Shown here one piece after another: positions 1-64,000 of a DNA stretch of 64,000 bases (position 1 is the stretch's first letter; every line of letters starts with the position of its first letter). Source of the stretch: Actinomycetes bacterium (GTDB taxonomy: Bacteria > Actinomycetota > Actinomycetes > Streptosporangiales > Streptosporangiaceae); contig JAJYTD010000009.1 in assembly GCA_021793235.1 (NCBI GenBank), positions 1 through 64,000 on the forward strand. Direction: 5' to 3'. The position numbers and the translations under genes were made by a program. The notes beneath the pieces are model-generated. The model had not been told where the DNA came from. It was given only the letters and a program-made list of their open reading frames with translations, and ran no database searches.

Positions 1-1886
1 AGCAGATCAGCCGAGAAGATGATCTGGATCCGCCCGTCGTTTAGGTCTTTCAGGGCGGTTTTCCGCTCGTCCATCTTGGTTTGACCGGAGAGTGCAACAG
101 CCTTGATCCCGGCCTTTTCGAAGCGGTCAGCCATATAGTGGGCGTGTGCGATGGACACACAGAACCCGAGGGCGCGCATTTTCGATGGATCGGTGACCTT
201 TTCGCGGACAGCCGTGAGGATTAGTCGAGCCCGGGCGTCATTTCCGGTGAGAAGGGTATCGAGTTCGGTGGTGTCGTACCCTCCGCGTTTCCATGTCACC
301 GCGCTCATATCGGTGTTGTCGCTGATACCGAAGTAGTGGAATGGGCTGAGGAGTTCGTTCTCTAGAGCTTCCCACAGCCGCAGTTCCGCGGTGATCCGGC
401 CGTCGAAGTACGCGTCCTGGATAGTCTCCCCGTCTGTGCGCTCCGGGGTAGCGGTGAGCCCGAGGAGTTCCTTGGGGGTGAAGTAGTCGACGATGCGTCG
501 GTAAGTTTTCGCTGTTCCATGGTGGAACTCGTCGATGACGACGACGTCGAAGTGGTCAGGACTGAAGCCTCCCAGCGTCGGTAGCTTTGCCAAGGACTGG
601 ATGCTGGCGAAGACGTGTCTTCGCTGTCTGGGTCTGTTCCCACCACCGAGTTTCTCGCCGAAGTCGTGGTCGTTAAGGACTTCCTGATACGTCCGCATCG
701 ACTGGTTGAGGATCTCGTCGCGGTGGGCGACAAACAGTAGCTTCAGGTCGCTGCCGTGGATTTCGCATAGCCGCTTGTAGTCCAGCGCGGCCATCACCGT
801 CTTTCCGGTCCCGGTTGCGGCGACGAGGAGGTTCCGGTGGTGCCCGTGGACCTCGCGTGCGGTCTCCAGGCGTTCGAGCATGTCTCGCTGATACGGATAG
901 GGGTGGACGTCCAGCCCGGACAGCTTGACCTGTGGACTGGTGCCGCTCGTCTGATTGCCGGCGGCGGCCAGTGCCTCGTCCAGGCGGTCCCCGTTACGGT
1001 CGGGGTCGTAGTCCTCGAAGGCAGGGGACTCCCAGTAGGAGTCGAAGGTCAGCTCAAACTTGCGCATGACATCGGGTGTGGCCTGTGCTGAAAGGCGGAC
1101 ATTCCACTCCAGGCCGTCGAGGAGTGCAGCTTGGGACAGGTTGGAGCTGCCAACATAGGCGGTGTCATAACCGGTGTTGCGTCGGAAGAGCCATGCTTTC
1201 GCGTGTAGCCGGGTCGACCGTTGCTCATAGTTAATCTTGACTTCTGCACCGAATTCGCGGACCAGCCAGTCGATCGCGCGGCGCTCGGTCGCACCCATGT
1301 AGGTGGTGGTGATGACCCGGATTGGGACGCCGCGAGCACGGGCACGCGCGAGAGGTTCTTCCAGCAGTCTCAAGCCGGTCCACTTGATGAAGGCGCAGAG
1401 CAGATCGATCTGGTCGGCAGTGGCCAACTCTTGCCGGATCTCTGACCCCAGTCTCGGCTCGTTCGGCATGTTCGTCAGGAGAGCCGTCTTGGTTAGTGGG
1501 GTAGTCGGCCGGTGTTCGTAGTCGCCGATGTCATCCGCTTGGCGGAGGGCAAGTAGCTGCCCCGGAAACTCGGGTTTTTTGGAGCTGTCCTCGGAGGCGA
1601 CGAGCTCAACCGGATCTGCCGGTGCCGCAGTGTTCCGGAGTGAAGCAAGGATACGGTTGGCGGTGTCTACCTGGCCTTTTGTGGAGATGCCATTAAGGAC
1701 GTCGCGGATTCGTCCTGCGATGTGCTCGGTCAGGATCTCCGCAGATGTTTCCTTATCCTCGACCGCTAGCTCCTCGGCGAACCACCCGTCAGCTCTCAGT
1801 TTATTGATGCGGTCGCTCAGCTTCTCCGTGATGAGCTGCTCATAGAGCCCTTCGATCGGGCTGGAACTCTGGTCTGGGTTGAGCAC
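1..1886 (-). CDS. PLD-nuclease-like / SF2 helicase (DUF3427-type), 3' end beyond window
   Basis: An open frame runs from a GTG at 1886 to the left edge (628 codons, no stop), so the gene is partial. GAGGGG lies 9 nt before the GTG, and the only upstream ATG is followed at once by a stop. The N-terminal half carries a phospholipase-D-like site: H228-A-K230 followed by G-S-S-N249. The C-terminal half is a superfamily 2 helicase: Walker A GTGKT with K362, Walker B-like DEFHH at 452-456, motif III T478-A-T-P, and the start of the second RecA lobe. Proteins of this PLD-helicase plan usually end in DUF3427, which would lie off the edge. The family acts on DNA and is often found among accessory or defence genes; a role here is inference. 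It is divergent from recD2. Confidence 0.85.
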   Translation of the reverse strand, partial: MLNPDQSSSPIEGLYEQLITEKLSDRINKLRADGWFAEELAVEDKETSAEILTEHIAGRIRDVLNGISTKGQVDTANRILASLRNTAAPADPVELVASEDSSKKPEFPGQLLALRQADDIGDYEHRPTTPLTKTALLTNMPNEPRLGSEIRQELATADQIDLLCAFIKWTGLRLLEEPLARARARGVPIRVITTTYMGATERRAIDWLVREFGAEVKINYEQRSTRLHAKAWLFRRNTGYDTAYVGSSNLSQAALLDGLEWNVRLSAQATPDVMRKFELTFDSYWESPAFEDYDPDRNGDRLDEALAAAGNQTSGTSPQVKLSGLDVHPYPYQRDMLERLETAREVHGHHRNLLVAATGTGKTVMAALDYKRLCEIHGSDLKLLFVAHRDEILNQSMRTYQEVLNDHDFGEKLGGGNRPRQRRHVFASIQSLAKLPTLGGFSPDHFDVVVIDEFHHGTAKTYRRIVDYFTPKELLGLTATPERTDGETIQDAYFDGRITAELRLWEALENELLSPFHYFGISDNTDMSAVTWKRGGYDTTELDTLLTGNDARARLILTAVREKVTDPSKMRALGFCVSIAHAHYMADRFEKAGIKAVALSGQTKMDERKTALKDLNDGRIQIIFSADL

Positions 1887-1920
1887 AGGTCACATCCCCT
1901 CGCGTAGCGATCCACCACAT

Positions 1921-1946
1921 TTACCACCGTGTGCGGACATTGGTAA
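1921..1946. promoter_or_regulatory. Inverted repeat between divergent helicase genes
   Basis: TTACCA (1921-1926) and TGGTAA (1941-1946) form a perfect 6-bp inverted repeat with centres 20 bp apart, in the 187-bp gap between the PLD-helicase and recD2. Its position fits an operator, but no regulator is adjacent. Confidence 0.35.
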
Positions 1947-2073
1947 TGCTTTCGTATATATGTGCGATCGGGGGCGTGCGTTGACTGAGGAAGCGGGGTT
2001 GGTATGGAGCGGAGGGCCGACCGTCCCCTCGGAACGGCATGATGGGGCCAGGCGTGGGATTGGAGGGGTCGTT

Positions 2074-4317
2074 GTGGCTCGTGGGCGGGGTGGTCAGCAG
2101 GGGCAGGGGTTTCGGCCGACGGTGTTGGAGGGGGTGCTGGAGCGCATCACCTATGCCAACGAGGAGACCGGCTACACCGTCGCGAAGGTCGACAGCGGGC
2201 GCGGCAGTGGGGGCGGGGAGCTGACCACGGTCGTGGGCGCGCTGCTGGGGGCCCAGCCGGGGGAGTCGCTGCGGATGGAGGGTCGGTGGGGGTCGCACCC
2301 GCAGTACGGGCGGCAGTTCATGGTGGAGAACTACACGACCGTGCTGCCCGCCACAGTGCAGGGGGTGCGCCGCTACCTCGGATCGGGGCTGATCAAGGGG
2401 ATCGGGCCGCGGTTGGCGGAGAAGATCGTCGACTACTTCGGGGTGGCGGCGCTCGACGTCATCGAACAGACCCCCGAACGCCTTATCGAGGTGCCCAAGC
2501 TGGGCCCCAAACGTACGAAGCTGATCGCCGACGCCTGGGAGGAGCAGAAGGCCATCAAGGAGGTGATGGTCTTCCTGCAGGGCATCGGGGTCTCCACGTC
2601 GCTGGCGGTGCGGATCTACAAGAAGTACGGCGACGCCTCCATCAGCGTGGTGCGCAACGAGCCCTACAAGCTGGCCACCGACGTGTGGGGGATCGGGTTC
2701 AAGACCGCCGACACGATCGCCCAGGCTGTCGGCATCCCGCACGACAGCCCGCAGCGCGTCATGGCCGGCATCCAGTTCACGCTGTCGGAGTCCACCTCCG
2801 ACGGCCACTGCTTCCTGCCCGAGGAGAAGCTCATCGCCGATGCCGTGAAGATCCTGCAGGTCGACTCCGGTCTGGTGATCGACTGCCTGGCCGAGCTGGT
2901 GGCCGAGGAGGGCGTGGTCTCAGAAAAGGTCCCCGGTCCCGAGGGCGAACCGGTGACCGCCGTCTACCTGGTGCCGTTCCAGCGGGCCGAGGTCGCGCTG
3001 GCCGCCCAGTTGCGGTCGCTGCTCAACAGCGCGGAGGACCGGTTGGGGGCGTTTGCGAACGTCGACTGGGGCAAAGCGCTGGGCTGGCTGCGCAGCCGCA
3101 CCGGCGCGGACCTCGCGGCCGAGCAGGAGGAGGCGGTCAAGCTGGCGCTGACTCGCAGAGTGGCCGTGCTCACCGGCGGCCCCGGGTGCGGTAAGTCCTT
3201 CACGGTGGCTTCGATCATCACGCTCGCCGCCGCCAAGAAGGCGAAGATCATCCTCGCGGCGCCGACGGGCCGGGCGGCCAAGCGGATGACCGAGCTCACC
3301 GGGCACGAGGCCGCCACTGTGCACCGGCTGCTGGAGCTCAAGCCCGGCGGGGACGCCTCCTATGACCGGGACCGGCCGCTCGACTGCGACCTGCTGGTGG
3401 TGGACGAGGCGTCCATGCTGGATCTGCTACTGGCCAACAAGCTGGCGAAGGCGGTGCCGCCAGGGGCGCACCTGCTGCTGGTGGGCGACGTCGACCAGTT
3501 GCCGTCGGTGGGCGCCGGGCAGGTGCTGCGCGACCTGCTGGATGAGGACTCCCCGATCCCGCGGGTCCGGCTCACCCACGTCTTCCGGCAGGCGCAGCAG
3601 TCGGGCGTGGTCACCAACGCGCACCGGGTGAACACGGGCAAACCGCCGGAGCTGGCGGACATGACCGACTTCTTCCTCTTCCCGTGCGAGGAGACCGAGG
3701 CGACGGCGGAGCTCACCGTGGACGTCGTCGCCAACAGGATCCCGCGCAAATTCGGCTTCGACCCGCGCCGGGACGTGCAGGTGCTGGCTCCCATGCACCG
3801 CGGCCCCGCCGGTGCGGGCAACCTGAACACGATGCTGCAGGCGGCGCTCACCCCGTCGAGGGAGGGGGTACCGGAGCGCCGGTTCGGCGGCCGGATCTTC
3901 CGTGTGGGCGACAAGGTCACCCAGATCCGCAACAACTATGACAAGGGCGCCAACGGAGTTTTCAACGGAACACTCGGGGTCATCACCGGAATCGACGGCG
4001 ACGAGCAGGAGCTGACCGTCCGCACCGACGAGGACGAGGACGTGCGCTATGACTTCGCGGAACTGGATGAGCTGGTGCACGCCTACGCGGTCACCGTGCA
4101 CCGGTCCCAGGGCAGCGAGTATCCGGCGGTCGTCATCCCCGTTACGACGAGCGCGTGGATGATGCTGCAGCGCAACCTGCTGTACACGGCCATCACCCGG
4201 GCCAAGAAGCTTGTCGTGCTCGTCGGTTCCCGCAGGGCTGTCGCCCAGGCCGTCCGCAATGCCACCGCGGGGCGTCGGCACACGGCGTTGGCCCACCGGC
4301 TGGCCGGCGCGGTGTAG
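2074..4317 (+). CDS. recD2: RecD2-type 5'-3' DNA helicase (RecBC-independent)
   Basis: A superfamily 1B helicase of 747 aa, the usual RecD2 length. The frame is open back to 1879, but that would overlap the divergent gene; GTG 2074 is preceded by GGAGGGG with 5 nt spacing and begins just before the conserved LEGVLERITYANEETGYTVAKV-like start of RecD2, so I chose it. Visible parts are an N-terminal OB-like domain, helix-hairpin-helix segments (IKGIGPRLAEKI, PKLGPKRTKLI), Walker A GGPGCGKS with K374, Walker B DEAS at 444-447, and a UvrD-like C-terminus ending in VHRSQGSEYPAVVIP. The role in replication-fork or repair transactions is family knowledge. No recB or recC is nearby, as expected for RecD2. 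Confidence 0.95.
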   Translation: MARGRGGQQGQGFRPTVLEGVLERITYANEETGYTVAKVDSGRGSGGGELTTVVGALLGAQPGESLRMEGRWGSHPQYGRQFMVENYTTVLPATVQGVRRYLGSGLIKGIGPRLAEKIVDYFGVAALDVIEQTPERLIEVPKLGPKRTKLIADAWEEQKAIKEVMVFLQGIGVSTSLAVRIYKKYGDASISVVRNEPYKLATDVWGIGFKTADTIAQAVGIPHDSPQRVMAGIQFTLSESTSDGHCFLPEEKLIADAVKILQVDSGLVIDCLAELVAEEGVVSEKVPGPEGEPVTAVYLVPFQRAEVALAAQLRSLLNSAEDRLGAFANVDWGKALGWLRSRTGADLAAEQEEAVKLALTRRVAVLTGGPGCGKSFTVASIITLAAAKKAKIILAAPTGRAAKRMTELTGHEAATVHRLLELKPGGDASYDRDRPLDCDLLVVDEASMLDLLLANKLAKAVPPGAHLLLVGDVDQLPSVGAGQVLRDLLDEDSPIPRVRLTHVFRQAQQSGVVTNAHRVNTGKPPELADMTDFFLFPCEETEATAELTVDVVANRIPRKFGFDPRRDVQVLAPMHRGPAGAGNLNTMLQAALTPSREGVPERRFGGRIFRVGDKVTQIRNNYDKGANGVFNGTLGVITGIDGDEQELTVRTDEDEDVRYDFAELDELVHAYAVTVHRSQGSEYPAVVIPVTTSAWMMLQRNLLYTAITRAKKLVVLVGSRRAVAQAVRNATAGRRHTALAHRLAGAV

Positions 4318-4947
4318 GGCCAAGGTCTCGAACCTCAGATGGCGCCCGTTTCGCGCGAAACACGGGAAAGAAGGGGATGAAGGGGAATGGGAAGACCTTT
4401 CTTCGCCGATCTTATTTTTCCGCGTGCTGGAGAGGTGTATCGGACGTAACCAGCTTGATGTGGACGAGTTCTTATGGTGGTGCGTGCCGGGATGGAATTG
4501 ATTCCTGCGGTGCTCTGCCGCCGCGCAAGAGTCGATCTTCCCCCGTGGGATGGTCCCACCAAACCACGGTGGGTGCGGAGTTCGCGGCGCTCACCTGCCC
4601 GGATGGGGAAAGATCGGGCTTTTATCGATCTTCGTTGTCTCCCTGGCGCTCGTTCTATTCCTCCCGGGCCGCGGAAAACTGCGGTGAGGTGCTCTCCTGT
4701 TCGTTCTCCGGGGCTCACTCCGTGTTTCCGGATTTCCGCCCCATGGGCCGCTCTTGGCGATTAGGATTCCCTTATGAAGGAGAAACCGGAGCGGGGTCTG
4801 CGGGCCGGGCGTATGCGGTCCGGGTCGCGGAGTCCCGCCACTACCAGCCACTGTGAAAGCTGACGCTCTTTCCACTCCCCCCGGAGAGCGTCGGCCGCCT
4901 CGGGCGCCGGCCACCGGCCGGCGCCCGAGCAGGCAACATCCGGTTCC
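4318..4947. other. Gene-free interval with hairpins
   Basis: About 630 nt, less GC-rich than its surroundings, with no convincing gene. It contains CCCACC/GGTGGG (4555-4573) and two stronger hairpins at its right end, listed separately. A long open frame on the + strand has no family-like composition or ribosome site. Confidence 0.5.
4862..4927. terminator. Two tandem hairpins, likely terminators
   Basis: Hairpin one pairs GACGCTCT (4862-4869) with AGAGCGTC (4885-4892). Hairpin two pairs CGGGCGCCGG (4901-4910) with CCGGCGCCCG (4918-4927) around a 7-nt loop. They sit just beyond the 3' end of the minus-strand gene that stops at 4948. There is no T-tract, as is common in actinobacteria. Confidence 0.6.
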
Positions 4948-5265
4948 TCACGTGGTCTGCCGCGCTTTGTGCAACGCGGCCTTCGCGCACCTCACGGCCA
5001 ACCCGGCCGCTTCGCTCCCCAAGGAGAAGTCCAGCCGCATCGAGTCGGGGTCGTGGTCGACCCGGACGCCGGTCACTTCGGCGCCGGCCCAGGGGCGGGC
5101 GGTCTCGTCGAAGAAGCTGAAGTCGGTCACGCCGTCAAGGATCAGGGTGTACTCGGTGACCGGGGTCGCGCGGGCCATGCGCAGCGCGAGGGTGACGCTG
5201 TGCGCGGGGGCGTCGACCCAGATCCCCTCGAGCGAAGCCCCCTTCAGACTGTTCAGCGCCGACAT
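4948..5265 (-). CDS. Conserved-looking small protein of unknown function
   Basis: 105 aa from ATG 5265, with GGAGGGG 7 nt upstream. The frame extends further upstream, but that part is arginine/proline-rich noise. The protein is soluble-looking, with alternating hydrophobic beta-strand-like stretches (SVTLALRMAR, EYTLILDGVTDFSFFD, SMRLDFSLG) and a short helical, lysine-rich tail. I do not recognise a family. The two strong hairpins just past its stop support it being a real transcription unit. It lies alone between recD2 and the flavoprotein gene. Confidence 0.6.
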   Translation of the reverse strand: MSALNSLKGASLEGIWVDAPAHSVTLALRMARATPVTEYTLILDGVTDFSFFDETARPWAGAEVTGVRVDHDPDSMRLDFSLGSEAAGLAVRCAKAALHKARQTT

Positions 5266-5550
5266 GTGCGCGCCCCTCCCCGCATCGAGACGGTGTACCG
5301 GGCCAACCCGCCGGTGAGGGTGCCCTATGGGGTGGGATCCCACACCATCGCGGCCGGTTCCGGCAGTTTTCCCGCATATCCCGACAGGGGGTCCAAGCGG
5401 TGCCGCCACCGGAAGGCGCGGATAAGACGCGGATAGGACGCGGGCGAAGCAGGGCCGTGCGCGGGGAGCACCACGGCCGCCGGGGGCCGCATGCAGAGCG
5501 GCCGTGGCGGCCGTGGCCGCCGGGGGCCGTGCCCCCGCGGCCCGACGCTT

Positions 5551-6720
5551 CTACGCCGTTGCGCGGATCGGCGGAGACTCGCCTGCGGTGCGGCGGCGCT
5601 CGGGCGTGGAGCGTGCCGTGCGGGCCGCCCAGGAGGCACCGCGCACGATGGCCTCCTTGTATTGGACGGCGGTGTTCCCGGTCAGCACCGCCTGGCGCGG
5701 GCGGTCGTCGCGATCGGTGAACTGGATGAGGCCGTCTCGCCGCCCGAGGCTGATGCACTGCTGGAAGTAGGTGAACGTGTAGGGCTTCCGCGGTTCGCGC
5801 CCGGTCAGCCGCTTCGCCACCGCGCCGGCGGCATACCATCCGGCGGGCAGCCCGGTGGCGCAGGCCATCCGCAGCTCCAGCCCGTCGGGCCGGCGCAGCA
5901 CGGCGCTGTCGCCGACGGCGTAGACCTCCGGATGCGATACCGACCGCAGGGTCTGGTCGACGATGACCCTGCCTTTGTCGTTCACGGCGAGCCCGGCCTG
6001 CTGTGCCACGCCGGGCACGGTGAAGCCGGACGCCCACACCGTGATGTCGGAGCCGACGGTGCGCCCGCCCGCCAGCGCGATGGCGTCGTGGCGCACCTCC
6101 TCGACCCGCGCGCCGGAGTGGACGTCGATGCCGAGGCGGTCGAACACGCGCCGCAGGTGCGCGGCACCGCGGGGCGACAGCGCGTCGCCGGGATCGGTGG
6201 CGGACAGCAGTCGTACACGCAGCAAGGGGTGGGACTCGGCCAGCTCGGTGGCGGCCTCGATGCCGGTGAGGCCGCCGCCGACGACGGTGAGCACGCCGCG
6301 TCCCGCCCGTTCACGGATGCGGTCCCGCAGCGCGTGTGCCCCGTCGGGGCCCGAGATCTCCACGGCGTGCTCCGCCGTCCCGGGGACGCCGGCGGTGTCG
6401 GGGCCGCTGCCGAGCGCGTACACGAGCGTGTCGTAGCCGAGCGGTTCGCCGCGCGTATCGATCAGCAGTTCGCGGCGCTGTGCGTCGAGCGCGGTCACAC
6501 GCCCGATGACGAGCTCGATGCCCGTGCCGTGTACCACGTCTGCCAGCCGGTGCTTGTGGAGCGTGTGTCCGACGGCGGCCTGGTGCAGCCGGACCCGCTC
6601 CACGAAGTCGGGCGCGGCGTTGACGAGTGTCACGTGCGCGCCGCGCAGCAGCCTGGACGCTCGCCCGGCAGCGGTCAGCCCCGCGTAACCCGCTCCGATG
6701 ACCACGATGCGGTGGGCCAT
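5551..6720 (-). CDS. NAD(P)/FAD-dependent oxidoreductase, NDH-2-like
   Basis: 389 aa from ATG 6720, with AAGGAGA 5 nt upstream. It begins with a Rossmann FAD-binding motif, V-I-G-A-G-Y-A-G-L, at residues 6-14, and has a second dinucleotide motif VVGGGLTGIEAA mid-protein and an FAD-closing EVYAVGDSA near residue 290. This is the two-dinucleotide-domain fold of type II NADH dehydrogenases and related ferredoxin reductases. Electrons would pass from NAD(P)H to a quinone or small acceptor; the acceptor cannot be told from sequence. An ECF41 sigma gene lies immediately upstream on the same strand, and both are preceded by the octamer TTGTCAGG, so this is probably the oxidoreductase partner typical of ECF41 loci. 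Confidence 0.88.
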   Translation of the reverse strand: MAHRIVVIGAGYAGLTAAGRASRLLRGAHVTLVNAAPDFVERVRLHQAAVGHTLHKHRLADVVHGTGIELVIGRVTALDAQRRELLIDTRGEPLGYDTLVYALGSGPDTAGVPGTAEHAVEISGPDGAHALRDRIRERAGRGVLTVVGGGLTGIEAATELAESHPLLRVRLLSATDPGDALSPRGAAHLRRVFDRLGIDVHSGARVEEVRHDAIALAGGRTVGSDITVWASGFTVPGVAQQAGLAVNDKGRVIVDQTLRSVSHPEVYAVGDSAVLRRPDGLELRMACATGLPAGWYAAGAVAKRLTGREPRKPYTFTYFQQCISLGRRDGLIQFTDRDDRPRQAVLTGNTAVQYKEAIVRGASWAARTARSTPERRRTAGESPPIRATA

Positions 6721-6779
6721 ATCGGTCTCCTTTTCCGTCCGCGTTGGGTTCACCACTCGAACCGTGCGGCGGCGCCGTT

Positions 6780-6787
6780 CCTGACAA
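6780..6787 (-). promoter_or_regulatory. TTGTCAGG element before the flavoprotein gene
   Basis: On the minus strand TTGTCAGG lies 60 nt before ATG 6720. The same octamer lies 68 nt before the ECF41 sigma start. ECF41 sigma factors are known to use a TGTCACA-like -35 box; only the TGTCA core is matched here and the expected CGTC -10 is not clear. Confidence 0.35.
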
Positions 6788-6805
6788 CTGTGCTAGTGAT
6801 CCGAG

Positions 6806-7687
6806 TCACACCAGCTGTGCGGCGAGGAAACCGAGCTTGTCGGGGTTGGTGACGATGCGTATCGCGGTGATTCGGCCCTCGACCACGTCGAGCACCCCCG
6901 CTATGAGGAGTTCGCCGCCGACGATCGCGAGGAGGCCGGGTTGCCCGTTGACCTCGGTGATGCGCACCTCCAGGCCCGGGATGTCGCGGCTCATCCAGGA
7001 GGTGAGGTAGCGGGACACGCGGTCCGCGCCGCGGACCGGCTTGCGCGCGGCGGGCGTGCGGCCGCCGCCGTCGGCCCAGGCGACCACGTCTTCGGCCAGG
7101 AGGCTTTGCAGCCCCGCGATGTCGCCGCCCTGCGCGGCGGAGAGGAACCGCCGCGCGATGCGGCCGCCCTCATCGCGGGAGGCGGTGAACCGGGGCCTGT
7201 CCTGGGTCACGCGCAGCCGCGCGCGCCGGTAGAGCTGCTGGCAGTTCGCCTCGGTGAGGTCGAGGATCTCGGCGATCTCGCGGTGGCTGTACTCGAAGGC
7301 TTCGCGCAGTACGAACACCGCGCGTTCCGGTGGGGTCAGCCGCTCCAGCAGCAGCAGGAACGCCATCGACACCGACTCGCGCAGCTCCGCGGTGTCCAGC
7401 GGGCCGAAGGCCGAGTCCGCGGTCGCCACCGGTTCGGGCAGCCACGGGCCGATGTAGCTCTCCCTGCGCGCGCGGGCGGAGGCGAGCCTGGTCGAACAGA
7501 GGTTGGTGAGCACCTTGGTCAGCCACGCGGCGGGGTTGCGGACCGCGCCCCGGTCGGCGGCGTTCCAGCGCAGGAAGGTGTCCTGCACGGCGTCCTCGGC
7601 CTCGGCCGCCGAGCCCAGCATCCGGTAGGCCACCGCCAGCAGCCGCGCGCGCTCGGCTTCGAACTCCCCGACCCCGCCCTGGTCCAT
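6806..7687 (-). CDS. ECF41-family sigma factor with SnoaL-like C-terminal extension
   Basis: 293 aa from ATG 7687 (a GGGGGAG-type site lies just before it). Sigma region 2 (RLLAVAYRMLGSAAEAEDAVQDTFLRW) and region 4 (ERAVFVLREAFEYSHREIAEILDLTEANCQQL) are followed by about 100 extra residues. The three ECF41 signatures are all present: WLPEP in the linker, DGGGR in the extension, and NPDKL near the C-terminus. In this family the extension controls activity in place of a separate anti-sigma factor, and none is encoded nearby. Its probable targets are itself and the flavoprotein gene downstream. A second ECF41 gene occurs at 59.9 kb. The inducing signal is unknown. Confidence 0.93.
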   Translation of the reverse strand: MDQGGVGEFEAERARLLAVAYRMLGSAAEAEDAVQDTFLRWNAADRGAVRNPAAWLTKVLTNLCSTRLASARARRESYIGPWLPEPVATADSAFGPLDTAELRESVSMAFLLLLERLTPPERAVFVLREAFEYSHREIAEILDLTEANCQQLYRRARLRVTQDRPRFTASRDEGGRIARRFLSAAQGGDIAGLQSLLAEDVVAWADGGGRTPAARKPVRGADRVSRYLTSWMSRDIPGLEVRITEVNGQPGLLAIVGGELLIAGVLDVVEGRITAIRIVTNPDKLGFLAAQLV

Positions 7688-8004
7688 GGTCTCCCCCGTG
7701 TTACGGCTGCCGTCCCGATGCGGGAGCGTCCGCACTATGCCAGTCCGCGGGCGGCCTGACAAGGCTCGGCGCATTGGGCGCGGTCCGGGACGGCCGGGCC
7801 GCTGCGGTGTTACCGGTGGGGCAGGCGTTGACCTGTGATGATGGAGGGATTTCGTAATCAATAAGTGATGAGATCGAATGAAGTCGTTTACAGTCGCCCG
7901 GATCTGGGGATTAGCGACGCTGGAGGCGGAAATGCCTGCATATCCGCCCGCCAGCGACGTGAACAGCGCCGCTCACGGAGCCGCATCGGAAAGGCACAAC
8001 GTTC
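7688..8004. other. Divergent promoter region
   Basis: A 317-nt gap between the ECF41 gene (minus) and the small + strand gene at 8005. Besides the TTGTCAGG element it holds an AT-richer stretch near 7845-7890. I see no further gene. Confidence 0.4.
7755..7762 (-). promoter_or_regulatory. TTGTCAGG element before the ECF41 sigma gene
   Basis: A minus-strand TTGTCAGG, 68 nt before the start at 7687. Read as a housekeeping -35 (TTGTCA), it is followed after 17 nt by CATAGT, a plausible -10, so both ECF41 autoregulation and basal sigma-70-type transcription are possible. Confidence 0.4.
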
Positions 8005-8298
8005 GTGGGTACCCTCTCGTGGATCAACGGTCCGTCCCCGGTTTCTCCCGCTGAGGCCGTCAACCGGCTGCACAGCTACCTCGCGGCCGCGGGAATGGAC
8101 CGCATGTACGTCGGCGACCGTACGACCGTGGCCGTGGTCTCGATCCGCACCGGGCTCACCGTGTGGTGCGTAGGCGGCCTGTTCCGCTGGCGCGACGACC
8201 ACGGGGCGCACATCACCCATCCGGCCGCCGACCCCGAAGGGGCCGCCCGCCGGCTCGCCGCCGTCGACCGCCCGCAGCCGGTGGGCACCGCGGCCTGA
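8005..8298 (+). CDS. Small hypothetical protein
   Basis: 97 aa from a GTG at 8005; AAAGG lies about 10 nt upstream, a weak site. The sequence shows an amphipathic helix (AEAVNRLHSYLAAAG) followed by short beta-like segments (TVAVVSIRTGLTVWCVGGLFRWRDD), so a small folded cytoplasmic protein is likely. No family is recognised. It ends 38 nt before the Nudix gene on the same strand, which has its own leaderless-type promoter, so the two need not be co-transcribed. Confidence 0.55.
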   Translation: MGTLSWINGPSPVSPAEAVNRLHSYLAAAGMDRMYVGDRTTVAVVSIRTGLTVWCVGGLFRWRDDHGAHITHPAADPEGAARRLAAVDRPQPVGTAA

Positions 8299-8323
8299 CC
8301 GTCCCCGAGCGCGGGGTGCTGGC

Positions 8324-8329
8324 TAATGT
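8324..8329 (+). promoter_or_regulatory. -10 box TAATGT, leaderless start
   Basis: TAATGT ends 7 nt before GTG 8337, which places the expected transcription start at the start codon. No Shine-Dalgarno sequence is present. Confidence 0.55.
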
Positions 8330-8336
8330 TGCCCCC

Positions 8337-8747
8337 GTGACAGATATCCAGATCGTTGTCGGCGCCGCCATCATCCGTGACGGCGCCGTACTGGCGGCCC
8401 AGCGCTCTCACCCCCCGCTGCTACGCGGGCGGTGGGAGCTTCCCGGCGGCAAGGTCGACCCCGGAGAGGCCGAGACCGACGCCCTGGTGCGGGAGTGCCG
8501 GGAGGAGCTGGGCGTGCGCGTGCGGCCGCTGCGGCGTATCGGCGGGGACGTCGCCTTCCCGGCGCGGGAGGAGGGGCCCAGCGCCGTCCTGCGGGTGTGG
8601 ACCGCCGGACTCGCCGACGGCGACGAGCCCGAGGCGCTGGAACATCTCTCCCTGCGCTGGCTGCGGCCCGAATCCCTGACCGAGGTCGACTGGCTGCCCG
8701 CCGATGTCCCCTTCCTCGCCGACATCCGACCGCACCTGCTGGGCTGA
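8337..8747 (+). CDS. Nudix hydrolase (MutT-like)
   Basis: 136 aa from GTG 8337. The complete Nudix box Gx5Ex7REUxEExGU is visible, from the G of PGGK through REELGV, with two catalytic-type glutamates in REE. Length and the WELPGGKVDPGE context match small MutT/NudG pyrophosphohydrolases that clean up oxidised or non-canonical nucleoside triphosphates; the real substrate cannot be read from the sequence. The start was placed by the -10 box and the typical family beginning (VVGAAIIRDGAVLAAQR). The longer open frame upstream is only read-through of the preceding gene's region. Confidence 0.9.
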   Translation: MTDIQIVVGAAIIRDGAVLAAQRSHPPLLRGRWELPGGKVDPGEAETDALVRECREELGVRVRPLRRIGGDVAFPAREEGPSAVLRVWTAGLADGDEPEALEHLSLRWLRPESLTEVDWLPADVPFLADIRPHLLG

Positions 8748-8773
8748 GCGGCCGGGCCCGCGCAGGTGAGCCG

Positions 8774-9802
8774 TCAGGCCTCGCCCTCGGCGGCCTTGGC
8801 CAGTTCGGGGATGAAGTCGTCCATCGCCCACGGCAGGCTCAGCGGGTTCGGGGTCGACACGGCCATGGCGATGGTGGGGTCGGTGAAGGCGATGTAGCCG
8901 CCGTTCTCGACCGCCGGGATCTGCTGGAAGACGGAGTTGTCCTCCAGCTTCTTCTGGTCTTCTTCGGTGTTGTACCACATGACCATGACGTCGGCGTCGA
9001 TCGTGTCGGCCTCCTCCATGCTCATGATCCCGTAGAACGCGCCTTCCTCGGGTTCGAGGGTCTCGGTGACGCCGGCGGGGGTGAAGCCGAGCTGCTTCAT
9101 CAGCTCGGGGCGGGCCTCGCCCTCGACATAGAACGCGAGCTGCCCGTCGGGCATGACGGTGCCGATGACGAAGGTCTTGTCGGCGAACTCGGGGTGCTCC
9201 TCGGCCAGTCCGGCGATGTAGTCCTCGGTGTCATCGACCAGCTGCTGCGCCTCGTCCTCCTGGCCGACGGCCTTGCCGATCGTCAGGGACTGCTCCTTCC
9301 AGCCCGTCATCCACGGCTGGTCCAGGTAGGGAATGGTCGGGGCGACCTGGGAGAGCTGCTCGTACTCGCTCTCCTCCATGCCCGACTGCACGCCGAGGAT
9401 GAGGTCGGGCTCGAGGGTGGCGACCTCTTCGGCGTCGATCCCGTCGTCGGTGTGCAGCAGGGTGGGCTTCTCCCCGCCCAGCTCCTCGATCTTCTCGACG
9501 TCCCAGGGGAGGTAGCCGTCCTCGCTCGCGTAGGTCGACTCGGCTAGGCCAACGGGGACGATGCCGAGTTCGAGCAGGGTCCCCTCATCGGACCAGCCGA
9601 CGGTGGCGATGCGTTCGGGCGTTCCGCTGATCTCGGTGGACCCGTAGACGTGCTCGATGGTCACCGACTCCCCGCCGCCCTCGGAGGCGTCTTCGGCGGT
9701 GCCGGTACCGCAACCGGTCGCGGCCAGTGCGACGGCCGCCGCAACCGCCGTGATCCGGGTGGCGTAGGGGGGAAAGGCGGAACGCCACGGAGGTGCTGGC
9801 AT
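8774..9802 (-). CDS. Iron-siderophore ABC transporter substrate-binding lipoprotein
   Basis: 342 aa from ATG 9802 (AGGGA 6 nt upstream). The N-terminus has a basic/hydrophobic signal and a lipobox with A-T-G-C at about residues 28-31, so it should be an acylated lipoprotein. The body follows the FepB/FhuD-type fold: RIATVGWSDEGTLLELGIVPVG, then EPDLILGVQSGMEESEYEQLSQVAPTIPY. It captures a ferric siderophore outside the cell for an ABC importer. No permease or ATPase gene is adjacent, so it must use components encoded elsewhere. An iron box 59 nt upstream of the start indicates control by a DtxR/IdeR-type repressor. It converges with the Nudix gene across a short gap. Confidence 0.92.
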   Translation of the reverse strand: MPAPPWRSAFPPYATRITAVAAAVALAATGCGTGTAEDASEGGGESVTIEHVYGSTEISGTPERIATVGWSDEGTLLELGIVPVGLAESTYASEDGYLPWDVEKIEELGGEKPTLLHTDDGIDAEEVATLEPDLILGVQSGMEESEYEQLSQVAPTIPYLDQPWMTGWKEQSLTIGKAVGQEDEAQQLVDDTEDYIAGLAEEHPEFADKTFVIGTVMPDGQLAFYVEGEARPELMKQLGFTPAGVTETLEPEEGAFYGIMSMEEADTIDADVMVMWYNTEEDQKKLEDNSVFQQIPAVENGGYIAFTDPTIAMAVSTPNPLSLPWAMDDFIPELAKAAEGEA

Positions 9803-9860
9803 GCGAAATCCCTTTCTGCGGGGCACGATCGGCCATCGCCGGAGAACAGTCCGGCGATGG

Positions 9861-9879
9861 TGAGGCATGCCTATCCTAA
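9861..9879 (-). promoter_or_regulatory. Iron box (DtxR/IdeR/DmdR type)
   Basis: On the minus strand TTAGGATAGGCATGCCTCA matches the actinobacterial iron-box consensus TTAGGTTAGGCTAACCTAA at 14 of 19 positions. It is placed to repress the siderophore-binding gene when iron is plentiful. Confidence 0.7.
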
Positions 9880-9934
9880 GTCCTATTTGGCTCGTGTGGC
9901 CTGCCGGGGTGGCCTAGGGAGGGTTTGACGAAGG

Positions 9935-10150
9935 CTTTCGGATGAGCGAGCGGCCGTCCAGGCAATCTCTCGCAAGACGATTCGCGCAGATCATCCTGGT
10001 TGGCTGGGCAAGCGACATCGGCGCAGCGAGAGGCCCCTACTGCGCGCGCTTCGCGATTATCGCGCAGCGGGGGCCCTGCCTGGCGGCCGCGAGCCCGAAA
10101 TGATTCGGCAAACACGACCCAACCTCGGCGTCCGTGCCGAAAGATCATCC
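9935..10150. repeat. Nested inverted and direct repeats upstream of typA
   Basis: GCGGCCGTCCAGGCA (9950-9964) pairs with TGCCTGGCGGCCGC (10077-10090) with one bulged base. CTTTCGG (9935-9941) pairs with CCGAAAG (10137-10143). AGATCATCC occurs at 9988-9996 and again at 10142-10150. A strong hairpin sits inside (10032-10075). No gene is apparent in 9880-10269. The region could be a structured leader, an intergenic repeat element or a mobile-element remnant. Confidence 0.5.
10032..10075. repeat. Strong hairpin in the typA upstream region
   Basis: GGCCCC (10032-10037) pairs with GGGGCC (10070-10075) and CTGCGCG (10040-10046) with CGCGCAG (10061-10067), separated by a 2x2 internal loop. That gives 13 base pairs closing a 14-nt loop. 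Confidence 0.6.
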
Positions 10151-10269
10151 GCACCCGCCCGCACCCATCTGGACGGTTCGTTTCCCCGGGGGTGGGGCGC
10201 TACCGCATAAACTGGTTCATGGCCGCGGGAATCGCGGTTCTTCCCAGCACATGAGATCGAGACTTTCGC

Positions 10270-12156
<1,887 letters not shown>

Positions 12157-12300
12157 GGACTCGTCGACCCGGGCCGGGTAGGTCCAGAAGTCGAGAAACC
12201 TCGCGGATTCGTGGCGCTCCTCGGACGGCGGGCCTAGCCTTGGGTGGCAAGGGACCCGCACAGCAGCCGGGCCAGGCCCCGAGCCGGTAAGGACGATCCC

Positions 12301-13473
12301 ATGGCAGAGCCGCATGCCGTCGTGGTCGGAGGCGGTGTCGGCGGGCTGGCCGCGGCGCTGGCCCTCCACCGCATCGGCTGGGCGGTCACCGTGTGCGAAC
12401 GCGCGCCCGCCGTGGACCCGGTCGATGTCGGCCTGACCCTGGCCCCCAATGCGCTGCGCGCGCTGGACACCCTCGATGTGGGCCGGGACGTCCGCAAGGG
12501 GTCGGTGTTCCAGGGTCTCGTGTCGATCCGGCACAGGGACGGCCGGTGGATCGTGCGCACCTCGGAGGCTGATGCGCGGCAGCGCTTCGGCGACGCCGTC
12601 TGCGTGCTGCGCTACGCCGAGCTCGCCGGGATCCTGCTGGGCCGCCTGCCCGCTGGGGCCGTGCGTACCGCCACCCGGGTGACCGCGGTGAATCCGGGCG
12701 ACACCCGGCGCCCGGCCCAGGTGGTCACCGACGCGGGAGAGCTCACCGCCGACCTCGTGGTGGTGGCCGACGGCGCCCGCTCGACCATCCGCCCCGAGCT
12801 GTTCCTCGAACATCCCGGCGCCGTTTACGCCGGTTTCACCTGCTGGCGCGCCATCGCACCATGGTCGGCCGATGTCGTGCCGGAGTTCGGTGAGACGTGG
12901 GGCCAGGGGGGTGTGGCGGGGGTGCTGCCGCTCAGCGGTGGCGAAGTCTACTGCTACGCCACCGTCAACTCCCCGGCCGGCGCTTTCGCGGCGGACGAGA
13001 AAGCGGAACTGGTACGGCACCTGGAGGGCTGGCCCGCCCCGCTCCCGGAGCTTGTAGCGGCGGCGCGGCCCGAATCAGTGGTGCGTATGGACATCTGGCA
13101 CATCGACACCCCGCTGCCCGCCTACCACAAGGGCCGTGTGGCGCTGCTCGGTGATGCCGCCCACGCGATGACGCCCAACCTGGGGCAGGGCGCGTGCCAG
13201 GCCGTCGAGGACGCCGTTGTACTGGCGCACCATGTCAGCGGTTCCATGGCCTATGTCCCGACGGCGCTGCAGTCCTATACCGATGCCCGGCTGCCGCGCA
13301 CGTCCGGGATGGTGCAGCGGTCGGCGCAGCTTGCCGAGGCGGTGCAGAGCGAATCCCCGTTCCTCACAGGGGTGCGCGACACCCTGGCGGGCGTCGTCGG
13401 GCGCCTTGCCCCGCACCTGCTGGCCCACTACATCCGCCCCGTCAGCGACTGGCACCCGCCTGTCGACGCGTGA
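12301..13473 (+). CDS. FAD-dependent aromatic monooxygenase (paralogue 1)
   Basis: 390 aa from ATG 12301, with AAGGA 7 nt upstream. It is a class A flavin monooxygenase: Rossmann GGGVGGLAAALAL at the start, the DG motif (VVVADGARSTIR) near residue 160, and the FAD-ribityl motif GDAAHAMTPNLGQGACQAVEDA near residue 285. The family hydroxylates aromatic or polyketide-like substrates using NAD(P)H and O2. The gene ends 24 nt before the convergent TetR gene, and a close paralogue lies on the other side of TetR, so the three probably form one catabolic or detoxification unit. The substrate is unknown. Confidence 0.9.
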   Translation: MAEPHAVVVGGGVGGLAAALALHRIGWAVTVCERAPAVDPVDVGLTLAPNALRALDTLDVGRDVRKGSVFQGLVSIRHRDGRWIVRTSEADARQRFGDAVCVLRYAELAGILLGRLPAGAVRTATRVTAVNPGDTRRPAQVVTDAGELTADLVVVADGARSTIRPELFLEHPGAVYAGFTCWRAIAPWSADVVPEFGETWGQGGVAGVLPLSGGEVYCYATVNSPAGAFAADEKAELVRHLEGWPAPLPELVAAARPESVVRMDIWHIDTPLPAYHKGRVALLGDAAHAMTPNLGQGACQAVEDAVVLAHHVSGSMAYVPTALQSYTDARLPRTSGMVQRSAQLAEAVQSESPFLTGVRDTLAGVVGRLAPHLLAHYIRPVSDWHPPVDA

Positions 13474-13496
13474 GCGGGCGGCCGTGGCCCGGCCGG

Positions 13497-14093
13497 TCAC
13501 GGCCGCAGCAGAGCCCGGAGGAACGCGGCGGCGTTGACGCGCAGTTCGTCGCGTGACGGGGGGTCGGCAGAGCCGGAGCCGGCAAGAGAGTCGAAGAGCA
13601 CACCGTCCATCCAGGCGATCATCGTGCGCGCGTGGCGTTCGGGCGCTGGTGAGCCGAGTCCGCGCAGCACAGCGGTGACGGTTTCCCGCAACCCGCTGCC
13701 GATCCGGTTATAGGTCCGGCGCAGTTCCGGCCGCCGGTTGGCCTCCAGGGCCAGTTCGAAGCGGGCGAGTGTGTGCTCGGTGTCTCGGACCATCGCGGTG
13801 TGCAGGAAGTCGGCGGACAGTTCGGCGACCATGTCGATCGCCTCGGGGCGGGAGGCGGCGGGCAGGTTCTGGATGGCCGGTCCGGTCTCGCGGATCTCCG
13901 TATCGGCCAGGTGCTGGAGGGCGATCTCGACCAGCCGCGCCCGGGTGCGCGCGTGGTAGGAGGTCGAGCCGGGGGGCAGGCCGGCCGCCTCGTCGACGGC
14001 ACGGTGGGTGAGCCCGCGCAGTCCTCGGGCCGCGATGAGGCCCATGGCCGTTTGGGCGATCAGGTCGACTCGCCGGGTCCCCGTTTCCGTCAC
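13497..14093 (-). CDS. TetR-family transcriptional repressor
   Basis: 198 aa from GTG 14093. The N-terminal helix-turn-helix (LIAARGLRGLTHRAVDEAAGLPPGSTSYH) is TetR-like and the remainder is an all-helical ligand and dimerisation domain. A TAGAAT box ends 6 nt before the GTG, so the mRNA is probably leaderless. The gene is divergent from the monooxygenase at 14165, and the 71-bp gap contains overlapping palindromes, so it should repress itself and that monooxygenase, with an aromatic compound as the likely inducer (inference). Confidence 0.92.
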   Translation of the reverse strand: MTETGTRRVDLIAQTAMGLIAARGLRGLTHRAVDEAAGLPPGSTSYHARTRARLVEIALQHLADTEIRETGPAIQNLPAASRPEAIDMVAELSADFLHTAMVRDTEHTLARFELALEANRRPELRRTYNRIGSGLRETVTAVLRGLGSPAPERHARTMIAWMDGVLFDSLAGSGSADPPSRDELRVNAAAFLRALLRP

Positions 14094-14099
14094 CCCCGC

Positions 14100-14105
14100 A
14101 TTCTA
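14100..14105 (-). promoter_or_regulatory. -10 box TAGAAT for TetR, leaderless start
   Basis: On the minus strand TAGAAT ends 6 nt before GTG 14093. The operator overlaps where its -35 region would lie, consistent with autorepression. Confidence 0.55.
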
Positions 14106-14113
14106 TGGATCCG

Positions 14114-14145
14114 CTACAGGTATAGAGTCTCTACATCTGTAGAGA
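14114..14145. promoter_or_regulatory. TetR operator with two overlapping palindromes
   Basis: CTACAG (14114-14119) is mirrored by CTGTAG (14137-14142) around an inner TAGAGTCTCTA (14123-14133). TCTCTAC (14128-14134) is also mirrored by GTAGAGA (14139-14145). The two offset dyads in one 32-bp stretch could bind two TetR dimers cooperatively. Confidence 0.75.
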
Positions 14146-14164
14146 AATGGTGGGGAGGGTCGAT

Positions 14165-15367
14165 ATGGCCGAGCGGCGGGCCGTGGTGGTCGGTGCGGGG
14201 ATCGGCGGACTGACGGTCGCACGGGCACTTGCCGACGGCGGATGGGAGGTGACCGTCTGCGAGCGCGCACCGGGGCTGCGGCCGGCGGGCAGCGGCCTCG
14301 CTATCGCGCCGAACGCACTGCGCGGTCTGGATGTGATCGGAGAGGGCGAGGCGGTCCGGGAGCGGTCGGCGCTGGGCAGCGGCGGTATCCGAAGCTCCGA
14401 CGGCCGCTGGCTGATAGCCACCGACCTGGAGAAGCTCCGCGAGCGGTTCGGCGACACCATGGTCATCGTGCGCCGTTCGGAGCTGGTCGACCTGCTGGCG
14501 CGGGGGCTGCCCGACGGCGCGCTGCGGACCGGAACCGAGGTGGTCGAGGTAGACCCCGGAGACGAGGACCATCCGGCCCGTGTCCGCACAGCGGAGGGGA
14601 CGCGGACTGAAGCGGACCTCGTCGTCGCGGCCGACGGCATCGACTCCGTGCTCCGCCGCGCGCTGTTCCCAGCCCATCCCGGCCCCGCTTACTCCGGATT
14701 CACCGCCTGGCGCCTCGACGCCCCCGGGCTCGGGGAGGAGATCGCGGCGGCCGAGGTCTGGGGGCGGGGACTGCTCGCCGGGGCCATGCCCCTGGCGGAC
14801 GGTTCGGTCTATGCCTACTTCACCGCCAACGCCGCACCCGGGCAGAGAACGGCGGACGAGCGCGCGGAGCTGCTGCGCCGGTTCGGCTCCTGGCACGATC
14901 CCATCCCCCGGATCATCGCCGCGACCGCCGAGGAGGACATCCTCCGCAACGACGTGTGGTGGCTCCGCGAACCGCTGCCTGCGCTCCACACGGGCCGGGT
15001 GGCGCTGCTCGGCGACGCCGCGCACGCGATGACGCCCAACCTGGGGCAAGGGGCCTGCCAAGCCATCGAGGACGGGGTGACCCTGGCCCGCATGGTGGCG
15101 CCCCCGGGCGGGATCATGGCCGGACTCGCCGAGTACACGCGCGTGCGGCTGCCCCGCACCACCAGGATCGTTCGGCGCTCCGCCCGGGCCGGCGGCCTCC
15201 TGCAGTCGGAATCCCGGCTGGTCGCGGCCGTGCGCGACACTCTCATCGGCACGGTCGCCCGCTGTGCGCCCGGACTGTTCTACGGCGCGTTCGACCAGGT
15301 CTTCTCCTGGAGTCCACCGCAGGCGGGCGAGCCGGGCCCCGAAGCGGAGCCGCCGGACATGCGGTGA
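14165..15367 (+). CDS. FAD-dependent aromatic monooxygenase (paralogue 2)
   Basis: 400 aa from ATG 14165, preceded by GGGGAGGG with 5 nt spacing; an ATG at 14147 has no such site. Same architecture as the gene at 12301: GAGIGGLTVARAL, VVAADGIDSVLR, and GDAAHAMTPNLGQGACQAIEDG. Shared stretches such as VCERAP and AIAPNALRGLD versus TLAPNALRALD point to an old duplication. Its promoter lies across the TetR operator, so it is the likeliest direct target of that repressor. Substrate unknown; salicylate- or zeaxanthin-type epoxidase families are the nearest named groups. Confidence 0.9.
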   Translation: MAERRAVVVGAGIGGLTVARALADGGWEVTVCERAPGLRPAGSGLAIAPNALRGLDVIGEGEAVRERSALGSGGIRSSDGRWLIATDLEKLRERFGDTMVIVRRSELVDLLARGLPDGALRTGTEVVEVDPGDEDHPARVRTAEGTRTEADLVVAADGIDSVLRRALFPAHPGPAYSGFTAWRLDAPGLGEEIAAAEVWGRGLLAGAMPLADGSVYAYFTANAAPGQRTADERAELLRRFGSWHDPIPRIIAATAEEDILRNDVWWLREPLPALHTGRVALLGDAAHAMTPNLGQGACQAIEDGVTLARMVAPPGGIMAGLAEYTRVRLPRTTRIVRRSARAGGLLQSESRLVAAVRDTLIGTVARCAPGLFYGAFDQVFSWSPPQAGEPGPEAEPPDMR

Positions 15368-15540
15368 GGGCGGGGCGCGGGAACGGGCACGGCTCGCATC
15401 CCGCCCGGCCGGATGAGGTGACCATTTTCCGGGTGAACGGGTGGAACCGGCGCACGGCAAAGTACCGTCGGACTTTTTGTACATCCAGCGTGCACGGTGC
15501 CGCATGTGCCCTGGCCCCGCCGGACCGGAGAACGAATCGC

Positions 15541-16143
15541 GTGGACTACCTCCCTCTACTGTTGCTGCTACTACTGATCGTCGTGATCGCCGGGATCATC
15601 GTGCTGTGGCGGCGCGGTCGAAGCACCGCGGCGCCCGCGGCACCCGCCCCGCCGAGCGACCCCTTCGCCGACGTCGGCGAGACCCAGGGCGATCCGCTCA
15701 CCCTCAAGGTCGGCGACATGCTCGACTTCGGCGCCGAACGCACCTGGGTCCGCGGTTCCCTGCGGCTCACCGAAGGCGGCGCCACCTGGGCCGAGCATTT
15801 CCTGGAAGTCGAGGACGGCAAGCGCTGGCTCTCCGTCGAACAGGACCCCGACCTCACAATGGCGCTGTGGACCGGCCGCCCCGAACTCGACCTCACCCCG
15901 CACGGGCGGGAGGTCGAACTCGAAGGCGTCCGCTACCGCATCACCGAGCGCGGCACCGCCTCCTACCGTTCCGAAGGCACCACCGGCCTGCGTGCCCAGG
16001 GCGGCATGGACTACGCCGACTACGAGGGGCCCCGCGGCGAGCGCCTCTCATTCGAACGGTTCGACCATGGGCGCTGGGAGGCCTCCACCGGGACCACCGT
16101 CGGGCGCGGCGAATTCACCATCTACCCGGCCTCTGGGGACTGA
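15541..16143 (+). CDS. DUF4178 membrane-anchored protein
   Basis: 200 aa from GTG 15541. One N-terminal membrane helix (PLLLLLLLIVVIAGIIVLW, residues 4-22) is followed by a proline/alanine linker and a beta-rich DUF4178 domain with its characteristic GDMLDFGAERTWVRGSLRL and HFLEVEDGKRWLSVEQD segments. It is the first gene of a five-gene set (DUF4178, DUF2617, DUF4247, DUF350, aminopropyltransferase) recurrent in actinobacteria, and the spacing to the next gene is 4 nt. Its biochemical role is unknown; the context points to membrane-associated polyamine or lipid-like chemistry. Confidence 0.88.
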   Translation: MDYLPLLLLLLLIVVIAGIIVLWRRGRSTAAPAAPAPPSDPFADVGETQGDPLTLKVGDMLDFGAERTWVRGSLRLTEGGATWAEHFLEVEDGKRWLSVEQDPDLTMALWTGRPELDLTPHGREVELEGVRYRITERGTASYRSEGTTGLRAQGGMDYADYEGPRGERLSFERFDHGRWEASTGTTVGRGEFTIYPASGD

Positions 16144-16147
16144 TCCG

Positions 16148-16696
16148 GTGCACCAGACCCTGAACACTCCCTTCGCCGACACCCGCGCCGGCGAACTGCG
16201 GTGGAGCCTGGACCGGGCCGCGCTTCCCGCCCTGCTGTCGCGCACCTGCGAGGTGGGCGGCCACACGCTGGAACTGCGCGTGCTGGGCGCCTCCCACCAA
16301 GTACGGCTGGGTACGGCCGCAGGGGCGGTCACCGAGACCGTCGCCTGCGTTCCGGGCCTTGCCGGCGACCTTCCCGAACTGGCCGCCCCGACCGTGCCGG
16401 GACTGGCGGACTACACATTCACCAGCGCCGTCAGCGTGCTGGACCCCGCGGCGTTCGCGGCCGAGGTCGCGCGTATCCGCGCCGCGACGGCACGGGACCC
16501 GCACGGCCTGGTCGCCTCGTTTCCGGGCAGTCCGCACGCCCTCACCGTCCTGCGCTGCGAGCCTGCGGGGGAGTCGGGGCTGCGCTGGCACACCTGGCAC
16601 ACCTATCCGCAGACCGGGGAGCTGGTGGCCACCACGACCACATGCGAGCCCGCGGGCCCGGTAAGGGGTCCGAGAACGAGAGGAGCCGGCCCGTGA
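16148..16696 (+). CDS. DUF2617 protein
   Basis: 182 aa from GTG 16148, 4 nt after the preceding stop. It is soluble, with no signal or membrane helix. The pattern (ADYTFTSAVSVLDPAAFAAEVARIRA, GLVASFPGSPHALTVLRCE, LRWHTWHTYPQTGELVATTTTCEP) matches the DUF2617 group found in this operon. Function unknown. Its stop overlaps the start of the next gene by 4 nt (GTGA), indicating translational coupling. Confidence 0.87.
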   Translation: MHQTLNTPFADTRAGELRWSLDRAALPALLSRTCEVGGHTLELRVLGASHQVRLGTAAGAVTETVACVPGLAGDLPELAAPTVPGLADYTFTSAVSVLDPAAFAAEVARIRAATARDPHGLVASFPGSPHALTVLRCEPAGESGLRWHTWHTYPQTGELVATTTTCEPAGPVRGPRTRGAGP

Positions 16697-17091
16697 GAAG
16701 CGCCAGCAGCAAAGTCGGGTGGATCGTCGCCATCATCGCGGTGATCATCGGGGCCGGCGTGCTGTTCTCCGGCAGCAGCTGCGGCGACTACGACCGGGTC
16801 CAGGTGAGCTCGTACGACTCCTCGTTCGACCCCGACGACTGGGAGCTCACCGACTCCGGCATCCGGTACACGGGCGAGGACCGCTCCTTCGATGACCGGG
16901 CCCCCGCCGGTGCCGACAAGGGGGCCGACGGTAACTACTACAGGTACGACCCCGGCGACGGCGACTACGAGAAGAACGGCGACCACTACGAGTACGTCGG
17001 CTGCTCGGACGGCTCCAGCGGTTCCGGCGGCTGGATCTTCACCGGCGGAGGCAGCTCCTACCGGGGCGGCGGCTCCGGGTTCGGCAAGTGA
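16693..17091 (+). CDS. DUF4247 protein
   Basis: 132 aa from GTG 16693, with AGGAG 7-8 nt upstream and a 4-nt overlap with the previous gene. An N-terminal hydrophobic helix (WIVAIIAVIIGAGVLF) is followed by S-G-S-S-C, a weak lipobox-like site. The rest is an extracytoplasmic, acidic, tyrosine-rich domain ending in a glycine/serine-rich tail (GSSYRGGGSGFGK). This composition is typical of DUF4247. Two further cysteines may form a disulfide. Function unknown. Confidence 0.85.
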   Translation: MRSASSKVGWIVAIIAVIIGAGVLFSGSSCGDYDRVQVSSYDSSFDPDDWELTDSGIRYTGEDRSFDDRAPAGADKGADGNYYRYDPGDGDYEKNGDHYEYVGCSDGSSGSGGWIFTGGGSSYRGGGSGFGK

Positions 17092-17147
17092 CCCCTCGAC
17101 CACCCTCCCCCTTCTCTTCTCCAAGACAACGATAAGGAAATCCCCTG

Positions 17148-17567
17148 ATGTATCTCCTCACGGAGGCCGCGTCCGGCCTGGCCTACGGGGGTGTCGGCAT
17201 CGTCCTGATGATCCTCGGCTTCTTGATCGTGGACGTGCTCACCCCCGGCAGGCTGCACAACCTCATCTGGGAGCAGCGCAACCGCAACGCCGCCCTGCTG
17301 GCGGCCAGCAACCTGCTCGGCGTTGCCATCGTGGTGACCGTGGCCATCTGGGTGAGCGAGGCCGGCCTGGTCCAGGGGCTGCTCAGCACGGCGGTCTACG
17401 GCGCCGTCGGACTGATGCTCATGGGGCTGTCGTTCCTGCTGATCGACCTGTTCATCCCGGTCAAGCTGGGCAAGCTGCTGACCCAGGACGAGCCGCACCC
17501 CGCCGCCTGGATCAGCGCCGCGGCGCACATCGGTATCGCGCTCATGGTCGCGGCGGCGATCTCCTGA
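17148..17567 (+). CDS. DUF350 integral membrane protein
   Basis: 139 aa from ATG 17148 with AAGGAAA 7 nt upstream. Four hydrophobic helices are visible, in two similar pairs (GGVGIVLMILGFLIVDVLTPG and GAVGLMLMGLSFLLIDLFIPV), the internal repeat typical of DUF350. Its stop codon overlaps the start of the aminopropyltransferase gene (TGATG). DUF350 proteins are frequently linked to polyamine-synthase-like genes, but their activity is not established. Confidence 0.9.
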   Translation: MYLLTEAASGLAYGGVGIVLMILGFLIVDVLTPGRLHNLIWEQRNRNAALLAASNLLGVAIVVTVAIWVSEAGLVQGLLSTAVYGAVGLMLMGLSFLLIDLFIPVKLGKLLTQDEPHPAAWISAAAHIGIALMVAAAIS

Positions 17568-19156
17568 TGAGCGCGACCGGCGAGGCCGCAGCACACGCGC
17601 CGGTGGAGGAGGGGCCGCAGTTGCCGGTGGCGCCCGGCCCGGCGCGGTTCCTGGTGCTGTTCGCCGTGTTCGTGTGCGCCGCGTGCGGACTGGTGTACGA
17701 GCTCGCCCTGGTCGCGCTGGGCAGTTATCTGCTGGGCGACACCATCGTGCAGGCGTCGATCGTGCTGTCGGTGATGGTGTTCGCCATGGGGATGGGGTCG
17801 CTGGCCGCCAAGCGCCTCACCGGCCGCCCCGCGTTCTGGTTCGCGGTGGTCGAAGGGGCGCTGTCGCTCGTCGGCGGGCTGTCGGTGCTCGCGCTCTATG
17901 CCGCGTTCGCGTGGTTCTCGCTGTACCAGCCGGCGCTGGTGCTGATCGCGTTCCTCATCGGCGCGCTGATCGGCGCGGAGATCCCGCTGCTGATGACGCT
18001 GCTGCAGCGCATCCGCAGACAGGAAGCGGCCAGCGCGGCGGCCGACATGTTCGCCGCCGACTACGTCGGCGGGCTGATCGGCGGCCTGGCGTTCCCGTTC
18101 GCGCTGCTCCCGGTGTTCGGGCTGCTCGAAGGAGCGCTGCTGGTGGGCGCCCTGAACGCGGTCGTGGGCATGTGGATCGTGCTCTGGCTGTTCGGCCGCT
18201 CGCTGCCGTTGCGGGCCCGCACGCTGCCCGCGATCGGTCTGGTGCTGGTCCTGGCGGTGCTCGCGGGCGGGTTCGTGCTGTCGGGGCGGTTCGAGGTGAG
18301 CGCCCGCCAGGCGCTGTACCGCGACCCCGTGGTGCACGCCGAACGCTCCGACTACCAGGAGATCGTGCTCACCCGGACACTGGACGGCTCCGATACCCGG
18401 CTGTTCCTCAACGGGGACCTGCAGTTCAGTTCGCAGGACGAGTACCGCTACCACGAGGCGCTGGTGCATCCGGCGATGAACGGAACGCACAGTGACGTGC
18501 TGGTGCTGGGCGGCGGCGACGGCCTGGCGCTGCGCGAGATCCTCGGCTACGACGGCGTCGAACGGGTCACCCTGGTCGACCTGGACCCCGCCGTCACCCG
18601 GCTGGCCCGCACCCACCCCGAGATCACGGAACTGAACGAAGGGGCGTTCGAGGACGAACGGGTGAACGCGGTCAGCGCTGACGCGTTCAACTGGCTGCGG
18701 GACAACAGGCAGCGCTTCGATGTGATCGTCGCGGACCTGCCCGACCCCGATGACGTGGGCACCGCGAAACTGTACTCCGTCGAGTTCTACGCGCTGGCCG
18801 AGCGGGCGCTGGCGGGCAAAGGCCGGATGGTCGTGCAGGCGGGGTCGCCGTTCTTCGCGCCGGACGCCTACTGGAGTGTCGGCGCCGGGCTCGCCGACGC
18901 GGGATGGGCGGCCAGCCCGTACAACGTCGACGTGCCCAGTTTCGGCAACTGGGGGTACTTCCTTGCCGCGCGGGGCGAGCACGCACCAGAGGTGGCGCTG
19001 CCAAAGGAGCATCCACGGCTGCGGTTCCTGGACGACGTCACTCTGGAGGCCGCCACGGTCTTTCCCAAGGACCGCCGCCCCACCGGTGCGGAGCCGTCCA
19101 CTCTCCTTTCCCCCCGCATCATCGACTACCACCGCGGCGCTTGGCAGGGGTACTGA
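17567..19156 (+). CDS. Membrane-embedded polyamine aminopropyltransferase (spermidine-synthase-like)
   Basis: 529 aa from ATG 17567. The N-terminal 240 residues contain about seven membrane helices (for example FLVLFAVFVCAACGLVYELAL). The C-terminal half is a Rossmann aminopropyltransferase domain with GGGDG in VLVLGGGDGLALREIL, the acidic D-L-D after strand 2, and VIVADLPDPDDVG, the position of the catalytic aspartate. The fold transfers an aminopropyl group from decarboxylated S-adenosylmethionine to an amine; a membrane-fused form may act on an unusual acceptor. It is the last gene of the DUF4178 operon, and no speD-type decarboxylase is nearby. Confidence 0.9.
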   Translation: MSATGEAAAHAPVEEGPQLPVAPGPARFLVLFAVFVCAACGLVYELALVALGSYLLGDTIVQASIVLSVMVFAMGMGSLAAKRLTGRPAFWFAVVEGALSLVGGLSVLALYAAFAWFSLYQPALVLIAFLIGALIGAEIPLLMTLLQRIRRQEAASAAADMFAADYVGGLIGGLAFPFALLPVFGLLEGALLVGALNAVVGMWIVLWLFGRSLPLRARTLPAIGLVLVLAVLAGGFVLSGRFEVSARQALYRDPVVHAERSDYQEIVLTRTLDGSDTRLFLNGDLQFSSQDEYRYHEALVHPAMNGTHSDVLVLGGGDGLALREILGYDGVERVTLVDLDPAVTRLARTHPEITELNEGAFEDERVNAVSADAFNWLRDNRQRFDVIVADLPDPDDVGTAKLYSVEFYALAERALAGKGRMVVQAGSPFFAPDAYWSVGAGLADAGWAASPYNVDVPSFGNWGYFLAARGEHAPEVALPKEHPRLRFLDDVTLEAATVFPKDRRPTGAEPSTLLSPRIIDYHRGAWQGY

Positions 19157-19214
19157 GCAGGCCGGGGCCGGACACCACGCCCGCGGTGCCCGGCCCCGCT
19201 CCGGCGCCGGGCCG

Positions 19215-20018
19215 CTACTGCTCGGGGGCTGAGGACGGCTTGCGGGTGTTGGGGGCGATGGGGGTGTCGGCGCCCTTGCGCAGGCCGATCTTGGATCCCA
19301 GCCAGACCAGCGGGTCGTACTTGCGGTCGGCCACCCGCTCCTTGAGCGGGATCAGCCCGTTATCGGTGATCTTGATGTGCTCCGGGCACACCTCGGTGCA
19401 GCACTTGGTGATGTTGCAGTAGCCCAGCCCGAACTCCTCTTGGGAGATCGTGCGCCGGTCGGCGGTGTCCTCCGGGTGCATCTCCAGCTCGGTCACCCGT
19501 ATCAGGTAGCGCGGCCCGGAGAAGTGCTCCTTGTTCTCCTCGTGGTCGCGGATCACGTGGCACACGTTCTGGCACAGGAAGCACTCGATGCACTTGCGGA
19601 ACTCCTGAGAGCGCTCCACGTCGGCCTGCGCCATCCGGAAGTCGCCCGGCTCCGTGCCCGGGTCGGGGGTGAACGAGGGGATCTCCCGCGCCTTCTGGTA
19701 GTTGAACGACACATCGCAGACCAGGTCGCGGATGACGGGGAAGGTCCGCATCGGGGTGATCGTTATGGGCTCTTCCGGTTCGAACGTGCTCATCCGCGTC
19801 ATGCAGGACAGCCGGGGCCGCCCGTTGATCTCCACCGAGCACGAACCGCACTTGCCGGCCTTGCAGTTCCACCGCACCGCGAGGTCGGGGACCTGGGTCG
19901 CCTGCAACCGGTGCAGGACGTCGAGGACGACCTCGCCCTCGTTCACCTCCACCTCATAGTGGACCAGTTCGCCCTCACCACTGCCGCGCCATACCCGAAA
20001 CGTCCGCTTGGTGGTCAT
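19215..20018 (-). CDS. sdhB: Succinate dehydrogenase/fumarate reductase iron-sulfur subunit (locus 1)
   Basis: 267 aa from ATG 20018, overlapping the sdhA stop by 4 nt (ATGA). [2Fe-2S] ligands are in WNCKAGKCGSCSVEING; [4Fe-4S] and [3Fe-4S] ligands are in CIECFLCQNVCH and CNITKCCTEVCPEH. It carries electrons from the flavoprotein to the membrane quinone site. Together with 20015 and 22071 it forms an SdhC-A-B order on the minus strand, like the Sdh1 complex of mycobacteria. A longer C-terminal tail (KGADTPIAPNTRKPSSAPEQ) distinguishes it from the locus-2 copy. Confidence 0.95.
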   Translation of the reverse strand: MTTKRTFRVWRGSGEGELVHYEVEVNEGEVVLDVLHRLQATQVPDLAVRWNCKAGKCGSCSVEINGRPRLSCMTRMSTFEPEEPITITPMRTFPVIRDLVCDVSFNYQKAREIPSFTPDPGTEPGDFRMAQADVERSQEFRKCIECFLCQNVCHVIRDHEENKEHFSGPRYLIRVTELEMHPEDTADRRTISQEEFGLGYCNITKCCTEVCPEHIKITDNGLIPLKERVADRKYDPLVWLGSKIGLRKGADTPIAPNTRKPSSAPEQ

Positions 20019-21973
20019 GATTCATCCTCCTTCGCCGACGCCGCTTCTTCTGTGGGGCCGCCGTGCCCGTCCGGGTCGACCGAGGCCCCGGTCCGTTCGG
20101 TACCGGACAGCTCCTCGTCGGTGAGGTACTTGGCGAGCTCCTCACGTTCGAACAGCTCCATCAGGTCGGGCCGGAGGGGGGCGAGCGGCTGGCGGCGCTG
20201 GTCGACGCGGCCTTCGCGCAGATAGGTGACCAGGTTGATCCGGCGCCACTCGGGGGACATGGCCGGGTAGTCGTCGCGGGTGTGGCCGCCGCGCGACTCC
20301 GTCCGCTCCAGTGCCGCCCGCGCGATGGCCTCCGAGACGAGCAGCATGTTCGGCAGATCCAGCGCCAGGTGCCAGCCGGGGTTGTAGATGGTTCCGCCCT
20401 CGGCGCGCACACCGGCCGCGCGCTCTCGCAGCTTGTCCAGCGACTCCAGGGCCTGCTCGATCTCCGGGCCGCGCCGGATGATGCCGACCAGGTCGTTCAT
20501 GGTCTGCTGGATCTCCTGGTGCAGCGCGTAGGGGTCCTCACCGGTCTTCCGCTCCAGCGGGGCACGCACCTCCTCCTGCGCGCGCCGTATTTCCGCTTCG
20601 GCGACCGCGGGCCGGGCGTCGCCGAGCTCGTCAAGGTAGGCGGCCGCGCCCAGCCCGCATCGGCGGCCGAACACCAGCAGGTCCGACAGGGAGTTGCCGC
20701 CCAGCCGGTTGGAGCCGTGCATGCCTCCGGCCACCTCGCCGGCGGCGAACAGGCCGGGCACCAGCGCCGCACCGGTGTCGGCGTCGACCTCGATGCCGCC
20801 CATCACGTAGTGGCAGGTGGGCCCGACCTCCATGGGTTCGGCGGTGATGTCCACGTCGGCCAGTTCCCGGAACTGGTGGTACATCGACGGCAGCCGCCGG
20901 GTGATCTCCTCGGCCGGAAGCCGGGTGGAGACGTCCAGGAAGACGCCCCCGTGCGGGGAGCCCCGGCCTTCCTTGACTTCGGTGTTGATGGCGCGGGCCA
21001 CCTCGTCGCGGGGCAGCAGTTCTGGCGGGCGCCGGTGCTCGGCGGGAGCGGTGTACCAGCCGTCGGCCTCCTCTTCGGTCTCGGCGTACTGGGAGCGGAA
21101 CACGTCGGGGACGTAGCGGAACATGAACCGCTCGCCCTCGGAGTTGCGCAGTACACCGCCGTCACCGCGGACCGACTCGGTGACCAGGATGCCCTTCACC
21201 GACGGCGGCCAGACCATCCCGGTGGGGTGGAACTGCACGAACTCCATGTTCAGCAGGGTCGCCCCGGCGCGCAGCGCGAGCGCGTGCCCGTCTCCTGTGT
21301 ACTCCCAGGAGTTCGAGGTGACTTTGAACGATTTGCCGATGCCGCCGGTGGCGAGGATGACCGCCGGCGCCTCGAAGAGCACGAAGTCGCCGGTCTCGCG
21401 GATGTAGCCGAACGCGCCGGCGATGCGGTCGCCGTCCTTGAGCAGCTCGGTGATGGTGGTCTCGGCATAGACCTTGAGCATGGATTCCGGGTGGCCGAAC
21501 TCGGCGGCGTCGGCCTGCTGCAGCTGCACCACCCGCTGCTGGAGGGTGCGGATCAGCTCCAGGCCGGTCCGGTCGCCTACGTGGGCCAGGCGCGGGTACT
21601 CGTGGCCGCCGAAGTTGCGCTGGCTGATCCGGCCGTCCTTGGTGCGGTCGAACAGCGCGCCCCAGTACTCCAGTTCGAGGATGCGCTGGGGCGCCTCCTG
21701 GGCGTGCAGTTCGGCCATGCGCGGATCGTTTAAGAATTTGCCGCCGCGGATGGTGTCGCGGAAGTGCACTTGCCAGTGGTCATCGGAGTTGACGTTGCCG
21801 AGCGCGGCGGCGGCGCCGCCCTCGGCCATGACGGTGTGGGCCTTGCCGAAGAGCGATTTGGAGATGATCGCGGTCTTCTTGCCCTGCTGGCGTGCCTCGA
21901 TCGCGGCGCGAAGGCCGGCGCCTCCGGCCCCGATCACCACCACGTCGTAGGAATGCCGTGTTATCTCGGACAT
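20015..21973 (-). CDS. sdhA: Succinate dehydrogenase flavoprotein subunit (locus 1)
   Basis: 652 aa from ATG 21973. The N-terminal FAD motif is VIGAGGAGLRAAIEA, and the covalent-flavin histidine lies in FGKAHTVMAEGGAAAA. The substrate-site regions HPTGM and GGMHGSNRLGGNSLSDLLVFG are intact. It oxidises succinate to fumarate in the cytoplasmic domain of complex II. It overlaps sdhB and lies 97 nt after the membrane-subunit gene. It belongs to a different subtype from the copy at 25101, as judged by its length and active-site surroundings. Confidence 0.96.
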   Translation of the reverse strand: MSEITRHSYDVVVIGAGGAGLRAAIEARQQGKKTAIISKSLFGKAHTVMAEGGAAAALGNVNSDDHWQVHFRDTIRGGKFLNDPRMAELHAQEAPQRILELEYWGALFDRTKDGRISQRNFGGHEYPRLAHVGDRTGLELIRTLQQRVVQLQQADAAEFGHPESMLKVYAETTITELLKDGDRIAGAFGYIRETGDFVLFEAPAVILATGGIGKSFKVTSNSWEYTGDGHALALRAGATLLNMEFVQFHPTGMVWPPSVKGILVTESVRGDGGVLRNSEGERFMFRYVPDVFRSQYAETEEEADGWYTAPAEHRRPPELLPRDEVARAINTEVKEGRGSPHGGVFLDVSTRLPAEEITRRLPSMYHQFRELADVDITAEPMEVGPTCHYVMGGIEVDADTGAALVPGLFAAGEVAGGMHGSNRLGGNSLSDLLVFGRRCGLGAAAYLDELGDARPAVAEAEIRRAQEEVRAPLERKTGEDPYALHQEIQQTMNDLVGIIRRGPEIEQALESLDKLRERAAGVRAEGGTIYNPGWHLALDLPNMLLVSEAIARAALERTESRGGHTRDDYPAMSPEWRRINLVTYLREGRVDQRRQPLAPLRPDLMELFEREELAKYLTDEELSGTERTGASVDPDGHGGPTEEAASAKEDES

Positions 21974-22070
21974 CTCTGTGACTTTCGGTTGCGTCGATGT
22001 TCGCGGCGTTGCGGGTCTTCCGCGCGGCGCATGGCGCGGTCACCGGTGTATCCGCGGTTGGAGGGGATGG

Positions 22071-22892
22071 TCAGTTGAAGATCCGCAGATCGGTGATCAC
22101 TCCGCTGGCCACCAGAGCGACGTAGAGGTCGGTCAGCATCAGCGTCCCCAGAGTGACCCAGGCGAACGTCATGTGCCAGGGGTTGATCCGGGAGATCTGT
22201 GTCCACATCCAGTAGCGGACGGGGTTGGAGCCGAAGCTCTTCAGCCGCCCGCCGAAGACGTGTCGGCAGGAGTGGCAGCTGAGCGTGTAGCACCAGAGCA
22301 GCACCACGTTGGTGAACAGGATCAGGTTGCCGACACCGATGCCGACCCCGCCGTTCTCACCGCCGAACAGCAGTGCGGCGAAGGCGTCGTAGGTGTTGAT
22401 CAGGGCGATGAGGAACGCCGCGTAGAAGAAGTAGCGGTGCAGGTTCTGCCCGAGCATCGGGAAGCGGGACTCGCCGGTGTAGCGGGCGTGCGGCTCTCGT
22501 ACGGCGCAGGCGGTGGGCGCCTGCCAGATCGAGCGGTAGTAGGCCTTGCGGTAGTAGTAGCAGGTGAAGCGGAAGAGCAGCAGGAACGGCATGCTGACTA
22601 TGGCGTAGGGGATGAACCACGGGAACTCCCACGGCAGCGTGCCGAAGATCGCCGACCCCGGTTCGCACTGTGCCGCCAGGCAGGGAGAGTAGAACGGGGT
22701 CAGGTAATGGTGTTCGGCCACCCAGTAGTGGTCTTGTTGGAAGACCCGGGCTGTCGCATAGACGAGGAATACGGCCAGCCCCAAAGCGGTGAGCAGTGGG
22801 CCGAGCCACCATCGGTCCGTGCGGAATGTGCGTTGCGATATGTGCGCGCGCGTGGCGTTTGGATTTTCCGGCGGGGGAAGCGTCGATGTCAT
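22071..22892 (-). CDS. sdhC: Succinate dehydrogenase membrane-anchor subunit (Sdh1 type)
   Basis: 273 aa from ATG 22892. About five membrane helices (GPLLTALGLAVFLVYATARVF, FIPYAIVSMPFLLLFRF, YFFYAAFLIALINTYDAFAALLF, LILFTNVVLLWCYTLSCHSCRHVFG, MTFAWVTLGTLMLTDLYVAL) with several histidines available as heme or quinone ligands. The position before sdhA and sdhB, and the resemblance to the large single anchor of mycobacterial Sdh1, support the call. The upstream 484-nt AT-richer region holds several palindromes and probably its promoter. Confidence 0.87.
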   Translation of the reverse strand: MTSTLPPPENPNATRAHISQRTFRTDRWWLGPLLTALGLAVFLVYATARVFQQDHYWVAEHHYLTPFYSPCLAAQCEPGSAIFGTLPWEFPWFIPYAIVSMPFLLLFRFTCYYYRKAYYRSIWQAPTACAVREPHARYTGESRFPMLGQNLHRYFFYAAFLIALINTYDAFAALLFGGENGGVGIGVGNLILFTNVVLLWCYTLSCHSCRHVFGGRLKSFGSNPVRYWMWTQISRINPWHMTFAWVTLGTLMLTDLYVALVASGVITDLRIFN

Positions 22893-23111
22893 TCCCGGCG
22901 TTCTCCATCTCGGGCGGAGAGCATGCCGGGCTGGTCTGGGCGAGCGGGCTCCGGGTGCTCTCAGCCGCGTGATCAGGCAGTGCGGATGGGTGAAGAGGCC
23001 GGCAGCGGGACGGCCGGACGCGGCGGTCCGGCCATGGTTGCGCGACCTCTTAGGGAAGCCACGTTAGGCCGGGGTGATCACGAATTCAGCAAGAAATTCC
23101 CGCGAAATGGA

Positions 23112-23127
23112 TGTGAAAAATGCCACC
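23112..23127. promoter_or_regulatory. CRP-like half-conserved site
   Basis: TGTGA, six bases, then CCACC: the GTG-N8-CAC core of a CRP/FNR-type site is kept but the outer bases are not. A Rex or CRP-type regulator of respiration is possible. Confidence 0.3.
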
Positions 23128-23171
23128 CTCGATATTTGGTGGGGGGATGTTTATTAATAAAAGTGGCATTT
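23118..23171. repeat. Perfect 9-bp inverted repeat
   Basis: AAATGCCAC (23118-23126) is mirrored by GTGGCATTT (23163-23171), 36 nt apart, flanking the AT-rich TTTATTAATAAA core. The layout suggests two operator half-sites around a promoter. Confidence 0.5.
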
Positions 23172-23195
23172 GTGGCTAATGCGGGTTATGTCGCC

Positions 23196-23208
23196 ATTTA
23201 CGGTAAAT
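23196..23208. promoter_or_regulatory. 13-bp palindrome ATTTACGGTAAAT
   Basis: Perfect palindrome around a central G in the Sdh1 upstream region; a candidate binding site for an unidentified regulator. Confidence 0.5.
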
Positions 23209-23376
23209 AGGGTATATGTGGTGAATCGGACGGAGGGCGGGTTGGTAAGTCCAGCCTTCATTGGCAAATTTATCGCCTTTGGCGCGGCGGCTTCGGCGCG
23301 GAATGGCGTCGGCCGGTGTGATCCGCCGCTCACCGGTGCGGGCGGCGCGGGGCACGAGCCCGGGGCGGGAACGGTC

Positions 23377-24318
23377 TCAGGCGCCGAGGGGGGCGATGAC
23401 CTCCAGGTCCCCAGCCAGTTCGTCGCGGGTGAGGTGGGTCAGGTAGGTCATCAGGTGGTGGCGGAACGCCTTGGCCGCATGGGAGGGGTCGACGTCCTTG
23501 CGGTGGGCCAAGGCGATGGTGCGCAGCAGGCGCGGCCGGACAAGGGGGGTCCCCCGCAGGCCGGGGCGGTTCTTCAGCACCATGCTCGGGACGACGGCGA
23601 TGCCCAGACCGGCCTCGACGAAGCGGAGCACGGCGTCCATCTCACCGCCCTCGACCGCGAGCCGGGGCTCGAACCCCGCGGCGCGGCAGGCGTGCAGGGT
23701 GGCCTCGCGGACGTCGTATCCGCGCCGGAACATCACCAGCGGCTGGTCGCGCAACTCGGTGATGCGCATCGACGTGCGGTCGCGGAGGGAGGGGTCGTCC
23801 GCGGCGCTGACCACGACCAGGTTCTCGCGCAGGATCGGCGTTGTCACGAACGCGGGGTCGTTGCTCTGCAGCGGGAGGATGATCAGCGCGAGGTCGAGTT
23901 CGCCCTTGCCCAGGGCACGGATCAGATCCCGCGAGCCGCTCTCCTGCACCTGGAGTTCGACACCGGGGAAGCGGCCGTGGAATCCGGCGAGCGCGTCGGC
24001 GAGGAGGCCGCCGCACAGCGACGGCGTGGCGCCGAGCCGGACCCGGCCCCTGCGCATGCCGGCCAGTTCCTGGACCTCGCGCCGGGCGGTCTCCACGTCG
24101 GTGACGATACGCTGCGCGAGCGGCAGCAGCACCTCGCCGGCCGGAGTCAGTGTGATATTTCCCCGGGCACGGCTGAATAACGGTGCTCCCAGCTCCTCCT
24201 CGAGGTTGCGGATCTGCTTGCTCAGGCTGGGCTGCGCAACGCGCGAAACCTCTGCTGCGCGGGTGAAATGGCGTGTTTCGGCCACCGCGAGGAAGTATGT
24301 GAGCTGCTGGAACTGCAT
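23377..24318 (-). CDS. LysR-family transcriptional regulator
   Basis: 313 aa from ATG 24318. The N-terminal winged helix-turn-helix is typical (LTYFLAVAETRHFTRAAEVSRVAQPSLSKQIRNLEEELG), followed by a two-lobed effector domain. It is divergent from the second SDH operon (start 24399), with a perfect 19-bp dyad in the 80-bp gap. LysR regulators classically control the divergent operon and themselves, so it should set expression of sdhCAB in response to a small organic acid (inference). It also lies between the two SDH loci and might coordinate them. Confidence 0.92.
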   Translation of the reverse strand: MQFQQLTYFLAVAETRHFTRAAEVSRVAQPSLSKQIRNLEEELGAPLFSRARGNITLTPAGEVLLPLAQRIVTDVETARREVQELAGMRRGRVRLGATPSLCGGLLADALAGFHGRFPGVELQVQESGSRDLIRALGKGELDLALIILPLQSNDPAFVTTPILRENLVVVSAADDPSLRDRTSMRITELRDQPLVMFRRGYDVREATLHACRAAGFEPRLAVEGGEMDAVLRFVEAGLGIAVVPSMVLKNRPGLRGTPLVRPRLLRTIALAHRKDVDPSHAAKAFRHHLMTYLTHLTRDELAGDLEVIAPLGA

Positions 24319-24321
24319 AGT

Positions 24322-24340
24322 CCATAGCCTATGGCTATGG
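24322..24340. promoter_or_regulatory. LysR-type operator CCATAGCC-TAT-GGCTATGG
   Basis: Perfect 8-bp arms around TAT, starting 4 nt before the LysR start codon and 59 nt before sdhC. It contains the ATAG-N7-CTAT dyad expected of a LysR recognition site. Lying next to the LysR start, it suits autorepression and divergent control. Confidence 0.75.
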
Positions 24341-24398
24341 TCACCAGCATTCCTATGACTTAGACGGAACCGTTAATCAGGATTTAAAGTGACACATC

Positions 24399-25100
24399 GT
24401 GGCGAACAGTACCCTGACCAAACAGCGGTCAACGGCATACAGGTCCACGGTGGCGCTCAAGTCCGCGATGGCGGTCACCGGCGGGATCCTCGTGCTGTTC
24501 TTGATCGCGCATATGTATGGCAACCTGAACGTGTTCGCGGGCCAGGAGGCCTTCGACAGTTACTCACACCACCTGCGCGAACTCGGTGAGCCGATGCTTC
24601 CGCACGGCGGTTTCCTGTGGATCATGCGCGTGGTGCTCCTGGTGAGCATCATCGTGCACGCCTATGCGGCGGCGGTGCTCGCGATACGGGCGAACCGGGC
24701 CCGCCCCGTGCGCTACCAGGCGCGGAAGAGAGTGCAGCGCTCCTACGCCTCCTACACCATGCGCTGGGGCGGCGTGCTGATCGCGCTCTTCGCGATCTTC
24801 CACATCCTGCACCTGACGACCAACCACATCCACCCCGGAGGGGCATTCGACAGCCCCTACGAGCGGTTGGTGGCCGGCTTCCAGCCGGAGTTCTTCTACG
24901 TCACCCTCTTCTACATCCTCTCCGTGATCGCCGTGGGCTTCCACCTGCGGCACGGCATCTGGAGCGCGCTGACCACCCTCGGCGCGAACAAGGCGAGCCG
25001 GGAGCGCCCACTCAACATCATCGCGACGGTGCTCGCGCTGGTCATCACGATCGGCTTCCTGCTCACGCCGCTCTCCGTAACCTTCGGGCTGGTGGAATAA
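24399..25100 (+). CDS. sdhC: Succinate dehydrogenase cytochrome b subunit (locus 2)
   Basis: 233 aa from GTG 24399. Five hydrophobic helices (AVTGGILVLFLIAHMYGNL, FLWIMRVVLLVSIIVHAYAAAVLAI, GGVLIALFAIFHILHLTT, FYVTLFYILSVIAVGFHLRHG, IATVLALVITIGFLLTPL) with histidines placed as heme ligands (IAHMYG, VHAYAA, FHILHL, FHLRHG), as in the Bacillus/Wolinella-type di-heme anchor. This arrangement serves menaquinone-linked complex II. No strong ribosome site precedes the GTG. It overlaps nothing and is followed at once by sdhA. Confidence 0.92.
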   Translation: MANSTLTKQRSTAYRSTVALKSAMAVTGGILVLFLIAHMYGNLNVFAGQEAFDSYSHHLRELGEPMLPHGGFLWIMRVVLLVSIIVHAYAAAVLAIRANRARPVRYQARKRVQRSYASYTMRWGGVLIALFAIFHILHLTTNHIHPGGAFDSPYERLVAGFQPEFFYVTLFYILSVIAVGFHLRHGIWSALTTLGANKASRERPLNIIATVLALVITIGFLLTPLSVTFGLVE

Positions 25101-27037
<1,937 letters not shown>

Positions 27038-27041
<4 letters not shown>

Positions 27042-27787
27042 ACATCACCCTGCGTGTTTGGCGCCAGAAGGGCCGCGACGACAAGGGCCGGATGGTCACC
27101 TACAAGGTCGAGGACGTGTCGCCCGACATGTCCTTCCTGGAGATGCTCGACGTCCTCAACGAGAAGCTCACGCTTGAGGACGAGGACCCGGTGGCGTTCG
27201 ACCACGACTGCCGCGAAGGCATCTGCGGCGCGTGCGGTGTCGTCATCGACGGTGTCGCACACGGCCCGGAGACCACCACGACCTGCCAGCTGCACATGCG
27301 CAGCTTCTCCGACGGAGACGTCATCACCGTGGAGCCGTGGCGGGCCAAGGCGTTCCCCGTGGTCAAGGACCTCGTGGTGGACCGCAGCGCGTTCGACCGC
27401 ATCATCCAGGCCGGCGGCTACATCAGCGCACCGACCGGAACCGCGCCCGACGCCCACGCCATGCCGGTGCCCAAGACCGACGCGGACCGCGCCTTCGACG
27501 CGGCCACCTGCATCGGCTGCGGTGCCTGTGTCGCCGCCTGCCCCAACGCCTCGGGCATGCTGTTCACCGCCGCAAAGGTCACCCACCTGGGTATGCTCCC
27601 GCAGGGGCAGCCCGAGCGGGAGGCCCGCGTGGTCAACATGCTGAACCAGCACGATGAGGAGGACTTCGGCGGCTGCACCAACATCGGCGAGTGCGCCGCG
27701 GTCTGCCCGAAGGGCATCCCGCTGGACACCATCTCCCAGCTCAACCGCGACCTCCTGGGGTCGCTGGCGAGCGGTAAGGCGGAGTAG
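27038..27787 (+). CDS. sdhB: Succinate dehydrogenase iron-sulfur subunit (locus 2)
   Basis: 249 aa from GTG 27038, coupled to sdhA. Cluster ligands are visible in [33 protein letters not shown] and [15 protein letters not shown]. This is a distinct subtype from the locus-1 subunit: the clusters are spaced differently and there is no extended C-terminus. A 15-bp terminator follows 29 nt after the stop, closing the sdhCAB operon. Confidence 0.95.
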
Positions 27788-27816
27788 GAGACCGGAGTCC
27801 GGCCGATTCATAGATC

Positions 27817-27850
27817 AGGGCCGCCCCGCCGTACACGGCGGGGCGGCCCT
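27817..27850 (+). terminator. Intrinsic terminator of sdhCAB
   Basis: A perfect 15-bp stem (27817-27831 with 27836-27850) closed by the loop TACA. There is no marked T-tract, as is usual in actinobacteria. Confidence 0.88.
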
Positions 27851-27883
27851 GCCGTTGATCCAGCGGCGACTCGACTTCCCGCG

Positions 27884-27896
27884 TATACTGGTACCA
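27884..27896 (+). promoter_or_regulatory. Promoter and operator of the toxin-antitoxin pair
   Basis: TATACT (27884-27889) is a good -10 box and overlaps the perfect palindrome CTGGTACCAG (27887-27896 region). An operator on the -10 fits antitoxin autorepression. Confidence 0.55.
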
Positions 27897-27935
27897 GATT
27901 AGGCACCATTGCGGGTGTCAGAGATGAGGATTGGC

Positions 27936-28130
27936 ATGCCTGCACTGAATATCACCTTTACCGAGGATGAGATGGCCCAGCTTCGCGCCGCTGCTGAAGC
28001 GGAAGGGGCCAGCCTGAAGGCGCTTGCCCACGATGCCGTCCTCACCGAGATCCAACGCCGCCGCGTCATGGAAGCGGCGGTCCGCGTTTCCCGCATCTCC
28101 GCCGGGCTCAACAGGAGGCTCGCTCAGTAG
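27936..28130 (+). CDS. Ribbon-helix-helix-like antitoxin
   Basis: 64 aa from ATG 27936, with GAGGA 5 nt upstream; earlier in-frame starts lack a site. An N-terminal strand (ALNITFT) followed by two helices (DEMAQLRAAAEAEG, SLKALAHDAVLTEIQRRRVMEAA) suggests a ribbon-helix-helix DNA-binding dimer, with the C-terminal tail available to neutralise the toxin. The stop TAG overlaps the toxin GTG by one base, the tight coupling expected of a toxin-antitoxin operon. Confidence 0.82.
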   Translation: MPALNITFTEDEMAQLRAAAEAEGASLKALAHDAVLTEIQRRRVMEAAVRVSRISAGLNRRLAQ

Positions 28131-28561
28131 TGCACGAACCCGATCCCGTCGTTTATCTCACCGAAGACCTGGTCGTGCAGATCGCCACCCTCAACCTGAC
28201 ACAGAACGGGCAAGGGGCGGCAGAGGTTCGTGACTACGGGTTGCTGTCGAGCGCGGTCAACCGGCCGCGCTCGGTCTCGTTCGGGGTGACACACTACCCC
28301 GGTCTTTTCGACAAGGCGGCCGCGCTCCTTCAGTCGCTGGCCCGCAATCACGCTTTTGTTGACGGCAACAAAAGAGCCGCGTGGAACAGTGCGGCGGCAT
28401 TCCTTGAGGTGAACGGTGCCCATCTCCTCGAACCCCTCGACGAGGACCGAGCCGAGAAGTTCGTTCTCGCGGTGGTCTCTGGGGAACTGGCCGACGTGGA
28501 AGCCATCGCCGGAGTGCTGGCCACGTTCCACGACCCGCCTGCGGGAGAGCCGGGGTGCTGA
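28130..28561 (+). CDS. doc: Doc-type toxin (Fic/Doc fold)
   Basis: 143 aa from GTG 28130. The Fic/Doc active-site motif reads H74-A-F-V-D-G-N-K-R82, matching the H-x-F-x-D/N-G/A-N-K-R form of Doc kinases rather than the long Fic form. Doc phosphorylates EF-Tu and halts translation unless bound by its antitoxin. AGGAGG lies 12 nt upstream inside the antitoxin gene. The pair sits between the sdh terminator and the SpoU gene, a likely insertion point, though I see no repeats marking its edges. Confidence 0.9.
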   Translation: MHEPDPVVYLTEDLVVQIATLNLTQNGQGAAEVRDYGLLSSAVNRPRSVSFGVTHYPGLFDKAAALLQSLARNHAFVDGNKRAAWNSAAAFLEVNGAHLLEPLDEDRAEKFVLAVVSGELADVEAIAGVLATFHDPPAGEPGC

Positions 28562-28627
28562 CTCGGCCTTCGAACTCGGGTTTTGCCGCTGGGCGCCTCG
28601 AGGACGGGAAGGACCTCGGCACCGGCC

Positions 28628-29296
28628 TCACGGATGCTGGCCGAACACGTGGGCGCGGACCCAGGCGTGCATGGCGATGGCGGCGGCGGCTCCGGCGTTG
28701 ATGGAGCGGGTGGAGCCGAACTGGGCGATGGACAGCACCGCCCGGCACACCTCGCGGACCTCCGCGGACAGGCCGGGCCCTTCCTGGCCGAAGACCAGCA
28801 CGCAGGAGCGGGGCAGGGCGTAGGTCTCCAGGGGGACCGCTCCGGGCAGGTTGTCGATGCCGATCAGCGGCAGGTCCCGCTCGGCGGCCCAGGAGACGAG
28901 CGCGGCCGTATCGGGGTGGTGGTGCACGTGCTGGTAGCGGTCGGTGACCATGGCGCCGCGCCGGTTCCACCGGCGGCGGCCCACGATGTGCACGGCCTCG
29001 GCGCCGAAGGCGTTGGCGGTGCGTACCACCGAACCGATGTTGAAGTCGTGCTCCCAGTTCTCCACGGCCACGTGGAAGGGGTGGCGCCGGGTGTCGAGAT
29101 CGGCGACGATCGCCTCGCGCCGCCAGTACCGGTAGCGGTCCGCGACGTTGCGCCGGTCGCCTTCAGTGAGCAGTTCGGGATCGTAGTGGTCGCCTTCGGG
29201 CCAGGGCCCCTGCCACGGGCCCACCCCGACATCGGGCCGCGTGCCGTCCTCGGGATCGGGGGTTCGGGGGGTGTCGGTAAGGGCCTGCTCGTTCAC
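28628..29296 (-). CDS. SpoU/TrmH-family RNA 2'-O-methyltransferase
   Basis: 222 aa from GTG 29296. The three SPOUT motifs are clear: NIGSVVRTANAFGAEAVHIVG, VLVFGQEGPGLSAEV, and SIAQFGSTRSINAGAAAAIAMHAW, which form the trefoil-knot S-adenosylmethionine site. It methylates a ribose in tRNA or rRNA; the target cannot be told. No ribosome site is present; a TAAGCT box ends 7 nt before the GTG, so translation is probably leaderless. Confidence 0.92.
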   Translation of the reverse strand: MNEQALTDTPRTPDPEDGTRPDVGVGPWQGPWPEGDHYDPELLTEGDRRNVADRYRYWRREAIVADLDTRRHPFHVAVENWEHDFNIGSVVRTANAFGAEAVHIVGRRRWNRRGAMVTDRYQHVHHHPDTAALVSWAAERDLPLIGIDNLPGAVPLETYALPRSCVLVFGQEGPGLSAEVREVCRAVLSIAQFGSTRSINAGAAAAIAMHAWVRAHVFGQHP

Positions 29297-29303
29297 GCCG
29301 CCC

Positions 29304-29309
29304 AGCTTA
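29304..29309 (-). promoter_or_regulatory. -10 box TAAGCT, leaderless start of SpoU gene
   Basis: Minus-strand TAAGCT ends 7 nt before GTG 29296. Confidence 0.55.
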
Positions 29310-29371
29310 GAGGCCGACGGGTGCGGGCCTGGACCGCTGTGGCGGCGTCGGCCGTTGCGGGCGGGCCGGGG

Positions 29372-29746
29372 TCAGCCGCCGATACCGATCCCGCCGTGGA
29401 TGTCGCGTGCCTGGATGACGGTTCCGCTGACATCGCCCTCGACGGTGTTGACGACGCCGCCGTCACCGGTGGCGAAGTGGGGGCGCAGCTCATCGGTGAG
29501 CCGCCGGATCTGCGGATCCTGGTCCCCCGCCGCGGCCAGCTGCACGGCGAGCGCGCGCACCTGGCCCGCGTCGTCGTAGTCGTCTTGGGCGGCTTCCAGT
29601 GAGCCCTGGGCCCGGCGGTCGCCGCGGAACCGCTCGCGGAGGGCCCTGCGCAGCTTCTTCAGTGCCTCTTTGGCGCTCTCGGTGAGGGACTCGGCGGCTT
29701 TGCCCGCGACAGCGGCGGCGATGGCGATGGTGACCTCGTCGACCAT
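29372..29746 (-). CDS. Putative Bell-like protein with RHIM/BASS3-type amyloid motif
   Basis: 124 aa from ATG 29746 (AAGGG 5 nt upstream). Residues 1-90 are helical: a hydrophobic, alanine-rich first helix (VTIAIAAAVAGKAAESL), a lysine/arginine-rich second helix (ESAKEALKKLRRALRERF), then two more. Residues 97-120 read GVVNTVEGDVSG followed by TVIQARDIHGG, which has the N-x-V...G-x-V-x-Q-A-x-x-I pattern of the RHIM-like bacterial amyloid signalling sequences (BASS3). Such motifs pair NLR-like sensors with small cell-death effectors, and the helical part resembles the membrane-targeting Bell domain. This would make it a stand-alone regulated-cell-death effector; no NLR partner is seen in the window. 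The function is inferred from pattern alone. Confidence 0.7.
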   Translation of the reverse strand: MVDEVTIAIAAAVAGKAAESLTESAKEALKKLRRALRERFRGDRRAQGSLEAAQDDYDDAGQVRALAVQLAAAGDQDPQIRRLTDELRPHFATGDGGVVNTVEGDVSGTVIQARDIHGGIGIGG

Positions 29747-29877
29747 GCGGACCCTTCGGAATCGTGGAGCCAGACGGCAGTGTAGTAAGCGTCGCAGCAC
29801 GGACGGTGGCGTGTCGAGTGCTCAGTTCGATCAGCCTGTCCGGAACCGGACATCCCGCTCGCGCCGTGGAGCCGCGG

Positions 29878-30255
29878 CTACTTCGGGGCGGAGCGCTGCC
29901 GCGGCCGCGCCACCAGGGCGAGCGCGCGCAGGCCGACCATGGTCGCTCCGAGGAACACCGAGGCGACGACGATGAACGAGGGCTCGGCTCCTTCGCCCGC
30001 GACCACCCGCAGCAGCATGCCGCCGGCCACGGTGACCGCCCACACCCCGATCCCTGTCGGCACGATCGCGGCCGGGGTGCGCCAGGCGCGCATGGCGGCC
30101 CAGCCGAGGACGAGGGCCGCGACGAACGGCCAGGCGGTTCCCGCGACCCCCGAGAGGGTGATGCCCTCCTCGTGGCTCGCGCGGCCGATCAGGACGAACG
30201 CGAGGACGCACAGGAGGTCGAGGGCGGCGGTGAGGGGGACCGGAGCGGAGCGCAT
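29878..30255 (-). CDS. DUF3054 integral membrane protein
   Basis: 125 aa from ATG 30255. Four membrane helices are evident (ALDLLCVLAFVLIGRASHEEG, AWPFVAALVLGWAAMRAW, GIGVWAVTVAGGMLLRVV, FIVVASVFLGATMVGLRALAL) with the HEEG after helix one that is typical of DUF3054. The function of the family is unknown. A TAAGCT -10 box ends 6 nt before the ATG and there is no ribosome site, so the gene is probably leaderless. It is followed on the same strand by the Bell/BASS-like gene after a 131-nt gap. Confidence 0.87.
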   Translation of the reverse strand: MRSAPVPLTAALDLLCVLAFVLIGRASHEEGITLSGVAGTAWPFVAALVLGWAAMRAWRTPAAIVPTGIGVWAVTVAGGMLLRVVAGEGAEPSFIVVASVFLGATMVGLRALALVARPRQRSAPK

Positions 30256-30261
30256 ACCGCC

Positions 30262-30267
30262 AGCTTA
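30262..30267 (-). promoter_or_regulatory. -10 box TAAGCT, leaderless start of DUF3054 gene
   Basis: Minus-strand TAAGCT ends 6 nt before ATG 30255, the same hexamer as used by the SpoU gene. Confidence 0.55.
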
Positions 30268-30478
30268 AGGGCTGCTTTGCGGTCCGGCGGGCGGCTGCCG
30301 GTAGCCCGCGGAGCCGAGGCGCGAACGGGCGCCCCCAGAAGGCCCGGTGCGGCCGTGGTCGGGCGGCTGCGCACAGGGGCTGCGTCTGCCTGGGCCCATG
30401 CCGACCGGCGCGAGAGGGGATGGATGGTGGGCGGGTACGCGCCGGTCGGCCTCGCGCGTGTTCTGCTGCGCGAGCTCT

Positions 30479-30501
30479 CCCGCACCCCACAGGGGTGCGG
30501 G
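30479..30501 (-). terminator. Terminator of the S1 protease gene
   Basis: CCCGCACCCC (30479-30488) pairs perfectly with GGGGTGCGGG (30492-30501) over the loop ACA, just past the stop at 30521. Confidence 0.75.
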
Positions 30502-30520
30502 GAGATCGGTCGGGCTCGGG

Positions 30521-31681
30521 TCAGTTCGTCAGCAGGGTCACCCCGAATTCTTCCAGAATCGGATTGATCGGCTGGAAAAAGGTGGTTCCACCGGAGGTGC
30601 AGTCGCCCGAACCGCCGGAGGTGACCCCCTGGGCCTGGTCGCCGCTGATCCAGGAGCCCCCGGAGTCGCCCGGTTCGGCGCAGACGTCGGTGCGGGTGAG
30701 TCCCTGGACCATGCCCTCCGGGTAGGTGACCGTCTGGTTCTTGGCGCCGATCGTGCCGCAGTGCAGGCCGGTCGTGGAACCGGAGCGGCAGACGGAGGCG
30801 CCTTCGGGCGCCTCCTCGGAACCGGCGACGGCGATCGTGTCGCCCTGGTAGTCGTTCACCGCCGGGGTGGGCGCCCAGTTGCTGTCGGCCTGGACCACGG
30901 CCATGTCGCTGCCGGGGAAGACGGAGCCGGCCACGGTTCCGGTCCCGGTCTTGTCCTCGGTCGTGACGGGGGTGCCCTCCGAGCCGCAGTGGCCGGCGGT
31001 CACGAACCCGGTCTCGGTGGCGAATCCGACGGAGCAGCGGCCGCTGCTGTCGATGAAGTAGGGGTCACCGCCCACAATGTCGGCGTACAGCTCGGGCTTG
31101 TGGTCGGTCTCCTCGATCCGCACGGCGCCGGAGTCGACGCCGGCGTCGGCCGCCAACCGCTCAGCGGCGGGCTTGTCGCCCTCCAGAACGGTGATGACCA
31201 CGGCATCCTCGGTGGTGCTCGGGTACCAGCCGGTGATGCCTTCGGAGAGGGTCGCGCCCTCATCGTCGAGCTGGTCGACGACGGTGTTGAGGTGCTGCTC
31301 GCCATAGGTGACGACGCGCGGCTCAGCGCCGGCCTCGCGGACCTGGTCGGCGGCGTCCTCGTCGGTGACCGCGACGGTCAGCTCGCCGCTCTCGGTGTCG
31401 AAGCGGCTGCCGCCGAAGGCGTCCCCGAGTGTGGAGCGGAGTTCGCGGTCGACCGAACGGGCCGTGGATTCCTGGTCCATCAGCTCACCGGCCTGGGCGG
31501 AGGTCAGGCCGAGGTCGCGTCGCAGGGCGGCCGGCCGGTCGTCTTCGGCGTGGGAGGACGTGGGGGAGGCGGTCTCCGCTTCGGAGTCGCCGACCGTGAT
31601 GGCGACCGCGGTCCCGGCGGCGACCAGTCCGAGTGCCAGGGCGGAGCCGCCCAGCACTCTGAGTCTGGCGGACGTGCGCAA
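30521..31681 (-). CDS. Secreted S1-family serine protease with pro-region (alpha-lytic/streptogrisin type)
   Basis: 386 aa from a TTG at 31681, with an AGGGCAGGA region just upstream; no ATG or GTG is available in frame. A signal peptide (residues 1-28) is followed by a roughly 165-residue pro-domain needed for folding, then a mature protease starting near ADIVGGDPYFID. The catalytic His is in TAGHCG, the Asp in GSDMAVV, and the Ser in EPGDSGGSWISG. Cysteines sit in the positions of the conserved disulfides. The mature part resembles the alkaline proteases of Nocardiopsis. It digests extracellular protein. Confidence 0.93.
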   Translation of the reverse strand: MRTSARLRVLGGSALALGLVAAGTAVAITVGDSEAETASPTSSHAEDDRPAALRRDLGLTSAQAGELMDQESTARSVDRELRSTLGDAFGGSRFDTESGELTVAVTDEDAADQVREAGAEPRVVTYGEQHLNTVVDQLDDEGATLSEGITGWYPSTTEDAVVITVLEGDKPAAERLAADAGVDSGAVRIEETDHKPELYADIVGGDPYFIDSSGRCSVGFATETGFVTAGHCGSEGTPVTTEDKTGTGTVAGSVFPGSDMAVVQADSNWAPTPAVNDYQGDTIAVAGSEEAPEGASVCRSGSTTGLHCGTIGAKNQTVTYPEGMVQGLTRTDVCAEPGDSGGSWISGDQAQGVTSGGSGDCTSGGTTFFQPINPILEEFGVTLLTN

Positions 31682-32200
31682 TGTCCTGCCCTTTCTGCTG
31701 GATGTGGGGCAAGGGCGGGGGCCTCGTTGATGAGCGGGGGTTCAACGGGGATCCCCGGCTGCGGCCGGCGCTTGCCGCGGCCGTGTGTTCACCGACGTTC
31801 GGTAAACGATTCGGAACCATAAGTCATGTCGGGTGTTTCGCGACAGGGCGCTTTCGAAGGTGAGATGTCACCACATGGAGGAATCAGCGCCGTTCCGCGT
31901 GAGTGGTGTGGCGCATGGGGCCTCCGGGGAGAGGCGAATTCCGATGTGGACCCGGATGCCGTCCGTTTTCCGACATGTTACTTACGAGTAGCTTGATGCT
32001 TTTCCACGGGGAGCTCGATGTCCGGATCCGGCCATTCTGTTCGGGGTGCGCTGGAGGAGGCGGAGCAGAAGGAACGGCTTGTGCCTACGGTGCGCGCCCC
32101 GTCCCCTTGAGCGGGGTGGCGGCTTCCACCGGAAGTGCCCGATGCGCGCACGAGAAAGGGGTGCCTGGCGGCACCCCTGGAACATGGGATCGACCGTCGG
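31682..32200. other. Upstream region of the secreted protease
   Basis: About 520 nt with no gene seen. It should hold the protease promoter, and at its right end the terminator of the S9 peptidase gene. A short dyad TACT-TACG-AGTA lies near 31980. Confidence 0.4.
32157..32178 (-). terminator. Terminator of the S9 peptidase gene
   Basis: AGGGGTGCC (32157-32165) pairs with GGCACCCCT (32170-32178) over a 4-nt loop, 23 nt past the stop at 32201. On the minus strand no T-run follows. Confidence 0.75.
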
Positions 32201-34354
32201 CTACTCCGCTGTCTCGGGATGGCCCAGTGCGGTGCGGATGAAGTCGACCTGCAACAGGAGCAGGTTCTCCGCGGTGCTCTCCTCGGACGGCATGTGCGTG
32301 ATCCCCGACAGCGGCAGGACCGTGTGGGGGCGCCCCGCCGCCAGCAGGGCCGTGGACAACCGCTGCGTGTGCGCGAACACCACGTTGTCGTCGACCAGCC
32401 CGTGGATGAGCATCAGGGGGCGGTTGGGCCCCTGCGGCTCCTGCAGCAGCGAGCTGTCCCGGTAGGCGTCGCCCTTCTCCTGGGGCAGCCCCAGATAGCG
32501 CTCGGTGTAGTGGGTGTCGTACAGGCGCCAGTCGGTGACCGGTGCCCCCGCAACGGCGGCGTGGAACACGTCAGGCCGGCGCAGGAGTGCCAGGGCCGCC
32601 AGGTAGCCGCCGAAGGACCAGCCCCGGATCGCGACCCGGTCCAGGTCCAGGAAAGGGAAGCGCTCAGCGGCATCGTGCAGTGCCGCCACCTGGTCCTGCA
32701 GGACAGGTGTCGCCAGGTCACCGTGTACGGCCTGCTCCCAGTCGATCCCGATACCCGGGGTTCCCCGGCCATCGGCGACCAGAACGGCGAACCCCTGATC
32801 GGCGAACCACTGCGAGGTCAGATAGGCCGAGCGGCTGCGCAGCACCCGCTGGGCGTGCGGACCCCCGTAGGGATCGAGCAGGACCGGCAGCCGGGCAGAG
32901 CCCTGTTCATACCAGGACGGCAGGACCAGGGCGGTGGGAATCCCGCGCTCACCGGACGACCAGAAGGTGACGCGGGGCTCGGGCAGTTCGGGCCTCTCGG
33001 CCAGGCTCGCTATCTCGGTGACCGTTCGCTGCGCCTGGGCGCTCGTGTTGCCGACCACCACTGTGCGCACCCCGTCGCTCTCCATGTCCCGGCGCTGGAG
33101 CACGAGCGTGTCGTTGCGCAGCCGTCCGGTGTGCACACCGCCCGCCGACGCTCCCGGGAACTCCACGCGTGTGCTGGAGTCCTGATCCAGCAGCCACAGT
33201 TCCACCTCTCCGGGACGGCCGACCGGGGAACCCGAGCACAATACGCGCTCCCCGTCGACGTCGACGACCCCCCGGACGTAGAAATCGCGCGGTCCCACCA
33301 CACGGTCGCCCACGTACACGCGGCGCTCTCCCGCGCCGTCCTGGCGGCCGATCCACACCGGTTCCCCGCTCTTGGTGAACGCGGGGACACCAGGCATGAT
33401 CTCCACCCAGACGCGGTCGGTCTCGGTGCGCAGTTCAGTGGCGGCCCCGGTGGCCGGATCGGCGCTGAACAATGTCAGCGTGCGCTGGTCGCGGCTCTGC
33501 GCGCTGAACACCACCGCGGCCTCGCCCCCCGAGCCGCCGGTCCACCCGGCCCGCACCAGATACGGCAGGCGCTCCCGGTCCCACTCGACCCATCGGGGAG
33601 CGGTCGGCTCCTCCTCCGCGGAGAGGACCGCCAGGCGCACCTCGGCGTTGGCCGTCCCCGCGGCGGGATAGGCCATGGTCTGCGCGGTGGCCTCGGGATC
33701 GGCGGGGTCGCCGATGCTCCACCGCGTGACGGCGGAGTCGTCGACCCGCGCCGCGAGCAGGGCGGAGCCGTCCGGCGCCCACCACATGCCCCGGTACCGG
33801 CTCATCTCCTCGGCGGCGATGAACTCGGCCAGCCCCCAGGTCACATTCGGGCCGTCCGGCTCGGCAAGGATGCGGTCCCGCCCGCTGTTGATCTCGATGA
33901 CGTGCACCGCCCCGCTGCTCACATAGGCGACGAGGTCGCCCTTGGGGCAGATCACCGGATCGACCACCGGGCCCTGTGCGGGCAGTTCGCGGGGCGCGGA
34001 CTCCTCGCCGACCAGGTCGGCGCAGTAGAGCCGGCCGGACAGGGTGAACACGGCGCGGGTGAACGGCTCGTCGACGGTGTAGGAGACGATGCCGCCGCCC
34101 GTCTCGCGGAGGCGTTCCCGGCGGGCCCGCTCCTCCACCGGCAGGTCCTCGTCGTCGGCGCCTATCGTGCGGGGATCTGCGACGACCCGCTCCCGCCCAC
34201 TGCCCGGCTCCATGGTCCACAGGCAGGTGGCGGTGTCCGTGCCGTGCCTGCCGCGCAGGAAGGCCACGCGTCGGCCGTCCGGAGAGATATGGAATGCCCG
34301 CGGAACGCCCAGCGTGAACCGGTGCGTCCGGGCCTGCTGCCGAGGAAAGCTCAT
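32201..34354 (-). CDS. S9-family prolyl oligopeptidase / dipeptidyl-peptidase-IV-like enzyme
   Basis: 717 aa from ATG 34354, the point where the family motif [20 protein letters not shown] begins; an in-frame ATG at 34372 is possible. The N-terminal two thirds is a beta-propeller (repeated strands such as [15 protein letters not shown]). The C-terminal alpha/beta-hydrolase carries the catalytic Ser in GWSFGG, the Asp in HGLVDDNV, and the His in GITHMPS. There is no signal peptide, so it is cytoplasmic and cleaves short peptides, often after proline. It is divergent from mshB. Confidence 0.93.
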
Positions 34355-34484
34355 GCGCCGATTCTTGCGCATTGGCGCGTGATCGTGTGCTGGGGGACCT
34401 CGGCGCGCCTCATCGCGACACGCCCGATCCCCGGGGCCGCGGAGCGATGGGAACCGTACTGAGCGCAGGCGGGGGCGGAACCGC

Positions 34485-34490
34485 TATCGT
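34485..34490 (+). promoter_or_regulatory. -10 box TATCGT, leaderless start of mshB
   Basis: TATCGT ends 7 nt before ATG 34498; no ribosome site is present. Confidence 0.6.
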
Positions 34491-34497
34491 CCACACC

Positions 34498-35361
34498 ATG
34501 ACAGATCGGCGTTTACTGCTGGTGCACGCCCACCCCGATGACGAGACCATCGTCACCGGGGCGACCATGGCCAAGTACGCTGCCGAGGGGGCCCGTGTCA
34601 CCCTGGTCACCTGCACACTGGGGGAAGAGGGCGAGGTCATCCCGCCCGACCTGGCGCACCTCGCGAGCGACCGGCAGGACGGCCTCGGCCGGTACCGGAT
34701 CGGTGAACTGGACAGGGCGTGCCTGGCGCTGGGCGTGGACGACCACCGCTTCCTCGGCGGCCCCGGCCGCTACCGCGACTCCGGCATGATGGGCGCGCCG
34801 ACCAACGACCACCCCGACTGCTTCTGGCGGGCCGACGTCGAAAAGGCCGCGCAGCTGCTCGCGATGGTCATCCGCGAGGTACAGCCCGATGTCATGGTCA
34901 CCTACGACAGCAACGGCGGATACGGGCATCCTGACCACATCCAGGCCCACCGTGTCGCCGTCCGCGCTTTTGAGAAGGCCGCCGAACGGGCGCTGCCCGG
35001 GACGCCGTGGCAGACCCGCAAACTCTACGCCATCGCCCAACCCCGGTCGGTGCTGGAGGAGTCGGTGCGGCGGCTGCGGGAAGACCCCCGCTCCTTCGCG
35101 GCGCCGACATCGGTCGAGGACATCGCGCCCGGCGCCCCCGATTCCCTGATCACCGCGCGCATCGACGCTTCCCCGTACTGGGCGGCCAAGGTATTGGCGA
35201 TGCGTGCGCACGCCACCCAGATCAGTGTGGACGGCGAGCTGTTCGCCCTGTCCAACGGAATCGCTCAGGAGATCCTCGCCGTCGAGTACTTCACCCTGCT
35301 CCGCGGCCCCACACCGCGGCCGGGGCCTTCGGGTGTCGAGACGGACCTGTTCGCCCGGTGA
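34498..35361 (+). CDS. mshB: Mycothiol biosynthesis deacetylase (GlcNAc-Ins deacetylase)
   Basis: 287 aa from ATG 34498. The LmbE-type zinc site is complete: A-H12-P-D-D15-E near the N-terminus and H144-P-D-H147 later. Length and the segments [16 protein letters not shown] and [13 protein letters not shown] match MshB. It removes acetyl from N-acetyl-glucosaminyl-inositol, the second step of mycothiol synthesis, the actinobacterial low-molecular-weight thiol. It is followed by the DUF6113-like membrane protein gene, an association I recall from Streptomyces. Confidence 0.95.
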
Positions 35362-35532
35362 CCCGTGCCGCATGCCGCTACCGGGGGCCCGCCACGGCTC
35401 TGCCCGGAAACCGCGGCGGCCGCCTTCCTCTTTTGCCGGGCAGACCGCGCCCCATCGCCGCGGCCGCGGAGGGGGGAACGGGCCGCCATGGTGCGGCGTC
35501 CAGGCGGGGACGATCCGGGAATTCAGGGACAG

Positions 35533-35538
35533 TAGGCT
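35533..35538 (+). promoter_or_regulatory. -10 box TAGGCT, leaderless start
   Basis: TAGGCT ends 6 nt before GTG 35545. Confidence 0.55.
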
Positions 35539-35544
35539 GCCATT

Positions 35545-35988
35545 GTGGCCGCACCAGACCCATTCGCTTCCGGCTCGCCCGTGCAGGGTGACCAGGGCCG
35601 CCGCCAGGCGGACCGCGTCGTGGCCGTGCTCGGCCACATCGTTCTGCTGCTGCTGGGTTTTGCCGCGGGGATCGTCTGCGGTGTGGCGGCCGGGTGGCTG
35701 TCCTGGCTCTGGGCGGGCGGAGCGCTCGGCCAGGCCGTTTCGGGTCTCCTCCTGGTGCTCTACCTCGGCGTGCTGTTCGCCGGGTGCCGCGTAGCGGGGT
35801 GGAGCATGGGTTCTCGGCTCGGTGCCGGGCTTCCCGCCGCGGGGTGGATCGCGGGCGCGTTCGCGCTCGCCGAAGTGTCCTCCGCCGGCGACATCGTGAT
35901 GACCTCCAGCACGATCACCTATGCCTACCTCTTCGGCGGCATGGTCACGGTGGTGCTGGCCACCGTGCTCACCCGGCCCGGCGACTGA
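35545..35988 (+). CDS. DUF6113-like integral membrane protein
   Basis: 147 aa from GTG 35545. A polar N-terminal stretch of about 25 residues is followed by four hydrophobic helices (VVAVLGHIVLLLLGFAAGIVCGV, AVSGLLLVLYLGVLFAGC, GLPAAGWIAGAFALAEV, AYLFGGMVTVVLATVL). It is like the small membrane protein that follows mshB in other actinomycetes. Function unknown. The gene has its own leaderless-type promoter despite its position after mshB. Confidence 0.75.
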   Translation: MAAPDPFASGSPVQGDQGRRQADRVVAVLGHIVLLLLGFAAGIVCGVAAGWLSWLWAGGALGQAVSGLLLVLYLGVLFAGCRVAGWSMGSRLGAGLPAAGWIAGAFALAEVSSAGDIVMTSSTITYAYLFGGMVTVVLATVLTRPGD

Positions 35989-36013
35989 GGCGCCCCGCGC
36001 CCGGCGGCCGGGG

Positions 36014-36859
36014 TCATCCCGCCCAGAAGCGGAGCAGGACCTCGCCGTAGCCGATGTCCATCTGGGGCATCCCCACGGCGCCGAACACGGTGAGCATCAG
36101 CTTCGCGAACGCCACGTTCACCATCGGCAGCCACAGCACGGCGAAGACCCCGATGACGCCGAAGAGCCCGCCGGTGCGGGCCAGGCGGGAGAAACGCTCC
36201 GGCAGGTACGGCGCGATAACGCCGAACCCGTCCAAGCCGGGGATCGGCAGCAGGTTCACCAGCGCCGCGGTGAGGTTCAGATAGCACAGGTACATCAGGC
36301 CGGCGAGCATCCAGTTGTCGGTGAACTTGCCGGCCGGCACGAGGATGCTCACGGCGGTGGCCGCGGCGACCGCCAGCACCAGGCTGACCACGATTCCGGC
36401 CAGGGCGGCCAGGCTGCGCCCGGCCCTGTTCGGCACGGCGGAGGAGTCGAGGTAGAGCGCGGGCCCCGGCATCCCGATCCCGCCGAGGAGGAGGAATGCC
36501 ACCGGCATCAGCAGCCCGGCGAACAGTTCGCGGAACCGGAACGGATTGAGCCGGAGGTAGCCGCTGCCGCGCAGTGCGCGGTCCCCGAAGCGGTAGGCGA
36601 GTAGCGCGTGCCCGTACTCGTGCAGGGCCAGCGAGACGATCCAGCCGCACAGGATGAACACGAACGGCAGGTAGACGGTCGAGTCATCGCCGGTCCAGTC
36701 GACCTCGGCCCGGGTCCAGGAGAACCATCCGGCCATCCCGGTGAGTCCGAGGAGGAGCACGAAGATCGGGCTGGGCAGCAGGTCGAGCCGTGAAGAGCCG
36801 GCGGGGCCGGCGGCCTCCGCGGCGGTCGTGTCCTGCTCGGTCGGCTCAGGCGTGGACAT
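36014..36859 (-). CDS. Site-2 protease-like M50 zinc metalloprotease
   Basis: 281 aa from ATG 36859, with GGAG 4 nt upstream; ATGs at 36874 and 36907 are alternatives without good sites. An acidic, alanine-rich cytoplasmic lead of about 25 residues precedes six or so membrane helices. The zinc motif H80-E-Y-G-H84 lies in the third hydrophobic segment, and the second metal ligand is in LLPIPGLDGFG. Family members cleave substrates inside the membrane, often anti-sigma or signalling proteins. Its substrate is unknown. It converges with the DUF6113-like gene. Confidence 0.87.
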   Translation of the reverse strand: MSTPEPTEQDTTAAEAAGPAGSSRLDLLPSPIFVLLLGLTGMAGWFSWTRAEVDWTGDDSTVYLPFVFILCGWIVSLALHEYGHALLAYRFGDRALRGSGYLRLNPFRFRELFAGLLMPVAFLLLGGIGMPGPALYLDSSAVPNRAGRSLAALAGIVVSLVLAVAAATAVSILVPAGKFTDNWMLAGLMYLCYLNLTAALVNLLPIPGLDGFGVIAPYLPERFSRLARTGGLFGVIGVFAVLWLPMVNVAFAKLMLTVFGAVGMPQMDIGYGEVLLRFWAG

Positions 36860-37042
36860 ACTGCTCCAGCTCATCGGAAAGACTCGGGACGGGCGGCGGA
36901 TCGACACCCGGGCCCGTCAATGGGGCAAGGGCGTTCGTCCTCGCTGCCCTCCAGGCTATTGGCCCGTCCGCAAGGCCGAGCACCGCCCGTACCGGCAAGG
37001 AGGGCGGCGGCCCGGAAACACGGGCCGCCGCCCGGCCACCCG

Positions 37043-37975
37043 TCAGGTGGTGTTTTCGGCCGCGTCAGCGGCCGGAGCGGGCGGGGGGAACGGGATCTCG
37101 GCCAGGATGGGCAGCAGGTGCTCCTCCTCATAGTCGAGGTGCTTGCCCAGTTCCTCCGCCAGCCGGTCCAGCTCGGTGCGGAAGCTCTGGGGATCAGCGG
37201 TACCGATGTCGGCCAGCAGGGTGAGCAGTTCTCCTTGGAGGCGCGCGATCGTCTGGTGCTCGTCGCGGAGTCGGGCGAAGACGTCGCTCAGGTGCGGGTA
37301 CTGGCTCGCCAGCGCGGGGAACGTGTGCGTGTCCTCGCTGGTGTGGTGGAACTCCAAGGACTGGCAGAACGCCAGGCAGTGCTGCCGGAGCTGCAGCCCC
37401 AGCCCCGGTGCCGGCGGCTCGCCGGGGCCCTGATGGGCCGCCCGCGCCGCGAAGTGGGCGTCGGCCTCGGCGCGCACGTGCCGCAACTGCGAGCGCAACC
37501 AGGTGTGGATCTCCACGAGCTTGTCGGCGAGATTGGCGACCTCGCGGGCACCGTCCTCCGCCGCGGGCTCGGAGCGCTCCAGCGCCACGACCGGCACGGT
37601 CCGGGAGGTGTTGGCCTGGTAGTCGGCGTATCCGGGCACCGCGCGCACCACGTGCTCGAACAGCTGGTCCCGCCGTGCGCCTTCGGCGGGGACCGCGACC
37701 GCCCCGAACACCTCGGTGCCGATCTCCACCTGAACCATGGGGTGGGCGAGCAGGTTGTGGTACCAGGCGGGATGGTGGGGGGCGCCGCCGGCGGAGGCGA
37801 CGACCAGCACCAGGTCCTCGTAGCGGACGTAGCCGAGGGGGACGGTGTGCTCTTTGCCCGACTTCGCGCCGGTGGTGGTCAGCAGGAGGAGGTCGCCGCC
37901 TGCGAAGGGGCCGCCGACCTTCCCGCCGTTGGCGCGGAACTCGTCGATGATCGGTTGGTTGAAGGACGTGGGCAT
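37043..37975 (-). CDS. Deazaflavin-dependent nitroreductase (DDN) domain fused to hemerythrin domain
   Basis: 310 aa from ATG 37975. Residues 1-135 are a DDN/FDOR-like split-barrel (GGPFAGGDLLLLTTTGAKSGKEHTVPLGYV, HHPAWYHNLLAHPMVQVEIG, RAVPGYADYQANTSRTVPVVAL), a fold that binds coenzyme F420. From about residue 150 there is a helical hemerythrin-like domain with LVEIHTWLRSQLRHV, LEFHHTSEDTHTFPAL, RDEHQTIARL and HLDYEEEHLLPIL, which supply the His, Glu and Asp ligands of a di-iron site. The fusion couples a two-electron F420 reductase to an O2- or NO-binding centre, possibly for redox or nitrosative protection (inference). The start is not firmly fixed; GGAG lies 13 nt upstream. Confidence 0.87.
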   Translation of the reverse strand: MPTSFNQPIIDEFRANGGKVGGPFAGGDLLLLTTTGAKSGKEHTVPLGYVRYEDLVLVVASAGGAPHHPAWYHNLLAHPMVQVEIGTEVFGAVAVPAEGARRDQLFEHVVRAVPGYADYQANTSRTVPVVALERSEPAAEDGAREVANLADKLVEIHTWLRSQLRHVRAEADAHFAARAAHQGPGEPPAPGLGLQLRQHCLAFCQSLEFHHTSEDTHTFPALASQYPHLSDVFARLRDEHQTIARLQGELLTLLADIGTADPQSFRTELDRLAEELGKHLDYEEEHLLPILAEIPFPPPAPAADAAENTT

Positions 37976-38434
37976 AACGGTGTCAAAGCTCCAAAAAGCG
38001 TAGGGTTCGCGGTGTTGGATGGCGTTGATGCGCCCAGCACGCGATGAACGCGCGCGAACCCTCGCTCGAAGCGGATACCGATCGGGCACACGCAGTGGGC
38101 CGCCGGGACGCGGCGGTCATCGGGTATGCGTGGCCACGGGTGTCACACGGCGGTGTGGGGCACCGCAGAAGAACAAGGGACGACGCGTGCAGGCGTTCGC
38201 ATCAACGCGACAGCGTTCGCATCAAGCGGTGCGCGGTGAGTATGACCTCATGACATCGCCCCTTCGTGACAGGTGCCGCCCAGCCACCGACCGGCCCACA
38301 GCTTTCTGGTCGGCGCCACGCGACACGCACGTCATTACAGTCGCCCGGTGGGCGCGTGTCAACACCGTTGTGCCGTAGCCCGCCGATCTGGCCGATGGTG
38401 GCCGCGGTAGCGTCTTGGAGAGCCGGGTAGCGTC
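37976..38434. other. Gene-free upstream region with tandem direct repeat
   Basis: About 460 nt between two minus-strand genes. Apart from the direct repeat at 38193-38225 I see no feature and no convincing gene. Confidence 0.45.
38193..38225. repeat. Tandem direct repeat of GCGTTCGCATCAA
   Basis: The exact 13-mer occurs at 38193-38205 and 38213-38225, 20 bp start to start, that is two helical turns. It lies about 220 nt upstream of the DDN-hemerythrin gene and could bind a regulator cooperatively. Confidence 0.55.
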
Positions 38435-39769
38435 CTAAATCGAGGTGGGCGGCGTGGTCGCCGACAGGTGCATCGCGGTCAGGGCGAAGGCCTGCCCGGC
38501 CTTTGTGAGGTGGTGGGAGCCGCCCTCATCGAGAAGGTCGCCGCCGACGACGAACCCCAGCGTCTCCAGCAGCCAGGTGACCGTTATCAGCACGGAGCGG
38601 ACCTGCTGGGTGCCGGGGTCCCGGCCGGAGGTGTCGCTGCCCCACCCGGCGTCGGCCAGGATCAGTCGCGCCTCTTCGGCGATGCCGGTGCTCTCGGCAC
38701 GGGCGTGGTTTCCGGTGGCGCGGGGGGAGCGCGACAGCAGCAGGCCGAGCAGGGTTTCGGTGGCGGCCTGGGCGAATCCGTCGGTGTCCAGAACATGTTC
38801 GGCCACTGCGCGCCAGAGCGCCCCGGTGTCGCCGTGCAGCTGCCGGCCGCGTCGGGTCAGTACCAGCCGCCGTCCGGACCGGCGCACGGCGCGCATTGTG
38901 CGCAGCAGCTTGTGCAGTGCGATGAGCTGCATGACGTCGGTTTCGCTGCGCGGCGGCGAGGGAGAGGTGGACCAGTCGAACTCGGTGCACAGTTCCCGGA
39001 CCACGGTCGGCGAGATGTAGCCGATCTGGGTCAGGCTGATGCCTTCGTCGGCGTAGTCGAGCAGTCGGCACACCGGGGCCAGCGCCGTGCCGGCGTTGTG
39101 CGGCGGTTCGGCCCCGTTGATGAGCCGGCCGAGCAGCGGCCACAGCCGCTGCCGGTGCGGATGGGAGGGGGAGGCCAACCAGCTTCGGACCCGCTCTTCC
39201 CGGACCTGGTCCAGGCGGCTGCGGCCCTGGTGGTCGGGTTGGGTGAGGAACGTGCGGGTGTGCAGCTCCTGCGAGACACGCCAGCCGCGCGTTCCCGGAC
39301 GGACGTCCTCGACGGCCACCGCGAGTTCCAAGGAGGCCGATGTCGCCTCGTAGGCGGCGATCTCGGCGCTGCCGAGTGCGGTGCCCCAGGTAAGTTCCGG
39401 CAGGTCCGGGGGTTGGATCCCCGAGGCGCGCATGGCGCGCCGATAGGCTTGGCGGCCGGAGTCGCGACTGACGGCGTAGGCGCCGAGGATGCCGCTCGTT
39501 GTGGTCGATGAGCAGATCTCGGCGTAGCGGTCCAAGTCCAGCAGGGAGAACAGGCGGCCCAGGGAGCGGGCGGCGAAAAGGCGCTCGTCGGAGTTCCCGG
39601 AGAACCGTACGGGAAGGACGTACCAGCAGAATTCCTGGACGGCGCGCTGGGTCAGCGTCTCCAGCTTCTGCCCCGCGGTCAGCGAGGACAGCGCGCTTTC
39701 TGCCACCTGAGCGGCGTCGGCGTCCCGCCGGGCCAATTGGGCGAGGGCGGATGCGACGGTCTCCTGCAA
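38435..39769 (-). CDS. Unknown 444-aa protein, possibly winged-helix-containing
   Basis: 444 aa from a TTG at 39769, with GGAGGTG 8 nt upstream, a strong site that decides the start. The protein is largely helical and rich in arginine. The middle holds segments like DYADEGISLTQIGYISPTVVRELCTEFDW and LHKLLRTMRAVRRSGRRLVLTRRGRQL that look like winged helices (helix, helix, then a strand ending LTRRGRQL). The C-terminus has a second such unit (VRSVLITVTWLLETLGFVVGG). No catalytic motif is visible. I do not recognise the family. It follows the truncated acetyltransferase gene by 42 nt and may be co-transcribed. Confidence 0.8.
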   Translation of the reverse strand: MQETVASALAQLARRDADAAQVAESALSSLTAGQKLETLTQRAVQEFCWYVLPVRFSGNSDERLFAARSLGRLFSLLDLDRYAEICSSTTTSGILGAYAVSRDSGRQAYRRAMRASGIQPPDLPELTWGTALGSAEIAAYEATSASLELAVAVEDVRPGTRGWRVSQELHTRTFLTQPDHQGRSRLDQVREERVRSWLASPSHPHRQRLWPLLGRLINGAEPPHNAGTALAPVCRLLDYADEGISLTQIGYISPTVVRELCTEFDWSTSPSPPRSETDVMQLIALHKLLRTMRAVRRSGRRLVLTRRGRQLHGDTGALWRAVAEHVLDTDGFAQAATETLLGLLLSRSPRATGNHARAESTGIAEEARLILADAGWGSDTSGRDPGTQQVRSVLITVTWLLETLGFVVGGDLLDEGGSHHLTKAGQAFALTAMHLSATTPPTSI

Positions 39770-39811
39770 GAATTCACCACCTCCCGGGCCTCCGCTGCAG
39801 GGCGGCGGCCG

Positions 39812-40087
39812 TCACTCCACGAGCCCGCCGTCCGCGGTCCGGCCGCCGGCTCCTCGCCCGCGCCGTGGCGGCTGTTGTGGCACGATCTTGCTCGCGACGA
39901 TAGCGTCGGCAGTGACCTCAGTCATACTCCCGTCGCGTCGTCGCACCTGGATGATCCCGTCCTGCCACGACTCCAGTACACCGACGATATCCCGGAAGCC
40001 TCCCTCAGGCAGCTTGATGCGCAGGGTGGCGCGCCGCCCGAGGTCCTGGGCAGTCACCTCGGTAGTGAATCGTGAGACGAACCCCAC
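39812..40087 (-). CDS. Stand-alone SH3-like N-terminal domain of a GNAT-type protein (truncated)
   Basis: 91 aa from GTG 40087, with GGGGG 8 nt upstream; the frame is open to a TTG at 40129. The sequence DLGRRATLRIKLPEGGFRDIVGVLESWQDGII then VRRRDGSMTEVTADAIVASKIVP resembles the N-terminal domain of the GNAT acetyltransferase encoded beside fdxA in other actinomycetes. Here it stops after a basic proline/arginine tail; no acetyltransferase domain follows in any frame. It may be a shortened relic or a functional single-domain protein. It is divergent from fdxA. Confidence 0.6.
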   Translation of the reverse strand: MGFVSRFTTEVTAQDLGRRATLRIKLPEGGFRDIVGVLESWQDGIIQVRRRDGSMTEVTADAIVASKIVPQQPPRRGRGAGGRTADGGLVE

Positions 40088-40260
40088 TGGATCGACCCCC
40101 AATTGCGCAAAGAAGAGCGGCGAGCGCAATACTGGAAAGAGCGAATCGCGTGTCAGATGCCTGACGGATCCGCGTGCCGGACTCCGGTACCGCTCAGGCT
40201 ATGCGACGGCGGAGACACTTACACGCGGTCAACGTGGCGAAGACCGAAGAGGAGTACGAC

Positions 40261-40581
40261 GTGACCTACGTCATCGCGCAGCCCTGCGTCGATGTGCTCG
40301 ACAAGGCGTGCATCGAAGAGTGCCCCGTCGATTGCATCTACGAGGGCAAGCGCATGCTCTACATCCACCCGGACGAGTGCGTCGACTGCGGCGCCTGCGA
40401 GCCGGTGTGCCCTGTGGAGGCCATCTACTACGAGGACGACCTCCCGGAGCAGTGGTCGGAGTACTACAAGGCCAACGTGGACTTTTTCGACGATCTCGGG
40501 TCTCCAGGCGGCGCCTCGAAGGTGGGGCAGATCGACAAGGACCACCCCATCGTCGCCGCGCTTCCGCCGCAGAGCGAGTAG
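40261..40581 (+). CDS. fdxA: Seven-iron ferredoxin (3Fe-4S/4Fe-4S)
   Basis: 106 aa from GTG 40261, with AGGAG 6 nt upstream. Cysteine motifs [17 protein letters not shown] and [16 protein letters not shown] ligate one [3Fe-4S] and one [4Fe-4S] cluster, and the length and C-terminal extension match FdxA of mycobacteria and Streptomyces. It is a soluble electron carrier, for example to cytochromes P450 or oxidoreductases. It is followed by a long perfect palindrome and then dapC, the usual actinobacterial fdxA-dapC order. Confidence 0.96.
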
Positions 40582-40682
40582 CGGTGTGGCGGCGGCATGC
40601 CCCTCGCGCGGGGCGGCCGCCGATCCGGCCATAGGCACGTGGACGCATTGCGCCGCTGCTGTTGAGAGCGGCGCGATGCCGT

Positions 40683-40720
40683 CCCGTGCCGTATGCGGGG
40701 CGCCCCGCATACGGCACGGG
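40683..40720. terminator. 38-bp perfect palindrome between fdxA and dapC
   Basis: Two 19-bp arms (40683-40701 and 40702-40720) are perfectly complementary with no spacer; the centre is GGGGCGCCCC. It lies 102 nt after fdxA and 33 nt before dapC. The likeliest role is a terminator or transcript-stability hairpin. Confidence 0.7.
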
Positions 40721-40752
40721 GGGACAGCAGGGGAGACGGAGGGCGTGGACTG

Positions 40753-41871
40753 ATGGCCGACCGGAGGCGCGTGGTGGACCGACTGCCGACCTTTCCGTGG
40801 GACCGGCTCGCTCCGCACAAGGAGACCGCCGCGGCCCACCCGGACGGCATCGTGGACCTCTCGGTGGGGACCCCGGTCGACCCGGTCGCGCCGGCATTGC
40901 GGGCGGCCCTCGCCGATGCCGCCGACTCCCCGGGGTACCCGGCGACCTATGGAACAGCGGCGCTGCGCGCCTCTGCGGCCGACTGGCTGAACCGCCGCCA
41001 CGGCGTGTCCGTCGACCCTGCTGCGGTGCTGCCGACCGTCGGCTCCAAGGAACTGGTCGCCTGGCTGCCCACGCTGCTCGGCCTGGGCGAGGGCGACACG
41101 GTCGTGTACCCGGAGCTCGCCTATCCGACCTATGACATCGGCATCCGGCTCGCCGGAGCCACACCGGTCGCCTCGGACGGGCTCACCGCTCTGGGGCCCG
41201 CTCGGGTCCGACTGCTGTGGATCAACTCCCCGGCCAATCCGACCGGGCGCGTGCTCGGAATCGACCACCTGCGCAAGGTCGTGGCCTGGGCTCGGGAGCG
41301 GGGCGTCATCGTCGCCTCCGACGAGTGCTACCTCGACCTGGGCTGGGACGGTGTCCGGCCGCTGTCGATCCTGCACCCGGATGTGTGCGGCGGCTCGCAT
41401 ACCGGACTGCTGGCCCTGCACTCCCTTTCCAAGCGTTCCAACCTTGCCGGATACCGCGCCGCCTTCGTCGCCGGCGACCCTGATCTGATCGGGGAGCTGC
41501 TGGAGGTGCGCAAGCACGCCGGGATGATCATGCCCGCACCGGTCCAGGCGGCCATGCGCGCGGCACTCGACGATGACGCCCACGCGCGGGAGCAGAAGGA
41601 GCGCTACGCCGCGCGCCGGGAGCTGCTGCGCCGTGCCTTTGAGGCGGCCGGGTGGCGGATCACCCATTCCGAGGCCGGGCTGTACTTGTGGGCCGCGCAT
41701 CCCCGGCACGACGCCTGGGGGGCTGTGGCGGCCCTGGCCGACCGGGGAATCCTGGTCGCCCCGGGGGACTTCTACGGCCCCGCCGGCGCCGCACACGTGC
41801 GCGTGGCCTTCACGGCCACCGATGACCGGATCGCCGCGGCAGTCAAGCGCCTGGCGGAATCCGCCGGCTGA
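40753..41871 (+). CDS. dapC: Succinyldiaminopimelate transaminase
   Basis: 372 aa from ATG 40753, with GGAGGGC 8 nt upstream. It is a fold-type I aminotransferase: the PLP lysine is in SLSKRSNLAGYR, and WINSPANPTGRV and VASDECYLDLGWDG carry the conserved asparagine and aspartate. Position beside fdxA and close to dapD and dapE identifies it as DapC, which makes N-succinyl-LL-diaminopimelate for lysine and peptidoglycan. Confidence 0.94.
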   Translation: MADRRRVVDRLPTFPWDRLAPHKETAAAHPDGIVDLSVGTPVDPVAPALRAALADAADSPGYPATYGTAALRASAADWLNRRHGVSVDPAAVLPTVGSKELVAWLPTLLGLGEGDTVVYPELAYPTYDIGIRLAGATPVASDGLTALGPARVRLLWINSPANPTGRVLGIDHLRKVVAWARERGVIVASDECYLDLGWDGVRPLSILHPDVCGGSHTGLLALHSLSKRSNLAGYRAAFVAGDPDLIGELLEVRKHAGMIMPAPVQAAMRAALDDDAHAREQKERYAARRELLRRAFEAAGWRITHSEAGLYLWAAHPRHDAWGAVAALADRGILVAPGDFYGPAGAAHVRVAFTATDDRIAAAVKRLAESAG

Positions 41872-42220
41872 ACGGGTCTTCCCCGCGCTGGTCTGCTCCC
41901 GACATAGGCCTGTGGTGGCCCGGGGCCCGCACCCCCAGGCAGCCCGAGCGGGACACGTTCAGCCCCCTGCCCACAGCAGGTTGCGGCAATGGGGTTCCCC
42001 GAGTGCGGCGAGGGGTGCCGGCTTGCCGCCGCACATATCGGAAACCGGCCGACCAGACGGCTGCGGCGGCTTTCGCCCCGAAACCGTGGTGGCCGACCCG
42101 CTCTACCCGTGGCCGGTGTTCAGCGGCAAGCCGGCTTGCTCGCTGCGCGAGCTGCGCCCCATTGCCGCAACCCACAGGGGCCCAGGCGGCCCGAGCAAGC
42201 CGAGCCCTATTTCGTTCCAC
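41872..42220. other. Gene-free interval with long interrupted inverted repeat
   Basis: 349 nt between dapC and the convergent transglycosylase-like gene. No gene is seen. Most of it is occupied by the repeat structure at 41979-42172 and by an internal hairpin GCTCGC/GCGAGC (42138-42152). Confidence 0.5.
41979..42172. repeat. Interrupted inverted repeat, about 50-bp arms
   Basis: GGTTGCGGCAATGGGG (41979-41994) is perfectly mirrored at 42157-42172, and GCCGGCTTGCCGC (42017-42029) at 42123-42135, with 22 and 21 nt between the two blocks. The arms enclose 93 nt. The pattern resembles a small non-autonomous mobile element or an intergenic repeat family; the typA upstream repeats have a similar flavour. 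Confidence 0.65.
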
Positions 42221-43093
42221 CTATTTGAGGACGATCTCCCCGGCGGGAGCCGCGTCGGGGACGGTGGACCAGCTGCTGCCCTTCTGGCCGTCCTGCCCCT
42301 CATGGTTCAGGGTCCAGCGCTGATCCTGGTAGGTCACCGACGTGAGGCCGTAGGCCTGAGCGTTGGCCACCGCCCATTGGGCCATGGCCCACCCGAGGTC
42401 GCCGGTCGAGCGCTGCCCGGCCGCGGCCACCGCGGTCGGCTCCACACCGAAGACCCGGGTCATCTCTTCTTCCGCTGCGGCGACGTCGGTCTCCTCGGCC
42501 TTCTCCGGGTCGAGCATGCACACCACCGGGGAGCCTGCCGATCCTGTGAAGGCCGAGGCCATCATCCGGGACAGGTGTTCATGTTGGTCGTAGGCGAAGC
42601 CGTCGGCGCTGCGCTGTACCGCCTGGGCCGCTTCGTAGACCGGAATGTCCGTGTAGCCGGATATATCGGTGAGCTTGTCGTAGAACGCGCCGGCGGAGTA
42701 AACGGGGTCGAGTAGCTGCTCGGGGGTGCCCCACTTCTGAGAGGGGCGCTGCTGGAACAGGCCGACCGAGTCGCGGTCGCCGTAGTCGATGTTGAAGAAC
42801 TTCGACTCCTGCCACACCGTCGCATAGGCGATCACGACCGCCTCTTCGGGCAGGTCTTTGCTGAAGGCGACACCGCTGATGGTGGCGGCGTTGGCGGCCT
42901 GCTCGGGTTCCAGCTGGTCGGTGTCCCCCTGAGCGGTGATCGTGCAGACGTTCTTCGGTTTGGGCGGTTCGACCTCGATCGGCTGGATCTTCCGCATGAC
43001 GTAGAAGCCGCCGGCGACGAGCACGCCGCAGGCCAGCGTCAGTGCGAGCAGGATTTTGAAGAACGCGGAGACTTTTCGCGGCTTTCCAGGCAC
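42221..43093 (-). CDS. Membrane-anchored lytic-transglycosylase-like protein
   Basis: 290 aa from ATG 43093. A basic start and one membrane helix (FKILLALTLACGVLVAGGFYVM, residues 12-33) anchor an extracytoplasmic domain. The segment VVIAYATVWQESKFFNIDYGDRDSVGLFQQRPSQKWG has the catalytic-type glutamate (QES) and the GLFQQRP pattern of the transglycosylase/lysozyme superfamily as found in actinobacterial cell-wall proteins. Two cysteines (NVC, VVC) may be bridged. It sits inside the dap cluster, consistent with cell-wall work. Enzyme activity is inferred from the fold only. Confidence 0.72.
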   Translation of the reverse strand: MPGKPRKVSAFFKILLALTLACGVLVAGGFYVMRKIQPIEVEPPKPKNVCTITAQGDTDQLEPEQAANAATISGVAFSKDLPEEAVVIAYATVWQESKFFNIDYGDRDSVGLFQQRPSQKWGTPEQLLDPVYSAGAFYDKLTDISGYTDIPVYEAAQAVQRSADGFAYDQHEHLSRMMASAFTGSAGSPVVCMLDPEKAEETDVAAAEEEMTRVFGVEPTAVAAAGQRSTGDLGWAMAQWAVANAQAYGLTSVTYQDQRWTLNHEGQDGQKGSSWSTVPDAAPAGEIVLK

Positions 43094-43412
43094 AGGCAGA
43101 CCGTAGTGGGTAGGGGGTCATCCCCCGAAACAGCACGGGGCGTGACCGCAACGACAAGAACCGGGTTCCGGAGGCGTCGGCCGGTGCCGGGAGGACATCA
43201 CGCGCCGGTCCGGGCTCCTACTCGAATAGTAGGGTGTTTTTCCTAGTTAGGACATTGTGCCGGATACGTTCCACCGCCGTTCGGTGTTACGGGGAAGACA
43301 GGCGCATATCGGGAACGCCGGCACGGTGTCCGCGCGCGTGTCGTCGCTGTGTGTAGTCGGCGGGTGCGCCGAGTTCGTCCGCGCGCACGCGGACCCAGTA
43401 GGCTCGATGCCC
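43094..43412. other. Divergent upstream region of dapD
   Basis: 319 nt between the transglycosylase-like gene and dapD. An AT-richer patch near 43222-43255 is a likely promoter area. No gene seen. Confidence 0.4.
43399..43404 (+). promoter_or_regulatory. -10 box TAGGCT before dapD
   Basis: TAGGCT ends 8 nt before ATG 43413 and no ribosome site is present, suggesting a leaderless message. Confidence 0.5.
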
Positions 43413-44249
43413 ATGACCACCGCGTTCACCAGTCCGCTCCCCAAGGAAATCGATGACCTGTGGGAGCGCCGTGCCGACCTGACCCCCGACCACTCTGAGG
43501 CCCGCGACATCATCGTGGGCGCGGTCGACGAGCTCGACGCCGGGAAGGCCCGGGTCGCCTTCGTTGACGAGGAGACGGACGAGGTCGTCGTCGACGAGCG
43601 CGCCAAGCGCTCGATCCTGCTCAGCTTCCGGGTCCTCGGTATGGAGGAGTCCAAGGTCGGGGACTTCTACCACCACGACCGCATTCCGTTGAAGAGCCGC
43701 TTCGACGGTGTCCGCGTCGTCCCGGGAGCCATCGCCCGTTGGGGCGCCTATCTCGCCCCCGGGGTCGTGCTGATGCCGTCCTTCACCAACTTCGGCGCCT
43801 GGGTGGGTTCGGGCACCATGGTCGACACGTGGGCGACCGTGGGCTCCTGCGCCCAGGTGGGCGAGAACGTGCACCTCTCCGGCGGCGTCGGTGTGGGCGG
43901 CGTGCTGGAGCCGCCGCAGGCCTCCCCGGTCGTCATCGAAGACGACGCGTTCCTCGGTTCGCGCAGCATGGTCGTCGAGGGTGCGCGTGTGCGCCGCGGC
44001 GCCAAGCTCGGCGCGGGCACCATCCTGACCTCCTCCACCCGCGTCTACGACGCCGAGACCGGCGAGGAGCTGCCCCGCGGCGAGGCCCCGGCCTGGTCGG
44101 TGTGCGTGACGGCGAACCGGGTGAAGAGCTTCCCCGGCGGCGACTTCGGCATGCCGTGCCTGCTTGTGCTCAAGCGCCTCGAAGAGGGCCAGGAGCACGA
44201 CAAGCTCGCGCTCAACGACATGCTGCGGGAGCACGGCGTCAACGCCTGA
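43413..44249 (+). CDS. dapD: Tetrahydrodipicolinate N-succinyltransferase
   Basis: 278 aa from ATG 43413; an ATG two codons earlier is closer to the -10 box. A left-handed beta-helix of hexapeptide repeats (GAYLAPGVVLMPSFTNFGAWVGSGTMVDTW, GSCAQVGENVHLSGGVGVGG) is typical of DapD. It adds succinyl from succinyl-CoA to tetrahydrodipicolinate, the committed succinylase-branch step of lysine and diaminopimelate synthesis. It is followed by a strong hairpin and then dapE. Confidence 0.95.
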   Translation: MTTAFTSPLPKEIDDLWERRADLTPDHSEARDIIVGAVDELDAGKARVAFVDEETDEVVVDERAKRSILLSFRVLGMEESKVGDFYHHDRIPLKSRFDGVRVVPGAIARWGAYLAPGVVLMPSFTNFGAWVGSGTMVDTWATVGSCAQVGENVHLSGGVGVGGVLEPPQASPVVIEDDAFLGSRSMVVEGARVRRGAKLGAGTILTSSTRVYDAETGEELPRGEAPAWSVCVTANRVKSFPGGDFGMPCLLVLKRLEEGQEHDKLALNDMLREHGVNA

Positions 44250-44296
44250 CCCGTCCGGCCGCCTCGGTCCGCCTCCGCGCATCGGAGGCCGGACAC

Positions 44297-44336
44297 GGGC
44301 GGTCGGCGGCGCCCCGAAAGGCGCCGCCGGCCGCCC
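44297..44336 (+). terminator. Terminator-like hairpin between dapD and dapE
   Basis: A 17-bp stem (GGGCGG plus CGGCGGCGCC pairing with GGCGCCGCCG plus CCGCCC, one T-G wobble) closes a 6-nt loop CCGAAA. It probably reduces read-through into dapE. Confidence 0.82.
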
Positions 44337-44369
44337 GGTTCCGCTCTGTGACAGTGAAAGACACCCGCC

Positions 44370-45434
44370 ATGCTCGACCTCAGCGCAGACGTCCGGACCC
44401 TCACCGCCGCCCTTGTCGACACCGAATCGGTCAGCGGGGACGAGCGCGCGCTCGCCGACGCGATCGAACACGCGCTCCGCGGGTTGCCGCACCTGGCGGT
44501 CGAGCGCGACGGTGACGCGATCGTGGCCCGAACCGGCCTCGGGCGGGCACGGCGCGTCGTGATCGCGGGCCACATCGACACGGTGCCCATCGTCGGCAAC
44601 GTCCCCTCCTACGTGGCCGGCGGCCGACTGTACGGCTGCGGCACCTCCGACATGAAGAGCGGGGTGGCGGTGCAGCTCAAGCTGGCCGCCTCGGTTCCCG
44701 AACCGGTCCACGACGCCACCTACGTCTTCTATGACTGCGAGGAGATCGAAGCCGAGCGCAACGGCCTGCGCCGGCTCGCCAACACGCACCCCGAGTGGCT
44801 GGACGGGGACTTCGCGGTGCTCATGGAGCCCACCGGCGGCGTGATCGAGGGCGGCTGCCAGGGGACCATGCGCGTGGATGTCATCGCGCACGGCAAACGC
44901 GCCCACAGCGCGCGGTCCTGGATGGGGGAGAACGCCATCCACGGCGCCGGACGTGTTCTGGACGTGCTGCGCGACTACACGCCGCGCGAGCCCGAGGTCG
45001 AAGGGCTCCGTTTCCACGAGGGGCTCAACGCCGTATTCGTCTCGGGCGGTGTGGCCGGCAACGTCATCCCCGACGAGTGCGTCGTCACCGTCAACTACCG
45101 GTTCGCTCCGGACCTGACCGTGCAGGACGCCGAGGACCACCTGCGGGAGGTGTTCTCCGGGTTCGATGTGCGGGTCACCGATGCCGCACCGCCCGCGCGC
45201 CCCGGTCTGGACGATCCGGCCGCCGCCGAGTTCGTGCGTACGGTGGGGGCGGGCCGCGCCCGCGCCAAACTGGGCTGGACCGATGTGGCCCGGATGGCGG
45301 AGCTGGGGATTCCCGCCGTGAACTACGGCCCCGGGGAGCCCAGCCTCGCCCATACCAGGGACGAGTCCGTTGAGCTGGACGCCATCGTCGCCGCCGAGAC
45401 GCGGATGATCGGATGGCTGACCGGCACCGGCTGA
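44370..45434 (+). CDS. dapE: Succinyl-diaminopimelate desuccinylase
   Basis: 354 aa from ATG 44370. It is an M20-type di-zinc hydrolase: ligands in AGHIDTVP, GCGTSDMKSG and DCEEIEAERNG, and the dimerisation lid between GKRAHSARSWMG and AVFVSGGVAGNVIPDE. It removes succinate to give LL-diaminopimelate. With dapC and dapD it completes the succinylase branch in this window. Confidence 0.95.
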   Translation: MLDLSADVRTLTAALVDTESVSGDERALADAIEHALRGLPHLAVERDGDAIVARTGLGRARRVVIAGHIDTVPIVGNVPSYVAGGRLYGCGTSDMKSGVAVQLKLAASVPEPVHDATYVFYDCEEIEAERNGLRRLANTHPEWLDGDFAVLMEPTGGVIEGGCQGTMRVDVIAHGKRAHSARSWMGENAIHGAGRVLDVLRDYTPREPEVEGLRFHEGLNAVFVSGGVAGNVIPDECVVTVNYRFAPDLTVQDAEDHLREVFSGFDVRVTDAAPPARPGLDDPAAAEFVRTVGAGRARAKLGWTDVARMAELGIPAVNYGPGEPSLAHTRDESVELDAIVAAETRMIGWLTGTG

Positions 45435-45496
45435 CGGACTTCTGTTCGTTGCGCAGGTGTGGGCTGCGGTTCAGCATGGGTGCGGCCGAATCCGGA

Positions 45497-45502
45497 TAGC
45501 GT
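45497..45502 (+). promoter_or_regulatory. -10 box TAGCGT, leaderless start
   Basis: TAGCGT ends 6 nt before ATG 45509. Confidence 0.55.
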
Positions 45503-45508
45503 TGCGCT

Positions 45509-46330
45509 ATGACGGAATCCCACAACATCCGGAGAGCCGGTCCGCTGACCTACCGCGGCCGCGCCATACCTGAGACGACCACCGACCAGCGGCTGCTGGA
45601 CCGTCGGGGGCCCACCGACTGGGTGCACACCGATCCGTGGCGGGTCCTGCGGATCCAGTCGGAATTCGTCGAAGGGTTCGGTCTACTGTCCGAGGTCGGC
45701 CGGGCGGTGAGCGTATTCGGTTCCGCACGCGCCAAGCCGGACAACCCCTACTACGCGCTGGGGGAGACGATCGGCGGCCGCCTGGCCGCCGCCGGGTACT
45801 CGGTGATCACCGGGGGCGGCCCCGGGATGATGGAGGCCGCCAACCGGGGGGCGCGGAAGGCCGGGGGCGTGTCGATCGGTCTGGGCATCGAGCTGCCGTT
45901 CGAGCAGACGCTCAACGACCACATCGACATCGGCGTCACGTTCCGGTACTTCTTCGTGCGCAAGACCATGTTCGTCAAGTACTCGCAGGCGTTCGTGGTG
46001 CTGCCCGGCGGGTTCGGCACCCTGGACGAGCTGTTCGAGGCGATCACGCTGGTGCAGACGGGCAAGGTGACCCGGTTCCCGGTCGTCCTGGTCGGCACGG
46101 AGTTCTGGAGCGGGCTGCACGACTGGATCTGCAAGATGCTGCTTGCCGAAGGCTTCATCTCGCCGGGCGACCCGGACCTGGTGTACCTGACCGACGACCC
46201 CGACGAGGTCGTCGACATCATCCGCAGGTCCCGTGTCGACCTGGCCCGGCGCGAGTTCGAGGAAGAGCGGGTGGCCGAACAGGGCGCCCGTGTACAGGAG
46301 GCCAAGGAGGCCGCGCCCGGTTCGGAGTAG
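45509..46330 (+). CDS. LOG-family (TIGR00730) nucleotide phosphoribohydrolase-like protein
   Basis: 273 aa from ATG 45509. The Rossmann-like fold carries VFGSARA, ITGGGPGMMEAANRGA and the signature PGGFGTLDELFEA. Family members release cytokinin-like bases or AMP ribose; the role in actinobacteria is unsettled. The order LOG, DHPS-like, DivIVA, tagI is the same as in mycobacteria (the Rv1205 to Rv1210 region). A TAGCGT box suggests leaderless translation. Confidence 0.92.
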   Translation: MTESHNIRRAGPLTYRGRAIPETTTDQRLLDRRGPTDWVHTDPWRVLRIQSEFVEGFGLLSEVGRAVSVFGSARAKPDNPYYALGETIGGRLAAAGYSVITGGGPGMMEAANRGARKAGGVSIGLGIELPFEQTLNDHIDIGVTFRYFFVRKTMFVKYSQAFVVLPGGFGTLDELFEAITLVQTGKVTRFPVVLVGTEFWSGLHDWICKMLLAEGFISPGDPDLVYLTDDPDEVVDIIRRSRVDLARREFEEERVAEQGARVQEAKEAAPGSE

Positions 46331-46365
46331 GTGCCCGGAGGCCGATCCGAGCGGCGCACGGCTTC

Positions 46366-46695
46366 TCAGACCAGCCCTCGGCGCGCCACGGCGGGTGGTC
46401 GGATGCCCTGGATCGACGCGACCATGGCGAGGGTCTGGCGTGCGGTGTCCGGCAGGTCGGTGGCGAACACGTGCACCCCCAGCCACGCGTAGACCGAGAT
46501 CAAAGCGGTGATCTCTGCTCTTTCCCGCGCATCCGCCGCTCCTTCGCCCGCCTTGGACACGCAGCGGACGAGGACGGGCCGGCCACCGGCCACGAGCCCA
46601 CGGACCCGGTCCGCGCCGGGGCGGTGACCGGCGTCGGTCGCGCCTTGTACCCGCGTGTCCGGACCGACCACCCGGAAGGCGTCTGCTACGTGCAC
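46366..46695 (-). CDS. Degenerate dihydropteroate-synthase-like small protein
   Basis: 109 aa from GTG 46695 (start uncertain). The last 45 residues (ERAEITALISVYAWLGVHVFATDLPDTARQTLAMVASI, then RPPAVARRGLV) resemble the C-terminal strands and helix of dihydropteroate synthase, where a full folP2-type gene is found at this position in mycobacteria. The pterin and p-aminobenzoate binding parts are missing. It is likely a remnant or a shortened paralogue without DHPS activity. It lies on the opposite strand to its neighbours. Confidence 0.55.
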   Translation of the reverse strand: MHVADAFRVVGPDTRVQGATDAGHRPGADRVRGLVAGGRPVLVRCVSKAGEGAADARERAEITALISVYAWLGVHVFATDLPDTARQTLAMVASIQGIRPPAVARRGLV

Positions 46696-46793
46696 GTATT
46701 GAGTCTGGCACGGCCGCGTCCGCGCCGGTGGCCCGCCCCCGGGGGTGTTGACGGCGCCGCCTATCGGCCTCGGCATATGGCACCATCGGAACA

Positions 46794-47195
46794 GTGACTC
46801 CGACTATCCTTGTCCTGATGGCCCTGTCGGCTGTGGCCGTGCTCGCCGCCGTGGCCTTCGTGGTCATGGGCAAAGGCGGCCAGTTGGCGCGCTTCGAGGC
46901 GGACCACCCCCCGCTGGACCTTCCTGATGATCAGATGGTGACCAGCGGGGACGTCCACCGGGTCATGCTGCCGCTGGCGCTGTGGGGCTACCATGTCCGG
47001 GCGGTCGATGAGGTCCTGCGGCGTGTGGCCGAGGAGCTGGCTGATCGGGATGCCCGGATCGCCGACCTCGAACAGCGCCTCGCTGAGGCACGCGGCCACC
47101 GGCCGCTGGCGGCATTCGGCGAGATCAGCCGGAACGGTTCCGGGCCCTGGCCCGTGCCGCCCGAGTCCGCGTGGGATGCCCCACGCGACCACTGA
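46794..47195 (+). CDS. DivIVA-domain membrane protein
   Basis: 133 aa from GTG 46794. An N-terminal membrane helix (ILVLMALSAVAVLAAVAFVVM) is followed by DQMVTSGDVHRVMLPLALWGYHVRAVDEVLRRVAEELADRDARIADLEQRLAEA, a short DivIVA-like motif and coiled coil. Actinobacterial DivIVA-domain proteins organise polar growth or curvature. The gene order next to LOG and tagI matches Rv1209 of M. tuberculosis. Confidence 0.82.
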   Translation: MTPTILVLMALSAVAVLAAVAFVVMGKGGQLARFEADHPPLDLPDDQMVTSGDVHRVMLPLALWGYHVRAVDEVLRRVAEELADRDARIADLEQRLAEARGHRPLAAFGEISRNGSGPWPVPPESAWDAPRDH

Positions 47196-47252
47196 AGTGT
47201 CCTGCGGTGTCCCGGTACCCGGCCGGTGAGAGTCGACGGAGCTATGGCCGAT

Positions 47253-47870
47253 ATGAATGGCGCGACTGAGACGGCCGGCACGGCCGGGGACGACACGACC
47301 GCGCGCCCCGGACCCGACGGTCTCCGGCGCTGCCATTGGGCGCTCGGTACCGACGACGAACTGCGCTACCACGACACCGAATGGGGCCTGCCCGTCCGCG
47401 ATGACACGGGGATGTTCGAGCGTATCGCGCTGGAAGGCTTCCAGGCGGGACTGTCGTGGCTGACCGTGCTGCGCAAGCGGCCCGCACTGCGTGAGGTCTT
47501 CGCCGGGTTCGATCCGGTCGTCGTCGCCGACTACGGCCCCGCCGATGTCGAGCGGCTGCTCACCGACGCGCGGCTGATCCGCAGTCGCCCCAAGATCGAA
47601 GCGGTCATCGGCAACGCCCGCGCGGCGCTCGACCTTCCCGCAGGCCTCGCGGACTTCGTGTGGGCCTACGCGCCGGACCGCTCTTCGCCCCCCAGACTGG
47701 TCACCGACGTTCCCGCGGCGACACCGGAGAGTGCGGCGTTGGCCGCGGCGCTGAAAAAGCACGGGTTCCGCTTCGTCGGGCCGACCACCGCCTACGCCGC
47801 GATGCAGGCGACCGGTGTGGTCGACGACCACCTCCGTGATTGCTTCCGCAGGGGAGCCGCGACGGAGTGA
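47253..47870 (+). CDS. tagI: DNA-3-methyladenine glycosylase I
   Basis: 205 aa from ATG 47253; ATG 47244 and GTG 47226 are alternatives (GGAG is at 47238-47241). Family hallmarks are CHWALGTDDELRYHDTEWG near the N-terminus, LEGFQAGLSWLTVLRKRPALREVFAGFDP, and the late zinc-site histidines (KKHGFRFVG, VVDDHLRDC). It excises 3-methyladenine from alkylated DNA. It is the usual last gene of the LOG-DivIVA-tagI group. Confidence 0.93.
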   Translation: MNGATETAGTAGDDTTARPGPDGLRRCHWALGTDDELRYHDTEWGLPVRDDTGMFERIALEGFQAGLSWLTVLRKRPALREVFAGFDPVVVADYGPADVERLLTDARLIRSRPKIEAVIGNARAALDLPAGLADFVWAYAPDRSSPPRLVTDVPAATPESAALAAALKKHGFRFVGPTTAYAAMQATGVVDDHLRDCFRRGAATE

Positions 47871-47978
47871 GACGCCGACGGTGGTCGGGATCCTCTCCAG
47901 AACAGCAGCGGTGGTCGGCGGCGCCGCTTCGCGCGTCCCTTGGCCGGTGCGATGCGCACGGAAGGTGCCAGTGTGTCT

Positions 47979-47984
47979 TATCCT
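47979..47984 (+). promoter_or_regulatory. -10 box TATCCT, possible leaderless start
   Basis: TATCCT ends 8 nt before ATG 47993. Confidence 0.45.
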
Positions 47985-47992
47985 CTCGCTGT

Positions 47993-48661
47993 ATGTGCGA
48001 ACGGTCCCCCGTGCCTGTTCGCTTTGTGGAGGATAACGATGATCCATTCGAATGGCTCCCACGGCTTCGAGGGCCTCCGGTGAACGATGCGCCGAGCCGC
48101 AAGCCGAACTCCGCTGACGCGGAAGGGGCGTCGGGATCAGGTTCACCCATCCGGCAGATGTCCCTTTGGCCGCCGCCCCGGTCCACCCGGCACAGCGGTA
48201 AGCGGCGCAGGGGGTTGCTGCTCGCGGCCCTGGCGGCGGTCCTGCTGGTCGGCGTCGGTGTCGGTGCGGCCGTCTGGGCGCTGCAGTCCCGGCCGGACAC
48301 GTCCGCCGCGGAGACCAGCGTCCCCGACTCCTACGCCGGAACCTGGAGCGGTGAGATGGCGCAGGTGGACGATGACGGCAAGCACGTCACCGAGTGGGGT
48401 GTCAAGGTCAAGCTCGAGTCGGGGATGGAGCGGGGAGTCGCCGAGTACACGCTGAACTGCCGCGGCAGCCTCACGATGGTCGAGCAGGACGGTGACCGGC
48501 TGGTCTTCGACTACGTCGAGACCTACGACCGCGACGATCGCTGCATCGACGAGTCCGAGCTGATCCTCGAACCCGGTTCCTCGGCAGAGGAGCTGGAAGC
48601 GCAGTGGAATGCGGTCTCGCACGACGGAACGCCCATGACCTCGACCGGCACCCTCAGTTAG
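47993..48661 (+). CDS. Membrane-anchored extracellular sensor-like protein beside a Ser/Thr kinase
   Basis: 222 aa from ATG 47993; in-frame GTGs at 48026 and 48080 are other possible starts. A cytoplasmic, proline- and serine-rich lead is followed by one membrane helix (RGLLLAALAAVLLVGVGVGAAVWAL) and an extracellular domain beginning DSYAGTWSGEMAQ, with paired cysteines (LNCRG, DDRCID). The same type of domain is found fused to the C-terminus of Ser/Thr kinases in Streptomyces. The kinase gene follows by 55 nt and lacks any such domain, so the two may act as a split receptor. Confidence 0.72.
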   Translation: MCERSPVPVRFVEDNDDPFEWLPRLRGPPVNDAPSRKPNSADAEGASGSGSPIRQMSLWPPPRSTRHSGKRRRGLLLAALAAVLLVGVGVGAAVWALQSRPDTSAAETSVPDSYAGTWSGEMAQVDDDGKHVTEWGVKVKLESGMERGVAEYTLNCRGSLTMVEQDGDRLVFDYVETYDRDDRCIDESELILEPGSSAEELEAQWNAVSHDGTPMTSTGTLS

Positions 48662-48716
48662 AGTGTCGACTGAAGCCCGCAATGAGGTGTGACCGCTGCC
48701 GGTCCTGGAGGGCAGA

Positions 48717-50216
48717 TTGCTCGGCACCCGCCCGTTGACCGATGAGGACCCGCGGCACATCGGCGGATACGCCCTGACCGGCCGGCTCGGCCAAGGCGGG
48801 CAGGGGGTCGTGTACCTCGGAGTGGCCCACGATGGTGCTCCAGTGGCGGTCAAGACACTGCACGCCGAAGGATTGGACGCCGCGGGGCTGCGGCGCCAGC
48901 TCGCCGAAGAGGTCGATACGGCCCGCAAGGTGGCGCGGTTCTGCACCGCTCAGGTACTGGCCGCCGATATCGACGCCCACCCGCCCTATGTCGTCAGCGA
49001 GTACATCGAGGGGCCGACGCTGCGCGAGGCGGTCCGCCAGGACGGCCCGTTGCGCGGTGCAGCGCTGGAGCGGCTCGCGGTCGGGACGCTCACCGCGATC
49101 GCGGCCATCCACCAGGCGGGTATCGTGCACCGGGACTTCAAGCCCGGCAACGTGCTCATGGGGCCGGACGGCCCCCGCGTGATCGACTTCGGTATCGCCC
49201 GCGCGCTGGCGGGCACGGCCATTCTCACCAACCGGATCGCGGGCACTCCCGCCTATATGGCCCCCGAGCAGGTTGCGGGCCGGGCCCTGGGCCCTGCTAT
49301 CGACCTGTTCGCCTGGGGCGCCACCATCGTCTACGCGGCCAATGGCGCGGGGGCGTTCGGGCAGGGATCGCTGCAGGAGATACTGCGCCGGGTCACCCAC
49401 GAACCGGCTGATCTGGGCGTGTTGGAAGGGGCGCTCCGCGATATCGCCGAGCGATGCCTGGCCAAGGCACCTGCTGACCGTCCCTCAGCGGCCGAGGCGC
49501 TGATGCTGCTTCTTGGTGTGGACACCGCCGCCGACGCAAAGGCCGCGGAGCAGAGCGCGGGAGTCGGCAGCGAGGCCGAACAGGCGGAGCAGGCATCAGC
49601 GCCGGTGCCGCTGCAGACACTGGCGGCGGGGGCGGTCGCGGCGGCGGCGCCTGAGGCCCAGGAGCGTGCGGCGGCCGAGGTGTACCGCTCCTTTCCCGCG
49701 GTGCGACTGCCGCCGCCCGGCTCCGTGGCACCGGTCGCCCGGCCGCAGACGGGGCCGGGAGCGCCGATGCCCGGGCCGCAGACGGGGCCTGGGCGGCCTC
49801 CTGGCCCATCGGGCGTCCCCCGCCCGCAAAGCGCGCCGTTCGCCGGTCCCTTTCCGAGTACGCAGCCCCCGGGGGCGTGGACGGGGCCGAGCACTCCCGG
49901 CTCCATAGCAGCGGATCTGCGCGGTCCGGCCCCGGCGCCGCCCACGGGGCCGCGCGAAACGCCTCCATCCGGCCGGGGAGGTGTCTCCTCTCCGCAGCCG
50001 GCGGCGCCCCCCGGTGCTCCGGGGAGGATGCCGCCCGGCGCGCCGCCGCCCTGGACGGCCGGGCCGGGAGGAGGGGGTGGCCCCGCGCCCCGGGAGGAGC
50101 GGCCAGTGGGGCGTACCAATGTCGGTCTGCTCATCGGGGCGATCGCGGCCGCCGCCGTGGTGGCCCTGCTCGGTGCCGTGCTCATCGCTCTGGTGCTCTC
50201 CAAAGTGAGCGCGTGA
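48717..50216 (+). CDS. Membrane Ser/Thr protein kinase (PknB-like) with short extracellular tail
   Basis: 499 aa from TTG 48717, with GGAGG 5 nt upstream. The Hanks-type kinase domain has a glycine loop (GRLGQGGQGVVY), K46, catalytic HRD with D140, and DFG with D157, then GTPAYMAPEQ. A long proline-, glycine- and alanine-rich linker (about 270-465) leads to one membrane helix near the C-terminus and only a few residues outside. The usual sensor domain is absent. The neighbouring gene at 47993 encodes one. Confidence 0.92.
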   Translation: MLGTRPLTDEDPRHIGGYALTGRLGQGGQGVVYLGVAHDGAPVAVKTLHAEGLDAAGLRRQLAEEVDTARKVARFCTAQVLAADIDAHPPYVVSEYIEGPTLREAVRQDGPLRGAALERLAVGTLTAIAAIHQAGIVHRDFKPGNVLMGPDGPRVIDFGIARALAGTAILTNRIAGTPAYMAPEQVAGRALGPAIDLFAWGATIVYAANGAGAFGQGSLQEILRRVTHEPADLGVLEGALRDIAERCLAKAPADRPSAAEALMLLLGVDTAADAKAAEQSAGVGSEAEQAEQASAPVPLQTLAAGAVAAAAPEAQERAAAEVYRSFPAVRLPPPGSVAPVARPQTGPGAPMPGPQTGPGRPPGPSGVPRPQSAPFAGPFPSTQPPGAWTGPSTPGSIAADLRGPAPAPPTGPRETPPSGRGGVSSPQPAAPPGAPGRMPPGAPPPWTAGPGGGGGPAPREERPVGRTNVGLLIGAIAAAAVVALLGAVLIALVLSKVSA

Positions 50217-50240
50217 GCCCGGTCGCCGGCGAACGCGGGG

Positions 50241-51032
50241 TCAGTGCCCCTCGAACGCGGGCTTCTCCTTCTTCAGAAAGGCCAGGGTCGCGTTCGCGTG
50301 GTCGGTGGTCTCCGCGCACTGGTCCTGCAGGCTGGCCTCCATCTCCAGGGCGCTGGCCAGGTCGAGCCCGGAACCGAAGGCGAGCTCGGCCTTGATCGCG
50401 GCGTAGGCCACCGTGGGACCGTTGGCCAGGCGCAGTGCGAGCTCTCGGGCGGCCCCGGGCAACTCGTCATGCGCGACGACGCTGTTCACCAGACCGATGT
50501 CCAGGGCCCGCTGTGCCGTGACCGGTTCCGCGAGCATCAGCATCTCCATGGCGCGGCTGTGTCCGACCAGGCGCGGCAGCGTCCACGACGCGCCCGAGTC
50601 CGCGCCCAGACCGACATTGGCGAATGCCATCAGAAACGATGCCTTCTCCGAGGCGATCCTCAGGTCGCAGGCGAAGGCCAGGGCCGCGCCCGCACCCGCG
50701 GCGACGCCGCTGACGGCGGCCACCACCGGTTTGGGCATGCGGACCAGTCCCAGCACGATCGGGTTGTACTGGGTGCGGACCGTGTCATTGAGTCCTTGGC
50801 CGGACCCGAGCAGATCACCGTGCTCGCGCAGATCCTGGCCCGCGGAGAACGCCTTGCCGGCGCCGGTGAGCAGGACGGAGCGCGCGTTCTTGTCCGCCTT
50901 GGCGTGCTCGATCGCTGCGAGCAGGGAGTCCTTGGCCTCAGACGTCAACGAGTTCATCGAGTCAGGACGGTTCAGCGTTATCGTGGCGACGCCATCAGTG
51001 AGATCGTAGCTGACGCTGTCTGAGTCGGGCAC
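50241..51032 (-). CDS. Enoyl-CoA hydratase/isomerase family protein
   Basis: 263 aa from GTG 51032, with GGGAG 5 nt upstream. Crotonase fold: FSAGQDLREHGDL forms an oxyanion-hole loop, and VSGVAAGAGAALAFACDLRIASEKASF then GLGADSGASWTLPRLVG the second. It resembles PaaG-type 2-(1,2-epoxy-1,2-dihydrophenyl)acetyl-CoA isomerases, but no paa cluster is nearby, so a general fatty-acid or aromatic-CoA role is as likely. Confidence 0.9.
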   Translation of the reverse strand: MPDSDSVSYDLTDGVATITLNRPDSMNSLTSEAKDSLLAAIEHAKADKNARSVLLTGAGKAFSAGQDLREHGDLLGSGQGLNDTVRTQYNPIVLGLVRMPKPVVAAVSGVAAGAGAALAFACDLRIASEKASFLMAFANVGLGADSGASWTLPRLVGHSRAMEMLMLAEPVTAQRALDIGLVNSVVAHDELPGAARELALRLANGPTVAYAAIKAELAFGSGLDLASALEMEASLQDQCAETTDHANATLAFLKKEKPAFEGH

Positions 51033-51309
51033 GGGGACTCCCTGGTCCGAAGGCTGCACGGGTCCAGCGACCGCGATCCGGCGCTGCGGCTATAACCTTA
51101 CTGTTCGGATTCCTCGGGACCTATGGCATGGGCGCCGTCCGATCGTTCCCAATCGGTTCCCAAAACCGAGATAATGACGGAACAGTGATTCATTCCCTGA
51201 GTCACGCGGATGAGGCCTGAGCCCTGGGTCCGGTTTGCCGAGAGCGGGCCGCGCCCCTGAAGGGTCGACCCATTCACCCGCGAGAGTTTCCTATGAAAGG
51301 GGATACGGC

Positions 51310-51477
51310 ATGGCGGCGATGAAGCCGAGGACCGGTGATGGTCCCATGGAGGTCACCAAGGAGGGTCGCGGCATCATCATGCGGGTTCCGCTTGAGGGCG
51401 GAGGACGCCTCGTCGTGGAACTCACACCGGATGAGGCAGCCGAACTGAAGGAGGCCCTTGACGGGGTCGTCGGCTGA
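51310..51477 (+). CDS. DUF3117 small conserved protein
   Basis: 55 aa from ATG 51310, with AAAGGGGA 6 nt upstream. The sequence MAAMKPRTGDGPMEVTKEGR is the near-invariant start of DUF3117, a protein found throughout actinobacteria; the rest (IIMRVPLEGGGRLVVELT, then DEAAELKEAL) forms a small beta-sheet and helix. Its role is unknown, but its conservation suggests a housekeeping function. The gene is followed by pepA. Confidence 0.95.
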   Translation: MAAMKPRTGDGPMEVTKEGRGIIMRVPLEGGGRLVVELTPDEAAELKEALDGVVG

Positions 51478-51607
51478 ACCGGCCGGTCCCCACCCGTATC
51501 CGACACGATCCGACAGCGGGCGTTCGGTCGGCCCCGCCGCCGAGCGGGACAGGCAGGGAGACCGTCCGCGGTACTGTCGAGACATCTCTCCAAGATTGTG
51601 AGCGTCC

Positions 51608-53134
51608 GTGCCTTTCGCTACGGAGATCCATCCGATATCGGGCACCCTCGCCGACTCCACCGCGGATCTGGTGGCGCTTCCCATCAGGTCCGAAGACGAG
51701 GGCCCGACCGCGGTGACCGCGGGTACGGGGTATGGCCCCGCAGACCTGGACGCGCGACTGCCGGCTTCCCTTGCCGAACTGATCGCGCACTATGAGTTCA
51801 CCGGGAAGCCCGGCCAGATCGCCCAGTTCCCCGCTGATCTGGGGGGCGGACTCGTCCGGTTGGTGCTTCTGGGAGTCGGTGCGGCCACGCCCGGCGACCT
51901 GCGGAGGGCCGGCGCCGCATTCGCACGCTGTGCCAAGGGGCACGGGAGAGCCGCCACAACGGTGCCGTTCCTCACCGCGGACCAGGCGGAAGAGGGGGGC
52001 GGTGCAGGTGGCAGCGGCCTGACCGCCTTCGTGGAGGGGGCGCTTCTCGCCTCCTACACGTTCACGCTGGCCGCCTCCCCGGCCAAGCCCGAACCGGCCC
52101 AGGTGATCGAGCTGCTCACGGCCGATCCCGATGCCGTTTCCGAACCGGTGCGCCGCGGTGTCGCGCTGGCGAAGGCGACGGCTCTCGCCCGCGATCTGAT
52201 CAACACGCCGTCGGCGACGAAGAGCCCCGCGTGGCTCGCGGAGCGAGCCGAGGAGATCGGCGCGCAGGCCGGTCTCGATACGGTGGTCTGGACAGAGCGG
52301 GAGCTGGAGCGTGACGGTTTCGGCGCGATCCTGGCCGTGGGCCAGGGGGCGGCGCGGCCGCCGCGGCTGGTGCGGCTGAGCTACCAACCGCAGGACCCGG
52401 CAGCACACGTCGTGCTCGTCGGCAAGGGCATCACCTTCGACACCGGCGGCCTGTCGCTGAAGCCGAACGACAACATGTCGCTCATGAAGACCGACATGAG
52501 CGGTGCGGCAGTCGTGCTGGGCGTGCTTTCGGCACTGGCCGAGCTGGGCGCGCGGGTGCGCGTCACCGGCCTGATCGCGATAGCCGAGAACTCCTTCTCC
52601 GGCAGTGCGCAGCGGCCGAGCGATGTCATCACGGCCTACAACGGGCGCACCATCGAGGTGCTGAACACCGATGCCGAAGGCCGCCTGGTCATGGCCGACG
52701 CCATGGCCTATGCCGCCGCCGAGCTGGCTCCGGACACCCTTGTCGACGTCGCCACGTTGACCGGTGCCGCCAAGGTAGCGCTGGGTACCGGTGTCGGTGC
52801 GCTGTTCAGCACCGACGACGCGCTCGCGGAGGCGCTCGGCGACGCGGCCGAGCAGGCGGGCGAGCCGGTATGGCGCATGCCTTTGACGGAGGAGTACCGG
52901 GACACCCTGGACTCCCGGGTCGCCGACCTGGCCAACATCGGTACCAGCACCGACTACGGTCATCCCGGGGCCACCGAGGCCGCGCTCTTCCTGCGTGAGT
53001 TCACCGGGGGACGGCCGTGGGCACACCTGGACATCGCCGGCCCCGGCCGCTCGGCGGGCGAGGACGGTCTGCTGACCAAGGGCGGTACCGGTTTCTCGAC
53101 CCGGCTGCTGCTGCGCTGGCTGTCCTCCCGCTGA
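51608..53134 (+). CDS. pepA: Leucyl aminopeptidase, M17 family
   Basis: 508 aa from GTG 51608. The two-metal catalytic region is intact: VVLVGKGITFDTGGLSLK, MKTDMSGAAVVLG, the signature NTDAEGRLVMADAM, and ATLTGAAKVALG. It removes N-terminal residues from peptides in the cytoplasm. The N-terminal domain is less conserved, as usual. It ends 62 nt before the convergent O-methyltransferase gene. Confidence 0.95.
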   Translation: MPFATEIHPISGTLADSTADLVALPIRSEDEGPTAVTAGTGYGPADLDARLPASLAELIAHYEFTGKPGQIAQFPADLGGGLVRLVLLGVGAATPGDLRRAGAAFARCAKGHGRAATTVPFLTADQAEEGGGAGGSGLTAFVEGALLASYTFTLAASPAKPEPAQVIELLTADPDAVSEPVRRGVALAKATALARDLINTPSATKSPAWLAERAEEIGAQAGLDTVVWTERELERDGFGAILAVGQGAARPPRLVRLSYQPQDPAAHVVLVGKGITFDTGGLSLKPNDNMSLMKTDMSGAAVVLGVLSALAELGARVRVTGLIAIAENSFSGSAQRPSDVITAYNGRTIEVLNTDAEGRLVMADAMAYAAAELAPDTLVDVATLTGAAKVALGTGVGALFSTDDALAEALGDAAEQAGEPVWRMPLTEEYRDTLDSRVADLANIGTSTDYGHPGATEAALFLREFTGGRPWAHLDIAGPGRSAGEDGLLTKGGTGFSTRLLLRWLSSR

Positions 53135-53196
53135 CAGATCCCGATCCGAGCCCGCGCACGGGTCCGTCGTCAGCCTTCGGTTGGCGGCGGACGCGC

Positions 53197-53829
53197 TCAA
53201 TCCTGTTCGGGCGCGTCCGCGCGGATCGCGGCGAGGAGGCCTTCTCCGACCGGAAGGAGCAGCGGAATCAGTGCTTCGTCCTCTCGTACCAGCCGCTCCG
53301 TCTCACGGATCGCCGCGGTGCCCGGATCGGGGACGTGCAGCGGTCCGTCGATCATCGGGGTGGCGGCCAAGACGTTGTTGAACACGACGATCCCGCCGGG
53401 TCGCAGCAGCCGCAGCGCCTCTACGAGGTAGGCGGGGTACTCGGTGTGCACCGCGTCGACGAACACCATGTCGTAGGCGGCGTCGGTGAGCCGGGGCAGC
53501 ACCTCCAGGGCGCGGCCGCGGATCAGCCGAGTCCGGTTGGCGGCGAATCCGGCCTTCCGGTAGGCGTCGCGGGCGATCTCCTGGTATTCGGCCTCTACAT
53601 CGACACTGGTGAGGATGGCGTCGGAGCGCATTCCGCGCAGCAGCCAGATGCCTGAGCTGCCGCATCCGGTGCCGACTTCCACGACTGCCCGTGCGCCGAT
53701 GGCCGCCGCGAGAAAGCGCAGCGCGGCGCCGCTGGCGGCACTGACAGGCCCGGCGTCCGCCTGCCGTCCGGCCTCGCGGGCGGAGGCCAGTGTGGCGTCT
53801 TCGGTGGCGTACTGATCGATGTGGGCCAA
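53197..53829 (-). CDS. O-methyltransferase (Rv1220c-like)
   Basis: 210 aa from a TTG at 53829. The class I SAM site is VVEVGTGCGSSGIWLLRGM, followed by LTSVDVEAEYQEIARDAYRKAG and VFVDAVHTEYPAYLVEALRLLRPGG, the catechol-O-methyltransferase-like fold. It is divergent from sigE, exactly as Rv1220c is in mycobacteria. Its substrate is unknown. Confidence 0.88.
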   Translation of the reverse strand: MAHIDQYATEDATLASAREAGRQADAGPVSAASGAALRFLAAAIGARAVVEVGTGCGSSGIWLLRGMRSDAILTSVDVEAEYQEIARDAYRKAGFAANRTRLIRGRALEVLPRLTDAAYDMVFVDAVHTEYPAYLVEALRLLRPGGIVVFNNVLAATPMIDGPLHVPDPGTAAIRETERLVREDEALIPLLLPVGEGLLAAIRADAPEQD

Positions 53830-54250
53830 TGTGTCGTCTCGGCTGGCGATGACGGCCTCCCGCGCGTGTAACTGACATGACTGCTGTTCGCCGGGCGGGC
53901 TCCGTGGTGGAACCGGTACCGCCTGGGGTCCGGGGCACTGTCGGTGCGGGCGTCGCTCCGGTGTGCTCGTTCGCGGAACACCACACCCACCACCTGGAGT
54001 TGCCAGACGATTACCAGCGGGTCATGCTCCACGGCAAAGACTAGCCTGATCGGAGCGGTCACGGCGGGTTCACGGCCGCCGGGAACTTAATTGCCTGTCC
54101 GCGGTGTTGTAAACAGGGAAAAGCTTTTATCGGCGGCCGGTGCCCCCATCGGCCGCAGCAGCCCGGCACGAGGGTACTCCGTGCGCCGTGCGAGCGGAAC
54201 GGCGCGGTACCGTGTCGCGCGAGCCCGAGGCCCGAGCGAAAGGAGCGTTG
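53830..54250. other. Divergent control region of sigE
   Basis: 421 nt between the O-methyltransferase and sigE. It holds an ECF-type promoter (listed) and the palindrome AAAAGCTTTT at 54119-54128. No gene seen. Confidence 0.5.
54082..54109 (+). promoter_or_regulatory. ECF-type promoter of sigE (GGAACTT ... TGTTG)
   Basis: GGAACTT at 54082-54088, 16 nt, then TGTTG at 54105-54109: the -35/-10 pattern used by SigE/SigH-type ECF factors. It implies autoregulation with a leader of roughly 130 nt. Confidence 0.6.
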
Positions 54251-54886
54251 GTGGCAGGCTCCGATTCTGCCGTGGACTTCGAACAGTGGGAACCACCCAG
54301 TTGGGACGATGTGGTGCGCAACCACTCGGCACGGGTGTACCGGCTCGCCTTCCGCCTGACGGGCAACAAGCACGACGCCGAAGACCTCACCCAGGAGGTC
54401 TTCATCCGTGTCTTCCGGTCGCTGGCCAACTACACCCCCGGAACATTCGAGGGCTGGCTGCACCGCATCACCACCAACCTCTTCCTGGACATGGCGCGCC
54501 GCAAGGCGCGGATCCGCTTCGAGGGCTTTGGTGAGAACGCCGACGAGCGGCTGCGGGGAAGGGAGCCTTCCCCCGCACAGTCCTATGACGATCGGCACTT
54601 CGACGCCGACATCCAGGCGGCTCTGGACGCGCTGCCCGTCGATTTCCGCGCTCCGGTGGTCCTGTGCGACATCGAAGGGCTGTCGTATGAGGAGATCGCC
54701 GCAACCCTCGGGGTCAAGCTGGGCACCGTGCGCAGCCGGATCCACCGCGGGCGGGCGCAACTGCGCAAGGCACTGGAGCACCGGCGGCGCCTGGCCGCCC
54801 AGCAGGGCTCTGAGGTCCGGACACTCGAACGGCAGGGCGATCAGCACGGCACGGTGTCACACACAGGAACCCAGGAGGTGGAGTGA
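54251..54886 (+). CDS. sigE: ECF sigma factor SigE
   Basis: 211 aa from GTG 54251, with AAAGGAGC 5 nt upstream; the upstream extension is not family-like. Region 2 reads [37 protein letters not shown] and region 4 [51 protein letters not shown]. The order O-methyltransferase (divergent), sigE, anti-sigma, htrA is that of mycobacterial sigE, which governs envelope stress. It overlaps the anti-sigma gene by 4 nt. Confidence 0.95.
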
Positions 54887-55563
54887 GCATGGACCACTTG
54901 GGGGAACGTCTGTCCGCTCTCGTTGACGGCGAACTCGGGCACGCGGAGCGCGACCGGGCGCTGGGCCACCTGGCGATGTGCGAAACATGCCGCTTCGAAG
55001 CCGAAATGCTGCGCCGGCTCAAGCGCCGGCTGCACCAACTGGACGCTCCGGAACCGTCCCATGATTTCATGGGCCGCCTTTCGGCGATGACGGAGTCCTC
55101 ACCCGCGGGGCCGCCGTCGAAGCCGCCGTCTTCCGGAGGGCTGGGCTCCAGCCCCCCGCTGGGTTCGAGCCGTCCGATCGGCGGCGGGCTGCCGCGCAGG
55201 CCCTCCGACGGCGGTGCGCTCGCGGTGGCCGAACCCGTGCGGCCCGCTGCGCACGAACCGGCGCCGCCGCGGCGCGGCCGGACCGTGCGCCCGTTGTCGG
55301 TGCTGCGCCCGCCCTGGGGACGCGCGCGCTACGCGGTCGCGGGTGTTTCGGCCCTCGCCCTGGCTATCGGCACCGCGTTCGCCGCCGGAGGCGAGTCCCC
55401 GGATGCGCCGGTGGTCACCCCCCCGTTGGATGACTACGCCGTCGAGCACGCGGTCACCGCACGGCAGGCCGCCATTCCCCAACCCGAATCCCACGCGACC
55501 ACCGCGGTCACCTTCGACACGCCGGCGGAGGAGCCTGCACCGGTCTCCTCCCAGTCGCGGTGA
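54883..55563 (+). CDS. rseA: Zinc-associated anti-sigma factor (RseA-like) with membrane helix
   Basis: 226 aa from GTG 54883, overlapping sigE (GTGA); ATG 54889 also fits the AGGAGG at 54873. The ZAS motif H-L-A-M-C-E-T-C binds zinc near residue 30 and is the redox or stress switch. A long proline/glycine linker precedes a membrane helix ([21 protein letters not shown]) and a short outer tail. Unlike mycobacterial RseA, it spans the membrane. It would hold SigE inactive until an envelope signal arrives. It overlaps the next gene by 4 nt. Confidence 0.88.
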
Positions 55564-56627
55564 GCGACCCGGAACCGGCCCACCCCCGGAGCGGCCTTAT
55601 CGCGCTGCTGCTCGGTGCGGCGCTCGCCGTGTCGCTGACGGCATCAACCGGTTCCGGTGTGGCCGACCTTCCCGCGAAGGGCGAGGACGACGCGATGGGC
55701 CTGCTGCGCGACGCGGCCCGGGCAGCGCGCGACCTCTCCTATGCAGGAGTGCAGTCGGTGACCTCCAGCAGTGTCGGTGGCACCGAGTCCCAACTGGTGG
55801 AGGTCGTGCACCGCCCGGGAGAAGGGACCGGGTTCGCCAGTGCGTCGCCGCAGGCCGAACCAGATACGCCGAGCATCGTAGTGGAGCCGTCTCCGTCGCT
55901 GCTGAAGCTCGATGTGGAACTGCTGGAGGAGCTGGCGGCCAACTACCGGGTGACGCGCAGCGGAATCGGCGTCGTCGGCGGACAGCAGGCGACAGCGGTG
56001 GAGGCGCTGCGCGCGGACGGCACCGCCGCCGGGCGTTTCTGGATCGACGATGAGACGCTGCTCCCCCTGCGCAGAGAAGTCTTCGACGACGCGGGGCGGA
56101 TAGCGCACTCCAGCGCGTTCCTCACGGTCGAGACGGGCGCCCGCACCGGGCCGCTGCCCGGCTCCACCGAGCAGACCGGCCCTTGGGACGACACATTGTC
56201 AGGTGCCGAACTGGCAGAGCTGCGGGACGAGGGCTGGCATGCCCCCGAACAGCTGTCGTGGAACCTGCGCCTGGTCGAAGCGCGGTCCACGGAGGACACG
56301 GGGCGACCCGTCGTTCACCTGACCTACTCCGATGGCCTGTCGACCGTGTCGGTCTTCACACAGCGCGGGCGGCTTATCGAGAAATCGCCGGGAACCATCG
56401 AAGGGCTGTCGGCGGTCGTAGAGGATGGCGGCACCGTCTATGTCGGAGACCAGGGGCAGCACCGCCGGGTGTGGGAATCCGCGGGGTTCGTCTACACGCT
56501 GCTGGCCGACGCTCCGCCCGAGCTTGTCACGCCGGTGGTCGCGGGGTTCCCCAAGCCCGAGGGAACGGGATTCTGGGCCCGGGTGGCCCGCGGGTTCGAC
56601 CGGCTGACGCGTCTGGGCGGGTGGTGA
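55560..56627 (+). CDS. RseB/MucB-like periplasmic regulator
   Basis: 355 aa from GTG 55560, coupled to the anti-sigma gene. A signal-like hydrophobic start (LIALLLGAALAVSLTAS) is followed by MGLLRDAARAARDLSYAGVQSVTSS, the LolA-like fold of RseB, and a second domain from about residue 220. RseB binds the outer part of RseA and blocks its cleavage until lipoprotein- or lipid-like ligands displace it. A sigE operon with this gene is not the mycobacterial pattern and adds a sensing layer. Confidence 0.85.
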   Translation: MSDPEPAHPRSGLIALLLGAALAVSLTASTGSGVADLPAKGEDDAMGLLRDAARAARDLSYAGVQSVTSSSVGGTESQLVEVVHRPGEGTGFASASPQAEPDTPSIVVEPSPSLLKLDVELLEELAANYRVTRSGIGVVGGQQATAVEALRADGTAAGRFWIDDETLLPLRREVFDDAGRIAHSSAFLTVETGARTGPLPGSTEQTGPWDDTLSGAELAELRDEGWHAPEQLSWNLRLVEARSTEDTGRPVVHLTYSDGLSTVSVFTQRGRLIEKSPGTIEGLSAVVEDGGTVYVGDQGQHRRVWESAGFVYTLLADAPPELVTPVVAGFPKPEGTGFWARVARGFDRLTRLGGW

Positions 56628-56789
56628 GTGAAGCGGAGCGCACTGGGCACGGGCACGGGCTCGGTCCAAGGGGCCGTCTGCTGTGGACAATAGGGTCCGC
56701 CGATGGGTAAGCCCCGTGTATAGCCGTTAACCGACGGTTTATGTCGGCAACCGGAGAATCGGGACCGGAGCGACAGACGGAGAAAGCGC

Positions 56790-58379
56790 ATGACCGACGA
56801 GACCGGCCCCCGCCCCTCACGGGACGCCGGGGAACAGACCTGGGCGCGCCCTCCTCGCGCGCCGGGTGAGGAGCAGGGGAGCGGCGCAGTCGACCCCTCG
56901 ATCCCCCCTGGTGCGGCCGCCCGGCTTCCGGAAACGCCGCTGTCCGCCTCAGCCGGTGCACACGCGACCACGGGCGGCCCGTGGCAGGCGGGGCCGACCG
57001 GCAACGAGCCGCCGTGGCCGACCGCGGGCGGCGCCCCCCGGCCACAGGAGCCGACGGAACACGGGGCGGTGGGTCCGCAAGCGGCGCCGGGCTCCCGCAT
57101 GCCCCCGCCATCCGCCGCATCCATGTCCGAAACCGGTCAATGGGCACCATCGGGGACCGCTGCGGCCGCATCCGCGGTCCCTGGACAGAGCGCTCCGGGT
57201 GGTCCGGGTGGTCCGGGCGGCCCGGGTGGTCCGGCACCGTACGGGCCAGGGGATGCCGGGCCCATGAGCGTGCCGGTGCGGCGGCGCCGCGGTATGCCGG
57301 TGTGGGCGGTGCTGCTCATCGTGCTCGTCGTCGCGCTGGTGTCGGGGGGCGTGGGCGGGGCTGTCGGCGGCGTGCTCGGGGTGAGCAACAGCGCCGCGCC
57401 GGAACAGGATTCCCCGAAGCTCAACAGCGATTTGCCGAGCGGCACACCCAGCCGTGCTCCCGACACCATCGCCGGGGTCGCCCAGCGCGTCAGCCCCAGC
57501 GTCGTCTCCATTCAGGGCAGCGGGTCAGAGCTCAGCGGCAACGGTTCCGGATTCATCATCCACGACGACTACGTGGTCACCAACAACCATGTCTCCGCCG
57601 CTCTGGAGGGCAGGAACATGGAGGTCGTCTACAGCGACGGGCATACCAGTGCCGCCAGGGTCGTCGGCGCAGAACCCAGCTCTGACCTGGCCGTCCTGGA
57701 GCTGAGGGACCCCATCGAGGTGGAGCCGCTGGAGTTCGGCGATTCCGACCAGGTCACGGTCGGAGACGAGGTCATCGCGATCGGCGCCCCGCTGGGGCTG
57801 GCCGGAACCGTCACCACCGGCATCATCAGCGCGGTCGAACGGCCGGTCCGCCTGGGGGAGAGGGGCGAGGAGGCGGCGATCGAGGCGCTGCAGACCGACG
57901 CGGCCATCAACCCCGGAAACTCGGGCGGGCCGCTGGTCGACGCCCAGGGGCGGGTGATCGGGGTGAATTCCGCGATCGCCACCATGGGCGGCCCGGACGG
58001 CGGGCAGAGCGGCAGCATCGGCCTGGGCTTTGCGATCCCGTCATCGGATGCGGAGAGCGTTGTGCACGACATCCTCGGCGGCGACCCGTCCGCGAAGGCC
58101 GACATAGGCGCCGACCTGGACACGGCGTTCGATCAGGGGGCGAGGATCCAGTCGGATGAGAAGGCCGGCGGTGAGGCGGTGGAGCCGGACGGCCCCGCGG
58201 ACAAGGCCGGCCTGCAGCCGGGCGATGTGATCGTGGAGTTCGACGGCACGGAGGTGTCGGACTCCCAGGAGCTGCTCTCGCTCGTCAGTGAGAAGAAGCC
58301 GGACGACGAGGTGGAGATCACCTACGAGCGCGACGGGAAGCCCAGGTCGACCAGTCTCACGTTGGGGTCCTCGGACTGA
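56790..58379 (+). CDS. htrA: HtrA/DegP-like membrane-anchored serine protease
   Basis: 529 aa from ATG 56790, with GGAG 7 nt upstream. A 165-residue disordered cytoplasmic region rich in proline and glycine contains a run of GGP repeats (137-148). One membrane helix (171-193) leads to a trypsin-like domain with H267 (NNHV), D299 (SSDLAVL) and S378 (GNSGGP), then one PDZ domain. It degrades or refolds damaged envelope proteins. The gene lies 162 nt after the RseB-like gene and is probably part of the SigE response. Confidence 0.95.
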   Translation: MTDETGPRPSRDAGEQTWARPPRAPGEEQGSGAVDPSIPPGAAARLPETPLSASAGAHATTGGPWQAGPTGNEPPWPTAGGAPRPQEPTEHGAVGPQAAPGSRMPPPSAASMSETGQWAPSGTAAAASAVPGQSAPGGPGGPGGPGGPAPYGPGDAGPMSVPVRRRRGMPVWAVLLIVLVVALVSGGVGGAVGGVLGVSNSAAPEQDSPKLNSDLPSGTPSRAPDTIAGVAQRVSPSVVSIQGSGSELSGNGSGFIIHDDYVVTNNHVSAALEGRNMEVVYSDGHTSAARVVGAEPSSDLAVLELRDPIEVEPLEFGDSDQVTVGDEVIAIGAPLGLAGTVTTGIISAVERPVRLGERGEEAAIEALQTDAAINPGNSGGPLVDAQGRVIGVNSAIATMGGPDGGQSGSIGLGFAIPSSDAESVVHDILGGDPSAKADIGADLDTAFDQGARIQSDEKAGGEAVEPDGPADKAGLQPGDVIVEFDGTEVSDSQELLSLVSEKKPDDEVEITYERDGKPRSTSLTLGSSD

Positions 58380-58447
58380 CCGCGCCGGGTGCGGTCACGA
58401 GCCGTCCGCGCCGATCTCCTCGTTCCACAGCGACGGGCCGCCAACGG

Positions 58448-58476
58448 CGGAAGGGCCGCTCCCGGCGGCCCTTCCG
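58448..58476. terminator. Bidirectional terminator between htrA and mrp
   Basis: CGGAAGGGCCGC (58448-58459) pairs perfectly with GCGGCCCTTCCG (58465-58476) over TCCCG, between convergent genes. Confidence 0.85.
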
Positions 58477-58502
58477 AACGGCCTGTGCGGCGGTGACCCG
58501 GG

Positions 58503-59642
58503 TCACCGGCCGGCCGGGCTGATGCCGAGCTGCATGCCCGACAGTCCGCGCGGCTTGCCGACCAGGTCTCCGGCGATTTTGCGAAGCACCTGGCCGGCCT
58601 CGGTGTCGGGGTCGCTCAGCACCAGGGGCTTGCCTTCGTCGCTCCCTTCGCGCAGCCGCATGTCCAAGGGGACCTGGCCAAGCAGCGGCACCTGCGCGCC
58701 GAGCGACCGGCTCAGACCGTCGGCGACGCTCTGGCCGCCGCCCTCACCGAAGAGGTAGGTGCGCTCCTCGGTTCCCGGGGCGATGAAGTAGGACATGTTC
58801 TCGATGACGCCGGCCACCCGCTGGTGGGTCTGCGCGGAGATCGCGCCCGCGCGTTCGGCGACTTCGGCCGCTGCCTGCTGCGGCGTGGTGACGACCAGGA
58901 TCTCGGCGCCGGGCAGCATCTGGGCGACGGAGATCGCGATGTCCCCGGTCCCCGGGGGGAGATCCATCAGCAGGACGTCGAGGTCGCCCCAGAAGACGTC
59001 CGAGAGGAACTGCTGCAGCGCCCGGTGCAGCATCGGGCCGCGCCACACGACCGGCTGGTTTCCCTGGGTGAACATGCCGACGGAGATGACCTTGATGCCG
59101 TGTGCCGAAGGCGGCATGATCATGTCTTCGACCTTGGTCGGCCGCTCGGAGGCACCGATCATGCGCGGCACGGAGTGGCCGTAGATGTCGGCGTCGACGA
59201 CACCGACCTTGTGGCCCTGCTCGGCCATTGCCGCGGCGAGGTTCACCGTCACCGAAGACTTGCCGACACCGCCCTTTCCGGAGGCGACGGCAAAGACCTT
59301 GGTGAGCGAGTTCGGCTTGGCGAAGGGGATCTCCTTCTCCGCCTGCCCGCCGCGCAGCTTGGTCTGCAGTGCCTTGCGCTGTTCGTCGCTCATGACGTCG
59401 AGTTCGACGCTGACGCGCGTGACGCCGGAGACTTTGGCGACGGCCTCGGTGACGTCCTTCTCGATGCGGCCTTTCATCGGGCACCCGGCCACCGTGAGGT
59501 AGATGCCGACCCGCACGAGTCCGTCGTCGGCGATCTCAACGCTCTTGACCATGTCGAGGTCGGTGATGGGGCGGTGGATCTCGGGATCCTGGACAGTGGC
59601 CAGGGCTGCGTTGACCTGTTCGGTGGTGGGAGTGGAGGACAT
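58503..59642 (-). CDS. mrp: Mrp/NBP35-type Fe-S cluster carrier ATPase
   Basis: 379 aa from ATG 59642. Residues 1-90 form a MIP18/DUF59 domain (EQVNAALATVQDPEIHRPI, then YLTVAGCPMKGRIEKDV). The ATPase domain has the deviant Walker A GKGGVGKSS, then VVDADIYGHSVPRM and LLMDLPPGTGD. It binds and transfers iron-sulfur clusters. The CxxC found in some Mrp proteins near the C-terminus is not visible here. A TAGCAT box 6 nt before the ATG indicates a leaderless message. Confidence 0.94.
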   Translation of the reverse strand: MSSTPTTEQVNAALATVQDPEIHRPITDLDMVKSVEIADDGLVRVGIYLTVAGCPMKGRIEKDVTEAVAKVSGVTRVSVELDVMSDEQRKALQTKLRGGQAEKEIPFAKPNSLTKVFAVASGKGGVGKSSVTVNLAAAMAEQGHKVGVVDADIYGHSVPRMIGASERPTKVEDMIMPPSAHGIKVISVGMFTQGNQPVVWRGPMLHRALQQFLSDVFWGDLDVLLMDLPPGTGDIAISVAQMLPGAEILVVTTPQQAAAEVAERAGAISAQTHQRVAGVIENMSYFIAPGTEERTYLFGEGGGQSVADGLSRSLGAQVPLLGQVPLDMRLREGSDEGKPLVLSDPDTEAGQVLRKIAGDLVGKPRGLSGMQLGISPAGR

Positions 59643-59648
59643 ACATCC

Positions 59649-59654
59649 ATGCTA
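59649..59654 (-). promoter_or_regulatory. -10 box TAGCAT, leaderless start of mrp
   Basis: Minus-strand TAGCAT ends 6 nt before ATG 59642. Confidence 0.55.
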
Positions 59655-59751
59655 GTGAAGCCATCAAGGGTTGGGCACACGTGCACGAGCCCGGCCGGTG
59701 TGGTCTTTTGCGCAGGTCAACAAGGAATTTCTGGGTCCCGTTCAAAGAAGC

Positions 59752-59777
59752 CGTCACATATCGCACCTTCTCGCGTG
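59752..59777 (+). promoter_or_regulatory. Possible ECF41-type promoter
   Basis: CGTCACA (59752-59758), 15 nt, CGTG (59774-59777). This is one base from the ECF41 -35 TGTCACA and from the -10 CGTC, about 95 nt before the second ECF41 gene, suggesting autoregulation. Confidence 0.45.
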
Positions 59778-59873
59778 TCCTTGCTGGAGAAGGGCTGTTG
59801 CGGACGAGGGCGCCCCGGCAGGCCGGGTGCGCGGCGGCGGTGACCCCAGGCGGCGATGAGCGGAGGAAGGCAC

Positions 59874-60794
59874 ATGAGCGGGGCCGATACGGTCGGGGCA
59901 CGGCGCGAGAGCGACGACGAGCTCTTCGAGCGCTACCGACGGCTGCTGTTCGCCGTCTCCTACGACATGCTCGGCAGCGTCGCCGACGCGGAGGACTGCG
60001 TCCAGGAGGCCTGGATCCGGTGGGCCAGGGATGACCGGGCCGATATCGCCGATCCCAAAAGTTATCTGGTACGGGTAGTGACTAATGTCACACTTAATCG
60101 CCTGCGTGCGGTGCGGACTCAGCGGGAGTCCTACATCGGGCCGTGGCTGCCCGAACCCCTGGCGACCACCCCCGACGTAGCCGAGGAGGTGGAGCAGCAC
60201 GACACGGTGTCGTTCGCGCTGCTGGTCGTGCTGGAGACGCTCACCCCGGTCGAGCGTGCCGTCTTCGTTCTGCGCGACGTCTTCGGATTGCCGCACGCCG
60301 AGATCGCCGATGCGGTCGGCAGGTCGGAGGCCGCGGTGCGGCAATCCGCCCACCGTGCGCGGGAGCACGTGCGGGCCGGGCGGCCGCGTTTCACCGCTGA
60401 CCGAGACGCACGCCATCGGCTGACCGAGGGATTCCTCGCCGCTTGCCTGAACGGGGATGTGGACCGGCTCAAGGAGATGCTCGCCGATGACGTGATCGTG
60501 CTCACCGACGGCGGCGGCAGGGCGAAAGCGGCGCGCAACCCGCTCTACGGTGCCGCCAAGAGCGCCCGCTTCTTCGCAGCTGTCGGCCGCGGTTACGCCG
60601 ACGCCCGGCTGGAATGGGTCGACATCAACGGCGCACCCGGGTTCGCCCTCGTGGACGCTGACGGCAGCACGAGAACGGCAGGGCTGCTGGAGACCGACGG
60701 AGACCGCATCACCCGCGTATTCACCATGCACAATCCCGACAAGCTGTACCGACTGGGCGCCTCCGGCCGACCGGCCACGGGCACTCGGGGATAA
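59874..60794 (+). CDS. ECF41-family sigma factor with SnoaL-like extension (second copy)
   Basis: 306 aa from ATG 59874, with GGAGGAAGG just upstream. Sigma region 2 (RLLFAVSYDMLGSVADAEDCVQEAWIRW) and region 4 (ERAVFVLRDVFGLPHAEIADAVGRSEAAVRQS) are followed by the extension with DGGGR and NPDKL; WLPEP is present in the linker. All three ECF41 signatures match the copy at 6806. There is no oxidoreductase or similar partner gene beside it; the next gene is a CPBP protease. Confidence 0.93.
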   Translation: MSGADTVGARRESDDELFERYRRLLFAVSYDMLGSVADAEDCVQEAWIRWARDDRADIADPKSYLVRVVTNVTLNRLRAVRTQRESYIGPWLPEPLATTPDVAEEVEQHDTVSFALLVVLETLTPVERAVFVLRDVFGLPHAEIADAVGRSEAAVRQSAHRAREHVRAGRPRFTADRDARHRLTEGFLAACLNGDVDRLKEMLADDVIVLTDGGGRAKAARNPLYGAAKSARFFAAVGRGYADARLEWVDINGAPGFALVDADGSTRTAGLLETDGDRITRVFTMHNPDKLYRLGASGRPATGTRG

Positions 60795-60878
60795 CTCCAG
60801 GTCACGTTCTCGTGATCGATCGGTATCAGGGGTTTCTTACGCGACCAATACACACCGCCCTAGTAACCTCGGCAAACG

Positions 60879-62141
60879 ATGAGAAATACGCCGCCACCCG
60901 GGTCGTCCTGGCCGCCCGAGCCGCACCGGCCAAACGGCCCGGACACGTTCCCGCACCAGCACGAGCAGGTGTGGGCGTGGCCGCCGGGAACAGAATCGGG
61001 CGCGGGTCCGGCCCCCCAAGCGTGGGCGTGGCCGCCTCCGGCGCAACCGCGCCAGGCCGGGAGCGGATTGGCCCGGCCCGCCGCCGGCACCCCCTACCAC
61101 CGGATGGCGCGCACCCGAAAATACCGCTGGTGGACCCCGGTGCTGGCCGTGGTCAGCGCGGTGGTGCTGATCGTGGTGGTACAGGTGGTCATGGGTATGG
61201 CGGCCCTGATCATCGCCGTGCTCAACGGGGTCACCAGTACGGCCGACTCCTTCTTCGGAGCAGTGCTCCCCGACCTCGTCTTCCAACTGCTCGTGGTCGC
61301 CACGATGGCGCCGATCGTGTTCTTCACCGCATGGCTCGTTCAGCGGCGGCCCCTGGGAACGCTGTTCTCCGTCGAAGGGCGGCTGCGGTGGCGCTGGCTG
61401 CTCGTCTGCAGCCTGGCCGCGATCCCGCCCCTGCTGATCTCCTTCACGGTCATGTTCGGCCTGCTGCAGATCTCCGCCCCCGGGTCCCCGTTCCTCGGGG
61501 CCTTCAACGGGGCGGACGACTTCGTCCTCGCGATCCTGGTGATCGTGGCCCTTGTCCCCTTCCAGGCCGCCGCGGAGGAGTTCGCGCTGCGCGGCTTTTT
61601 GATGCAGGCCGTGGGATCTTATGGCGCGGACCGCGCGGAGCGCCGCGGCGGTACACCCGTGTCCCGCTTCCTGCGTACCCCGGTCCTGGCCATCATCGTC
61701 AGCGGCACCGTGTTCACCCTCCTCCACGACTACTTCGGCTGGGGGCTGCTCGACGTCGCGGTCTTCGGGATCGCTATGGCCTGGCTCACCTGGTACACCG
61801 GCGGGCTGGAGGCCGCGGTCGGCCTGCACGTCCTGCACAATCTCGTGGCCTTCTCCATCACCGCCTACGAGGGCACCCTGGAGGACGCGGCCACGGGCGG
61901 GGGTTCCTGGCAGGGCGTGGTCGGCACCATGGTCGAGGTGGCCCTGTACTGCCTGGTCGTCGTGTGGCTGGCGAGACGCATGGGGATCCACCGGACCGTC
62001 CCTGGCGACCGGGCCGATCCGGGGGCCTGGCCTGATGCGTCCGCCCCGGGCACACCTCCGATGTGGGGGCCGCAACACCACTGGGGGCCCGAGGCCTCCC
62101 GGTACTGGGGCCCCCGCCCTCCGGGAAGCGGCGCAACGTAG
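60879..62141 (+). CDS. CPBP-family intramembrane metalloprotease
   Basis: 420 aa from ATG 60879. A tryptophan- and proline-rich N-terminal region of about 80 residues (AWAWPP repeats) precedes eight or so membrane helices. Motif 1 is E233-E234-x3-R238, motif 2 VFTLLH283, and motif 3 H317-V-L-H320-N, the CPBP (Abi/Rce1-type) active site. Members cleave prenylated or membrane proteins, and some are bacteriocin self-immunity proteins. Its substrate is unknown. TAGTAA with TTACGC 18 nt upstream may be its promoter. Confidence 0.88.
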   Translation: MRNTPPPGSSWPPEPHRPNGPDTFPHQHEQVWAWPPGTESGAGPAPQAWAWPPPAQPRQAGSGLARPAAGTPYHRMARTRKYRWWTPVLAVVSAVVLIVVVQVVMGMAALIIAVLNGVTSTADSFFGAVLPDLVFQLLVVATMAPIVFFTAWLVQRRPLGTLFSVEGRLRWRWLLVCSLAAIPPLLISFTVMFGLLQISAPGSPFLGAFNGADDFVLAILVIVALVPFQAAAEEFALRGFLMQAVGSYGADRAERRGGTPVSRFLRTPVLAIIVSGTVFTLLHDYFGWGLLDVAVFGIAMAWLTWYTGGLEAAVGLHVLHNLVAFSITAYEGTLEDAATGGGSWQGVVGTMVEVALYCLVVVWLARRMGIHRTVPGDRADPGAWPDASAPGTPPMWGPQHHWGPEASRYWGPRPPGSGAT

Positions 62142-62265
62142 TCGTCCTGGCCGCGAACTCGGGCCGCCTCCGGCCGCCGGGGAGGTGCGCAACCGCACGT
62201 GCTCCTTCAAGAGCATTGGCCACGGGAGTTTCCATACAGGTCACGCGGGTACTTTCCGGACAGTT

Positions 62266-62922
62266 ATGAAGTCCGATCCGTCGTGCCCCCGTTGCGGGCG
62301 CGCCGTCCACCCACCGGGGCTGTGGTCGAGCGCCTGGCAGTGCGACGCGCACGGACCGGTCGCCCCCCTACGCCCCGTGCGGGCACCCGGCCCGGCAGCA
62401 TTGGAACTGCTGACCGGCATCGCCCGGGTACCCGTGTGGCTTCCCTGGCCGCTCCCCGCGGGGTGGATCGTCACCGGGTTCGCCGATGCCGGTGACGAGC
62501 GCAGCGGAGCGGTCGCCACAGTGGTGGCCCTGTCCGGCCCGGCCCCGCTGGGAGGTGCCGGAGAGATGGCGGTCGTCGCCGAAGACCCTGGTATCGGCCT
62601 GGGGGCGCGCCTTGCCGGAATCAGCGGCCCGGACCCGGGCGAGGGCTTCGACACGGGCCCCGCCCACGCCAGAGTCCGCCACGACGGCCATGAGACCGCC
62701 TTGTGGAGCCTCGACACGGGCACCGAGCGCGCGGCCTATGCGGGTGAGGCACTGGCGAGCTGGCTGTGGCTGGTTTTCAGCACTGCTGACGCCGGCGTTC
62801 TCATGTGCGAACTCAGGGAGCTGCGCGATCTGCGCGACCGCCATGGCGGCGGTGCGGCCCTCGACCCCCCGTTCGGTGCACCCTCACCTTTCCTTGCGGC
62901 GCTGCAGCCGCGGACCGGGTGA
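62266..62922 (+). CDS. DUF6758-like zinc-ribbon protein
   Basis: 218 aa from ATG 62266. It starts with SDPSCPRCGRAVHPPGLWSSAWQCDAHG, which supplies C-x2-C and a later C for a zinc ribbon. The remainder is an alpha/beta domain (GWIVTGFADAGDERSGAVATVVALSGPAPLGG, ALWSLDTGTERAAYAGEALASWLWLVF) seen in actinobacteria next to PHP genes. Function unknown. It is followed after 47 nt by the PHP phosphoesterase. Confidence 0.82.
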   Translation: MKSDPSCPRCGRAVHPPGLWSSAWQCDAHGPVAPLRPVRAPGPAALELLTGIARVPVWLPWPLPAGWIVTGFADAGDERSGAVATVVALSGPAPLGGAGEMAVVAEDPGIGLGARLAGISGPDPGEGFDTGPAHARVRHDGHETALWSLDTGTERAAYAGEALASWLWLVFSTADAGVLMCELRELRDLRDRHGGGAALDPPFGAPSPFLAALQPRTG

Positions 62923-62969
62923 ACGCCGGGTCCGCGCGGGACGCGGCGCGCTTCTGAAATCATCGGGTA

Positions 62970-63857
62970 ATGCGTATCGACCTGCACTCCCACAGCTCCG
63001 TATCCGACGGTACCGAGGCCCCCGGGGAGGTCATCGGCCGTGCGGTCGAGGCGAACGTGGACATCCTCGCCCTGACCGACCATGACACCGTGGGCGGCCT
63101 CGCCGAGGCCGCGGCCCGTGTTCCTCGCGGGTTCACCCTGATTCCGGGCATGGAGCTCTCATGCGCCCATGAAGGGTCCAGCGTGCACGTGCTGGCCTAC
63201 CTTTTCGATGCACAGCACCCCGGGCTCGCCGCGGAGCTGCGGCGGATCCGCGAGGACCGCCTCGTTCGCGCTGAGAGCATGGTGCACCGGCTGCAGGACG
63301 CCGGTGTCGATGTGACCTGGGAACAGGTACGGGCGATCGCCGATGCCGACGGGGCGGGTCCTCCCGGGGGAGGGCCGGAGGACAACGTCATCGGTCGGCC
63401 GCACATCGCGCGGGCGATCGTCGAGGCCGGGGCCGCGGCCGACATCCAGGAGGCGTTCGACGTGTGGATCGGTTCCGGTGGTCCGGCATACGTGGCGCGC
63501 TACGCGCTGGACCCTGTCCGCGCGGTCGCTCTGGTCCGGTCGGCGGGGGGCGTGTGCGTCCTCGCCCATCCGGCGCGCGCGGAGGGGACCCTGACCGGTG
63601 CGGTACCCGACACGCTGGTCGACCGGATGGTCCGGGCCGGACTGGGCGGTATCGAGGCGGATCACCCCTCGCACGACGAGAGTGAGGCCGCGTACTGGCG
63701 CGCTCGCGCTGAGGAGCTCGGGGTGGTCGTCACCGGCTCCAGTGACGACCACGGCGAACTGACCGGCCACCGGCTCGGCTGCCGCACAACGGATCCGGAG
63801 GCATTCGACCGGCTGATCGAACCGGCCACGGGGGCGGAGCCGATCAGGTCCGACTGA
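62970..63857 (+). CDS. PHP-domain phosphoesterase (TrpH/AMP phosphatase-like)
   Basis: 295 aa from ATG 62970. The metal-binding PHP motifs are complete: D-L-H-S-H-S near residue 4, LTDHDT near 37, PGMELSC near 60, GRPHIARAIV, LAHPARAEG and SSDDHGELTG. The length and the IGRPHIARAIVEAG region match the 3',5'-nucleoside bisphosphate phosphatases of the TrpH group, which clear pAp or related nucleotides. It is not a DNA polymerase PHP fusion. Confidence 0.92.
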   Translation: MRIDLHSHSSVSDGTEAPGEVIGRAVEANVDILALTDHDTVGGLAEAAARVPRGFTLIPGMELSCAHEGSSVHVLAYLFDAQHPGLAAELRRIREDRLVRAESMVHRLQDAGVDVTWEQVRAIADADGAGPPGGGPEDNVIGRPHIARAIVEAGAAADIQEAFDVWIGSGGPAYVARYALDPVRAVALVRSAGGVCVLAHPARAEGTLTGAVPDTLVDRMVRAGLGGIEADHPSHDESEAAYWRARAEELGVVVTGSSDDHGELTGHRLGCRTTDPEAFDRLIEPATGAEPIRSD

Positions 63858-63863
63858 TTTCCG

Positions 63864-63908
63864 CGCGGATCGGTTGCGCACGGGGTGCCGTGTACGCAAC
63901 GGTCCGCG
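63864..63908 (+). terminator. Terminator of the PHP gene
   Basis: CGCGGA (63864-63869) pairs with TCCGCG (63903-63908), GTTGCG (63873-63878) with CGCAAC (63895-63900), and CACGG with CCGTG inside, giving one long hairpin. Confidence 0.78.
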
Positions 63909-64000
63909 GCTTATCGGCGTCTTAGGAGCGGGATGGAATCCTCGCGAGCCACGCTGGCGGGTACCCACCCACACCGCGGGACCGGAACAATGGTTCTGCA

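What the first reader, a model, noticed from the sequence alone, without database searches (positions are those of the whole stretch)
15541..19156. Uncharacterised DUF4178-DUF2617-DUF4247-DUF350-aminopropyltransferase operon
Five tightly coupled genes (4-nt overlaps, TGATG junction) combine a seven-helix aminopropyltransferase that keeps its catalytic aspartate with three membrane or extracellular proteins of unknown function. The set recurs in actinobacteria, but its product is not established. The membrane context suggests modification of a lipid- or wall-linked amine rather than free spermidine.
Basis: partly seen in the sequence, partly recalled or inferred. Interest (0 to 1): 0.6.

Follow-up and report, generated by a model that had tools for sequence, protein, structure and literature searches.

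The report
Likely missing decarboxylase beside membrane aminopropyltransferase
This bacterial gene cluster appears to contain the long-missing enzyme that makes the aminopropyl donor (decarboxylated SAM) in actinobacteria and salt-loving archaea, next to a membrane enzyme that would hand that group on, possibly to a small exported protein that ends in lysine.

Summary
The operon is real and already noted in print (Ravi 2024, PMC11237479). What seems new is the likely role of two parts. (1) DUF2617 behaves like the missing AdoMet decarboxylase. In one family sample (201 genomes), all 74 with the seven-helix SpeE have either DUF2617 (63) or SpeD (11, one genus), never both. Haloarchaea pair DUF2617 directly with SpeE; 5 of 6 other bacterial loci read carry SpeD instead. 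DUF2617 profiles match SpeD remotely (hhalign 76-87%, shuffles far lower), but the window's own subfamily alone does not. A 2004 paper calls the missing decarboxylase the 'most glaring omission' in M. tuberculosis. (2) The small exported DUF4247-position protein ends in a Gly-rich tail with terminal lysine in 35 of 35 longer operons and in none of 9,309 other frames; that lysine is a candidate acceptor. SpeE loop charges predict an outward-facing catalytic domain. Activity, acceptor and topology are inferred, not shown.

The parts
15541..16143 (+). DUF4178 protein, GTG start; one N-terminal hydrophobic segment followed by RRGR, so the domain is probably cytosolic and membrane-anchored
   Evidence: Pfam PF13785 E 1.6e-34; translation; side of the membrane is inference
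16148..16696 (+). DUF2617: proposed divergent, tandem two-half AdoMet decarboxylase (source of dcAdoMet)
   Evidence: Pfam PF10936 E 1.7e-51; exchange with SpeD; remote profile match of the family to SpeD
16292..16297 (+). Ser49-His50 of DUF2617: position of the pyruvoyl-forming Ser of the ESH motif of SpeD (inferred)
   Evidence: Ser in 90 of 91 aligned rows, His in 89 of 91, the rest gaps; N-half register to ESH is weak (E 0.01-0.08)
16346..16348 (+). Cys67 of DUF2617: position of the catalytic Cys of SpeD (inferred)
   Evidence: Cys in 90 of 91 rows, one Tyr
16598..16609 (+). His151-x-Tyr-Pro of DUF2617: position of HTWPE of SpeD
   Evidence: His, Tyr, Pro in 47 of 47 actinobacterial rows and in 9 of 9 haloarchaeal rows of A4; the 44 haloarchaeal rows were chosen on this motif. 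C-half vs SpeD 88.6% combined, 91.8% haloarchaeal, 4.3% actinobacterial alone
16693..17091 (+). DUF4247-position small exported protein (one N-terminal hydrophobic segment)
   Evidence: position, shared tail, homologues hit PF14042; no Pfam hit of its own
17062..17088 (+). C-terminal tail RGGGSGFGK; terminal Lys (17086-17088) is the candidate aminopropyl acceptor
   Evidence: tail in 35 of 35 longer operons; acceptor role is inference
17148..17567 (+). DUF350, multi-helix membrane protein
   Evidence: Pfam PF03994 E 4.6e-27
17567..19156 (+). seven-helix membrane protein fused to a spermidine-synthase-type aminopropyltransferase domain
   Evidence: Pfam PF01564 E 8.1e-33; PDB relatives such as 7xif, 3anx; catalytic D318, D390, D393
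17645..18280 (+). seven hydrophobic segments (residues about 27-238); K/R-rich loops alternate, predicting N-in and catalytic domain out
   Evidence: hydropathy peaks and K+R counts over 50 rows

Best explanation
The operon encodes a self-contained membrane aminopropyl-transfer system. DUF2617 is a divergent AdoMet decarboxylase, with two half-domains in one chain: the first carries the pyruvoyl-type Ser-His and Cys, the second the His-x-Tyr-Pro. It makes decarboxylated SAM where no ordinary SpeD exists. The seven-helix SpeE then transfers the aminopropyl group. The most likely acceptor is the C-terminal lysine of the operon's small exported DUF4247 protein, or otherwise another envelope amine, rather than bulk free putrescine. 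DUF4178 and DUF350 are accessory membrane parts. Shown: gene content, conservation, mutual exclusion with SpeD in one family sample, remote profile similarity, tail conservation. Inferred: decarboxylase activity, acceptor, topology. My odds by step: DUF2617 as dcAdoMet source 0.75; product not a bulk free polyamine 0.6; the tail lysine as acceptor 0.35.
For: In a family sample of 201 genomes, the seven-helix SpeE occurs in 74 (one of them split in two frames); 63 of these have DUF2617 and no PF02675, the other 11 have PF02675 and no DUF2617 (tallied in 108). The own genome has DUF2617 and no PF02675; 40 of 42 DUF2617 genomes in the class sample lack PF02675, as do 36 of 37 haloarchaeal ones (37 of the 39 loci were given). 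Of 14 control genomes, DUF2617 rings only in C. glutamicum and H. volcanii, which ring for Spermine_synth but not for PF02675. Of 49 plasmid records with a SpeE match I read 11 loci: of six bacterial ones, 5 have SpeD within 3 kb (one on the other strand), and none has a credible DUF2617 (annotated). In 47 of 49 haloarchaeal loci DUF2617 lies beside SpeE; the other two are cut off upstream (three loci were fetched twice). hhalign to 17 SpeD rows: haloarchaeal DUF2617 87.3% (score 38.9; 120 column shuffles at most 18.1), combined 91 rows 80.6% (35.9 vs 16.7); SpeD as query against the haloarchaeal profile 76.4%; four unrelated families at most 0.44%. The SpeD HMM run over 4,897 haloarchaeal ORFs puts DUF2617 ORFs in its top 26 places. 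PMC524486 (passages) reports the missing decarboxylase gene and activity in M. bovis homogenates. Tail: 35 of 35 longer operons, 0 of 9,309 other ORFs.
Against: No activity is shown. The window's own subfamily alone does not match SpeD above shuffles (18.9 vs up to 19.65), and the window protein has no PF02675 hit. The Glu before the cleavage Ser is Ala in all 47 actinobacterial rows and Glu in only 16 of 44 haloarchaeal ones. The haloarchaeal rows, which carry the profile match, were partly gathered and filtered on the ETYHTY motif, so that motif is over-weighted; the 9 rows of A4, found by other means, show it too. Single-sequence SpeD hits are weak (best E 0.008). Foldseek finds nothing at E<=0.001; AdoMetDC entries reach Z 5.9-6.0 but tie with many PR-10/START folds. 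SpeD is rare in the class anyway (7 of 197), so its absence alone says little; the strict exclusion rests mainly on one genus (g5) and the Fisher value is not corrected for kinship. Two genomes of family f3 and one Halosimplex have both. The predicted outward catalytic domain leaves it unexplained how cytosolic dcAdoMet reaches it. Haloarchaeal partners do not end in Lys, and the f3 loci keep DUF2617-SpeE without any tail protein.
Confidence: 0.6

Rival explanations
1. Ordinary polyamine synthesis: DUF2617 makes dcAdoMet and SpeE makes free spermidine/spermine at the membrane; the other genes regulate or transport it.
For: SpeE keeps the spermidine-synthase motifs; PMC11841054 (passage) states that spermine synthesis is reported in Streptomyces and Mycobacterium and names Rv2601 spermidine synthase; PMC8998196 (passage) mentions putrescine and spermidine synthesis in S. 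coelicolor.
Against: PMC8503589 and PMC8394153 report no detectable polyamines in M. smegmatis and halobacteria; the conserved exported tail protein and the membrane fusion are unexplained.
Confidence: 0.25
2. Aminopropylation of a lipid- or wall-linked amine, with dcAdoMet from DUF2617.
For: Membrane fusion, predicted outward catalytic domain, exported partner protein.
Against: Nothing found points to a lipid or wall acceptor; but neighbours outside the five families were not annotated in the actinobacterial loci, so this is not excluded.
Confidence: 0.2
3. DUF2617 is not a decarboxylase; SpeE uses SAM itself (3-amino-3-carboxypropyl transfer) or an imported donor, and DUF2617 has another role.
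For: No activity shown; indecisive structural evidence; the Glu of ESH is mostly absent; the window's subfamily alone does not match SpeD.
Against: The SpeD/DUF2617 exchange, the profile match, and conservation of canonical aminopropyltransferase Asp residues in SpeE.
Confidence: 0.15
4. Envelope-stress sensor: the system monitors polyamine level or aminopropylation to adjust the membrane, as proposed for PspA-linked relatives.
For: Proposed in PMC11237479 (passages) from gene neighbourhoods.
Against: None of the five operon proteins is PspA or CesT/Tir by Pfam (the rest of the window was not searched); the idea does not conflict with the chemistry proposed here.
Confidence: 0.15

Closest known systems
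Operon variant described by Ravi et al. 2024 (PMC11237479; DUF4247 e.g. CCP45395.1, DUF2617 e.g. CCP45394.1)
   Same: DUF2617 and DUF4247 in one variant of this operon family; DUF2617 is predicted there to be an enzyme with two conserved His, an Asp and a Glu; [quoted passage not shown] aminopropylation of other substrates is suggested (passages).
   Different: DUF2617 is called a beta-sandwich enzyme; in the passages I saw it is not linked to AdoMet decarboxylase, and neither SpeD exclusion nor the Lys tail is mentioned.
Class 1 AdoMet decarboxylase SpeD (PF02675; T. maritima 1tlu, 1tmi, 1vr7; A. aeolicus 2iii)
   Same: Profile similarity over the F.P..VT...HTWPE segment, matching Ser-His, Cys and His positions, and a C-half model with strand-helix-four strands; that SpeD has the same order is recalled.
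   Different: Two half-domains in one chain instead of a homodimer (recalled), Ala in place of Glu before the Ser in actinobacterial members, no PF02675 hit for the window protein.
Spermidine synthase (PF01564; 7xif, 3anx, 1uir)
   Same: GGGDG, DxxDP, YQE motifs kept.
   Different: Fused to seven membrane helices and embedded in an envelope operon.
SPFH-DUF4178-DUF350-SpeE-oxidase-SpeD operon of Novosphingobium (L103) and the related Alteromonas cluster (L107)
   Same: Related SpeE, DUF350, DUF4178 and a protein ending in Lys.
   Different: SpeD instead of DUF2617; extra SPFH, oxidase or toxic-anion-resistance genes.
Diatom silaffins
   Same: Lysines carrying propylamine units; an AdoMetDC and aminopropyltransferase are suspected (PMC3820600 passages).
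   Different: Eukaryotic, long poly-propylamine chains, unrelated proteins.

Membership tests
AdoMet decarboxylase (SpeD) superfamily | match of the window protein to the curated family model PF02675 | tested here: not met
   only PF10936 hit at E<=1
AdoMet decarboxylase (SpeD) superfamily | profile-level homology of the DUF2617 family to SpeD | tested here: met
   80.6% combined, 87.3% haloarchaeal (76.4% with SpeD as query), shuffles far below; actinobacterial rows alone 2.7%, not significant; haloarchaeal-actinobacterial link 97.4%
AdoMet decarboxylase (SpeD) superfamily | pyruvoyl-forming Ser in an E-S-H site | tested here: inconclusive
   Ser 90/91 and His 89/91, but Glu only 16/44 haloarchaeal and 0/47 actinobacterial rows
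AdoMet decarboxylase (SpeD) superfamily | catalytic Cys and processing His | tested here: inconclusive
   Cys 90/91; His in 47/47 actinobacterial rows and in the haloarchaeal rows, most of which were chosen on that motif; equivalence rests on a strong C-half and a weak N-half alignment
AdoMet decarboxylase (SpeD) superfamily | AdoMetDC fold | tested here: inconclusive
   C-half model vs 2iii, 1tlu, 1vr7, 1tmi: Z 5.9-6.0, rmsd 3.5-4.2, 74-78 aligned, tied with unrelated folds
AdoMet decarboxylase (SpeD) superfamily | self-cleavage and SAM decarboxylation | not testable with these tools
   bench assay needed
Spermidine/spermine synthase (aminopropyltransferase) | Spermine_synth domain with GGGDG and DxxDP | tested here: met
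Spermidine/spermine synthase (aminopropyltransferase) | transfer of aminopropyl from dcAdoMet to a free diamine | not testable with these tools
   acceptor unknown
Ravi et al. DUF2617/DUF4247 operon variant | DUF2617 and DUF4247 in an operon with DUF350, DUF4178 and the seven-helix SpeE | tested here: met
   DUF4247 by position, tail and homologues

The most novel reading that the evidence does not exclude
A dedicated protein-aminopropylation machine works at the outer face of the cytoplasmic membrane: DUF2617 makes dcAdoMet inside, the seven-helix domain passes or presents it, and the outward SpeE domain adds aminopropyl units to the C-terminal lysine of a lipoprotein tail (GGGxGxGK). It would be a new post-translational modification system in bacteria, with a counterpart acting on a different tail in haloarchaea.
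Probability: 0.25. Interest if true: 0.92.

Novelty: new variant of a known kind. Interest (0 to 1): 0.78.

Why it matters
If DUF2617 is an AdoMet decarboxylase, it fills a gap pointed out in 2004 for mycobacteria (spermidine synthase gene and decarboxylase activity but no decarboxylase gene) and explains how actinobacteria and haloarchaea without SpeD could feed aminopropyltransferases. It makes a specific, cheap enzyme assay possible. If the lysine tail is the acceptor, it would define a new envelope protein modification.

Tried and rejected
Full-length DUF2617 model against the PDB: no Foldseek hit at E<=0.001; best Z 5.7 to an uncharacterised protein; AdoMetDC entries are not among the 50 entries shown, human spermine synthase is (Z 4.3, rmsd 3.4, 71 aligned). 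Profile of DUF2617 against PDB sequences: none at E<=10. Eukaryotic-type decarboxylase PF01536 in the own genome: none, but nothing rang in controls either, so uninformative. tblastn of the window DUF2617 and of an actinobacterial SpeD in plasmids: no match. Internal repeat N-half vs C-half: not significant. The first hhalign with six SpeD rows was only suggestive (P 0.01, 4%). Paper searches showed, in listings and passages seen, no statement that DUF2617 is a decarboxylase; of the three held papers that name DUF2617 I read passages of two and only the listing of PMC9505326. That is the extent of the novelty check. Li et al. 2019 (BCJ20190561) is not held and is known to me only from the reference list and text of PMC11237479; its title suggests that it bears on SpeD linkage.

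Considered and dropped: the DUF2617-HMM hit in L103 (E 4e-3), because it falls in the annotated SPFH gene. The phylum sample (14 of 198) was too thin per class and was replaced by the class sample; two of its loci (L087, L088) stay in the alignments. L089 (a DUF2617 hit below the cut-off) gave no hits with my profiles and is left out of the counts. One haloarchaeal DUF2617 row (L157) was dropped before the alignment because it lacked the motif used for trimming, and identical rows were merged. Of the 39 loci, L127 and L160 were not given.


Full report
OBSERVATION. The five genes are at the stated place. Their coupling is tight at three of four junctions: 4 nt between DUF4178 and DUF2617, a 4-nt overlap of DUF2617 and the DUF4247 gene, and a one-base overlap TGATG of DUF350 and SpeE; 56 nt separate the DUF4247 gene from DUF350. 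Pfam names four of five. The fifth has no Pfam match of its own, but the three actinobacterial proteins tested from the same position in other genomes match DUF4247. The SpeE part keeps D318, D390 and D393. Outside family f3's short loci, D390 and D393 are Asp in 35 of 36 alignment rows, the other row being a gap from a split gene; D318 is Asp in 34, with one Glu and that gap.

RECURRENCE. In 197 genomes of the class, DUF2617 occurs in 42. I fetched the surroundings of all 45 DUF2617 genes (46 match rows, two being pieces of one gene, plus the window) and found a seven-helix SpeE gene within about 1.5 kb of every one (split in two frames in L083). Fifteen loci of the unnamed family f3 (I guess Streptomyces, from genome size) keep only DUF2617 and SpeE, so those two look like the core. 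Some of these SpeE copies are decayed: D390 is lost in 1 of 15, D393 in 3 of 15.

MISSING DONOR. Aminopropyltransferases need dcAdoMet (established knowledge). The own genome has no PF02675 decarboxylase, nor do 40 of 42 DUF2617 genomes of the class. SpeD is rare in this class (7 of 197), so this alone is weak. The sharper test is a family sample of 201 genomes: seven-helix SpeE in 74 at E<=1e-20 (near full length in all, in one as two pieces), DUF2617 in 63, PF02675 in 23. All 63 DUF2617 genomes are among the 74, none has PF02675, and the remaining 11 all have PF02675 (Fisher p 2e-13, not corrected for kinship, the 11 being one genus, g5). Genus g244 holds one genome of each kind: G427 with DUF2617 and SpeE, and G451 with SpeD and no seven-helix SpeE. 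A second lineage, G264, has DUF4178, DUF350, SpeE and SpeD but no DUF2617. In G050, G289 and G264 the SpeD gene is not in the operon but elsewhere in the genome. In the class sample I recognised DUF2617-less seven-helix SpeE genomes from high Spermine_synth scores and fetched only G050, G289 and G264 (G338 proved to be a short SpeE); I did not check every weaker hit.

OTHER PHYLA. tblastn of the window SpeE in plasmid records found 49; I read 11 of these loci. Six are bacterial: Gemmatirosa, Ensifer, Burkholderia, Novosphingobium, Tritonibacter and Alteromonas. Five have SpeD within 3 kb (in Burkholderia on the other strand), Tritonibacter has none in the stretch, and none has a credible DUF2617. 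Novosphingobium shows SPFH, DUF4178, DUF4178, small protein, DUF350, SpeE, oxidase, speD in a row; Alteromonas has SpeE followed by speD, then DUF4178 and DUF350. In the haloarchaeal loci, SpeE is followed at once by DUF2617. Over 49 loci, three of them fetched twice, 47 show the pair and two are cut off upstream. Of 37 haloarchaeal DUF2617 genomes tested, 36 lack PF02675. Two of the 14 control genomes, C. glutamicum and H. volcanii, have DUF2617, and both have Spermine_synth without PF02675. A Halobaculum plasmid carries an ordinary SpeD-SpeE set with no DUF2617 annotated within 5 kb.

HOMOLOGY. Haloarchaeal DUF2617 carries G-x-S-H (x often Ser, Glu or Asn), a CSC-type site and YETYHTYPE, close to ESH, FTC and IHTWPE of SpeD. 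hhalign against 17 SpeD sequences gives 87.3% for 44 haloarchaeal rows and 80.6% for the combined 91 rows, well above 120 column shuffles; with SpeD as query it is 76.4%. Four unrelated families give at most 0.44%, and haloarchaeal and actinobacterial DUF2617 join at 97.4%. The 47 actinobacterial rows alone are not significant. A caution: the genome scan that supplied most haloarchaeal rows used an ETYHTY pattern and I trimmed on ETYHTYP, dropping one row without it, so that motif is over-weighted; the nine rows of A4, found through SpeE or a full-length search, all have it. Split in halves, the C-half carries the signal (91.8% haloarchaeal, 88.6% combined, 4.3% actinobacterial). The N-half aligns weakly (E 0.01-0.08) but in the register that puts its Ser-His on ESH and, in the haloarchaeal and combined sets, its Cys on FTC. 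The SpeD HMM run over 4,897 haloarchaeal ORFs ranks DUF2617 ORFs in its first 26 places; each is weak (best E 0.008; ranks). In 91 rows, Ser49 is kept in 90, His50 in 89, Cys67 in 90, and Ala131 and Thr133 in all. That T. maritima Ser63 is the processing Ser is seen in the title of 1tmi; His68, Cys83 and the human counterparts are recalled. AlphaFold models are confident (pLDDT 93.5 and 93.7). The C-half has strand-helix-four strands; that SpeD has this order is recalled. Its VIA-align list holds the four longer prokaryotic AdoMetDC entries that the PDB sequence search found (Z 5.9-6.0, 14-15% identity), but PR-10/START folds score as well or better, so the fold comparison does not decide.

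LITERATURE. PMC524486 (passages) says M. tuberculosis lacks a decarboxylase homologue while having a spermidine synthase homologue, and that activity was seen in M. bovis homogenates with the enzyme not identified. That the tuberculosis operon is Rv2597-Rv2601 is recalled, except Rv2601 = speE and the accessions in PMC11237479. M. smegmatis (PMC8503589) and halobacteria (PMC8394153) are reported without detectable polyamines, which speaks against a bulk free polyamine as product; other papers mention spermidine or spermine in Streptomyces and Mycobacterium.

TAIL. The small protein between DUF2617 (or DUF4178) and DUF350 differs widely in length and sequence, yet ends in a tail like R-G-G-G-[PS]-G-x-G-K. 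I first saw it in 33 of 33 loci. A pattern written after that matches 35 of 9,344 ORFs (60 codons or more, six frames) in 58 loci: exactly one in each of the 35 loci with the longer operon, including the three SpeD-bearing ones, and none in the other 23 loci or elsewhere. Not all five genes were detected by my profiles in each of the 35: no DUF350 hit in L064, no DUF4178 hit in L061, L072, L074, L079 and L088. Only 155 of the 9,344 ORFs end in Lys. All 35 have an N-terminal hydrophobic segment and 23 a loose lipobox. Proteins in the Ensifer (GGGPESGK), Burkholderia (GSHK), Novosphingobium (GPSHK) and Alteromonas (GPSSGK) loci also end in Lys; the haloarchaeal lipoprotein beside SpeE ends in WKVSPRI in the three read. 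A free, conserved C-terminal Lys in the partner of an aminopropyltransferase is the most economical acceptor, but this is inference.

TOPOLOGY. Over 50 SpeE rows, mean K+R is 2.96 (N-terminus), 0, 2.72, 0.30, 2.74, 0, 3.38 in successive loops. By the positive-inside rule the N-terminus is inside and, with seven helices, the catalytic domain outside, on the same side as the exported tail. How dcAdoMet would reach it is unexplained; the membrane domain itself may carry it.

VERDICT. The operon was known; the role of DUF2617 as the missing dcAdoMet source is supported by several lines but unproven, and the lysine-tail acceptor is a bold, testable idea.

Noticed in passing
L040 and L041 (1501-1809, minus strand), genomes G193 and G023: SpeD-like proteins of family f3 with S-A-S-H in place of E-S-H and no Cys (LLAYG); they coexist with DUF2617 and may not be working decarboxylases.
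   Followed up: partly
L057 7564-9117, L054, L055: Family f3 SpeE copies beside DUF2617 with damaged active sites (for example both loop Asp replaced in L057), while the DUF2617 of L057 keeps its conserved residues.
   Followed up: partly
L083 9520-11064: Seven-helix part and SpeE part are separate frames, and the operon order is changed (DUF350 first); its DUF2617 has Tyr for the conserved Cys.
   Followed up: no
L105 4007-4696, L108 4009-4749, L110 4259-4969: Haloarchaeal lipoprotein upstream of SpeE with a conserved C-terminal WKVSPRI.
   Followed up: partly
L107 7665-14323: Alteromonas plasmid cluster joins SpeE-speD with a toxic-anion-resistance protein, DUF4178 and DUF350.
   Followed up: no
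window 12244-13473 and 14147-15367: Two similar FAD-oxidase-like frames lie upstream on the same strand; a fumarate-reductase/succinate-dehydrogenase-like set lies downstream on the minus strand (from reading the translations, not searched).
   Followed up: no
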